Shown: positions 1-35,902 of the stretch, in pieces
Numbering within the stretch: position 1 is the stretch's first letter
Layout of the letters: every line of letters starts with the position of its first letter
Position numbers and translations under genes: made by a program
Origin: a virus
IMG/VR virus record: IMGVR_UViG_3300034104_001883
Coordinates: 1 to 35,902 of that record
Direction: 5' to 3' (one strand)
DNA length: 35,902 nucleotides
Notes under the pieces: model-generated
Database searches by the model: none
What the model saw: only the letters and a program-made list of their open reading frames with translations
Told to the model about the DNA's origin: nothing

Positions 1-52
1 TATAATTAATTGCGCTTTAGGTATCGCATAACCTTTGTAATTTTGAAAATGG
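1..52. repeat. Terminal direct repeat, left copy (circular closure)
   Basis: These 52 bases are identical to 35851-35902 at the other end. The simplest reading is a circular or circularly permuted genome whose assembly overlaps itself, giving a unit length of 35,850 bp. The methyltransferase reading frame continues perfectly across the join, which supports true adjacency. A physical direct terminal repeat this short would be unusual, so it is more likely the assembly overlap than a packaging end. Confidence 0.93.
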
Positions 53-66
53 TCTCTGTATATCAT
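1..66 (-). CDS. DNA methyltransferase 1, N-terminal part (continues at 35850)
   Basis: This is the start of the gene whose remainder is 35092-35850. The ATG is at 66-64 and 22 codons lie here. Joined across the 52-base overlap, the protein is 274 residues. The first 27 residues lead into a DIPY tetrapeptide (residues 24-27), the catalytic motif IV of amino-methyltransferases, so the N-terminus seen only after circularisation is functionally essential. The start is preceded by a CTAA tandem leader (67-87) like those of other early genes, with no Shine-Dalgarno sequence. It lies 24 bases after the stop of the 91-468 gene and is likely co-transcribed with it. Confidence 0.9.
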   Translation of the reverse strand, partial: MIYRDHFQNYKGYAIPKAQLII

Positions 67-90
67 GTTTAGTTAGTTAGTTAGTTTAAT

Positions 91-468
91 TTATACTTCT
101 GACATTATTAATAATTCGTTACTATTTGTTTTCTTAGCCACCTTATACGCGGCATGTAGTTTGGCCCTAATCCTATCGCGAAACAACTGCCCATCAATCC
201 ATACACGAAATTCTTGTGTCCATTCCTTTTCGATAATTTTCGGTTTGTACTTTAACAGCTCCACAACCGTTGCCAATATTTGCACAACTTCATACTTCTT
301 TACGTGGAATAACATTGCGATTTCAACTTGGGTTAGTCCTGAATTATGCTTCAACCACATATCCCAATGTTTAGGGTCGATTGCTTCAGGTCTAATGATG
401 TTTACGTAGGCATCGCTAATGTAGCGGCTTATTTTTCTGTTACGTGTTTTAATTGATTCCTTTGGCAT
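91..468 (-). CDS. Hypothetical early protein with possible helix-turn-helix
   Basis: The protein has 125 residues and is rich in Lys and Arg at both ends. The middle (about residues 43-70) reads like a helix-turn-helix: LTQVEIAMLF, then HVKKYEV and a hydrophobic helix. This suggests DNA binding, for example a small regulator, but I cannot name a family. The N-terminus overlaps the end of the 449-616 ORF by 20 bases, and the methyltransferase starts 24 bases downstream, so it sits inside the leftward early operon. Function is unknown. The call as a real gene rests on length, codon flow and operon packing. Confidence 0.75.
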   Translation of the reverse strand: MPKESIKTRNRKISRYISDAYVNIIRPEAIDPKHWDMWLKHNSGLTQVEIAMLFHVKKYEVVQILATVVELLKYKPKIIEKEWTQEFRVWIDGQLFRDRIRAKLHAAYKVAKKTNSNELLIMSEV

Positions 469-616
469 GTTTGATTTGATATTGCATTAATACCAGTGCA
501 GAATGTATGGCCTCTGCATTGCCACCTTTGTACGTTAATTTTGCGCCTCCTTTAGGAGTGTAGGCTGCTGGGTTGTTTCGGTAACCGAATAATAGTTTTT
601 GGATTAGTGCTTTCAT
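449..616 (-). CDS. Hypothetical 55-residue early protein
   Basis: The ORF encodes 55 residues beginning MKALIQKLLFGYRNN and ending KHAKGIN. It fills what would otherwise be a 170-base gap. The ATG (616-614) is preceded by two AACTAACAAAA-like units, the leader seen before several neighbouring early genes, which strongly supports translation. The stop lies 20 bases inside the next gene, a typical phage overlap. A Gly/Tyr-rich middle (YTPKGGAKLTYKGG) and no membrane segment are visible. No family is recognised. Confidence 0.7.
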   Translation of the reverse strand: MKALIQKLLFGYRNNPAAYTPKGGAKLTYKGGNAEAIHSALVLMQYQIKHAKGIN

Positions 617-637
617 TTTGTTAGTTGTTTTGTTAGT

Positions 638-841
638 TTATATTCCTGCTTTAAGTTTAAAGTCGTTAAGTATTTCTACAAGTTCATCAATGTTGTCAAT
701 AGCCCATCGTTGTGTTTGAAAAACTATGTATTTACATGCTCCATTATCGTTTGTAAACATTTTAATTGATTGCCAGTCTTGGCTTGATTCATCACATTCT
801 TGTGAGTATGTTATTGATATTTCTTCTATTACTGCTTGCAT
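638..841 (-). CDS. Hypothetical 67-residue early protein
   Basis: This small acidic protein has 67 residues and a C-terminal helix NIDELVEILNDFKLK. It has no signal peptide, membrane segment or known motif. The start at 841 is preceded by AACAACTAACAA directly abutting the ATG, the common leader of this early block. It lies 21 bases upstream of the next start and 23 bases downstream of the previous stop, consistent with one leftward operon from the promoter near 1224. Function is unknown. Small proteins in this position in phages often modify host functions, but nothing in the sequence shows that here. Confidence 0.72.
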   Translation of the reverse strand: MQAVIEEISITYSQECDESSQDWQSIKMFTNDNGACKYIVFQTQRWAIDNIDELVEILNDFKLKAGI

Positions 842-864
842 TTGTTAGTTGTTAAAAGTTTTTA

Positions 865-1185
865 TTACATTTCTTCGTATTGCGTTATCGGTTTCATAAT
901 TTTATAACCCAAAGATTTTAAAAGATTAATAGCATCCTCCGTATTTGTATTTTTTTCGCTTTTAAATAATTTAGGAATAAATACTTTAGGCTCGTTTTCA
1001 ATTGTGTTTTTTTTCCAAACTCTTCTGCTTCCACATTGTTCGGCATAATAACGTAAAAAATCAGAAATGCCTCCGTTGTTTACAAAGCTTTTCGGAATTC
1101 CTTTTTTTTGCGCAAGTTTACTAAATTGATTTGATGAAAAAATAATTGGCATTTTTTCTAATGTTTCTAAAAGTAATTGTTTCAT
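865..1185 (-). CDS. Hypothetical 106-residue protein, first gene of the early leftward operon
   Basis: The N-terminal two thirds look like a small helical DNA- or protein-binding domain (TLEKMPIIFSSNQFSKLAQ, then a loop and DFLRYYAEQCGSRRVWKKN). The C-terminus has a second short unit, NTEDAINLLKSLGYKIMKP. The LAQKKGIPKSFV stretch resembles a helix-turn-helix turn, so a DNA-binding role is possible but unproven. It is the first gene after the divergent region, 38 bases from the -7 box TAGGTTTG (1224-1231), and is therefore probably among the first genes expressed. Confidence 0.75.
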   Translation of the reverse strand: MKQLLLETLEKMPIIFSSNQFSKLAQKKGIPKSFVNNGGISDFLRYYAEQCGSRRVWKKNTIENEPKVFIPKLFKSEKNTNTEDAINLLKSLGYKIMKPITQYEEM

Positions 1186-1223
1186 TGTTTGTTGTTTTTA
1201 GTTAGTATTAATTATTTAGACCG

Positions 1224-1231
1224 CAAACCTA
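1224..1231 (-). promoter_or_regulatory. Bacteroidota -7 box, leftward early promoter
   Basis: Read on the minus strand the box is TAGGTTTG, a match to TAnnTTTG. The -33 region 19 bases upstream is T-rich (TTTTA) without a clean TTG, so the promoter is moderate or may need help. It would drive the 865-1185 gene and the early leftward operon across the circle junction. Confidence 0.5.
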
Positions 1232-1238
1232 CTAATAA

Positions 1239-1252
1239 TATTTTTAAAAATA
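1239..1252. promoter_or_regulatory. Palindrome TATTTTTAAAAATA between divergent promoters
   Basis: This is a perfect 14-bp palindrome lying between the leftward (-7 box at 1224-1231) and rightward (-33 at 1256-1258) promoters and overlapping the leftward -33 region. Its place makes it a candidate operator, although AT-rich DNA produces such palindromes easily. The rest of the 1186-1308 gap holds only the two promoters. Confidence 0.35.
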
Positions 1253-1255
1253 AAA

Positions 1256-1286
1256 TTGTTTGCTAATTATTTTTATTTTATATTTG
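1256..1286 (+). promoter_or_regulatory. Bacteroidota promoter for the rightward lysis block
   Basis: TTG at 1256-1258 is followed by a 20-base spacer and TATATTTG at 1279-1286, matching the Bacteroidota consensus TTG-N(17-23)-TAnnTTTG. Transcription should start near 1291-1293, about 17 bases before the ATG at 1309. Confidence 0.7.
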
Positions 1287-1308
1287 CCAAAATTTAAAAC
1301 TAATAACT

Positions 1309-1482
1309 ATGACAACAACACTAACATTGACATTGCATTTCGATTACGAAAATGATGACCGCGAAAACAACATCAGAGGCGGCTGGGTGCTAACCGACAT
1401 CACAAATGGTAAAACACCAGTACATTTAAGCCCTAAATTAGAACAATTACTTAACGAAGAATTAGATCCCGAAAATTTTTAA
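1309..1482 (+). CDS. Hypothetical 57-residue protein, first gene of the rightward block
   Basis: The ORF encodes 57 residues, beginning MTTTLTLTLHFDYEND and ending LDPENF. It starts 23 bases after a good -7 box and ends 3 bases before the next ATG, so it is well supported as a real gene despite its length. Alternating hydrophobic residues at the N-terminus suggest a small beta sheet. The acidic C-terminal helix is SPKLEQLLNEEL. No family is recognised. As the first gene of the operon containing the lysis genes it could be regulatory, but no DNA-binding motif is evident. Confidence 0.72.
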   Translation: MTTTLTLTLHFDYENDDRENNIRGGWVLTDITNGKTPVHLSPKLEQLLNEELDPENF

Positions 1483-1485
1483 ACT

Positions 1486-1683
1486 ATGAAAACAAAATTA
1501 AAATTATCTTTAATCCTATGGGCCGCAGCAGGCATTTTCTTGTCTTGCTGGTCTGTTGGTTTCGCTATGTCTGGAATGTTCTATGGCAATGGCAAAGTAT
1601 TAACCTTTAGCATTGCACTATGGGCATCGTTAACAAGCGCAGTTTGTGGTGCTGGATTTATGCAACAATATTTAAAAAAATGA
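1486..1683 (+). CDS. Small membrane protein, two predicted TM segments
   Basis: The 65-residue protein has two hydrophobic stretches (about residues 7-30 and 41-60), a short Lys-rich N-terminus and a QQYLKK C-terminal tail. This topology fits a small inner-membrane protein. Since the downstream operon encodes an endolysin it could be an accessory holin or antiholin, but the candidate at 2941 is nearer to the endolysin and spanin. It ends with an ATGA overlap into the next gene, indicating translational coupling. Function is uncertain. Confidence 0.7.
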   Translation: MKTKLKLSLILWAAAGIFLSCWSVGFAMSGMFYGNGKVLTFSIALWASLTSAVCGAGFMQQYLKK

Positions 1684-2096
1684 AACTGCTATACAAACCA
1701 ACAAATCTATCCTGCGAATTCATTATTTCTGATTTCGCGAAAAGCGAAGGAGTGCAAAAAGTGATAGGTTTCAGCAGAGGTTGGCATCACTACAATAGCA
1801 TTAGGCTTGGCATTCGCAAGGAGGAGAACTATTGCGTGTTGTATTTCTATGCGTACATCAAAGGGCAGCGCATCATTCAACGGATTGGCAGATACCAAAT
1901 AGGTGAACTTGTTAAAGTTCGTTTGCACTGGGGCTATTACATTGAATGTAAGGCTAACGATGGCTATGCTTTTAGAGTTGCTCCGAAGTGTTCTTTCCCG
2001 ATTGGCTATATGCTTTATCCTTATGCAGAGAAAGATGGTGTAGAGGGTGTAGAAGTGCCGATTGATATTAAGATTATTAATTTAAAAATAAGCTAA
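1680..2096 (+). CDS. Hypothetical 138-residue beta-rich protein
   Basis: I choose the ATG at 1680, which overlaps the previous stop as ATGA; the reading frame is open upstream to 1620, but that start lies inside the previous gene. The protein (MKLLYKPTNL to IINLKIS) is rich in Tyr, Ile and Gly with many short beta-like strands, for example NYCVLYFYAYIKG and FRVAPKCSFPIGYML. There is no signal peptide or TM segment. It ends 3 bases before the endolysin. No family is recognised; a carbohydrate- or cell-wall-related role would be a guess from the neighbour only. Confidence 0.75.
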   Translation: MKLLYKPTNLSCEFIISDFAKSEGVQKVIGFSRGWHHYNSIRLGIRKEENYCVLYFYAYIKGQRIIQRIGRYQIGELVKVRLHWGYYIECKANDGYAFRVAPKCSFPIGYMLYPYAEKDGVEGVEVPIDIKIINLKIS

Positions 2097-2099
2097 AAT

Positions 2100-2522
2100 A
2101 TGAAACCAAAAGATGAAACCAAGCCATTTGAAAGTCGTTTATTAGAAGACCTACATCCAACACTTGCTAATGCTTACAAGAAAGCAGAAGCGCAGTTTAA
2201 CGCTATTCATAATGATGTTCACGTAATCATTGTATGCACTTATAGAAACAATGCAATGCAAGAAGTGTACTTTGCTAAAAGGCCAAAAGTATCACTTGCA
2301 AGAGCGGGCCAGTCACCGCATAATTATTACCCATCTCGGGCATTTGATATAGCATTTGTGAAAGTCGGCAAACGTGAACTTGACTACTCGGCAAAGCACT
2401 TTAAAGAGTTTTGGGAGTTGCTGCAATCGGCATCTAATAAGTTAACTTGGGGTGGTAATTTTAAATCGTTCAAAGATATGCCGCACTACGAATTATCTAA
2501 CTGGAAAATGACAATAATATGA
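2100..2522 (+). CDS. Endolysin, peptidase M15 family (L-Ala-D-Glu-type endopeptidase)
   Basis: This cytoplasmic phage lysin should cut the stem peptide of host peptidoglycan at the end of infection. The 140-residue protein carries the M15 zinc signature: SPHNYYPSRAFD with ligands His74 and Asp83, and later W117-G-G-N-F and the DMPHY motif with ligand His129. This layout matches the single-domain peptidases of the T5/Ply500 type (M15_4), which are about 130-140 residues long. There is no signal peptide, so a holin should be needed to release it. It overlaps the next gene by 4 bases (ATGA). The neighbours include a two-TM protein and a spanin candidate, making a lysis cassette. Confidence 0.88.
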   Translation: MKPKDETKPFESRLLEDLHPTLANAYKKAEAQFNAIHNDVHVIIVCTYRNNAMQEVYFAKRPKVSLARAGQSPHNYYPSRAFDIAFVKVGKRELDYSAKHFKEFWELLQSASNKLTWGGNFKSFKDMPHYELSNWKMTII

Positions 2523-2704
2523 CAAGAGGAACACGCTACACTAATGGCAAGGAGGTTATAACCTTTGTTAAGATTGATTTTATTGTTATTGGTGGTCGCA
2601 AGATTGACCACGTATATTTTAGGCGCAAGGATAAAAACGATTTGATTATGCCCTTGTTGGAATGGAATATTAAGGGTAAATTTGAATGGGAAATAATTAA
2701 TTGA
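2519..2704 (+). CDS. Hypothetical 61-residue basic protein
   Basis: This small basic protein is rich in beta-forming residues (KEVITFVKIDFIVIGG, then KIDHVYFRRKDK). It is joined to the endolysin by an ATGA overlap and is followed within two bases by the next gene, so it is translated with the lysis cassette. There is no TM segment and no known motif. It could be an accessory of lysis or an unrelated small gene. Confidence 0.65.
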   Translation: MTRGTRYTNGKEVITFVKIDFIVIGGRKIDHVYFRRKDKNDLIMPLLEWNIKGKFEWEIIN

Positions 2705-2705
2705 T

Positions 2706-2918
2706 ATGGAAGAACAAATTGAAAATATATTGATAAAAGTTGATGAAGGCAGGATGCCTGTTCAACAAGCATTAACTGAGCTATTACGTTTATTTAATGC
2801 CAGCGGTTTGCTTTGCGATGAGTGTGGGGATGGCTCTGGGTGGTATGGAAATGATATAGAACCTGAATATGGCAGTATAACTATGAATTGTTCTAAATGT
2901 AATCCTGAAGCAAATTGA
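2706..2918 (+). CDS. Small zinc-ribbon-like protein
   Basis: The 70-residue protein has a helical N-terminus (EEQIENILIKVDEGRMPVQQALTELL, about 2-28). A C-terminal cysteine unit has CDEC and, about 25 residues later, CSKC, the usual pattern of a four-cysteine zinc ribbon. The GDGSGWYG between them resembles DnaJ-type or host zinc ribbons. The role is unknown. Zinc binding is an inference from the four Cys residues. Confidence 0.7.
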   Translation: MEEQIENILIKVDEGRMPVQQALTELLRLFNASGLLCDECGDGSGWYGNDIEPEYGSITMNCSKCNPEAN

Positions 2919-2940
2919 CCGATAATTAACACAAACAAAT

Positions 2941-3195
2941 ATGAATCTAAAACAGAAATACCGCAGCCCCGACAACCGCCAACTAAAGAAGATTGCAGAT
3001 TACTTAATCTACGTTTTGCTGCCATTTATTCAAACAAGTTTAGCACTCGCAGAAAGTCAAGGATTAATCAGTTTACGACAAGCGTTTTGGGGTGGATTGG
3101 CTGCTACGTTCTTATTAATTAATACAAAGTTTTTAACCAAATTCACAACCGAAACACCTACCAAAACTGCGGTTATTGATGGGGATGGGTGCTAA
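2941..3195 (+). CDS. Candidate holin (two TM segments)
   Basis: The 84-residue protein has a basic N-terminus (KQKYRSPDNRQLKK) and two hydrophobic segments (about 20-40 and 50-66) with a short polar turn at AESQGLISLRQ. The C-terminal tail is polar. Size, topology and position between the endolysin and the spanin candidate fit a class II holin, which would form the inner-membrane lesion that releases the endolysin. No family motif is recognised, and other two-TM proteins exist at 1486 and 5914-6292, so this assignment is by context. Confidence 0.55.
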   Translation: MNLKQKYRSPDNRQLKKIADYLIYVLLPFIQTSLALAESQGLISLRQAFWGGLAATFLLINTKFLTKFTTETPTKTAVIDGDGC

Positions 3196-3205
3196 AAAAA
3201 ACAAT

Positions 3206-3772
3206 ATGAAAACACAACATCAACTTATAACCTTTGCAGTCTTATGTTTACTGCTTATAATCGGCTTAAACCATTGCGCCAAAGACAACCCAAAGCCTAT
3301 CCCATTTGACTACAAATCAGAAGCAGAACTGATGAAAAAACAATTTGGCATTGAACAAGCAATATTGTTGAATCAGTTAGAATCAGTCAACCGAAGACTG
3401 CAAGTTGCGAATAACGCAAAAGATAGCATTAGACAACGTGAAATATCTTTGAGCAACACTAACATAGCTTTGATGAAGAAACTGCGTACAACGCTGCCAA
3501 AAGAGTGTGACACAGTATTTGTTCTATGCGATGAGATAATCAATGTTAAAGATAGCAGTTATGCAGCGTTATTTACTGCATTTCAATTATGTGCTGATGG
3601 AAGCACAATTAAGGATAGTTTAATAACCGCTTATAAGGCGGAGAATATAACGGATAGTACTCTGTTAGTTATCAGTAAGCAAGAAACGAAACAACAACGC
3701 AAAGGTAAAGTAGCAGCGTGGTGTGTTGGTGGTGCAATGTTTTTAGTTTGGCTTGTTGTGGGATTAAAATAA
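3206..3772 (+). CDS. Candidate spanin (unimolecular, N-terminal anchor plus C-terminal TM)
   Basis: I use the ATG at 3206, just after the previous stop; 3176 and 3185 are alternatives inside the previous gene. The 188-residue protein starts with a hydrophobic segment (residues 7-21) followed by Cys24. It continues as a polar, helix-rich periplasmic region with Gln/Lys/Asp coiled-coil character, and ends in a C-terminal TM segment (about 168-187) and a single Lys. A lipoprotein-like N-terminus plus a C-terminal TM is the architecture of u-spanins such as T1 gp11, which fuse inner and outer membranes at lysis. The lipobox (LNHC) is poor at position -1, so a plain TM anchor is possible. It is last in the lysis cassette and is followed by a terminator. 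Confidence 0.55.
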   Translation: MKTQHQLITFAVLCLLLIIGLNHCAKDNPKPIPFDYKSEAELMKKQFGIEQAILLNQLESVNRRLQVANNAKDSIRQREISLSNTNIALMKKLRTTLPKECDTVFVLCDEIINVKDSSYAALFTAFQLCADGSTIKDSLITAYKAENITDSTLLVISKQETKQQRKGKVAAWCVGGAMFLVWLVVGLK

Positions 3773-3785
3773 TATATTATCTTTG
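3756..3785 (+). promoter_or_regulatory. Bacteroidota promoter at the end of the spanin gene
   Basis: TTG at 3756-3758, a 19-base spacer and TATCTTTG at 3778-3785 form an excellent match. The predicted start is near 3790-3792. The only thing downstream before the next promoter is a strong terminator at 3818-3852, so this promoter would make a short RNA of about 60 nt. Confidence 0.6.
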
Positions 3786-3790
3786 CCCCG

Positions 3791-3852
3791 TTCAATGTTA
3801 GTTAAGTTATTAGGTCGAAGCCCTTGCAGAAATGTGAGGGCTTTGTTTTTTT
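3791..3852 (+). ncRNA. Candidate short RNA (promoter immediately followed by terminator)
   Basis: The stretch is bounded by a consensus promoter on the left and an intrinsic terminator on the right, predicting a transcript of about 60 nt. A 19-codon frame (ATG at 3795) is present but runs through the terminator stem and T tract, so I do not treat it as coding. The RNA would consist of a 27-nt unstructured 5' part and the terminator hairpin. Alternatively the promoter is fortuitous and the terminator merely ends the lysis operon. Confidence 0.4.
3818..3852 (+). terminator. Intrinsic terminator after the lysis block
   Basis: The stem AAGCCCT (3818-3824) pairs with AGGGCTT (3837-3843) around a 12-base loop, followed by TGTTTTTTT (3844-3852). 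This is a classical Rho-independent terminator on the plus strand. It separates the lysis block from the metallophosphoesterase block. Confidence 0.85.
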
Positions 3853-3858
3853 AACAAT

Positions 3859-3887
3859 ACATGATACCGCACATGATACGCACATGA
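3859..3887. repeat. Three direct repeats ACATGA(TAC) upstream of the 3898 promoter
   Basis: ACATGATAC occurs at 3859-3867 and 3871-3879, and ACATGA again at 3882-3887, with spacings of 12 and 11 bases, about one helical turn. The array replaces the expected -33 element of the promoter whose -7 box is at 3898. It is a good candidate for a tandem regulator-binding site. Confidence 0.6.
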
Positions 3888-3897
3888 AATAAATCAC

Positions 3898-3905
3898 TAT
3901 ATTTG
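3898..3905 (+). promoter_or_regulatory. Promoter -7 box directly before ATG (leaderless mRNA)
   Basis: TATATTTG matches TAnnTTTG, and its last base is only 4 nt (CTCA) from the ATG at 3910. With the usual start about 5-7 nt after the box, transcription would begin at or next to the start codon. No TTG lies at the -33 distance; the ACATGA repeats occupy it instead. Confidence 0.6.
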
Positions 3906-3909
3906 CTCA

Positions 3910-4131
3910 ATGGAAGCAACATTAAAATTTAATTTGCCAGATGACAAAGGTGACTTTGAATTAGCAGTCAAAGCAGGTGCTATGTACTGTGTTTTGTGGG
4001 ATTTCAAGCAGTTTATGCGTGATGAAATTAAGTATAATGGCAACTTAACCGACAAAGAATACGAATTAGCAGAAAGATTCCAAGAAAAATTCTTTGAGAT
4101 ATTGCAAGACAACGCTATTTCGTTAGATTAA
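3910..4131 (+). CDS. Hypothetical 73-residue protein, first gene of the metallophosphoesterase operon
   Basis: The acidic protein has a short beta-like N-terminus (ATLKFNLPDDKGDFELAVKA) and a long C-terminal helix (LTDKEYELAERFQEKFFEILQD). It has no Cys cluster, TM segment or known motif. It begins 4 nt after a -7 promoter box, implying a leaderless transcript, and lies 12 bases upstream of the metallophosphoesterase. A role linked to that enzyme is possible but not shown. Confidence 0.72.
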   Translation: MEATLKFNLPDDKGDFELAVKAGAMYCVLWDFKQFMRDEIKYNGNLTDKEYELAERFQEKFFEILQDNAISLD

Positions 4132-4143
4132 CACCTATAACAT

Positions 4144-5361
4144 ATGCCACAAGTTACATCAGAATTTTATAAATATGATTCGATTGTAGCTCAAATGCTC
4201 CAACAAGGCTTGGCTTGCTCCGAAATCGTTGCTAAGATATTAAACACAACTGCAACCAGAGAGGAAGATGCAAAAGTAAGGTCATTTAGAAAGTATATTT
4301 TTAGGCACAGAAAAAGGATTCTGGACCAACACGAGGGTATTTATAATGCCACAAACAATTTAGATGTCCCAAACACCTCCACTAAAAATATGTGGATAAA
4401 AAATAAAGAAGCATCGTTGTTTGTGGTTAATCCTAATTATAAGAAACCAGATGAGGTTAAGGTTGAAGACATAGATTTTAAGAAACTATTTTCCGAAATA
4501 AAACCATTTGAGTATAAAAAAAATCCATCGGTTAACGAATGTTTATTCGATAGATTAGTATACACCGACACACACATTGCAATGATGATTTCAGACTACT
4601 CACTTTATGGTGGCATCTGGAATGAGGATGAACTTTTTAAGATGTGCGACAAAATGATTTCACACACTATCACAAATAGAAAATCAAAAGTGTTATACAT
4701 TGATGAACTTGGTGATTTTCTTGATGGTTATGATGGTCAAACAGTAAGAAAAGGTCACCATTTACCGCAAAATATGGATAACCAAAAAGCGTTTGATGTT
4801 GGGTTGAGGTTTAAGATTAAATTAGTGCAATCATTGATTCCGTATTACGATAGAATAATATGCCACAATGTATGTGAGGACAACCACGCTGGTAGCTTTG
4901 GCTACATCGTTAATTCTGCATTTAAAACTGCAATTGAAATGATGCTACCTAATGTTAGTGTTATTAATTTACGAAAGTTTATTGAATTTTACAAGGTTGG
5001 CAAATACATATTTGTTTTAAGTCACGGCAAAGATTCGGTCAGTTTGAAGTTTGGGTTTAAGCCTAAATTAGATAAGATTCAAGAAAATAAGATTGATAAT
5101 TATTTGGATAGAAATGGTTTGAAAGGTGTTATTGAATTTAGTAAAGGAGATTCACATCAATATTTGTTTGACAATTCAACTGCACAAAGATTTAACTATT
5201 ATAACTATCCTGCTTTAAGCCCATCATCTGCTTGGGTGCAGATTAATTTTCAGCAAGGTATTAGCGGTTTCATAAGTTTCAACTATTACGAAGATAGAAA
5301 AGTTATCAATGAGTGTATAATAAATCACTCACTAACCACTAATTGCACCGATAATGGATAA
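4144..5361 (+). CDS. Calcineurin-like metallophosphoesterase with N-terminal HTH-like region
   Basis: The 405-residue protein has metal-binding motifs in the metallophosphoesterase order. They are D142-T-H144 (YTDTH), GDFLD (190-194, preceded by YIDEL), the CHNVCEDNH stretch (240-248) in place of the usual GNH[D/E], and a late VLSHGKD in place of GHxH. The third motif is unusual (EDNH), so activity is likely but not certain. Residues 10-60 look helical and may form a HTH (IVAQMLQQGLACSEIVAKIL, then basic RKYIFRHRKR), suggesting nucleic-acid binding. Phage relatives of this fold include nucleases of the Mre11/SbcD type and phosphatases. It overlaps the next gene by 8 bases. Confidence 0.7.
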   Translation: MPQVTSEFYKYDSIVAQMLQQGLACSEIVAKILNTTATREEDAKVRSFRKYIFRHRKRILDQHEGIYNATNNLDVPNTSTKNMWIKNKEASLFVVNPNYKKPDEVKVEDIDFKKLFSEIKPFEYKKNPSVNECLFDRLVYTDTHIAMMISDYSLYGGIWNEDELFKMCDKMISHTITNRKSKVLYIDELGDFLDGYDGQTVRKGHHLPQNMDNQKAFDVGLRFKIKLVQSLIPYYDRIICHNVCEDNHAGSFGYIVNSAFKTAIEMMLPNVSVINLRKFIEFYKVGKYIFVLSHGKDSVSLKFGFKPKLDKIQENKIDNYLDRNGLKGVIEFSKGDSHQYLFDNSTAQRFNYYNYPALSPSSAWVQINFQQGISGFISFNYYEDRKVINECIINHSLTTNCTDNG

Positions 5362-5695
5362 TACATCATTCATTATTGTTGATTGTATTCACCCTATTTT
5401 TGATAAAGAATTTGACAAAGAAAGTTTAGAATACATTGATATTCCAACCAACGAATATAACGATGAGGTGTTTGTGTTTGATGTTAAAGAGGTTAGGATT
5501 AAGTTTTTTTATAGTACAAAAACGCTAATAAAAAAAGGTAAAAAAGAAACGATGGAAAATACTACTGTTATTGTGTTTACCGATGATAATGAACTATTGA
5601 GCAAATTAGAAATAACTGAATTTATCTTTATATTTTTTAAGGATTATTCAGAAAAGTTAAAGCAATATTTTCCCGAAAACAAAGACCAATTATGA
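5354..5695 (+). CDS. Hypothetical 113-residue acidic protein
   Basis: The protein is rich in Asp, Glu, Ile and Phe, with beta-like segments (FVFDVKEVRIKFFYS, TVIVFTDDNELL) and a C-terminal helix ending at ENKDQL. There is no membrane segment. It overlaps the metallophosphoesterase by 8 bases and the next gene by 4 (ATGA), so it is translationally coupled to both. No family is recognised. Confidence 0.7.
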   Translation: MDNTSFIIVDCIHPIFDKEFDKESLEYIDIPTNEYNDEVFVFDVKEVRIKFFYSTKTLIKKGKKETMENTTVIVFTDDNELLSKLEITEFIFIFFKDYSEKLKQYFPENKDQL

Positions 5696-5910
5696 GCATA
5701 ACAGAAAGAGTAAACACCTATCCAACCAAGTATGAATATGGTTTTATTAAATCAGAAATAGAAACTTTGCTAAAAGAATATCCCATTGACATCGAAAGAT
5801 TTGAATATGCTATGATGGGTCATACTTGTATGCTTATCGACAATGAAACAATCTGGTATCATTGCGACATTATTAAGGCTATTAAGTATAGCATTCGTAT
5901 GTATAAATAA
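5692..5910 (+). CDS. Hypothetical 72-residue protein, last rightward gene
   Basis: This mixed helical protein (FIKSEIETLLKEYPIDIERFEYAM, then HTCMLIDNETIWYHCD and KAIKYSIRMYK) has no recognised motif. It starts with an ATGA overlap and ends only 3 bases before the stop of the convergent late operon (5914). No terminator is visible between them, so the two operons may read into each other. Confidence 0.7.
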   Translation: MSITERVNTYPTKYEYGFIKSEIETLLKEYPIDIERFEYAMMGHTCMLIDNETIWYHCDIIKAIKYSIRMYK

Positions 5911-5913
5911 GTT

Positions 5914-6093
5914 TTATTTTTGCTCATCAATGATGCCCAGCATCACTAACAAGGCTATCACACCGCCCTTAAATAAGCGACCTACATTCTTGGCTATTGC
6001 TCGGTATTGGTAGAGCATTGCAATTAGGTAAAAAAACAAAACGAATAAAACTAATATCAATGGCTTTAATGCTACAATTTCTTGATTACTCAT
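5914..6093 (-). CDS. Small membrane protein, last gene of the late operon
   Basis: I start at the ATG beginning MSNQEIVALK (6093); an upstream ATG at 6114 lies within the preceding gene. The 59-residue protein has a strong TM segment (about residues 11-31) and a second hydrophobic stretch (47-56) before a charged C-terminus IIDEQK. It overlaps the upstream gene by 8 bases. The position after the fibres and the topology suggest a holin/antiholin-like or other membrane role. Confidence 0.65.
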   Translation of the reverse strand: MSNQEIVALKPLILVLFVLFFYLIAMLYQYRAIAKNVGRLFKGGVIALLVMLGIIDEQK

Positions 6094-6292
6094 TCTTGTT
6101 TTTCTTGGCAACACGATACGAAGCCCACATTGATACTACTAATGCACCAAGTTTAGCAAAGTCGTATATCGTGTCATATATGCCGACTAAATTCATATTA
6201 CCAAACCAATCTGATGTCCACACCCCTGCTTGAATGATAACGCTTGTAATGATAACTAAAATGCTATTGTCGGGGTGGTGGGAATGTATCAT
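6086..6292 (-). CDS. Small membrane protein, possible holin
   Basis: The 68-residue protein has a His-rich N-terminus (MIHSHHPDN), a TM segment (about 11-27), a second hydrophobic segment (about 46-60) and a Lys-rich C-terminus (RVAKKNKNE). Two TMs plus a basic tail are typical of small class II holins. It is paired with the 5914-6093 gene by an 8-base overlap, so the two could act together. It competes with the 2941 gene for the holin call. Confidence 0.65.
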   Translation of the reverse strand: MIHSHHPDNSILVIITSVIIQAGVWTSDWFGNMNLVGIYDTIYDFAKLGALVVSMWASYRVAKKNKNE

Positions 6293-6295
6293 AAT

Positions 6296-6538
6296 TTAAA
6301 TTTCGTTATATTGTTTTGGAGTATAAGGTATCAAAGGTACATCTTTTAACCAAATAAATTCTTCGTTTGTGCACTCAATTTCTCCAACCGAAATTATCCA
6401 ATTATCGTAAAAATCTTGGATAGGATTATAATATGAATAGGGAGCATATAACTGCCCGATTAATTGGTCTTTTTGAGTTTCTGTTAGAAGTCCAACGTAG
6501 GTTAACTTTTCTTCTTGTGTTAGTTCTGTTAGCTTCAT
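6296..6538 (-). CDS. Hypothetical 80-residue protein after the tail fibre
   Basis: This acidic protein starts with LTELTQEEKLTYVGLLTETQKDQLIGQ and then has a Tyr/Pro/Trp-rich half (YAPYSYYNPIQDFYDNW, then FIWLKDVPLIPYTPKQYNEI). Similar short proteins are, from memory, common just downstream of tail-fibre genes in Bacteroidota phages, but I cannot name a family. It overlaps the fibre gene by 4 bases (ATGA). It may be a fibre chaperone or a virion component. Confidence 0.7.
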   Translation of the reverse strand: MKLTELTQEEKLTYVGLLTETQKDQLIGQLYAPYSYYNPIQDFYDNWIISVGEIECTNEEFIWLKDVPLIPYTPKQYNEI

Positions 6539-7341
6539 ACTTGGCGAGCTGGCGTAGTGTTTAAATTTGTTTGAAAGGCTTGTACTAATGTATAAAATGT
6601 ATTTGCCTCTGCATCGCTAAATCCAGTTCCGATACTTGCAAAAGCGCATTGTCTATTTGTATAACCCAGAGCAGTTCCATTTGCATTTCTTGCTCCAATA
6701 TATATATTTTGTGATGGAAAATTATTTACCGAATTTAACAATATTGATTCTGTTTTAGTGGTTCTTCTAAATAATTTTGTATTGTTTGAAGTCGTTCTTG
6801 TTGCTATTCCAAGAGCAAGAGTGTTTGTAAATGTAGCTTCGCTTAAAAAACTTGTTGATAGTGCATTAACAACTGCTATCGCCACCGATGCAGACCTAAG
6901 AGATAAATATGTAAAATCTTGCAATGCACCACCAGTTGCTCCCATGTCAATTGCGTTTGTTGTATTGCTTGTTCTTGAATAGTAAGATATATGAGTGTCG
7001 TTTTGCGATAGTAAATTTATATTGTAACCAGTATTGGCATAAGCATTAGTTCCGTTAGGTAATGCTCCCGTTGCTGAATGTGTCCAAAATCCGTTAAATG
7101 AAAGATTATACAACGATGTATTCATAAAATTATAAGAGTGCTTTGTTGATGTGCCTCCAACAAATGGATATAAAGCATTAAACTTTCCAGTCAAACTATT
7201 AGCAATCAATCCTGCTTCAAATGTGTTTAAAGCATTTAAAATAGTTGTATCGGTTTCGCCAGTTGCTGCTATCCATGCCTTTGTTAAAGGTAGGTAACCG
7301 CCTTTTCCCATTATTGGCAATATAAATGATGGTAGTCCCAT
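6535..7341 (-). CDS. Tail fibre / receptor-binding protein, distal part
   Basis: I use the ATG at 7341 (MGLPSFILPIMG), which overlaps the stop of the long fibre gene by one base (TAATG). The reading frame extends to 7386, but that start is inside the neighbour. The 268-residue protein is rich in Thr, Asn, Ser and Ala, as in fibre heads. Its last 50 residues (NRQCAFASIGTGFSDAEANT, then FYTLVQAFQTNL) resemble a C-terminal module that I recall ending many Bacteroidota phage adhesins and LamG-like fibres. It probably forms the host-contacting tip together with the 7341-9188 product. Confidence 0.75.
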   Translation of the reverse strand: MGLPSFILPIMGKGGYLPLTKAWIAATGETDTTILNALNTFEAGLIANSLTGKFNALYPFVGGTSTKHSYNFMNTSLYNLSFNGFWTHSATGALPNGTNAYANTGYNINLLSQNDTHISYYSRTSNTTNAIDMGATGGALQDFTYLSLRSASVAIAVVNALSTSFLSEATFTNTLALGIATRTTSNNTKLFRRTTKTESILLNSVNNFPSQNIYIGARNANGTALGYTNRQCAFASIGTGFSDAEANTFYTLVQAFQTNLNTTPARQV

Positions 7342-9188
7342 TATGCTACACCAACGCACCTCCACTTGCTTGTTACTGCGTTCCAAATGAATGCCACATC
7401 TAACCTTGCAGTTGTTACTGTTGTTGTAGGTAAAGCAATGGTTGAAGCTTCAAAACTTGCACCCCATGTTATTGCCCTTGCCGCAGTTCCCGTAATTGCA
7501 ATCCACAATGTTTGAGCATCAGTTGGTGTGCCGCTTAAATTAGTTGTAAAAGATGTTATGTCAACCGTTTGTGCGGTTAATGAATAAAAGTCAACATTGT
7601 CTGTGTTAATCGTTGGTGTTGCCGAACTTGTTGTTGTGCCTGTTCTTGCAGTTATGCGCTTATTTGTTAATGTGTTTGTGTCGGTTGTTCCTACTACTTG
7701 ACTACCTACACCACTTAAATAACCTAATTCCGTTGGTGTTGCTCCATTTATATTTTGAGCAGTTGTAATGTTTCCATTGGCACGATTAATAGCTATTGGG
7801 TTATCTATATGAGCTCCTGCATCATTATATCTTCTTAATTGAAAATCACCCCCACTATTTGCCCCACTTTCTATGCCATCAACACGTAATGCCCATCGTT
7901 GAACATCATCAGTGCGAAAGGAAAGAATCCTACTTACTCCATTGTCTGCATCTATCTTCACACGTGTGGTAGACGCACCGCCATCAATGTGCAACTTTTC
8001 AGCACCTGCGGGTGTACCTATACCTATTGTGTCAGCAGTTAATGAATGAATTCCTAAATCTACATCGGCAGTTGCACCAGTATAAGGAACACTACCCGTA
8101 ACATCACTTAACATTGCAAAGGTTTCTGTGCCTGCTGCTTTGTTTGGCAATTCAAAAGTAACATTATAAGCTAATGTAGTAGCTTTAATTGTGCCAGCAC
8201 CGAATGATGGGTTTTGAATTGTGATAGAATCTGGATAAATACTTAATGCATTTGAAGAACTATCCTCCATTAATATATTTGAAGTTACAACTTGAACATA
8301 GTTGCCTACTCCATCATCAACTTTTATTCCATTCGTAGTTGTAAAACCTGCATCAGTTACTTGTTGCAATGTTGGTATGCCACCTATTGCCCACACCGCA
8401 GCTCCAGTAGTTGCATCGCTGCAAACATAAACAGTTCCATCATCTAATGTCCACAATGAGCCAACTGAATATCCTAATGTGTCATCATCGGTGACCGTTG
8501 GAGTTGTGGTCAAATTATACAAAGATTGTCTAATGGTGTTTCCCGAACTGCCCATCACATACAACCTACCATTCTCCCACTTTAATTCATAGCCAGCACC
8601 ACATATTTGAGCAATTCCTTTTAATCCTCCAAGCCCCGCATCAATTGTGCCCTCTCTTAACCTTGATGCGTTGTCAAATAACAAACCTTGTGTGGCATCA
8701 AACTCAATATCGTTTGCGCCTGAAGTGTTACCTAATATTAAGGTATCTGATAATGTTTGTGCGCTACTAACGATAGGAGAAAATACATCGGTAGTAATAT
8801 CATACGTTCCTATTTCGCCCGTTTGAACATCAATAGCAAAGTCATGCAATATAAATGCATTTTCGGCACATACTTGTAATGTTATTGTACTGCCAACCGC
8901 ATCGTTAATTTGATAAAACTTATTACCAACTAATTCGCCTAACCCTTGCTTTGTTATAATGTTAGCGCGACTATCATTTTCGTTATAATAAGTCGAAAAC
9001 ATTTCATTGTTTGCATCCGTTGATACATAGCCATTTGCTTGACTTGCATCACTTAATATATTTGGACTACTATCAAGCAAGTTTACAAACCTATCTTGCG
9101 CGTTTTGCCCCGTTATAAAGTTTATTAAATTGTTGTAGATATTACTTACAATATCTGTGAGCATGTTTGCCCTATTTTTTTGTGCCAT
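7341..9188 (-). CDS. Tail fibre protein, shaft
   Basis: The 615-residue protein is rich in Thr, Gly, Asn and Ala with beta-repeat character. The first 60 residues (with a helical NIYNNLINFITGQNAQDRFVNLL) probably attach it to the baseplate. Typical fibre motifs occur near residues 365-390 (SVPYTGATADVDLG), about 480-500 (NINGATPTELGYLSGV) and about 510 (NTLTNKRITAR). The last part, with YSLTAQTVDITSF and a Trp-rich end KWRCVGVA, resembles other fibre ends. It is followed by the distal fibre gene with a one-base overlap. Host range is likely set here and in the next gene. Confidence 0.82.
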   Translation of the reverse strand: MAQKNRANMLTDIVSNIYNNLINFITGQNAQDRFVNLLDSSPNILSDASQANGYVSTDANNEMFSTYYNENDSRANIITKQGLGELVGNKFYQINDAVGSTITLQVCAENAFILHDFAIDVQTGEIGTYDITTDVFSPIVSSAQTLSDTLILGNTSGANDIEFDATQGLLFDNASRLREGTIDAGLGGLKGIAQICGAGYELKWENGRLYVMGSSGNTIRQSLYNLTTTPTVTDDDTLGYSVGSLWTLDDGTVYVCSDATTGAAVWAIGGIPTLQQVTDAGFTTTNGIKVDDGVGNYVQVVTSNILMEDSSSNALSIYPDSITIQNPSFGAGTIKATTLAYNVTFELPNKAAGTETFAMLSDVTGSVPYTGATADVDLGIHSLTADTIGIGTPAGAEKLHIDGGASTTRVKIDADNGVSRILSFRTDDVQRWALRVDGIESGANSGGDFQLRRYNDAGAHIDNPIAINRANGNITTAQNINGATPTELGYLSGVGSQVVGTTDTNTLTNKRITARTGTTTSSATPTINTDNVDFYSLTAQTVDITSFTTNLSGTPTDAQTLWIAITGTAARAITWGASFEASTIALPTTTVTTARLDVAFIWNAVTSKWRCVGVA

Positions 9189-9191
9189 TAT

Positions 9192-9806
9192 TTAAGGTAT
9201 ATCAAATGATTCATCAAAACTATTGTCAAAACTTGCACCATAAACAACTGATGGAGCGCAAACAAATACACCATCTGGAATGCTAAACTCCAATGGCATC
9301 TTATCGTGTATCCATTTGTAATTCAATACAAAGTTTACCTCATCCTTTAATGAATTTGCAACGGGATTACTTGCTATTAATGTGCCTGGTCTTTGTGATA
9401 TTCTCATCAATGTTTCCGAGCAAAATGCTAAGTAAAAGTTTCGGCTTCCCGTAATCGAATTGTAATGTGGTAAGTTACTAACGTAGTCAGGGTCTTTATA
9501 ATTTACTTCAAAGTTATAGGCAATCAATGTTTCATCTGACCAACCAAAGCCACGCCCAACGATAGGACTTCCACCGTTATATTCGCCATGTGTTTGTGGC
9601 AAAACGATAATCATTCCCGCAGTAATGCCCGTTTGCCAAATCAAAGTTGATTCGGGGTCAGTCATTAACTGTTGGTAGAATGTTTTGTGTATCAATGCCA
9701 CCGAACGAACGCGCGCAAGCTCGATGCTTGTGCATTCACCGCTTCCGCTTAAGCCGCAAGCAAAATGACTTTCAATAGTATTACAATTTGATGGATAGAA
9801 TGCCAT
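9192..9806 (-). CDS. Tail/virion structural protein, paralogue of 9857-10399
   Basis: The 204-residue protein is clearly related to its upstream neighbour. Both start MA[FY]YPS.C, share ELARVR/ELSRVR, the Q/ETxGE[YF][DN]GG[ST]P segment, YKDPDYVSN/FKDPNYVGN, HYNS[IV][TK]GSRNF, and the SNPVANSLK/KNPIANDLK block. This copy has an N-terminal insertion and a longer C-terminal tail (DNSFDESFDIP). The pair lies after the neck genes and before the fibres, where major tail or tail-tip proteins are expected. One may form the tube and the other cap or decorate it; I cannot tell which. Confidence 0.72.
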   Translation of the reverse strand: MAFYPSNCNTIESHFACGLSGSGECTSIELARVRSVALIHKTFYQQLMTDPESTLIWQTGITAGMIIVLPQTHGEYNGGSPIVGRGFGWSDETLIAYNFEVNYKDPDYVSNLPHYNSITGSRNFYLAFCSETLMRISQRPGTLIASNPVANSLKDEVNFVLNYKWIHDKMPLEFSIPDGVFVCAPSVVYGASFDNSFDESFDIP

Positions 9807-9823
9807 TATTTTAAAGTATTAAA

Positions 9824-9851
9824 GGCGGCCACCTTACGGGGTGTTACCGCC
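9824..9851 (-). other. Strong stem-loop between the two tail paralogues
   Basis: GGCGG and CCGCC ends (9824-9828 with 9847-9851) enclose CACC/GGTG (9830-9833 with 9840-9843). In minus-strand RNA this is a GC-rich hairpin just after the stop at 9857, followed by only weak U tracts (TTTAATACTTT). It may act as a partial terminator or RNA-stability element that makes the first paralogue more abundant than downstream genes. Confidence 0.6.
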
Positions 9852-9856
9852 AATGA

Positions 9857-10399
9857 TTAAACTACGTAACAAGTAAACAAGTTAGCAGGAATAGCTGACT
9901 CTTCAGGGAAGTTGTCAGATGTCCACTTAACTTCTACATCCCAAGTGCGCTCAACTTTTAAGTCGTTTGCAATTGGATTCTTTGGTACGATTGTGCAAGG
10001 CTCATCACTAATGGCAAGCACTGTTTCACTTCTAAAAGCTACGTGAAAATTACGTGAGCCCTTAACGCTATTGTAATGATTACGGTTGCCTACATAGTTA
10101 GGGTCTTTAAATGACAATAAGAAAGTGTAAGAATTTAAACTCTCCTCTGTGTCGCCATAACCTTGGCCCATGTTAGGTGTTCCACCATCAAATTCGCCTT
10201 GTGTTTCAGGGTAAACAATGATTGCGCCTGATGCTATGCCCGCATTCCACAATGCTTCATCTTCGAAGTCAGTAGATAGTGTAGGGTAATAGCTTTTATT
10301 TATAAATGCAGTTCCTCTTACGCGAGATAACTCAACGCCACAAGTTCCACAAGTGTGGGCGGTAATGTTTTCATCACAACCCGATGGATAATATGCCAT
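9857..10399 (-). CDS. Probable major tail protein (paralogue of 9192-9806)
   Basis: This 180-residue protein shares its whole length with the next gene (see that entry for shared blocks). Its N-terminus has a cysteine cluster (CDENITAHTCGTCG). Many beta-like segments and no TM fit a virion structural role. Being the shorter and first copy, and followed by a strong hairpin that could raise its abundance, it is the better candidate for the major tail tube subunit. It starts 12 bases after the neck gene. Confidence 0.68.
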   Translation of the reverse strand: MAYYPSGCDENITAHTCGTCGVELSRVRGTAFINKSYYPTLSTDFEDEALWNAGIASGAIIVYPETQGEFDGGTPNMGQGYGDTEESLNSYTFLLSFKDPNYVGNRNHYNSVKGSRNFHVAFRSETVLAISDEPCTIVPKNPIANDLKVERTWDVEVKWTSDNFPEESAIPANLFTCYVV

Positions 10400-10411
10400 G
10401 ATTATTTGTTT

Positions 10412-10963
10412 TTAGCACTCGCAAATGACCGTGCAGCCTCTGCGATATGTTTGTTTGATTTCGTATCGAACTGCTAACAGTCCATGGTTTAGACCGACTC
10501 TCACATCGGGTATTGAACATTCCTCGCGAAACACTAAAGTTGAATTCATTTCGGTTTCCGTTAACTCGAATGTGCAATCAAATACGTTAATGCTCTCACA
10601 CACTAATTTACTTAACACACTGGGAATAGCCGAAACAAATATATCCTTAATTGTTTGCGATGTTAATGTTTTATTTGCATAAATGACAAGCGTAACTGGT
10701 GTTGTTTCCTCCACCTTATCCATCTTGTCACCAAAATTATTTTCAATTACTGTTAGTCGTGATGACTCGCTGCGATGATACCAACTAATTGCGTATTGAT
10801 CTTGCAATAAACAGTTAGTTATTTCGCCATTAATATTTATGCCAGGATAACGCTTCTCGCCATCGTAATAAAACTCAGCAAGCCCAAACGCCTTGTTAGG
10901 TGTTAATGGTAACGCTGCGATAATAGCGTTGTCAATTTCGGTTATTACTTGCTTTAAATTCAT
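10412..10963 (-). CDS. Putative tail terminator / neck protein
   Basis: The 183-residue protein begins with a helix (NLKQVITEIDNAIIAALPL), followed by alternating beta strands. A Cys-containing C-terminus (RRGCTVICEC) ends it. Its place directly after the gp10/virion-morphogenesis-like gene and before the tail proteins is that of a tail-terminator or tail-completion protein. No specific family is recognised. It overlaps its upstream neighbour by 4 bases. Confidence 0.6.
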   Translation of the reverse strand: MNLKQVITEIDNAIIAALPLTPNKAFGLAEFYYDGEKRYPGININGEITNCLLQDQYAISWYHRSESSRLTVIENNFGDKMDKVEETTPVTLVIYANKTLTSQTIKDIFVSAIPSVLSKLVCESINVFDCTFELTETEMNSTLVFREECSIPDVRVGLNHGLLAVRYEIKQTYRRGCTVICEC

Positions 10964-11400
10964 TTGTTCATTATTAATAAAGCGGTTTCTTGCGCTACAA
11001 TTTGAGTCATCTCGAGCTCACGTTCTGTTAGCTGCCAAATGTCGCCATACTTTTCAGTTAAGTGACCGATTATCTCTTCATTAGCGGGCGATGTGTTGCC
11101 TATTGTGTAACCTTTCTCAGTTGCCTTTAATGTGTAGCCATTTTCAAGTTGGCGCGTTAACGATATGATTACCTTAGTGCTTGTTCCTCTATTCTCACGC
11201 TCACGAATTTTTAAATAACTATTGCTATAAGTTCCGATTGCACCTCCGTTTGAATTCTTACCATCTACGTGAATGCGATAACGCAATTCAGGCAGCACCG
11301 CAATAGCCGCAGCCCTTGAAACCGTTTCGGGGTTTCCAAGTTCGCGAAACTTTGCAAGTATATTGCCAATCACAAATGGTATGTTAGAGGTTATGTCCAT
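10960..11400 (-). CDS. Putative virion morphogenesis / head-tail joining protein
   Basis: The 146-residue protein has an N-terminal helix, the segment AAAIAVLPELRYRIHVDGKNSNGGAIG, and a C-terminal helix QLTERELEMTQIVAQETALLIM. The early helix, the phrase GGAIGTYSNSYLKIRERENRG and the final helix recall gpG/HK97-gp10-like neck proteins, which are similar in size. Gene order (after the capsid gene and its neighbour) supports this. It starts with a one-base overlap with the upstream stop (TAATG). Confidence 0.62.
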   Translation of the reverse strand: MDITSNIPFVIGNILAKFRELGNPETVSRAAAIAVLPELRYRIHVDGKNSNGGAIGTYSNSYLKIRERENRGTSTKVIISLTRQLENGYTLKATEKGYTIGNTSPANEEIIGHLTEKYGDIWQLTERELEMTQIVAQETALLIMNK

Positions 11401-12422
11401 TAAGGTAGTTGAGTAAACACTTGTATTTGACTATTGCACTCTAAACATGCATCACATTCTAATTTGATGCCGCCTAATGCGTTCTTAATTGCCTCCTCAT
11501 AACGTGTGGTGTAAAGTGCTAACAACTCGTTAGCCTCCTCACGTTTAACGGTTGTGTAAAAGTTTGTGCGCTCAGAGTATAAGCGCTCAGTCATAAACTC
11601 GATGCCTAATGCATACCAATAAGCCTCAGCAAACAGCAATCTATTTGAGCACACCGCAGAATCATAGCTGCATCCAAGCGTTAACAACACTTGTAATGAA
11701 TCAGCAATAGTGTTATATGATAGTGTTCCGTTTGCGCTTGAATTTGATGAAACAAAGCCATTGATTTGACCGCATGTTCCGCAGTCATAATATGCACTAA
11801 AGCAACTTGCAAAAAACGTATCTGAATCGGTGGTCGAATAAGTAACACCGTTAATGTTTGTGTCTAAAAATCCGATGGCTAAAATAGCGCAATCAAATTG
11901 TTTTAGTATAGAGAATTCATTCCAACCATTAACCATATTTGCTACGGTTAAAGTCTTAGTGAATAGTACTTCCTTAGATAAGTAATTAAAAAACTTTACA
12001 TCAATTGTCGTTGCAGTTATGGTGCTTGACTTGTAAAATCTTATTTTGTCAACAGTTGTTGTTTGCAATGGGCTAATCTTCCAATTGTCAACAAGTGTGT
12101 AAGCCGAATTTATAACTATGCCCTTGAACAAATTATTACTTGTTGTCGGTAACTCATCATCTCCAAACACATCGACTGTCCTACGCACTCTTTTGATATC
12201 GTAACGGGTTGACATATACGATATAATTTGATTTTTCATCCGCGCCTCAGCACGTTCATTGATAGCATTCCATACGCCAATATAGTTTTGTTGCTCACTA
12301 TTGGCAACTTGCTCAAATGACTTTAATGAAATGCCGGGCAGGCTGTTTAAAGAATAAACAGCCTGCGGCACCTCTGTAATTGAGCAACCGTTGAGTTTTA
12401 CGATTCCGTCAAAACAACTCAT
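11400..12422 (-). CDS. Virion structural protein, possible head-tail adaptor
   Basis: The 340-residue protein lies immediately after the major capsid gene (2-base gap). It has Cys-rich ends (CFDGIVKLNGC; CDACLEC), a Thr/Ser/Asn-rich beta middle (about residues 85-230) and helical C-terminal segments (LLFAEAYWYALGIEFMTERL, then KREEANELLALYTTRYEEAI). The helices suggest a connector or adaptor fold, and the beta middle could be an inserted surface domain. Family unknown. Expression with capsid genes makes a virion role very likely. Confidence 0.65.
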   Translation of the reverse strand: MSCFDGIVKLNGCSITEVPQAVYSLNSLPGISLKSFEQVANSEQQNYIGVWNAINERAEARMKNQIISYMSTRYDIKRVRRTVDVFGDDELPTTSNNLFKGIVINSAYTLVDNWKISPLQTTTVDKIRFYKSSTITATTIDVKFFNYLSKEVLFTKTLTVANMVNGWNEFSILKQFDCAILAIGFLDTNINGVTYSTTDSDTFFASCFSAYYDCGTCGQINGFVSSNSSANGTLSYNTIADSLQVLLTLGCSYDSAVCSNRLLFAEAYWYALGIEFMTERLYSERTNFYTTVKREEANELLALYTTRYEEAIKNALGGIKLECDACLECNSQIQVFTQLP

Positions 12423-12424
12423 TT

Positions 12425-13537
12425 TTAAGAGTTAGTTGCGGTGTAACGTAAACTTCCATTGTTGCCAGTTAATCTGTCAGATGCTAAGTATGCATCACTT
12501 GGCACTTGCCATAATGCAAATCTCTTAGACATAATCAAAGAATAACCCGCTCCAAGTGTTGCAGATTCGTAACCAACTGTGGTTTCAGTAGGGCAGTCAA
12601 TCTCTCTTAATTGAAAATCGATGTTTAACATACCTAATGTACCCTCACTTCCTGGCATTTCAAATGGCATTGCCATGTTCCAGAATGTAGATAAACCAAG
12701 TTGTTGTGCTCTGAATCCTTTGTATCTGTCTAATTCAACGATTCCAAAAGTTCCAGGCATCAATACTGCAAATTGATTTGATCCCCAAGATGTACCTGAA
12801 TAGATATCATGGTAGTAATCAATGTTACCCGCAGCGGCCGCGTTGTTTAACGTAGCGTATTGAGTCATTGCAGGATTCAAAGATTGAATGTAAGCAGAAT
12901 CAACCAAACCACTACCAACAACGATTGGTCTTCCTTGACCCTCATTGCTTCTGTAATCAGTTAATACTTTTGTCCAACCCTCTGAGAAGTTGTTTACAGT
13001 AGAGTCATCATTGAAGTTAACGGTAACCGCAGTGTTTGCGCCCGTAACGACATTTGTACCCCATGTAACTTGACCTAACAATGTTTGGTCAATCTTACCA
13101 ACAAAACCATTCATAGCAGCCATTAAGCCTGCTAAGTGCTCTTGCATAAATGGAGTTGGTGCACCACCGATTGACACAGTTGCAGAAGCCTCATCGCAGT
13201 AACGTGCGATAGTTGCTTGGTCAAAATGTAATCCGAATTTTACAATTGAAGTTGTATCAATAGTAATCTCATCATACGCTTGTACTAAGTCAATATCACA
13301 GTTGTCAGCAGTTGACATTTGTGCAGGAGTTGTGCGTTGGTAGTATTTCAATCTCAAATCTTTAATATGACCCGCAGTGTTTGCAAGTTGTAAAGAGTCA
13401 GCGATTGGTGTCGCGTTTGCGCCTTTTTCTAAGGCAGCGCGTAAAAATCCCGTAGGAGTAATCTTATGTTCTGGTGCGTTTTGTCCAATTATGAATTTCA
13501 TATGTTGGAGCATCGCGGGGCAATAACCTAATGCCAT
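12425..13537 (-). CDS. Major capsid protein
   Basis: The 370-residue protein follows the scaffold-like gene and precedes neck genes, the standard MCP place. Internal features fit an HK97-fold MCP. They are a helical first third (FLRAALEKGANATPIADSLQ), a long spine-helix-like region around 120-145 (FMQEHLAGLMAAMNGFVGKIDQ), a glycine/asparagine-rich loop (VTWGTNVVTGANTAVTVNFND) and a beta-rich axial domain with Trp/Phe. There is no N-terminal protease-cleaved delta domain; scaffolding is probably supplied by the separate 13552-14430 gene. I recognise it from order and composition rather than a signature motif. Confidence 0.75.
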   Translation of the reverse strand: MALGYCPAMLQHMKFIIGQNAPEHKITPTGFLRAALEKGANATPIADSLQLANTAGHIKDLRLKYYQRTTPAQMSTADNCDIDLVQAYDEITIDTTSIVKFGLHFDQATIARYCDEASATVSIGGAPTPFMQEHLAGLMAAMNGFVGKIDQTLLGQVTWGTNVVTGANTAVTVNFNDDSTVNNFSEGWTKVLTDYRSNEGQGRPIVVGSGLVDSAYIQSLNPAMTQYATLNNAAAAGNIDYYHDIYSGTSWGSNQFAVLMPGTFGIVELDRYKGFRAQQLGLSTFWNMAMPFEMPGSEGTLGMLNIDFQLREIDCPTETTVGYESATLGAGYSLIMSKRFALWQVPSDAYLASDRLTGNNGSLRYTATNS

Positions 13538-13551
13538 GATATTTTATGTGT

Positions 13552-14430
13552 TTATTTCTGCCCGAAACCTTGCAATGCGATGTCTAAGTCGCTTAAAGCG
13601 TTGGCTGCCGCGGCAGATGGTTTAGATGAGCTTTGTTGGCTCTGTGTCGACTTTGGTGGCATACCGCCTCCATTGTCAGATACTTTCAAAAACTTGTTGT
13701 CGGCCAAGGCCATATCTGTGAGAGTGTCAAGGTCGAGTTCCTTTCCGTTGTCAAAGATAAGCATTTTATCATCATCTTTTGCAACTAATTTTAACTTACC
13801 ATCAATTTTTTTTATTGCCGCACTTTTTTCAGCAAGTTTCTTATTCAAAAACTCACGCGCAATCTTGCTTTCAACATCCAAACCAAACTGACCAGGCAAC
13901 TTCTTAGATGAAATAATGCGATTGATTTCCATTTCTGTAAACTCGCCATCATACTTTGCAACAATCGCATCAATAGCACTTTGCTTTTCGAATGCGGCAT
14001 CGGTTGCAGCCTTAGAAAGTTGTGCACTTAGTTCGTTAATCTTACGTTCAAGTTCTGCCTTATCGCCTTTGCCATCAATTTGCTTTGATTTTAATTCAGC
14101 AATCTTCTTAATTGCAACCTCAACCTTGTTATAAGTATTAGGGTCATCGGTAATTAGTTTGATAGTATCATCATCGGCGCCATTATCCTTTAGCCATGTT
14201 GAAACTTTATTGTTAAACGGATCTAATGCCTCGGCTTTAAAATGTTTCTTAATGTCGATGTTATTTTTAGCCTCATTTGCACTCATAAGAGTTGTCAATG
14301 ATTGGTCCACCTCATCAGGTATTTCAGCAACAAGTTCTTTGATGCCGATTAGTTGTCTGTATGTTTCAGAGTTAAGGTCGAAACCCGCTTTGGTAAGTAA
14401 TTTTTTGATTGTATCAGCTAATATTGCCAT
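13552..14430 (-). CDS. Scaffold-like protein
   Basis: The 292-residue protein is highly charged with long coiled-coil helices. Lys/Glu/Ala/Asp-rich helical segments run through about residues 85-165 (KVEVAIKKIAELKSKQID, then ELERKINELSAQLSKAATDAAF) and 180-215. A low-complexity Ser/Gln/Pro/Ala stretch (about 255-275) precedes the helical end SDLDIALQGFGQK. This composition and its place immediately before the MCP are typical of capsid scaffolding proteins. No protease domain is seen. Confidence 0.75.
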   Translation of the reverse strand: MAILADTIKKLLTKAGFDLNSETYRQLIGIKELVAEIPDEVDQSLTTLMSANEAKNNIDIKKHFKAEALDPFNNKVSTWLKDNGADDDTIKLITDDPNTYNKVEVAIKKIAELKSKQIDGKGDKAELERKINELSAQLSKAATDAAFEKQSAIDAIVAKYDGEFTEMEINRIISSKKLPGQFGLDVESKIAREFLNKKLAEKSAAIKKIDGKLKLVAKDDDKMLIFDNGKELDLDTLTDMALADNKFLKVSDNGGGMPPKSTQSQQSSSKPSAAAANALSDLDIALQGFGQK

Positions 14431-14453
14431 TGTTTTTATGTTTTAAATTATAA

Positions 14454-14510
14454 TTAACGTGCACCGCCACATCCTTTGCAGCCGCCTTTAGGTTTAGTTT
14501 GCTTTGCCAT
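14454..14510 (-). CDS. Micro-ORF, 18 residues, CxxC
   Basis: The ORF encodes MAKQTKPKGGCKGCGGAR. It starts with a one-base overlap (TAATG) with the preceding stop and fills an otherwise empty gap before the scaffold gene, the same arrangement as true genes around it. The basic, Gly-rich peptide with a single CKGC unit has no TM segment. From memory, similar tiny CxxC ORFs sit at this place in related phages, but I cannot verify it. Confidence 0.5.
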   Translation of the reverse strand: MAKQTKPKGGCKGCGGAR

Positions 14511-14854
14511 TATTTCTTTGGTTTATTTGTTTCGTTTTTAGCTTCTAACATCTCCATTAACTTAGCATTTTGCGCAATAAGCATCTCCATGATGTTTGTG
14601 TTTGCTGCATTCGGTTGCCCTTTGCGTGTCGGTGGGTAAAGAATAGAATGTGCTTCAGCAACACCTAACTCTGCCGCTTGCTCGGTTGTCAATTCAACTT
14701 CCTCAACTTTGTACTTTTCGCGTTTTTCATTGCTCAAAGAACGCTTATAAGTTTCATGAAATTGTTTGTTTGTGCGGTTAAGAGGAAAGTAATTAACTTC
14801 GTTTCGCACGTTTGTAATCTTTAATAGTTTAAATAGTGTCGGATTTGTTTCCAT
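14510..14854 (-). CDS. Hypothetical 114-residue protein between minor head and scaffold genes
   Basis: This basic protein has a Lys/Arg/Asn-rich N-terminal half (LKITNVRNEVNYFPLNRTNK, then KRSLSNEKREKYKVEEVEL) and a C-terminal helix (NIMEMLIAQNAKLMEMLEAKN) with heptad character. It may be a head accessory, but no family is recognised. It overlaps the micro-ORF start by one base and begins 17 bases after the minor head gene. Confidence 0.68.
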   Translation of the reverse strand: METNPTLFKLLKITNVRNEVNYFPLNRTNKQFHETYKRSLSNEKREKYKVEEVELTTEQAAELGVAEAHSILYPPTRKGQPNAANTNIMEMLIAQNAKLMEMLEAKNETNKPKK

Positions 14855-14871
14855 TTTATTATTGGGTTTAA

Positions 14872-15789
14872 TTATTTATTTGCAAATGTAGCAATTATAT
14901 TCTTAGGTACAAGCGATGCGGGTATCGGATATGCTTGATGACCGCAGTTATAACCACCGCGATAAGTTTGGAAATTACTTGGGTTAGTATCCTCAATCAT
15001 TCCCTCAGGTAAGCCAGTGCGGTCATATATTTGTCCTTGCATTTCTTTAAATTCTGCAAAGTTGCCTTTGATAATCTTTGGCAGTTCGCTTCTGTGGTAG
15101 TATTGCTTTTGCGTTAATGCCTTACAAAATGTTCGTGTTGTCTTTATATTACTGCCTACATAGCGAAACCAATCCCAACCCAAATCCGCGCTAATAGCTT
15201 GGTTAACGGTTGCGTTGTATTGATTGATTGAATCGGTTGCAATCTGTTTTGTGTACTTAACCAACGCGCCATCAATCGTTGGTGTGCCATTGATGTAGTT
15301 GTTTAGTTCCTTTGATAGCTTAGAGTAACTTCCACCCGTAGTCACATAGGTGTTAATCATTTCGCGCACTGGAGTGATGAGGTTTTGATTCAATCCCGAT
15401 TCGGTTAACCCCTCCAACGTAACCGATATTGATTGTTGCCTTATTGCCTCAACTACTTTAGGCGGTTTGAATTTCTTTTCAAGTGCTTTGTAGTAAGAAA
15501 AGTTTAGCGCGTTTACCTTATCGTAAAGCTTTGCAAATTTCGTTACACTTTCGCTATAATCGGAGTCATCTAAAATGATTGTTTCCAAATCACTCTTAAG
15601 ACTGGATAACAGTTTGATGTTCTTAACTGAGTTTGTTATTGTATCGCCTTGAACACCTAACTCACGTTGGAATTGTAATAGCCTACGATAAATTTGCTCT
15701 TGGATTTTAGGCATCGCCTCATTCCAAGTAATCAAACCATTATCAATGGCGTTTAATGTTGCTTGTATTTCTTTATTCGCTTGCGCCAT
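14872..15789 (-). CDS. Phage head morphogenesis protein (SPP1 gp7 / Mu gpF type)
   Basis: The 305-residue protein has a long helical N-terminal region and a conserved-looking C-terminal domain. Key parts are the YTKQIATDSINQYNATVNQ helix (about residue 180), WDWFRYVGSNIKTTRTFCKAL (about 205-225), and the final TYRGGYNCGHQAYPIPA with the Cys-x-His pattern. These are characteristic of minor head proteins that help package DNA or start capsid assembly. It follows the portal with a 17-base overlap, the usual partner arrangement. Confidence 0.85.
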   Translation of the reverse strand: MAQANKEIQATLNAIDNGLITWNEAMPKIQEQIYRRLLQFQRELGVQGDTITNSVKNIKLLSSLKSDLETIILDDSDYSESVTKFAKLYDKVNALNFSYYKALEKKFKPPKVVEAIRQQSISVTLEGLTESGLNQNLITPVREMINTYVTTGGSYSKLSKELNNYINGTPTIDGALVKYTKQIATDSINQYNATVNQAISADLGWDWFRYVGSNIKTTRTFCKALTQKQYYHRSELPKIIKGNFAEFKEMQGQIYDRTGLPEGMIEDTNPSNFQTYRGGYNCGHQAYPIPASLVPKNIIATFANK

Positions 15790-17509
15790 TATCTACAATA
15801 GTAGCACCAAATATCTGATTAAACAATATGTCCTTAGTGTTTATTTCTTTTAACTTCTCAACTGCAAATGCATTCAATACCGCTTGTTGCCTTGACTTAT
15901 CCAAACGGTTAAATTCAGGATTCTCAGCGTATGCACGTTGCACGAAATCTTGAATATATGTGCTTATAACTGCATCAGTTTTAGATAGCATCTTATTGCT
16001 TACCAACAACGCTTTCTCCTCTTGCGTTTTACCACTTGCGGGGTCAAGGTTGAATGCATCGCGTAACATATCTTGCATTGCGATGTCGTTAGGAAATCTC
16101 TTAACGATATATTCCAACTCTTGCGCACTTAACACCGCATCGTTTAAACCGCTATCCTTAGCCGCTTTAATTTCTTCCAATATTAATTGACTGCCTAAGA
16201 TATCAAACTGATTTGGCACAACGCAAACTGGCACCATTGATTTAATGGTTTCAACATCGTATATCTCTTTATATCTCCACATCGCACACAACTCAGCAAT
16301 GTTAGTCATTATTGTTCCCATATCAACTGCAACACCGTAAAATGTGTTGTTAGTTTCATCTCTATCGTATGCCTTTGCAACACCACTTTGAGCCGCGGGT
16401 TGTGCCTCTAAAAACTGCATATTGATAGCAGCTAACGAACGATAACGCATTTCGTTTATACGTTTATCCTGCAACTCTGCAATCTCTGTTTGTTTTTGAA
16501 TGTAGCCCATCGGTGGAGTCGGTGCTGGCACTTCTCCCATCGTTGTTTTCGCAGGTCTTACACGTATAGTTTCGTAGGGCGATGTCGGTATCTGACCATC
16601 TTTACACTTGCTATTAGTACAAGGAACACGCTCTTGCTCTTTGGTAAAGGTAAAGCCTTGACCGTTGCAACTTTTACATTGCTCATCTTGGTAAATCCAA
16701 ACCGTTGAATGTATGTGCTGCGTTATTTCGGCGCGTAAATCACTAAATTCAACCGTTGCCACGTTTAACCATGGTAACATAGCTTTTAATCTGCTTTGAT
16801 ATTCGCGGCCCAACTCCTCTTCCTCTTCTACAACACCGCCAATTGTAAAGCCAGGGAATACACCAAGGCCATGCAATGTTTCCTCAACTAAATCAAACCC
16901 GTTGCCTTTCTTTTTCTTGCGCCACTTGGACCAACTAATCTTATCAATTGAATAATATACATTGCCATTGTCATCATCCTTGTAAACGATGCTATTGCCC
17001 TCGTAATGGTAAACAATACTACTTGAATTGATTACATAAGGTTTCGGCTTCTTATATTCAGTTGGCTCAGCTTGTTCTGCCCACACAATAATCACACCGT
17101 TAGCATCGATTGTATATTGTTTTAAACCCACTTGAAAAGCCCAATTCATTAACGATTTGGAAGCGGTAAAGTTTTTTGTGAGGTATGTTTTTAAATCCTC
17201 ATCTTTGGCAATTCGTGGATATTGCGTGTCGGGAAACTTTAAAAAGAATCCATCCGCACGTTGTATTTTATTTAGTGCATTTAACACGCGATCATAAACC
17301 TCGCTAAACACCGCCTCATAAGTTTTCTTGCGATATTCCTTAACGATTATGTGCTCATTAGGTCTTACCTCATCGATTAATTTACGCGGATATTCTCCAT
17401 CGGAATAGTATTGAAAGTTAACATATTCCTCATCTTCTATATGTGGATTACGTGCGACATCGGCAACGATATCGGCATCAATAATAATGTATTTGTTTTC
17501 GGTTTCCAT
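15773..17509 (-). CDS. Portal protein with an inserted zinc-ribbon-like cysteine unit
   Basis: The 578-residue protein precedes the minor head gene and follows the second glycosyltransferase. It fits portal proteins in length, with acidic and basic ends and a helical region around residues 330-440 where TEIAELQDKRINEMRYRSLA resembles the portal stem/crown transition. Residues 278-302 contain CKSC and CTNSKC within CNGQGF and CKDGQ, a DnaJ-like zinc-binding layout that is unusual for portals. It would form the dodecameric ring at one capsid vertex through which terminase packages DNA. The stop overlaps the next gene by 17 bases. Confidence 0.78.
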   Translation of the reverse strand: METENKYIIIDADIVADVARNPHIEDEEYVNFQYYSDGEYPRKLIDEVRPNEHIIVKEYRKKTYEAVFSEVYDRVLNALNKIQRADGFFLKFPDTQYPRIAKDEDLKTYLTKNFTASKSLMNWAFQVGLKQYTIDANGVIIVWAEQAEPTEYKKPKPYVINSSSIVYHYEGNSIVYKDDDNGNVYYSIDKISWSKWRKKKKGNGFDLVEETLHGLGVFPGFTIGGVVEEEEELGREYQSRLKAMLPWLNVATVEFSDLRAEITQHIHSTVWIYQDEQCKSCNGQGFTFTKEQERVPCTNSKCKDGQIPTSPYETIRVRPAKTTMGEVPAPTPPMGYIQKQTEIAELQDKRINEMRYRSLAAINMQFLEAQPAAQSGVAKAYDRDETNNTFYGVAVDMGTIMTNIAELCAMWRYKEIYDVETIKSMVPVCVVPNQFDILGSQLILEEIKAAKDSGLNDAVLSAQELEYIVKRFPNDIAMQDMLRDAFNLDPASGKTQEEKALLVSNKMLSKTDAVISTYIQDFVQRAYAENPEFNRLDKSRQQAVLNAFAVEKLKEINTKDILFNQIFGATIVDNGASE

Positions 17510-18379
17510 TTAGTAAGTATGGCGTTCTGGAGCCCATCTTCTTTTAGGCTGTTGTAAAAATTTATATCGCATATTCATTCTTAATGCATGAATTTGCACA
17601 AGGTTGTTATATATTGTTAATTGCACTTCACTTATTCTGTTACCTCCAATAGATACACCACAATAATCATCTTTTAAGTCCTTTAAGCGCATTGTTTTAC
17701 TTGAATCCATTGGCCAAAAAGTAGGGTGATACATTTCTTCATGGCAGTCAACACCTAACTGGCACATTGCAATCCATAGCGGTAACTCATCGGGTATGCA
17801 TCCTGCAAACTCAATGTTTTTTACACGTATGTTTTCAAAGTTTTCTACCCACTTTGCAAACAATGGATGGCCTTTTTTCCACCAAATAAACTCGCTGTGC
17901 ACATTCCAAATCTTTTCGGTTGTAAATCCAAATGCTTCTTTTACTTCTAATAAGTTAGCCCATTGTTTTGAATCGGCAGTAATCTCATCACTATCATAGT
18001 TTTTAAACCCGCTATTCTTTACAGCGAAATCAATTCCCTTTAGTGATTCGATTACCTCGTTTATTTTGTGGTTGTTAATCATTATCACATCGGCATCAAT
18101 AAACAACGTATAGTCATAAGGTGTTAACTCATCCATGTGCGCCTTTGCTTTGATGTAACAAGTTTCATTGTCCTTTAACGTGTAGCAATGTGGCGGGATT
18201 TCTTTTATCTCTGTAAACAAAGCTTTATAATCCTCATCTAAACGCGTGATAGTATCGGCTTGCGTTACTAATGTTATAGGTAAGTCACAACCGTTTGCAC
18301 GTAATGACATCGCAAGGTTTGCAGCCATGCACCCATAGTTTTTATGGCCGATTCCGATTAAAAGTATTCCAGTTGTCAT
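17510..18379 (-). CDS. Glycosyltransferase, GT-A fold with DxD motif
   Basis: The 289-residue protein begins with a Rossmann-like strand (GILLIGIGHKNYGCMA) and carries the DxD metal/sugar-nucleotide motif at 95-97 inside LFIDADVIM. Later come WNVHSEFIWWKKGHPLF and DELPLWIAMCQLGVD, similar to GT8-type or galactosyl/glucosyltransferase domains that act on soluble donors. No TM or signal is present, so it works in the cytoplasm. It sits between a tail gene and the portal and is joined by an ATGA overlap, so it is made with virion proteins. It may glycosylate capsid or tail, or a host surface component; the sequence does not tell which. Confidence 0.8.
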   Translation of the reverse strand: MTTGILLIGIGHKNYGCMAANLAMSLRANGCDLPITLVTQADTITRLDEDYKALFTEIKEIPPHCYTLKDNETCYIKAKAHMDELTPYDYTLFIDADVIMINNHKINEVIESLKGIDFAVKNSGFKNYDSDEITADSKQWANLLEVKEAFGFTTEKIWNVHSEFIWWKKGHPLFAKWVENFENIRVKNIEFAGCIPDELPLWIAMCQLGVDCHEEMYHPTFWPMDSSKTMRLKDLKDDYCGVSIGGNRISEVQLTIYNNLVQIHALRMNMRYKFLQQPKRRWAPERHTY

Positions 18380-19260
18380 TCGCAGTTAGAGTTAAAGTTG
18401 TTAAATGGCGTTTCAAAGATAGTAAAATCTGAGCTCCAAATGTTTACGTTCTGCATTATTTCGGGATAATTATTGTTATACTCATCCTCAAATCGTGCTT
18501 GTATTTGAGTTGTAAAGTTTTCGGGTGTGAAGTAAATGCCATCGTGATTCAATGCAATTACTAAGTTTTGATGCACTTCCTCTGGCACCTCATCGACATA
18601 ACCTTTATAACGCTTCGCCAATCGGGCCGATAATAGTTGGCGGCTTCCATCAGGTCGAACGTAAACAGTTTTGTCGCTGCTAATGTTTGGCTCTTTGAAG
18701 TATAATGGTAAACGGATTTTATTTATTGTCAATGCTATGTTTGGAAACGTGCCAAATGCTCTATAAACAAAGCCAAAAGCGTTAGATGTGTTTATGTATT
18801 CAAGTTTAGTATTCAAACATTTATCATTAACCTTTTTAAAGCATTGGTTGGATACAAAATATGCTAAATCAATACTGCCACCCGTAAGCATACCTATTTG
18901 AAAACAATCGCCCTCACTTATTCCATTAGTTAAATCACTCCCAAAAAAGTTAATATAAATATTATAAATCGGTATTGAGCCTCCATAAATGCCATTAGCC
19001 ACAACTGAAATGCTATACCCAGTTAAGGTTATTCCCGTTCCTGATGCGGGTATTAATTGAACATCTATATTGGCAGAAGTCAATACTTCGCTTGATGCAA
19101 TGTTTACTTGAAAAGCTAAATCTTTTTCATCATAAATCGGTAAGCAAAAGTCCTTTTGAATTCCGCACTCGGTATCAGTTACATACTCGGGTATGCCTAA
19201 GTCATTCGCCAAGTTGTAAAATGTTACAAAGCTATTAGGTATGTTTAATATTGCTGCCAT
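18376..19260 (-). CDS. Tail-associated structural protein
   Basis: The 294-residue protein is rich in Asn, Phe and Ile with many beta-like segments and scattered cysteines. The last third (VRPDGSRQLLSARLAKRYKGYVDEVPEEV then HQNLVIALNHDGIYF) reads like a baseplate or tail-tip domain. It begins with a one-base overlap (TAATG) with the large tail protein upstream, so it is part of the tail module. No named family is recognised. Confidence 0.65.
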   Translation of the reverse strand: MAAILNIPNSFVTFYNLANDLGIPEYVTDTECGIQKDFCLPIYDEKDLAFQVNIASSEVLTSANIDVQLIPASGTGITLTGYSISVVANGIYGGSIPIYNIYINFFGSDLTNGISEGDCFQIGMLTGGSIDLAYFVSNQCFKKVNDKCLNTKLEYINTSNAFGFVYRAFGTFPNIALTINKIRLPLYFKEPNISSDKTVYVRPDGSRQLLSARLAKRYKGYVDEVPEEVHQNLVIALNHDGIYFTPENFTTQIQARFEDEYNNNYPEIMQNVNIWSSDFTIFETPFNNFNSNCE

Positions 19261-21470
19261 TATCTTCTTATTAATAGTTTAAATTCTGCTAAGCCCTCGT
19301 TCGGATCGTGATTGATTTCAACAATGTTACCAATGTAGTAAGTGTCTGAGCATCTAAAACGAATCGCACCATAAGGATTTACTTTAACATCTTCAAAGTC
19401 TGCCATCGAAAACGGAGCGGTAAAAGTCACATATTCAGTCTTCCAAATTGGTGTTTCATAATATACATCGCCCATTATTGCGGTGCTTATGGTCACGTTT
19501 TCTGCAATAGGTTGATTTTCAATTTGACAAGTTGCAGTCATTTCACCCGTTGCAATGTAGTTACCAGTGCCGCTTGTAAAGATTTGCGATTCATTTGTGG
19601 CTATTGGTGTAGCTGCGGCAATCGATTTAAACCACCTCAACAAGTTGCGCACTGGTGTCAACACGTAATTCATTCGTGTTGCAGGCGAATAGATGTTTGC
19701 AGCTCCATTGTCAATGCCTCTTATTGCGTATAAAAAACCATCAATAGTTTCTGAATTAATAATAAACAAGTCATCATCATAACGCCAGTCACTTGTTCCC
19801 GTTTCGGCTTGATTTTTTCTACGTGTTACCTCAATCGTATATCCTGCACTTATGATATCAGCCATTAGGTCTAACTCAGTTGGGTTTGAGTCTATGTTTC
19901 TGCGATATTGTCGCTCGGTATTCATCTCATCAAGACCGTTAAACTCTTCGGCTTCCCACTTATTATAACCAACCATTATCGTTCCGTAAATCAAATCTTT
20001 TGCGGTTGTGAATATAGCTTTGTCAACCAACCCGACATCGACAACTATTGTTGACTTATAAAAGTGCTCAATACGTGCAATCTTTAATTCGGTTTCATTA
20101 TTGTCAAACCCCCAACCGATGTTAAATATTTTGCGGCATTGCTCAAATAAATATTCGTATGATGTAAATAATTTTGGAACACTTGGCTCAGTTACATCAC
20201 GTAAAAATGAGCCCTTAGTTATTGAATATCTATCTAAGCAATCTCTTAACTCAGCCTCAACCTCCAACAATGGACAATCTGTGTCCATGTATGCAGTTGG
20301 CAAGAACTCTAACAAGTCAGGCAATGGAACTGAACGCGTAACAGATGGAGGATTTGTGCTATTGGCTTCCATATTGAAATAGTTAACACCACCACCATCA
20401 TAATCGACACTTACATCAAATGTATCAACAGTTGTTGTTGTTGTTACTTTGGCAATATCAATGTTAAAATAATAACTTATTTGCTGCAACACAAACGATG
20501 GATTTGTAACAGTTCCTGTAAATGATACATCAAAGGGTATAGACAAAGGTGTATTTGCAACTATTGATCCCGTTGTAATCGTTGTACTTCCTAAAGATGT
20601 TAAAAATGCAAAGTTTGATGCTTTTTCTGCAAAAAGATAAAGTGCAAAGTTTGCATTATAATTGCAAGTTATTGTCATTGTTCCTTTGCATCGCCATGTA
20701 ATATCTATTGTAGTAACAATATTTTCCGATTCAACTGCTTCATAAAATGATAAATTTTGATAGCCTAAATATTGAATAGGTAACATTGGCCAAACTATTA
20801 TATTAGATGTTGCATCGTTAATATAAACAAGTGATGGAGATACATTTGAAATATTACTTTCTCCAAACTCCATAATTGGATTGTTAGGCAAATAAACGGG
20901 AAAATAGTAATATCTATCATCAGGAGCTATTGCAATATTATCAATATGACTTCCACTCCAATTTGCACCATCTTTATTGTTTGCGGTGTTTTGCAAAAAT
21001 ATATCTTGCCCCTCAATGTTCAAAGTAGTATAACTCATAGGGCTTATAGTTTCGCCATCAAAGTTTTGTGTAGTTAAAATGTCAACATCTTGCCCCATTC
21101 TACTCATAAACACATCGGTGCACTTCGATGCGGTAACGCTTAACTTAATAAAACAATAGTCAGCACATTGTCTTTCAAATGTATTGAAGTCAAATGCACC
21201 TATAAAATAGTTTGTATAGCCATCGCCCTCGGCACATTCGTAATCGATTTGCACTTGGTATTGACCATTGGCGCCATTCGTTTGATACTCGGTATAAAGC
21301 AAATCGTAAGCCTCACCAACCCACTCGAATGAATCAGTTGAGATGTTTATATTGATGCCATGATGGATAATGTTACGCGTTAAGTTGCCACCAATACCAT
21401 TCCAACCAACTGGCGATTCAACAACCGTTGAAACACTTGAACTGTCTATTAATGTGAACTTCCAATTCAT
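19260..21470 (-). CDS. Large tail protein (distal tail / baseplate)
   Basis: The 736-residue protein directly follows the tape measure gene (4-base overlap), where distal-tail and tail-associated proteins are found in siphoviruses. The N-terminal part (about 1-130: NWKFTLIDSSSVSTVVESPVGWNG, ISTDSFEWVGEAYDLLYTEY) resembles a Dit-like attachment domain. The middle is beta-rich and low-complexity (Thr/Asn/Ser). The C-terminal third (around 460-560, GYNKWEAEEFNGLDEMNTER then IEVTRRKN) is more globular. It is probably the hub that carries the fibres. I see no peptidase or glycosidase motif. Confidence 0.72.
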   Translation of the reverse strand: MNWKFTLIDSSSVSTVVESPVGWNGIGGNLTRNIIHHGININISTDSFEWVGEAYDLLYTEYQTNGANGQYQVQIDYECAEGDGYTNYFIGAFDFNTFERQCADYCFIKLSVTASKCTDVFMSRMGQDVDILTTQNFDGETISPMSYTTLNIEGQDIFLQNTANNKDGANWSGSHIDNIAIAPDDRYYYFPVYLPNNPIMEFGESNISNVSPSLVYINDATSNIIVWPMLPIQYLGYQNLSFYEAVESENIVTTIDITWRCKGTMTITCNYNANFALYLFAEKASNFAFLTSLGSTTITTGSIVANTPLSIPFDVSFTGTVTNPSFVLQQISYYFNIDIAKVTTTTTVDTFDVSVDYDGGGVNYFNMEANSTNPPSVTRSVPLPDLLEFLPTAYMDTDCPLLEVEAELRDCLDRYSITKGSFLRDVTEPSVPKLFTSYEYLFEQCRKIFNIGWGFDNNETELKIARIEHFYKSTIVVDVGLVDKAIFTTAKDLIYGTIMVGYNKWEAEEFNGLDEMNTERQYRRNIDSNPTELDLMADIISAGYTIEVTRRKNQAETGTSDWRYDDDLFIINSETIDGFLYAIRGIDNGAANIYSPATRMNYVLTPVRNLLRWFKSIAAATPIATNESQIFTSGTGNYIATGEMTATCQIENQPIAENVTISTAIMGDVYYETPIWKTEYVTFTAPFSMADFEDVKVNPYGAIRFRCSDTYYIGNIVEINHDPNEGLAEFKLLIRR

Positions 21471-23659
21471 GCTCTGTATCTCATTTTTTTGTTTCTAAAT
21501 TCAACGCGGCTATTTTCTTTCAATAAAAAAGTTGTTAAACCTTGCTCATCAATATTGACATTTAAATTCGATTTGTGCTTGGCCATAATTCGGTCTAACT
21601 TATCGTAGTTAATGCCATCACTACTCGCACTTTGTTTAGTTTGAAATTGTGCGGCAAGGTCGAATGTTCCGTTGGCTAATGCAGTTAAGATATTGTTTGC
21701 GAATGTTGGCTCAACCTCACCGCTATTAAGCACCTTTAACGAGGGCAAATAGTCGGAGGTTGATTGTCTATTGATTACGTATTCGCCTCGCTCAGCCTCA
21801 ATCAATGTGCCGCCACTTGAATGCAATTGACCGCCTACCATACCACCATCGGCAAACTTTGGAGGTTGTGTAGAACTTATTATGGCTATTTGTGCCGCTC
21901 CTGCAACCCCAGCGGCAGCCGCAGCAAATATGTTTGCAGGCGGTGGAACTGTTGCAAATGCCTTAGTAACTGCTAATGCAGTATTGATAATTGCTTGTGC
22001 TAAATCGGCTTGCTTTTGTGCCTCCCATGCGCGTTGTTTTATTTGCGCTTCTTGTTGTTGATAGCGTGCTTCAATCTGTAAGCGTTGTGCATCGGTTAGA
22101 TTCTTATTTGCCAACTCGGCATCTTTACGCATGGCAAGTGATTCAAGTATATCGTTTGTTTCTGCTTGTCTATTTTGTTGGTTGATTGTGAATATGGTGT
22201 TACTAAGTACTGTTGCTTGTTCAATGGCAAATTGAGTGTATTCCTGAGTTGACATTTTTCTAACCGCAGTTGTTTCACTCATTAAAGCCTTTAATCTTTC
22301 TAATTCTAAATCATTTGCGGCTTTTTGTTTATCCATTCTGTCCAAAATTTGTTGGTCAAAATCAGCATCATCTTTTTTTCTTGCATTAATTTTATCCTCA
22401 ACCTCAGCCATTTCCATATCAATAGATGCTTGCTTCATTTCCTCCATCATTTGTTGGCGTTTATCTCGCCAATCTTGCAATGCTTTAGCCTCTGCCGCAT
22501 ACGCCTCTTTTACTTTTTTTAACTTTTCATCGGCTGCTTTTTTATCTGCTTCGGAAACACTTTTAGCGTACTCCAAATCAAGAATTAAAAGTTTTTGGTT
22601 TGTATCAACTCTTAAATCAGTAAGCCTATTATTTTCTTTTCTTTGTTCTTCTGTATTTACTTTTTGTGCATCAATTTTAGCATCAAGAATTTTTATTTCA
22701 TCTACTAAACCTTGCCTTTGAATGTCATATATTTCTTTTTGTGATTTTCCTTCAGCCTTTGCTAATTCGCTTTTTCTATTAGCAATTTTAGAGTTAAAGT
22801 CCAATTGTTCTTTAATTACACTTTGCTGCTTTTCTATTGCCTCTGTTTCAAGTTTTACGCTTTCTGCATGGTCATCTGTTGATGTAATTAAATATGCTAA
22901 CCCAGCAAGTAATACGCTAACCCCTGCTGTTGCCATTACCATTGAAGCCGATATAGTTACACCAAGAATACGACTGCTTACTGTTGCGACTTTTTGCGCT
23001 GCATCAAGTGCCATTGTTCTCAATGCACCCTCAGTTGTGGCTATGTTCGCCAACTCTTGGACACCTTGCAACAATGCCATCGCACCTTGGGCTTGCGCTA
23101 ATGTTTTAGTTAACTTCTCGTTCTCACTTCCAAACAATGAAGCAGCACCCGCAGCAACCGAAGCCGCTGCCGCTATACCTCTAAACGCAGTCACAACCGC
23201 ATCTATTCTCTTTGTGTCGCTTGCTAATGCCTTAACCTTATCGTTGACATCGCCAATCGTATCGGTTAACTCAGCCGCGCGTTTTGTGGCTTCTCTTAAT
23301 TCCTTTTCGCCTAATGACCCACTACTAATCTGGGCCTTTAATTCTTTCAACTCTTGCTTCATTGATTTGAAGCCACCACCCGCTTGCTTGGTTTCTTTGG
23401 TGACCTCAGCCAAATGGTCTGCGAATCCCTCCATAACTCCCGCTTGAATCTCAGCCATAAGCCCATCGACCTCGTTGGACAATTTGCCCATTTCGGTTGT
23501 GGATTTATTTAAGTTTTGGATAAATTCCTTTTGCTCATTGTTTACTTGCGCAAACGCAGCCGCATCATCTTTGCTTATCTTACCAAGTAATTCAAGTTGC
23601 TTAATCGCAGGCTCAAGTCCTGATGTGTCTGCAACGAATTTAATTATTACGTTTTCCAA
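21467..23659 (-). CDS. Tape measure protein (TTG start)
   Basis: The 730-residue protein sets tail length; using about 0.15 nm per residue, the tail would be roughly 110 nm. It starts NVIIKFVADTSGLEPAIKQL, the typical TMP beginning, then long charged helices with heptads. Hydrophobic segments occur about residues 155-175 (AAAASVAAGAASLFG), 230-260 (a TM-like stretch) and near 560-600 (ANIFAAAAAGVAGAAQIAII). The reading frame has a TTG start (23659), because the only nearby ATG (TAATGG) is in another frame. The TTG lies 6 bases after the stop of the frameshift extension in the same frame, suggesting coupled translation. Confidence 0.88.
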   Translation of the reverse strand: MENVIIKFVADTSGLEPAIKQLELLGKISKDDAAAFAQVNNEQKEFIQNLNKSTTEMGKLSNEVDGLMAEIQAGVMEGFADHLAEVTKETKQAGGGFKSMKQELKELKAQISSGSLGEKELREATKRAAELTDTIGDVNDKVKALASDTKRIDAVVTAFRGIAAAASVAAGAASLFGSENEKLTKTLAQAQGAMALLQGVQELANIATTEGALRTMALDAAQKVATVSSRILGVTISASMVMATAGVSVLLAGLAYLITSTDDHAESVKLETEAIEKQQSVIKEQLDFNSKIANRKSELAKAEGKSQKEIYDIQRQGLVDEIKILDAKIDAQKVNTEEQRKENNRLTDLRVDTNQKLLILDLEYAKSVSEADKKAADEKLKKVKEAYAAEAKALQDWRDKRQQMMEEMKQASIDMEMAEVEDKINARKKDDADFDQQILDRMDKQKAANDLELERLKALMSETTAVRKMSTQEYTQFAIEQATVLSNTIFTINQQNRQAETNDILESLAMRKDAELANKNLTDAQRLQIEARYQQQEAQIKQRAWEAQKQADLAQAIINTALAVTKAFATVPPPANIFAAAAAGVAGAAQIAIISSTQPPKFADGGMVGGQLHSSGGTLIEAERGEYVINRQSTSDYLPSLKVLNSGEVEPTFANNILTALANGTFDLAAQFQTKQSASSDGINYDKLDRIMAKHKSNLNVNIDEQGLTTFLLKENSRVEFRNKKMRYRA

Positions 23660-23665
23660 CTGCCA

Positions 23666-23947
23666 TTACTTTTTAGGCGTTTTTGGTTGTGGCTTCTTTG
23701 CCTCATTAGCAAAGAAAAAGAAATCCCACAAATTTAGTAAATTAATTTGATAATTCGCGGGTAAATATTTTAATACGGTAATCTTTAATCTTTCTCGGCT
23801 TGCAATTCCATCCCTAATGTCTGTAACGAAAGAATATCCCGTTGAATCTGTTCGACTTTTTCCACTATCGCCAAATACGTCAGGGAAGTGTCGCCTGACT
23901 TCGCTAAAAACGGAATTAATTTCTTTATTGGCATTGACAAAAAAAAA
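23666..23947 (-). CDS. Tail assembly chaperone -1 frameshift extension (94 codons with stop)
   Basis: This frame has no ATG or other good start. It opens directly after a -1-frame TAG (23950-23948) at the T9 run (23947-23939) inside the tail-chaperone gene and stays open for 93 codons to TAA (23668-23666), just before the tape measure. The protein would continue FFVNANKEINSVFSEV, then RRHFPDVFGDSG and end NLWDFFFFANEAKKPQPKTPKK. Joined to the first 143 residues of the upstream gene it gives about 236 residues. This is the classic G/GT layout of tail chaperones before a tape measure. The alternative is one missing T in the assembly of one continuous gene. Confidence 0.65.
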   Translation of the reverse strand, partial: FFFVNANKEINSVFSEVRRHFPDVFGDSGKSRTDSTGYSFVTDIRDGIASRERLKITVLKYLPANYQINLLNLWDFFFFANEAKKPQPKTPKK

Positions 23948-24375
23948 CTATCGCCCGCGTTTTCTTTCCAGTTCTTAATCTTCTTTTCGTTGGCCTTAAA
24001 GTCATAACGTGTCAATGGCTCACTTTTATCCACAAATGCAACCGAAGCAACCTTATAGATAATATCCTTGCTTATAATGAAGTTACAACGCTCCTCGAAT
24101 CGCATTTGCAGTTTGATAATTTCGTTGAGGTTGATTTTCTTTGGATCACTTAACAACTTGCTCATTGCTGCGTTATAATTCTTAATGTAATCGTTTGTGA
24201 CTCCGTTCTGCATTTCTTGGTAAAATGTCAATGCTTCCAACCCTCGCTCATAAGGTAAGTTATTTTTATCGACAAACTCAAAGTAGTCAACGCCTCCGCA
24301 CTTAAACGCAAATTCAAGGGGGAATTCAGATTTATAAGTTGGTGGTAAGTTCTTGAATAGGTTTCGGAAGTTCAT
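23785..24375 (-). CDS. Tail assembly chaperone (zero-frame product)
   Basis: The 196-residue helical, charged protein is encoded immediately upstream of the tape measure, the position of the lambda G-type chaperone that holds TMP before tube assembly. It contains NLNEIIKLQMRFEERCNFIIS and a C-terminal helix VEKVEQIQRDILSLQTLGMEL. At residues 143-146 the message is AG T9 G, a strong slippery run. A -1 slip leads to the 93-codon extension (23666-23947). Both frames stay open for about 54 codons after the slip. It overlaps the upstream gene by 44 bases. Confidence 0.75.
   Translation of the reverse strand: MNFRNLFKNLPPTYKSEFPLEFAFKCGGVDYFEFVDKNNLPYERGLEALTFYQEMQNGVTNDYIKNYNAAMSKLLSDPKKINLNEIIKLQMRFEERCNFIISKDIIYKVASVAFVDKSEPLTRYDFKANEKKIKNWKENAGDSFFLSMPIKKLIPFLAKSGDTSLTYLAIVEKVEQIQRDILSLQTLGMELQAEKD
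23938..23950 (-). promoter_or_regulatory. -1 ribosomal frameshift slippery run (TAG T9 G)
   Basis: In the zero frame the codons are AGT TTT TTT TTG, so tRNA-Phe can slip back one base with perfect pairing. The -1-frame stop TAG ends exactly at the run, so a slip at any point in it enters an open frame of 93 codons. I did not identify a clear stimulatory pseudoknot downstream. Confidence 0.6.
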
Positions 24376-24532
24376 TGTTATGGGTATAGTGTTTAGTTCT
24401 TAGATTAATTATTATTTTATTATCTACTTTATTGTAGGTCCGCTTCTTTGCACTGCCTCCACACCCGCACGTTTGACCAGTGTAAGTGTAGCCGAGTGAT
24501 AGTAGAAACTTATGTGCATCTTCAATCTCCAT
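24332..24532 (-). CDS. Hypothetical 66-residue protein with CGCGG
   Basis: The protein (MEIEDAHKFLLSLGYTYTGQ, CGCGGSAKKRTY, then a basic end) has a cysteine-rich basic unit that could bind metal or nucleic acid, though the spacing CxC is short for a zinc site. It overlaps the upstream membrane gene by 11 bases and the tail-chaperone gene by 44, so it is translated within the tail module. Function unknown. Confidence 0.6.
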   Translation of the reverse strand: MEIEDAHKFLLSLGYTYTGQTCGCGGSAKKRTYNKVDNKIIINLRTKHYTHNNELPKPIQELTTNL

Positions 24533-24812
24533 AATAAAACATTTTAGATGTTAACGCGTTAAGGCCACATAGGATAAGTAAGTAAGGTATCAAGTGCAAG
24601 TCGGTTACAAAATATAACCAACCCATTAAACCCCAAACCGATGCCATGCAAGGTGGGCAATCAAACAATGGTTTGCTCCAATAGTGACCAACATAATGTC
24701 GAATGTAGTTTGCTGCTTGCTCGAATAACATACCCTCACGCGTTAGGCAGTGAACACCTAAACAACCGAGGCTATTCAGGACAAGGGCAAGGGATAATGG
24801 CAATAGTATCAT
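24522..24812 (-). CDS. Small membrane protein with CPPC motif (DUF1360-like)
   Basis: The 96-residue protein has an N-terminal hydrophobic segment (1-18) and further TM-like stretches near 57-70 and 75-88. It carries the motif KPLFDCPPCMASVWG at about 47-61, which resembles the C-P-x-C of DUF1360-type small membrane proteins in phages of many hosts. The start at 24812 lies 41 bases inside the upstream gene; no later in-frame ATG gives an intact first segment. It might modify the host membrane or oxidise proteins, but CPPC activity is not shown. Confidence 0.62.
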   Translation of the reverse strand: MILLPLSLALVLNSLGCLGVHCLTREGMLFEQAANYIRHYVGHYWSKPLFDCPPCMASVWGLMGWLYFVTDLHLIPYLLILCGLNALTSKMFYYGD

Positions 24813-25131
24813 CTTCAGTTATGTTTATGAAGTTAAGTGTAATCGATGAGTAAACTGTCCCACAAATATCAAAATTTGTGACATCGCAGCCGCTAAGAAT
24901 TTCAACCTTAACGATGCCAGTGCCGATGTTCCAAAATCCGTTATTGTTCATTTCAATTACTGCATCGTATAGGCCGCTTGTTACATCTTTTTTAAGCACC
25001 CATCCGTTTGAATAGGTAAACTTAATTACGTAGTTAGTATCGTTTGTGAATGTCGGTGAACTAAATTCTAATACCTCAGCGCATCCGCTAATGTCTTGGG
25101 TGTAGCTTGTTAGGCAGTTAAGTATGCTCAT
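24772..25131 (-). CDS. Structural protein in the tail module
   Basis: The 119-residue protein is rich in Thr, Asn, Ser and Ile with a Cys pair at each end (CLTSYTQDISGC; CPCPE). The repeated short beta strands (YVIKFTYSNGWVLKKDV, then SSITLNFINITEDD) suggest an immunoglobulin-like or tail-associated fold. It is in the late operon between the methyltransferase and the membrane protein. A virion role is likely but not proved. Confidence 0.62.
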   Translation of the reverse strand: MSILNCLTSYTQDISGCAEVLEFSSPTFTNDTNYVIKFTYSNGWVLKKDVTSGLYDAVIEMNNNGFWNIGTGIVKVEILSGCDVTNFDICGTVYSSITLNFINITEDDTIAIIPCPCPE

Positions 25132-25134
25132 GTT

Positions 25135-25662
25135 TTATTTTTTTATTCCGTAAAAATACAAATCTTGTGGGAAGTCTATACGTGTTTTGAATTTATAATT
25201 TGAAAATATCGCATCGCAATCTAACACGCTGCGAATATCGGACTCGCTTAAGTTTCGATAGTAGTCGTTAGTAAACGGGCTATCCTTTGGCGATGTGCGC
25301 TTTGTTCCATGCTCGGGTCTTCCTGGCGCGGCACAACTAAATAAAAACAAACCGCCATCCTTTAGCAAGTTGTTAATCACATTTTTTAACGTTTGTTGCC
25401 AATGCTCATCATGCTCAAAGCATTCTGTTGAAACAACCACATCGAATAAATCATCAGACTTAAACAAGTGACCGCTGCAAACTACATCAACATTTGGTCC
25501 ATCTCCGATATCAATACCAGTGTAGTTGCATTGCTCAAATAAGTAACGGTTGTTGCCATTAATATCAAGTGAGCCGATGTCTAACACGCTTGTGCCGACA
25601 AAAAATTCATCGTGCGCGTATTTTACAAGCTCACACCATTCTCTTTGTTCTCTGTGTGCCAT
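25135..25662 (-). CDS. Class I SAM-dependent methyltransferase (type 11-like)
   Basis: The 175-residue protein shows the Rossmann methyltransferase start VLDIGSLDINGN (27-38), then YTGIDIG, and the post-motif region DLFDVVVSTECFEHDEHWQQTLKN. The last is the usual D-x-V-x-x-x-x-x-x-E-H pattern of methyltransferase_11 proteins. LLKDGGLFLFSCAAPG follows. It lacks DNA-methyltransferase motifs (DPPY), so a small molecule, sugar or protein is the likely substrate. Its overlap with the glycosyltransferase gene (shared base 25662) suggests they act together on a glycan. Confidence 0.8.
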   Translation of the reverse strand: MAHREQREWCELVKYAHDEFFVGTSVLDIGSLDINGNNRYLFEQCNYTGIDIGDGPNVDVVCSGHLFKSDDLFDVVVSTECFEHDEHWQQTLKNVINNLLKDGGLFLFSCAAPGRPEHGTKRTSPKDSPFTNDYYRNLSESDIRSVLDCDAIFSNYKFKTRIDFPQDLYFYGIKK

Positions 25663-26270
25663 TACTTTTTGTATTTAGTTAAGAAAGTTTGATTGTCATT
25701 GTGCTGAATCATTCCAAATTCAGGCAGTTGTGTAGTTGTGCTAATCTCGGATTGAATCGATAACCCATGCAATTCGTAAGGCGTTGAATTTTGTGCTAAC
25801 CAGTCATCGCCATTTGCAATCAATAGGTCTTCGGGTATAGCAACGTATTTTGATTTATGCATCAACATCATACATCCCCATCCGTATGGGCGTTGCTTCA
25901 TTGATTTCAAATGTATGTTAGCATCTTTTTTTAGTTGGTAGTTTTCAAAGGCCATACCGATTATGCCAACGTGCTGCAATGAATCATCAAATATCGATAA
26001 GAATGCAGGATTGAAGTTTATGTCATCGTTGCATATCAATAGGTTATCATACTTAGCACGCTCTACTCCGTAATTCCACGCGGGATTTACGTAGATGTTT
26101 TCAGGCATTAAGTGTATGTCATACTTAGCACTAAGCGGCAAAGGTCTGTATTCAGTTGTGTCGTTGTCAATTATAATAATCTCACCGACAAATTCAGAAG
26201 CGCAAAGGTCTTCAACAAGATTTATGATGCGTGGACTTCGCCACATCGTTGGAATGATTACGCTAAACAT
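25662..26270 (-). CDS. Glycosyltransferase family 2-like
   Basis: The 202-residue protein begins FSVIIPTMWRSPRI with the GT-A strand pattern and has IIIIDNDT (32-39). The helix NPAWNYGVERAKYDNLLICNDD (62-83) ends in an NDD variant of the DxD motif, matching GT2 enzymes. Later come GWGCMMLMHKSKY and GDDWL. No TM is present. It lies just after terminase and overlaps it by 8 bases. Expected role: sugar transfer to a virion or cell-surface acceptor, together with the adjacent methyltransferase. Confidence 0.8.
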   Translation of the reverse strand: MFSVIIPTMWRSPRIINLVEDLCASEFVGEIIIIDNDTTEYRPLPLSAKYDIHLMPENIYVNPAWNYGVERAKYDNLLICNDDINFNPAFLSIFDDSLQHVGIIGMAFENYQLKKDANIHLKSMKQRPYGWGCMMLMHKSKYVAIPEDLLIANGDDWLAQNSTPYELHGLSIQSEISTTTQLPEFGMIQHNDNQTFLTKYKK

Positions 26271-27573
26271 TTGACAAATATATGAAATTTTTTAGATAAG
26301 TGTTACATGCATAACGAAATGTGTCTAATGCATCGGCTTGTTGAGTGGGATCGTTTCGGTCTGTTTTCTTTATTGTCCCATCGGGCAACACCGCCACGTT
26401 TTCCAAATCGAATTGCAAGCCCTTAGTAAACTGAGGGTCAAGTTCTACATTGCCACGAGCAAGAAGTGAGTTGACTAACATTCGGTTGTCTTCTAACGAT
26501 GGGTTAACGCTCGGCACTAACATTTGATTGTTGGATAGGTTAAACTTCTGTCTTATCACAACATAATAGTTGAGGTTATCCTGCACCAATGCACTCGATG
26601 ACTTGCCTGAAGCATCGCCAGTTACTTGGTATAGTGCATTGCCATACTTGCTTTTAATAACATCGCAAAGTTGATAGATGTCGCTATTGGCTAACTTAAT
26701 AGTTTCTTTAACGCGTATAGTTGATGGCGGCATAACTTGAAGCACTGAGCAACAAATTGGATTACGGTTAAAGTCGAAACTAAGTATTATGGGCAGTTGT
26801 TTGTTAAGTTCAACGGGCTTTAAGTGTTTAGTCGCATCATAAGCATAAGCCCAACGGTTGCCATCCATGTCGAAGTTAGTCCAATCTCCACCAATAAACT
26901 GCCGCTTATAACGCTCATCCATACGTGACCAAACCTTACGTTGCTCCTCGGTTACGAATGCATTGTCATCGGGCAAAGCAAGTTGATAGTAAAACTCTGG
27001 ACCTAATTCGCCTTTTAAGTAGGGGATGTGTATCTCATCTTTAATCCACGTTTGAGTCGGGTTAAACGTTGCTAATATCAAAGGTGTTGGCATCTTATCA
27101 ATGTACCATGAGCCAACGCGTGAGCTGCCGATATTCCAAAGTTTCTTGCTCAGTTCCTCAATTTGCTCAAAGTATATTCCGTTTGTTTCAAGTCCTAAGA
27201 ACGCGTTAAGTTCGGGGTCATGGCTTATGTTTTCAGCCATAAAGAATATCTTTGATTTGGTCTTAGTATTTTCTAAGAAGTAGTTTGACTTATCGCGTGA
27301 CCACCTAAAGTGTGGTGAGCCATCGATAATCTTTTCAAATGTCGGTATAATTGTCTTAACTAACTTAGGAAAATCGGAACGGATTACATGCCACTTGCTA
27401 TTTGGATACATTGAGGCCAAACGCAAACAGATCGTGGCACAAATAAAAGACTTGCCACCACGAATAGCGCCACCGTAAAGTAGATTGCGCTTCTCTGTCG
27501 CGCCTTGTGCCGCTGCCATCGCTTGAATATAGAAATCGTATTGCTTCGGATTGGCTTGTAAATCGACATTCAT
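26263..27573 (-). CDS. Terminase large subunit
   Basis: This is the motor ATPase and nuclease that packages DNA into the procapsid. The 436-residue protein has a Walker A GGAIRGGKS (34-42), a Walker-B-like IYFEQIEE (133-140) and a coupling region with LILATFNP. The RNase-H-like nuclease domain includes ILSFDFNRNP (about 258-267), TGDASGKSS and QADALDTFRYACN near the C-terminus. Length is normal. The start overlaps the stop of the upstream gene by one base. It belongs to the group with the small terminase gene upstream. I cannot judge pac or cos packaging from this protein. Confidence 0.92.
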   Translation of the reverse strand: MNVDLQANPKQYDFYIQAMAAAQGATEKRNLLYGGAIRGGKSFICATICLRLASMYPNSKWHVIRSDFPKLVKTIIPTFEKIIDGSPHFRWSRDKSNYFLENTKTKSKIFFMAENISHDPELNAFLGLETNGIYFEQIEELSKKLWNIGSSRVGSWYIDKMPTPLILATFNPTQTWIKDEIHIPYLKGELGPEFYYQLALPDDNAFVTEEQRKVWSRMDERYKRQFIGGDWTNFDMDGNRWAYAYDATKHLKPVELNKQLPIILSFDFNRNPICCSVLQVMPPSTIRVKETIKLANSDIYQLCDVIKSKYGNALYQVTGDASGKSSSALVQDNLNYYVVIRQKFNLSNNQMLVPSVNPSLEDNRMLVNSLLARGNVELDPQFTKGLQFDLENVAVLPDGTIKKTDRNDPTQQADALDTFRYACNTYLKNFIYLSNV

Positions 27574-27929
27574 TAAATTTCAATCTTAGTGCCATCAGGC
27601 ATCGTGACAGTTGATGGTGGTCGCGTGTCTGTGATGGTCGTTTCGGTTTTAGTTATTTGCTCCTCGATTCCGTTATTTAATGTGTCAATTGCCTTAGCAT
27701 TGCCCATCTTAGCGTTGTTAAATAAACTATCGACATACTCTTCCAGGTTGTTGGCGCCCGTTAGTTTTTCAATAATTTTTTGAGTCAATAACCTTTCAGC
27801 GCGCCTTGCCTCCCATCCTTTGCTTTTGTTTTCAGGCGGTGGTTGATTGTCTTTGCTAAACTTAACACCCTCATCGCCTTTAAATAGTTTTTGAGGTCGT
27901 TTTTTGGTCGTTTTGTCATCGGCTTTCAT
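27573..27929 (-). CDS. Probable terminase small subunit (DUF5681-like N-terminus)
   Basis: The 118-residue protein lies directly before the large terminase and is the first gene of the late operon. The FSKDNQPPPENKSKGWEARR stretch (about 25-45) resembles the DUF5681-type start of some small terminase proteins. The helical part ERLLTQKIIEKLTGANNLEEY and the acidic end with Thr repeats follow. The ATG is 4 nt after the promoter box TATCTTTG, so the mRNA is probably leaderless. The assignment is from position and the N-terminal pattern. Confidence 0.7.
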   Translation of the reverse strand: MKADDKTTKKRPQKLFKGDEGVKFSKDNQPPPENKSKGWEARRAERLLTQKIIEKLTGANNLEEYVDSLFNNAKMGNAKAIDTLNNGIEEQITKTETTITDTRPPSTVTMPDGTKIEI

Positions 27930-27933
27930 AGCA

Positions 27934-27963
27934 CAAAGATAAGTATTATTTTAATATGCTCAA
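27934..27963 (-). promoter_or_regulatory. Late promoter (TTG-N19-TATCTTTG), leaderless
   Basis: On the minus strand TTG (27963-27961), a 19-base spacer and TATCTTTG (27941-27934) match the Bacteroidota consensus very well. Only TGCT separates the box from the ATG at 27929, so transcription is predicted to start at or next to the start codon. The -33 element lies within the end of the upstream VRR-NUC gene. It should drive the whole 22-kb late operon. Confidence 0.75.
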
Positions 27964-28476
27964 TAATTCCGTTTGCAGTTGCTCAAACGATGTAGCAACA
28001 ATGTAATGACCGCCATCGGCTTCAATTGCTGCTTTGCGTTTAAGTTGTGCTTCTCCCATTCGGTCGGTTTGTGATTTTACCTCTATGGCAAACAATCGGC
28101 CTTTCAATATACATTGTATATCCTCCATACCTTTGTTCAGTCCTGCAATATAACCTATTCCCTTTCGATATCTACCCTCGCTGCTTATTCGCCTTGCACT
28201 ATTGCAACTATGCACTGCCTTTAAGTAAGCAATGATAAGGTCGGTAAACTTATTAGTGTTGAATGCGTCTTTGGTTTCTTTCGGTTGGATAACATTGTTT
28301 ACTGGCAAGTCCAAATGGTTTGTCGTGAGCTCCGCTTTTCGCTTTTTAACGACTTTCTTTTTGTTGAGGTTAAATCGTTCAATCGGTAATGTGTTCCAAA
28401 ATGCTTGATTCATGTTTGACCGTTTGTATTGATTGTGGTAGTAGAGTTCGAATTCGGGGATTGTGTAAATTTTCAT
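27946..28476 (-). CDS. VRR-NUC family nuclease
   Basis: The 176-residue protein carries a C-terminal VRR-NUC domain, a PD-(D/E)XK nuclease type. The core is GMEDIQCILKGRLFAIEVKS with Asp119, Glu132 and Lys134, then RMGEAQLKRKAAIEADGGHYIVATS with Gln144. The first 75 residues are basic (KKKVVKKRKAE) and may bind DNA. Such proteins act on branched or replicating DNA, and phage copies often replace Holliday-junction resolvases. Its start abuts a TTTTTTACA repeat (TGTAAAAAATG on the minus strand), and it lies next to the candidate origin. Confidence 0.82.
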   Translation of the reverse strand: MKIYTIPEFELYYHNQYKRSNMNQAFWNTLPIERFNLNKKKVVKKRKAELTTNHLDLPVNNVIQPKETKDAFNTNKFTDLIIAYLKAVHSCNSARRISSEGRYRKGIGYIAGLNKGMEDIQCILKGRLFAIEVKSQTDRMGEAQLKRKAAIEADGGHYIVATSFEQLQTELLSILK

Positions 28477-28727
28477 TTTTTACAAATTTGGTTTTTTACA
28501 AAGGATTTAACAACTTTTTTACAGATTTTTTACAACGCTGTATGCTTACTTACAGTAGCTATATATATTATTATTATTATTATTATATATAGTATATAAG
28601 TAATAACTACAATAAACTCTGGTGTTTTCAATTATGATATAAACCGAGGTAGCTTTTGCAAATTTACACATATTTTTTACAATATTGATTATCAGCATAT
28701 TAATATAGTTTTGTAAAATTATATTTT
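28477..28727. repeat. AT-rich gap with TTTTTTACA repeats and TTA array (candidate origin)
   Basis: This 251-base gap holds no gene. TTTTTTACA occurs at 28476, 28492, 28515, 28526, 28673 and 28724 (the first and last overlap gene ends). A run of six TTA units lies inside an inverted repeat CTATATA/TATATAG (28559-28565 with 28586-28592). Very high AT, iteron-like repeats and the adjacent primase-helicase genes make it a candidate replication origin; a regulator-binding region is the alternative. A -7-like box at 28659 lacks a properly spaced TTG. Confidence 0.5.
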
Positions 28728-30320
28728 TTACATTACAATATTAGGCATCTCTTCATTAGGGTCATCAACTGAATCGTTTTGTTTCTTAACTACTTGTTTT
28801 TTAGGCATGTTATGATTATAAAAGGTAAATACTTGCCCAACTCTTTCGTTAAATCCTAAATCGGGCCAAACCTTATATCGTTTCAATTCCGATGGTATAA
28901 GTTTCATTTCCTCCTTTAACACTTTTCTAATGTAATTTATTTGAGCATTATTATTAGTAGTAAACCAACGATCTTTAATATCTTTTGCAGTAACTTCAAT
29001 AAATTCAATACCAGAATTATTATCAAAATAATCCTGAAATAACTCTTTAATTTCTTTACGCATCCACGCTTTGCTTTCCTCCATAACAACTTGCAATGAT
29101 TCGGTTAAGATTTCATCCTTGGTAAAAACCATACGCGACTTGCTGAAGTCTATTGCAGGAAGTTGCATAAGATATTTAAGAAACTTTGGTATCTCATTAA
29201 ACAAATCGGTTTCAATATTGGTGTTCTTTGCGCCTTTAATAAGTTTAATTTTGCGCACCCAAAAGCGGATTTCCTCTTCATCAATTCGCATAAAGTCAGA
29301 TTCTTTGTTGGTGCAAAAAATAACTTTGCCAAAAAATGGCACACTATAATGACTAACAAACTTTTGAGATACCGACATTGTTTTGGCAGTTGCTATTGAT
29401 TTTAACTTTTCGATTGCGTGTTGTTTATCGATGGTTGTTTCATCAATCATAATAATGTTTTTAGTTGCGTAAGCATCATTAAAGTTACTTGTAAGGTCAC
29501 TTGGATTGATTAAGGTAGTATTTTCCCCAAACAACATTTGAATCCAATTTAAGAAAGTTGTTTTACCCGTTTCGCGTTCGGTAGAAACAAGTGCTAATAC
29601 TGGCAATATTTGGCGCGGATATTCGTAAAGTATTTTCATATACTTCAAACCAAGCTCCCATTGCTCACCAAAAATGTGATTAATCAATCCCAAGGTAACA
29701 GGTATATCATTTGTGTTGACCTCATCAATAACGAATTTATGCGAAAATTTAGCGTAAAGATTATAACAGTTGTTAAGCACTGGAGTATATTCAACATTGT
29801 CAGGATAGATAGTAAAGTCATCAAACTTGTAAATCATTCCGAGTAATTGTTTGCCATGGTCTTGCTTTATTTCATCTTTTTTCCAAGGTTTTAACAAAGT
29901 GTTTTCAGATTTGTATCTGTCTTTTTTGGCTATAACTTTAAAGTAATCAGTTCCCACCCTAATATAAGGTATATCGGATTTCATTATTTCAAAATTAACA
30001 TAAGACATTGCAGCAAATGAATCGCCTTGGAATTTAACTGCGGCTAAAACCATAAATTTAGAAACCTTGGCCCCAACACCAAGTCGGTAACTATTTTTTT
30101 TCATCACATCAATAGTGTTTAACTTATTGAGAATAAAAGTCGGTTTGTTAAGTTCCTGCGGATCTAAACTATCGGGATTAAGTAGGCATACTTCCGTTTC
30201 TGATTTTACATTGCATTGTTTTATGCCCTCAAATATTGACACAAATGAGCCAAAGAAGTTAAAGTAATCCACCGCGTTTAAAAGCGGGTTTGATTCAGGT
30301 TTTTTAAATTTGTCGCTCAT
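28728..30320 (-). CDS. SF3-type helicase (DUF5906 / NrS-1 polymerase-like)
   Basis: The 530-residue protein has Walker A STERETGKTTF (about 246-256) and Walker B NIIMIDET (288-295). Sensor-like regions include HYSVPFFGKVIFCTNKES. This is the DUF5906 helicase domain found with primases in phages and mobile elements. The first 200 residues do not show a primase motif. It joins the upstream VirE_N-type primase gene by a 4-base overlap (ATGA), so primase and helicase are made together though often fused elsewhere. A Lys/Asp-rich tail follows (KKQVVKKQNDS). It should unwind DNA at the phage origin. Confidence 0.85.
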   Translation of the reverse strand: MSDKFKKPESNPLLNAVDYFNFFGSFVSIFEGIKQCNVKSETEVCLLNPDSLDPQELNKPTFILNKLNTIDVMKKNSYRLGVGAKVSKFMVLAAVKFQGDSFAAMSYVNFEIMKSDIPYIRVGTDYFKVIAKKDRYKSENTLLKPWKKDEIKQDHGKQLLGMIYKFDDFTIYPDNVEYTPVLNNCYNLYAKFSHKFVIDEVNTNDIPVTLGLINHIFGEQWELGLKYMKILYEYPRQILPVLALVSTERETGKTTFLNWIQMLFGENTTLINPSDLTSNFNDAYATKNIIMIDETTIDKQHAIEKLKSIATAKTMSVSQKFVSHYSVPFFGKVIFCTNKESDFMRIDEEEIRFWVRKIKLIKGAKNTNIETDLFNEIPKFLKYLMQLPAIDFSKSRMVFTKDEILTESLQVVMEESKAWMRKEIKELFQDYFDNNSGIEFIEVTAKDIKDRWFTTNNNAQINYIRKVLKEEMKLIPSELKRYKVWPDLGFNERVGQVFTFYNHNMPKKQVVKKQNDSVDDPNEEMPNIVM

Positions 30321-31198
30321 GCTTTGTTTAGATAAGTTGGTTGTGTAGTTCCTTTGTTAATCATTTCTTTACTTGTTTGCTTGTATATTGATGCCTTTTG
30401 CGATAGATAACCGTTGCCATCAATCATTTGCTCCATTACACAAATGGCATGTTGTTGGTCAATATAACCAGCACCAACATAACCACCCATTAAGTAAGCT
30501 GCGGCCCTCAATTGTGGATGTCCTGAATCAACAATTACGTTTATTTTTTTTGCAATAATACGTTCAATTGTTGAAGTTTTGTCATCAATTATGTATTGTT
30601 TTACTGCGGGCCTAACGATTTCAATATGCTTTGTTGACCAAGTTTGTGCATCGTTTCTGTGTAATATATCGGCATCGTAACTAATAAACATCGGTAAAAT
30701 GCAGTTTTTTGGTGCTGTATCAAACCCATTGTAACAGTTAAGGTGTCGCTCGATGCCTGCATAGTATTGTTTAAATTCATCAACCGAAGTGCAAATCGGA
30801 ATCTTAACTAAAGCCCTAACACCATGCCTCGAAGCCGATAGCCACGCGGTTATAATGTATTTATATTCGTTAAATAAATACTCTTTAAATTCAACTGCCA
30901 CATCACTTGCTAAGTGGTCAAAGTCGAGAACAAGTAATCCAGTCCAATGTTGAATGTTGGAATACTTACGCGGCCCGTTAACATAAACACATGGAGTAAA
31001 CGAGTATAACTTTGACTTCAATGCTTGCTTTTTGGCCATGTCTTTATTTTCCTCTGCAATACGTATCTCCTCAAATACATTGCGGATATCTTTTTTAGGT
31101 GTTCTAATAGCGTTTATAAGATATTCAAGCGTAACACTACCTAATGGAGTGCTACGTTTGATGTCGGCTTCGTAATAGTTAAATGTTATTGGTTGCAT
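30317..31198 (-). CDS. Primase of the BT4734/VirE_N type
   Basis: The 293-residue protein contains GLLVLDFDHL with Asp92 and Asp94, then ITAWLSASRHGVRALVKIP (116-134). These are the metal-binding and basic substrate motifs of archaeo-eukaryotic-primase-like VirE_N/BT4734 domains common in Bacteroidota. The C-terminus (EQMIDGNGYLSQKA and later) looks helical and may be the PriCT-like linker. It makes primers for phage DNA synthesis; no phage DNA polymerase is seen here, so the host enzyme is expected. The gene overlaps the helicase gene by 4 bases and the nuclease gene by 13. Confidence 0.82.
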   Translation of the reverse strand: MQPITFNYYEADIKRSTPLGSVTLEYLINAIRTPKKDIRNVFEEIRIAEENKDMAKKQALKSKLYSFTPCVYVNGPRKYSNIQHWTGLLVLDFDHLASDVAVEFKEYLFNEYKYIITAWLSASRHGVRALVKIPICTSVDEFKQYYAGIERHLNCYNGFDTAPKNCILPMFISYDADILHRNDAQTWSTKHIEIVRPAVKQYIIDDKTSTIERIIAKKINVIVDSGHPQLRAAAYLMGGYVGAGYIDQQHAICVMEQMIDGNGYLSQKASIYKQTSKEMINKGTTQPTYLNKA

Positions 31199-31749
31199 AG
31201 TTTATTCATATAAAAATTATAATTAACTTCATGCACTTTTGAATAATCTTTACCAGTATGTGGGTAAATTATATGTTCAAATATTGGTTTGTTTTTCATT
31301 GAAAATTGATAACCCATAGGTTTTTTTCTAACTTCACCAATATTAAACACACCTAAGAATCCATTAATAGTATTATGATTATGCAATTTATGATGTCTAT
31401 CTTTATGATATTCTATGCCATCAATAATTTTAGATTCCTCATTCATTATAAAATAATTATAAGATAAAGGCGGGCAAATAAATATAAGTGCTTTTACGAA
31501 AACATTTGGTCTATATTTAAATTCTGCTTTAGAATATCTAATAGCTTGCAAAACATATTCACCAATTTTCTCACCTTTTTTTTTGTCTGGTCTTTTACAT
31601 TCAACTCCAAAGTGATATTTTCCATCAATAGTCAAAAGCAAATCAATTGTACTTTTTTTGCACTTACTTTTAACTTCACGTTGCACTTCAAAATACTTTG
31701 AAAATTGCAATACCAGTTTATCTACAAATTCTTCTTCTGCCTTATTCAT
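31186..31749 (-). CDS. PD-(D/E)XK nuclease-like protein
   Basis: The 187-residue protein has the nuclease pattern STIDLLLTIDGKYHFGVECKR with Asp36, Glu50 and Lys52, followed by the helix YVLQAIRYS with Gln68. A basic His-rich region (HKDRHHKLHNH) lies in the middle. It resembles restriction-endonuclease-like phage enzymes. Roles could be in recombination, host DNA degradation or anti-restriction; no partner methyltransferase is adjacent. It overlaps its upstream and downstream genes (ATGA; 13 bases). Confidence 0.72.
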   Translation of the reverse strand: MNKAEEEFVDKLVLQFSKYFEVQREVKSKCKKSTIDLLLTIDGKYHFGVECKRPDKKKGEKIGEYVLQAIRYSKAEFKYRPNVFVKALIFICPPLSYNYFIMNEESKIIDGIEYHKDRHHKLHNHNTINGFLGVFNIGEVRKKPMGYQFSMKNKPIFEHIIYPHTGKDYSKVHEVNYNFYMNKLCNQ

Positions 31750-31895
31750 TTTTTTGCAGTATTAAGTTTATTGTACTCGGTTTGATTGTAATTAAAGCCA
31801 TCCACTACCATTGCTTTTTGGATAGCGTGATAAATTGTTTCTGCCCATGTTGGAAGGATTTTCCCGCTTGGGGATTTTACTAAAAATATTTTCAT
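31746..31895 (-). CDS. Hypothetical 49-residue protein downstream of the small RNA
   Basis: I start at MKIFLVKSPSGK (31895); the upstream frame to 31931 runs through the terminator stem and is not likely coding. The protein has 49 residues, ends NKLNTAKK and overlaps the next gene by ATGA. It begins just after the T tract of the terminator of the small RNA at 31908. This makes it the first gene that would be read only if transcripts pass that terminator. No family is recognised. Confidence 0.62.
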   Translation of the reverse strand: MKIFLVKSPSGKILPTWAETIYHAIQKAMVVDGFNYNQTEYNKLNTAKK

Positions 31896-31907
31896 TTTGT
31901 TAAAATT

Positions 31908-31964
31908 AAAAAAGCCCTTAAAGATTTGCAAGGGGTCTCACTTCCTTGCGCCTCTATAAGGGCC
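31908..31964 (-). terminator. Intrinsic terminator, long hairpin and T6
   Basis: On the minus strand GGCCCTTA pairs with TAAGGGCT and continues as AGA/TCT and GCAAGG/CCTTGC to a 10-nt loop, followed by T6 then AATTTT. It lies after the exonuclease gene and before the 31895 gene, so it may also limit read-through into the nuclease, primase and helicase genes. Confidence 0.75.
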
Positions 31965-32001
31965 AATATTATTATGTTTCTAAATGTGAGACCGAAACAA
32001 C
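31908..32001 (-). ncRNA. Candidate kissing-loop small RNA (about 94 nt)
   Basis: A consensus promoter (32006-32036) and an intrinsic terminator (31908-31964) bound this non-coding stretch. The predicted RNA forms hairpin A (TGTTTC, 31975-31980, with GAAACA, 31994-31999, as read on the plus strand) with loop octamer GGTCTCAC. It also forms a long hairpin B, whose outer stem GCCCTTA/TAAGGGC and inner stem GCAAGG/CCTTGC enclose the loop octamer GTGAGACC. The two loop octamers are perfectly complementary and could form an 8-bp loop-loop kiss. This could be a stand-alone regulatory RNA or an attenuator for the replication genes. No known RNA family is recognised. Confidence 0.6.
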
Positions 32002-32005
32002 AATG

Positions 32006-32036
32006 CAAACTTAATGAATTTTACCCAAAGTAGCAA
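32006..32036 (-). promoter_or_regulatory. Promoter for the kissing-loop RNA
   Basis: On the minus strand TTG (32036-32034), a 20-base spacer and TAAGTTTG (32013-32006) fit the Bacteroidota consensus. The TAA of the -7 box is also the stop codon of the exonuclease gene. The predicted start is near 32000-32001, exactly before hairpin A. Confidence 0.6.
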
Positions 32037-32634
32037 GCATTTTTTTATCATATTCCTCCAACCATTCGCGACATTGAATGACGCGCTGAATAATTAACTG
32101 CTCAATAGTTACATCGCGTTGCACCTGATAAGCCACCCATCTTTCGTTATCGGGTAGGTCATCATAAACAACCTCGCCATCGTAGTTAGCCTCTTCAGGT
32201 GTATTCATAAGTCCATGAAACACGATAAACGTAGGTCGCTCATAAAGTGCCATGTAACCTCTGCCTTGCCATTCGTAGTCGCTATTCATTCCCTCAATAG
32301 CTTGTTGCTGCAATGTTTTACGTGACCATGCTGCCTTAACATCAACAATTAAATGATTAGTGATTACATCGCAAGTGCCAACCATCCATTCGTTATGAAC
32401 AGTTACCTCGTTTTTTTCTGCCATCCCCAAACCGATTTGCTCGGCCATAAAATCAATCAAATCAATCTCAACCAAGTTACCTTTCATAATGTACTTTGAA
32501 TGTATCTGCTCTCGGTCATTGGCATACCACTCCATTAAGAATGTTTTGCAGGTTGCTGACAATTCGCCTTTAACCTTTGCGTTGCTCATTATCTTCCCGA
32601 TTTGAGAGCAATGTATTCTGAATATCTTATCCAT
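32011..32634 (-). CDS. YqaJ / lambda-Exo-like recombination exonuclease
   Basis: The 207-residue protein has the PD-(D/E)XK motif series of viral recombination exonucleases. It starts with an SQIGKIMS region and KGNLVEIDLIDFMAEQ (51-66). Asp89 lies within VGTCDVITNHL, and LIVDVKAAW has Asp98 and Lys100. The helix YEWQGRGYMALY has Gln123. It would degrade one strand of phage DNA ends to support homologous recombination. It overlaps the 32627 gene by 8 bases. The stop codon overlaps the promoter of the small RNA. Confidence 0.85.
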   Translation of the reverse strand: MDKIFRIHCSQIGKIMSNAKVKGELSATCKTFLMEWYANDREQIHSKYIMKGNLVEIDLIDFMAEQIGLGMAEKNEVTVHNEWMVGTCDVITNHLIVDVKAAWSRKTLQQQAIEGMNSDYEWQGRGYMALYERPTFIVFHGLMNTPEEANYDGEVVYDDLPDNERWVAYQVQRDVTIEQLIIQRVIQCREWLEEYDKKMLATLGKIH

Positions 32635-33091
32635 TGATCAATTGAGCCTCCACCTCGTTAGTAACATTATATTTTTTCTTTATTGCATCAATCGTAACCG
32701 ATCCTGCTGCAATAGCCGCTTTGGCTTTTTCGATTGCTTCACCGCTTAATGTCGGTTTGGTAACTGGCTTAGTTGACACCCTAACCGCATCGTGCATCTC
32801 ACCAAATGCGCGCACCTTTTCGGTAGTTAATACTATTTGTTTGTTTGCCCAATCCTCGATAAATGGGCTACCTAATAGCTTTGAAATTCGCTTAAGGTTA
32901 GTAGCGTTAGCCACCATCGGTTTGCATTCAGCAAAGTGAACGATGCAGCATTCGGATTCGCCACCTTTACCATCGTGTACTTTCTCTTTGTCAACTTTGG
33001 TTATTGTAACTGTCTTGTCTGCATCGGTTAAATCCCACCCTCCGATATAATTTGGGTTGCGTAATTTTTTAAAATGTGTTTTTTGTTCCAT
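32627..33091 (-). CDS. Recombination-associated phage protein (partner of YqaJ exonuclease)
   Basis: The 154-residue protein begins HFKKLRNPNYIGGWDLTDAD, a conserved-looking start found, from memory, in phage genes next to YqaJ-type exonucleases. The middle is beta-rich (KTVTITKVDKEKVHD; IVLTTEKVRAFGEMHDAVRV) and the end is a helical unit EAIEKAKAAIAAGSVTIDAIKKKY. It may bind single-stranded DNA or aid annealing; the annealing role is an inference from position. The start follows an AACTAACA leader. Confidence 0.65.
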   Translation of the reverse strand: MEQKTHFKKLRNPNYIGGWDLTDADKTVTITKVDKEKVHDGKGGESECCIVHFAECKPMVANATNLKRISKLLGSPFIEDWANKQIVLTTEKVRAFGEMHDAVRVSTKPVTKPTLSGEAIEKAKAAIAAGSVTIDAIKKKYNVTNEVEAQLING

Positions 33092-33111
33092 TGTTAGTTA
33101 TGTATTAATGT

Positions 33112-33435
33112 TTAAAATAAGTCATCTGTTGAAATCGGTTCGGGTGCTGCTTCGGTAAACGGATTTGCATCAACTTTCCAGCACACTATTGTGTTAAACA
33201 CTTTTACCTCACCTTGTGGGCTTGTCCACTCACGACCTCTGATGTTAATGTAAGCCTCAATGTCTTGACCTACTTTCAAGTCATCTGCAAGTGAGCAGGA
33301 TTTCTGTTGTAGTTCGATTGATACGATTTGCGGATACTGGTCTGTTGTGGTTAGGATTAGTTCTCTCTTTGAGAATTTACCATCACTAACTGTTGTCGTT
33401 GCGCCTATGCGCTTAATTGTGCCTTTGATTGTCAT
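33112..33435 (-). CDS. Single-strand-DNA-binding-like protein (DUF3127)
   Basis: The 107-residue protein fits DUF3127, an OB-fold family of Bacteroidota phages. Features are the first strand GTIKRIGATTTVSDGKFSKRELILTT, QYPQIVSIEL, the helix-turn CSLADDLKVGQDIEAYINIRGREW and VFNTIVCWKVD. The C-terminus is acidic and ends ISTDDLF, like the tail by which SSBs bind partner enzymes. It should cover single-stranded phage DNA during replication and recombination, in keeping with the neighbouring exonuclease and primase genes. Confidence 0.82.
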   Translation of the reverse strand: MTIKGTIKRIGATTTVSDGKFSKRELILTTTDQYPQIVSIELQQKSCSLADDLKVGQDIEAYINIRGREWTSPQGEVKVFNTIVCWKVDANPFTEAAPEPISTDDLF

Positions 33436-33445
33436 AATTGTTTAT

Positions 33446-33736
33446 TTATTTGTTTTTATGTAAGAAATCGGTTAATACCATAGAAAGAAATGAGGTGTGC
33501 GGGATGTAATCGTTAAATTGCAAGTTGATTTCGTGCTTGTCGTTGCTAACTGCAAGGTCGCATAGTTGCATAGTCCAGAATGCGTCTTTACGGTCAATAG
33601 AAGCAGTTATCTCGTTGTCTTTATTCCACACGTAGAATGTTTCATTGTCTGATTCGTATTCAATACGCTCTTTAGAATTTTCGATTTGCCACGTTGTTGT
33701 GGTTGATACTTTTGTGATTACGTTAATTGAGTTCAT
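33446..33736 (-). CDS. Hypothetical 96-residue protein
   Basis: The protein is beta-rich in the first half (VSTTTTWQIENSKERIEYES, FYVWNKDNEITAS) and ends in a helix with DFLHKNK. It contains several Trp residues and no Cys cluster or TM. It follows the 33794 gene after a GC-rich hairpin and precedes the SSB-like gene by 10 bases. The start follows AAACTAAC, the early-gene leader. Function is unknown. Confidence 0.7.
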   Translation of the reverse strand: MNSINVITKVSTTTTWQIENSKERIEYESDNETFYVWNKDNEITASIDRKDAFWTMQLCDLAVSNDKHEINLQFNDYIPHTSFLSMVLTDFLHKNK

Positions 33737-33765
33737 GTTAGTTTGTTTTTATTGGGTTAGTAATT

Positions 33766-33782
33766 GGGGGTGTTTAACCCCC
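33766..33782 (-). other. Stem-loop GGGGGT/ACCCCC between two early genes
   Basis: A perfect 6-bp stem of G and C with a 5-base loop lies after the stop at 33794. On the minus strand no T tract follows, so termination is weak at best. On the plus strand a T-rich stretch follows, but nothing is transcribed that way here. It may protect or split the mRNA between the two genes. Confidence 0.5.
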
Positions 33783-33793
33783 TTTGATTTGTT

Positions 33794-34105
33794 TTATTTT
33801 TTAACTGCTATTAAAGAACTTCCGCAGCAGTTGGTAACATCTATACCATAAAAATTTTCATCTTCAAAGTATCTAAAATAATTTCTTGAACTACCTACTA
33901 ACCATAAACCGTTAAGTCCAAGTGTGTTTTTAACATTGTTATCTGTTTTTTGAGCAGGCATATACTTTGCATTTTTATCATATTCAATCATGTCAGTCAT
34001 GCCATCAAATGAAGATTCCATTTTTATATAAACTTCATTTTTGTTTATAAAGCTTTTTAAAGTTGCTAATGTAATTTTTTTAGTTTTTAATTGTTCTGTG
34101 TTCAT
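33794..34105 (-). CDS. Hypothetical 103-residue protein, first gene of the replication block
   Basis: I start at MNTEQLKTKK (34105), which follows the CACTAACAAC leader; the frame upstream to 34165 overlaps the promoter. The helical N-terminus (LATLKSFINKNEVYIKMES) is followed by a Gly-containing middle and an end DVTNCCGSSLIAVKK. Relatives are probably common in Bacteroidota phages, but I cannot name a family. It is the first gene after the promoter at 34145, so it should be expressed early. Confidence 0.7.
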   Translation of the reverse strand: MNTEQLKTKKITLATLKSFINKNEVYIKMESSFDGMTDMIEYDKNAKYMPAQKTDNNVKNTLGLNGLWLVGSSRNYFRYFEDENFYGIDVTNCCGSSLIAVKK

Positions 34106-34144
34106 GTTGTTAGTGTTTTTAGTTGTTGTTGTTATTTGTTGATG

Positions 34145-34174
34145 CAAATGTACAATTAAATTCATTACCTCAAA
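34145..34174 (-). promoter_or_regulatory. Promoter for the replication block
   Basis: On the minus strand TTTTG (TTG at 34173-34171), an 18-base spacer and TACATTTG (34152-34145) form a clear match. The 5' leader runs to the ATG at 34105, about 34 nt, and contains CAACAACAAC and the CTAACAAC leader. Confidence 0.7.
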
Positions 34175-34200
34175 ATATTATTTTCAACTAAAGTGTTAAT

Positions 34201-34449
34201 TTATGTTAAATATGCTTTAAGAAAATCATAAATAGCAAAATGTTGAGGCTTCCAACGGTCAACTTTACCATTCATTAAACGCGCAATACCTGGCCGAGTG
34301 TAGCCAAATTGTTTAGCGGCTTCGGTAATCGGGTTGCATTTCGCGGGCCTTGATCCGTTATGCTCAACAAGTGCCAACATCTGTTTGTATTCTTGTTTCA
34401 GTTGGGTGTTGCTTGGTTTGATTCGGGGTTGTTCTGCTGTTATGTTCAT
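34201..34449 (-). CDS. Small helix-turn-helix DNA-binding protein
   Basis: The 82-residue protein is Lys-rich and contains a helix-turn-helix-like segment at about residues 42-60 (PITEAAKQFGYTRPGIARLMNG) followed by KVDRWKPQHFAIYDFL. It is the best regulator candidate in the genome. It is encoded right after the methyltransferases (ATGA overlap) and just before the replication promoter (34145-34174), where it could act. The target is not known. Confidence 0.7.
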   Translation of the reverse strand: MNITAEQPRIKPSNTQLKQEYKQMLALVEHNGSRPAKCNPITEAAKQFGYTRPGIARLMNGKVDRWKPQHFAIYDFLKAYLT

Positions 34450-35090
34450 TTTAAGTTTAGTGTTGTTTGTGATTTATATTTATTAAAACGGTTAACTGAG
34501 GCATCGAAGTAATCCTTATCGAGTTCAATAATGTCAAGTAAATAGTTTGTTTTGTCTAATGTGTTCGCTTTGTCAACTGCTATGGCTATTGAGCCGCTTC
34601 CACCATGAGTATCTATGATTTTATCGTTTGGCTTTGCGTATTTTGATAATAGCCATTCGTAAAGGGCAACTGGTTTTTGGGTGGGGTGGATGCGTTTTGT
34701 GTTTGCTGCAGCATTAAAGTCATATTTCTTAGCACTACTATTAAATGAAGTCCAAGCCATTTCAAACTGTGCAAAGGTAATATCTTCACTAAATCCCTTA
34801 TCCCATAATAACCAACAAGGGGATGGCTTTAAATATTCAGTAAAGTAATTACCGCCCCAAATAATTTGATTTACGCTTATTCGCTGTATTTGTTCAAAAT
34901 ATTCTTTAGACGGGATTGATTTATCTCCTCCCTCAAATTTATGGTAGTTACTTTTTTTATCGCCTTTTCTTCTACCCATTGACACATTAACCCCTATCCC
35001 ATAAGGCGGGTCAACAATAGCCAAATCATAATACTTGTCAGGCACATCAACCATAAACTGCATATTGTCGCAGTTGTGAAAGTTTATCAT
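34446..35090 (-). CDS. DNA methyltransferase 2, N4/N6 (DPPY)
   Basis: The 214-residue protein shows beta-class order. DPPY lies at 27-30, the HPTQKP motif at 135-140 and DTHGGSGS (SAM-binding motif I) at 160-167, with an IELDKDYFDASV end. DPPY makes N6-adenine the likely target base, with N4-cytosine as the alternative. It lacks a large target-recognition insertion, so its recognition site is not predictable. It follows methyltransferase 1 with one base between them and may protect phage DNA from host restriction. Confidence 0.88.
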   Translation of the reverse strand: MINFHNCDNMQFMVDVPDKYYDLAIVDPPYGIGVNVSMGRRKGDKKSNYHKFEGGDKSIPSKEYFEQIQRISVNQIIWGGNYFTEYLKPSPCWLLWDKGFSEDITFAQFEMAWTSFNSSAKKYDFNAAANTKRIHPTQKPVALYEWLLSKYAKPNDKIIDTHGGSGSIAIAVDKANTLDKTNYLLDIIELDKDYFDASVNRFNKYKSQTTLNLK

Positions 35091-35091
35091 A

Positions 35092-35902
35092 TTAAAATAG
35101 TGTTGGGTTTAGTTTTGACAATTCTGTTTTAGCGAATCCGAGTTCTGCTATTTCTTTAATAGTTGTTTTTTCTTCTTCAATCCATTTTTTAGCAGCATTG
35201 TAAAAGTCTTTTTTTATTTCAAATCCGTATGATTTACGCCCGCATCTTTCAGCAGCCACTAATGTAGAACCACTTCCAGCGCAAGGGTCAATAACAACAT
35301 CGCCTTTATCGGTAAAAATTTCAATTAATGTTTTTAGTAATTCAATAGGTTTTTGAGTAGGGTGTATTTTTTCGCTTACATTATCACGTGGCCAATCCAT
35401 ACAATTAAAAATCATTTTGCCATTGTTTCTAAATTTTGGCAATTTGTCACGATAAAAAACTAATGCATATTCACAGTTTCCTACAACTTTCATATTTGCT
35501 TTTAATACTTGGGCCGAAAAGTTTTTTCTAAATACTAAATTTATGTAATTATTTAAACCGTATCTTTTAGCAAGTTCAATTAAATACATTTGTTGGTCAA
35601 ATGCGCAAAAAACAATCATACATGGGGCATCGCCTTTTTGCCTTGCTTCTCCATCAACTTTTTTTGTTTTAGTTTCAGCCTTTAACATTGTTGAACAAAA
35701 GTGCATAAATTCTGCAGGTCTAAAATCCTCATCGGTATCAAAAAAACTTTTACCAGCTAATGCGCTTTCACCATTTGCATTGTCTCCATCTTTATACCAT
35801 GATGGATTTGAAGCATAAGCATTATTGCCTAAATTATAAGGAATATCTGCTATAATTAATTGCGCTTTAGGTATCGCATAACCTTTGTAATTTTGAAAAT
35901 GG
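35092..35902 (-). CDS. DNA methyltransferase 1, C-terminal part (joined to 1-66)
   Basis: This is the larger part of the 274-residue methyltransferase that starts at 66 and crosses the circle junction (positions 35851-35902 repeat 1-52). Motif IV is DIPY (24-27), followed by HPTQKP (185-190) and DPCAGSGS (210-217), then RKSYGFEIKKDFYNAAKKW. Order and size are those of N4/N6 beta-class enzymes. An ATG at 35706 gives only residues 71 onward and would lack the catalytic motif, so it is not the true start. The next methyltransferase starts one base after its stop; both are likely to modify phage DNA. Confidence 0.9.
   Translation of the reverse strand, partial: HFQNYKGYAIPKAQLIIADIPYNLGNNAYASNPSWYKDGDNANGESALAGKSFFDTDEDFRPAEFMHFCSTMLKAETKTKKVDGEARQKGDAPCMIVFCAFDQQMYLIELAKRYGLNNYINLVFRKNFSAQVLKANMKVVGNCEYALVFYRDKLPKFRNNGKMIFNCMDWPRDNVSEKIHPTQKPIELLKTLIEIFTDKGDVVIDPCAGSGSTLVAAERCGRKSYGFEIKKDFYNAAKKWIEEEKTTIKEIAELGFAKTELSKLNPTLF
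35851..35902. repeat. Terminal direct repeat, right copy (circular closure)
   Basis: Identical to 1-52. It lies inside the methyltransferase gene, whose frame is continuous across the join. Confidence 0.93.

Follow-up and report, generated by a model that had tools for sequence, protein, structure and literature searches.

What does a pair of adjacent hairpins with complementary loops do between the exonuclease gene and the primase-like genes of a phage? Little is known about how genes are regulated in phages of the Bacteroidota, and the question arises in the window (the whole stretch of DNA analysed here, a 35,902-base virus record), where reading of the sequence revealed a kissing-loop RNA element of ~94 nt on the minus strand, directly 3' of the exonuclease gene. 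The window represents a flavobacterial tailed phage; its genes include those for a terminase, a portal protein, SSB, an exonuclease, and VirE-N/DUF5906 primase-like proteins. Its close relatives are uncultured IMG/VR contigs; among isolates, phages of Flavobacterium and Cellulophaga come nearest, with VirE-N proteins 40-44% identical. Both ends of the window share a 52-bp direct repeat (1-52 and 35851-35902), so that the genome may be complete and circularly closed. Two adjacent ORFs of 214 and 204 aa at 34446-35706 each match parts of an N6/N4 DNA methylase and are possibly a single split or duplicated methylase gene.

Reading along the minus strand, hairpin A comes after TTG-N20-TAAGTTTG, and a linker of ~11 nt separates it from a two-part hairpin B, after which come six T. 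The individual features of the locus are as follows.

32011..32634, minus strand: upstream exonuclease gene (PHROG 5715, E 3.9e-37)
32034..32036, minus strand: promoter TTG, -33-like, read from the sequence
32006..32013, minus strand: -7 box TAAGTTTG, of the flavobacterial sigma-A type TAnnTTTG, read from the sequence
31908..32001, minus strand: predicted leader or terminated RNA of 94 nt, from the -7 box, the end of the T run, the fold, and covariation
31975..31999, minus strand: hairpin A, stem TGTTTC (31999-31994) with GAAACA (31980-31975), from sequence and covariation
31986..31993, minus strand: loop octamer A, GGTCTCAC, pairing with octamer B in 33 of 33 distinct class I sequences
31914..31963, minus strand: hairpin B, outer (terminator) stem 31963-31953 with 31924-31914, from sequence and covariation
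31928..31949, minus strand: hairpin B, inner stem GCAAGG (31949-31944) with CCTTGC (31933-31928), from sequence and covariation
31934..31941, minus strand: loop octamer B, GTGAGACC, its pairing kept in the same 33 class I sequences
31908..31913, minus strand: T run of the intrinsic terminator, six T in the sequence, with a T-rich run in all relatives
31746..31895, minus strand: first ORF downstream of the element, 49 aa (MKIFLVKSPSGK...), its ATG 12 nt after the T run
28728..31749, minus strand: downstream genes for a 187-aa ORF, a VirE-N/BT4734-like protein, and a DUF5906 primase-like protein, from profile matches

The promoter with its 20-nt spacer from TTG to the -7 box, the overlap of that box with the exonuclease stop codon, and the two hairpins with their stems and intrinsic terminator are all present as described in an earlier note on this DNA, and the hairpins proved to be conserved with compensatory changes. 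In F. psychrophilum the -7 box occupies positions -12 to -5 (PMC9723704), which places the predicted +1 at 32001, and from that start the terminated RNA would be 94 nt long. The outer stem of hairpin B spans 11 positions with a single U-U mismatch, and in shape an intrinsic terminator is present between the promoter and the start codon. The octamers GGTCTCAC and GTGAGACC are exact reverse complements, as had been claimed. The element folded with an MFE of -28.8 kcal/mol (z = -3.06 against dinucleotide shuffles), an energy from which the loop pairing is left out. A loose descriptor (8-bp loop complementarity, two hairpins, and a T run) gave 0.25 matches per mononucleotide-shuffled window, and the contention that such an arrangement was unlikely to be due to chance was borne out mainly by the comparative data, in which the octamers covary. 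Elsewhere in the window GGTCTC occurred at position 51 only. Rfam 15 returned no match to the element at the gathering threshold, and at a relaxed threshold the best sub-threshold match was mir-1255 (E 0.4), with none of biological relevance.

Relatives were gathered through the neighbouring proteins, one T1-specific pattern, and a pattern in which both loops were left free. The class I sequences fell into three loop types (GGTCTCAC/GTGAGACC, GATTCCAC/GTGGAATC, and GGTTCGAC/GTCGAACC), and across 33 distinct sequences the loop-loop helix was paired in 264 of 264 cells, with both sides changed in four of its eight pairs. For the same 33 sequences, hairpin A was paired in 100% of cells with one U-A to A-U compensation, the inner stem of hairpin B in 99.5% (both-side changes in 5 of 6 pairs), and the outer stem in 93.9% (7 of 11 pairs), and all helices together showed double changes in 17 of 31 pairs. 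These are the paired changes in the stems and in both octamers that the earlier note had proposed looking for among related phages. The share of cells paired was 97.8%, against 83.0% with shuffled partners and at most 50% with partners slid by 1-3 columns. A second class was found at the same genomic place, with loops ACCGCCAA/TTGGCGGT or a version lengthened by one pair, ACCCGCCAA/TTGGCGGGT; loop B of class II formed part of the search pattern, and the independent evidence for this class consists of the joint C/G insertion and the stems only. Of 30 records including the window, 29 (19 class I and 10 class II) each gave a single strong match to the covariance models; some of the 30 had been picked for carrying the element, and the sole record without it was the most distant, with an exonuclease 57% identical. 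We concluded that both hairpins and the loop-loop helix are established as structure by covariation, far beyond chance, with the loop types co-changing in few evolutionary events and with covariation being blind both to whether helices coexist or alternate and to whether pairing is in cis or in trans.

The position of the element was as constant as its fold. A -7-type box stood directly before hairpin A in all 71 distinct upstream contexts, and 69 of these 71 had a TTG 17-23 nt upstream of the box (59 at N20, 9 at N19, and 1 at N17), a range in which shuffled upstream sequence had a TTG in 12%. An ATG followed 5-16 nt past the T run in 77 of 78 distinct contexts, whatever the downstream gene. 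Upstream in the relatives stood the exonuclease or a Gp157 homologue (the latter in L156), downstream stood the primase module, replaced in L156 by a DnaB module, and the loop types occurred with many different upstream and downstream genes. In the window, TANNTTTG was absent from the minus strand from the element down to 29997 and from the plus strand across 31161-32875, leaving no such promoter facing the element within 700 bp. Because the ATG lies so near the T run and no TANNTTTG occurs down to 29997, transcripts of the downstream genes most likely cross the terminator. The earlier note had left the choice between a regulatory RNA and an attenuator; with the ATG at 5-16 nt, no room for another promoter, and downstream genes that vary, the attenuator fits better and a free-standing small RNA fits less well. 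A near-match promoter, TTG-N20-TAATTTTA, noticed by eye and unscored, overlaps the terminator end in the window only, is absent from the other loop types, and could start a leaderless mRNA. The 49-aa ORF had no match in Pfam or PHROG. In L004 and others, the element is followed by a 93-aa ORF (MKFPFGKFKGTYID...) with an end, YHPDKGGS, that by eye resembles a J-domain.

The device extends well beyond the relatives of the window. A pattern fixing only the -7 region and hairpin A revealed two divergent members, L244 and L247, with hairpin B sequences wholly different and the loops the same (7 and 8 bp); each directly precedes a NUMOD4 gene, and an HNH domain was recognised in one. BLAST with L247 led to the cultured Flavobacterium phages snusmum6-1, hattifnatt9-1, and 11b. 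In the first two the element precedes a helicase gene and has loops GCTTCGAC/GTCGAAGC; in 11b the loops are CGGGCAGG/CCTGCCCG. Plain BLAST of the element against isolates gave mostly low-complexity terminator matches. The annotated helicase start of snusmum6-1 (L253 1487) falls within hairpin B of the leader, and the helicase ATG is likelier to lie past the T run than at the annotated start.

A strict structural search required a -7 box at hairpin A, hairpin A itself, a loop complementarity of 7 or more, a hairpin B that includes a terminator stem, a T run, and an ATG within 32 nt, the extra conditions having been set after the control of a looser version. Only the strict search is relied on here, because the looser descriptor gave 5 matches on reversed genomes. 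In 850 kb from 16 isolates it found six elements (11b, two in snusmum6-1, Danklef_1, FCL-2, and P12002L), against none in the reversed genomes (850 kb) and none in dinucleotide shuffles (2.55 Mb). The element of 11b and the first of snusmum6-1 were known earlier from BLAST, and these four were found by structure:

L262 13640-13750: second snusmum6-1 leader, loops GTCGTCG/CGACGAC, directly before a NUMOD4/HNH gene
Danklef_1: loops GGTGGAA/TTCCACC, before a GIY-YIG gene
FCL-2: loops CATCCAC/GTGGATG, before a Phg_2220_C gene
P12002L: loops GGTCGTAG/CTACGACC, before a replication protein gene

Hairpin A of the second snusmum6-1 leader resembles that of P12002L, and its loops are different and self-complementary. 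The strict search found no element in lotta8-1, FPSV-S1, 6H, CRP6, Arctus_1, P12024S, or B124-14, or in the portions scanned of crAss001, DAC16, phi12:1, and phi17:1; loose-search matches in 6H and FPSV-S1 failed the strict test and look like chance. Some relatives of the window carry a second element with loops GTAGGAG/CTCCTAC (L182 1507+, L185 1303+, L216, L218, L191, L086, L126, and L163), before a C-5 cytosine methylase gene in some and before other ORFs elsewhere; the window itself has one element only. Across the device the element directly follows a flavobacterial promoter, and an ATG, often that of a replication gene or a homing endonuclease, lies 1 to ~25 nt further on; the genes behind the element encode helicase, NUMOD4/HNH and GIY-YIG endonucleases, a replication protein, a Phg_2220_C protein, and a C-5 methylase. 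A pattern scan of bacterial genomes gave chance matches only, and an uncontrolled search of 395 genomes of one phylum found no element.

We also looked for a type-dependent partner of the loops. Loop type was unlinked to the exonuclease tree (12 changes against a shuffled mean of 12.5), and so was the primase clade; the idea of unusually fast loop-type shuffling was rejected on this ground, and the shuffling is read as ordinary recombination in a population that recombines freely. No type-specific partner protein emerged among 17 class I genomes, in which no gene's alleles sort by loop type, and in the genomes checked each T1-T3 octamer had a single copy, within the element. Since no gene sorts by type and no further octamer copies turned up in those genomes, the other octamer is the sole visible type-dependent partner. 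For 11 loop pairs the energy with the own partner was -10.6 to -19.0 kcal/mol and the mean with foreign partners -3.6 kcal/mol; foreign pairs reached -8 kcal/mol or lower in 5 of 110 cases, and every distinct loop A binds its own loop B best. Each leader has a private loop code.

We propose, with a probability of about 0.58, that the element is a leader RNA working in cis as a transcription attenuator, with read-through tuned by loop-loop pairing, and that it would probably serve as a switch where the replication and endonuclease genes of the virus begin. RNA polymerase would begin ~2 nt ahead of hairpin A, which would form first and present octamer A, to be followed by hairpin B as an intrinsic terminator with the complementary octamer in its loop. 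The octamers would pair once octamer B emerges, ahead of completion of the terminator stem, and this pairing would compete with or constrain terminator closure, delaying or distorting the terminator and setting the frequency of read-through into the replication or endonuclease genes 1-25 nt further on. Folding of the growing transcript, which is nested and ignores pseudoknots, paired the two octamers with each other at lengths of ~68 to 84 nt in 6 of 6 variants tested, the mean pair probability exceeding 0.9 across most of that span, and the switch to hairpins A and B came only once the last nucleotides of the terminator stem emerged. Classic attenuators work by base-sharing between alternative helices; octamer B lies outside the terminator stem, so that competition here would be steric or kinetic instead. 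We infer that the RNA is produced, terminated at hairpin B, and modulated during infection, and that loop pairing may lower rather than raise termination.

The main competitor is a free-standing small RNA of ~94 nt with a kissing fold that stabilises it or serves as a binding site for a protein or RNA of the host or the phage; the terminator would then be a plain 3' end, and read-through from the upstream operon would feed the downstream genes. Its own promoter, compact structured transcript, and efficient-looking terminator would suit such an RNA, as would the usual single copy per genome in the window's family, but the T run nearly always stands 5-16 nt ahead of an ATG, the downstream genes differ and in other phages include homing endonucleases, as expected of a portable leader, and octamers confined to the element leave no visible trans target; we consider it unlikely. 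The loops could also pair between RNA copies, as dimers or rings in the style of the phi29 pRNA, where two covarying loops of one RNA likewise pair between molecules (PMC12670572), or a terminated copy could pair with a nascent leader and so sense dose, for which private codes would provide gene specificity. Hairpins just ~11 nt apart favour pairing within one molecule, however, and a packaging role sits poorly with an ordinary terminase and an element away from the packaging genes, making this quite doubtful. Pairing in cis is favoured by the short linker together with the presence of two leaders with different codes in one genome, as in snusmum6-1 and also in relatives of the window. A related extension of the attenuator reading, that these are portable attenuators, a general phage device, in which the private code lets each leader, or each allele in a mixed infection, sense only its own terminated RNA, is similarly speculative and rather improbable; if true, RNA alone would place replication and homing endonuclease genes under dose control, and there would be compatibility groups comparable to plasmid ones.

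Two further explanations seem to us very improbable. The octamers are inverted copies ~53 bp apart that change together, as would the DNA operator half-sites of a repressor of varying specificity with incidental RNA hairpins, but they sit exactly in the loops of independently covarying stems that include G-U pairs, and across the 17 class I genomes no gene has alleles that follow loop type; the repressor reading is already disfavoured. A replication origin or primer RNA at the boundary of the recombination and replication modules would agree with the neighbouring SSB, exonuclease, primase, or DnaB genes and, in the window, with a cumulative GC skew that reaches a coarse minimum near 33 kb, yet relatives have no consistent skew minimum at the element and the same device precedes homing endonuclease genes elsewhere.

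The element is a compact RNA motif outside Rfam that recurs ahead of replication and homing endonuclease genes, and what the earlier note, with one locus in view, could not show is how widespread the device is: it has several loop codes, occurs in cultured phages, and also stands ahead of homing endonuclease genes. Among the papers listed in open-access searches on kissing-loop and leader RNAs of such phages, none described this element, and an earlier description elsewhere is possible. Because it is present in culturable Flavobacterium and Polaribacter phages the motif is testable at once, and because each leader has its own code, compensating mutations designed in pairs would show cleanly whether termination is governed by the kissing loops. 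The motif also provides naturally orthogonal parts for RNA engineering.

By the features tested, the element appears to belong to none of the four systems that it most resembles. Like the phi29 pRNA, in which complementary covarying loops pair between molecules, it is a phage RNA with two such loops, but those of the pRNA have 3-4 nt and serve the packaging motor, whereas those of the element have 7-9 nt, are borne by a terminator, and lie in leaders of non-packaging genes; the element has neither a packaging ATPase context nor an Rfam match. The ToxI-terminator-toxN locus of type III toxin-antitoxin systems has the same order of promoter, pseudoknotted RNA, terminator, and ORF (PMC5772629), but the present element is single and non-repeated, with no ToxN-like gene and with diverse genes downstream. 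The plasmid rep mRNA attenuators of pT181 and pIP501 are under the control of antisense RNA, with alternative pairings deciding read-through (PMC8383071), and share with the element a leader terminator ahead of replication genes; here, in contrast, both pairing partners are in one transcript. Of the working analogues, the closest is the cobalamin riboswitch, in which an upstream aptamer loop kisses the loop of a regulatory hairpin (L5-L13) and so sets expression (PMC10907184). In the element no aptamer core is visible, the kissing partner is itself an intrinsic terminator, and the loops pair over 7-9 uninterrupted bp, whereas in the cobalamin riboswitch a bulged helix underlies ligand dependence.
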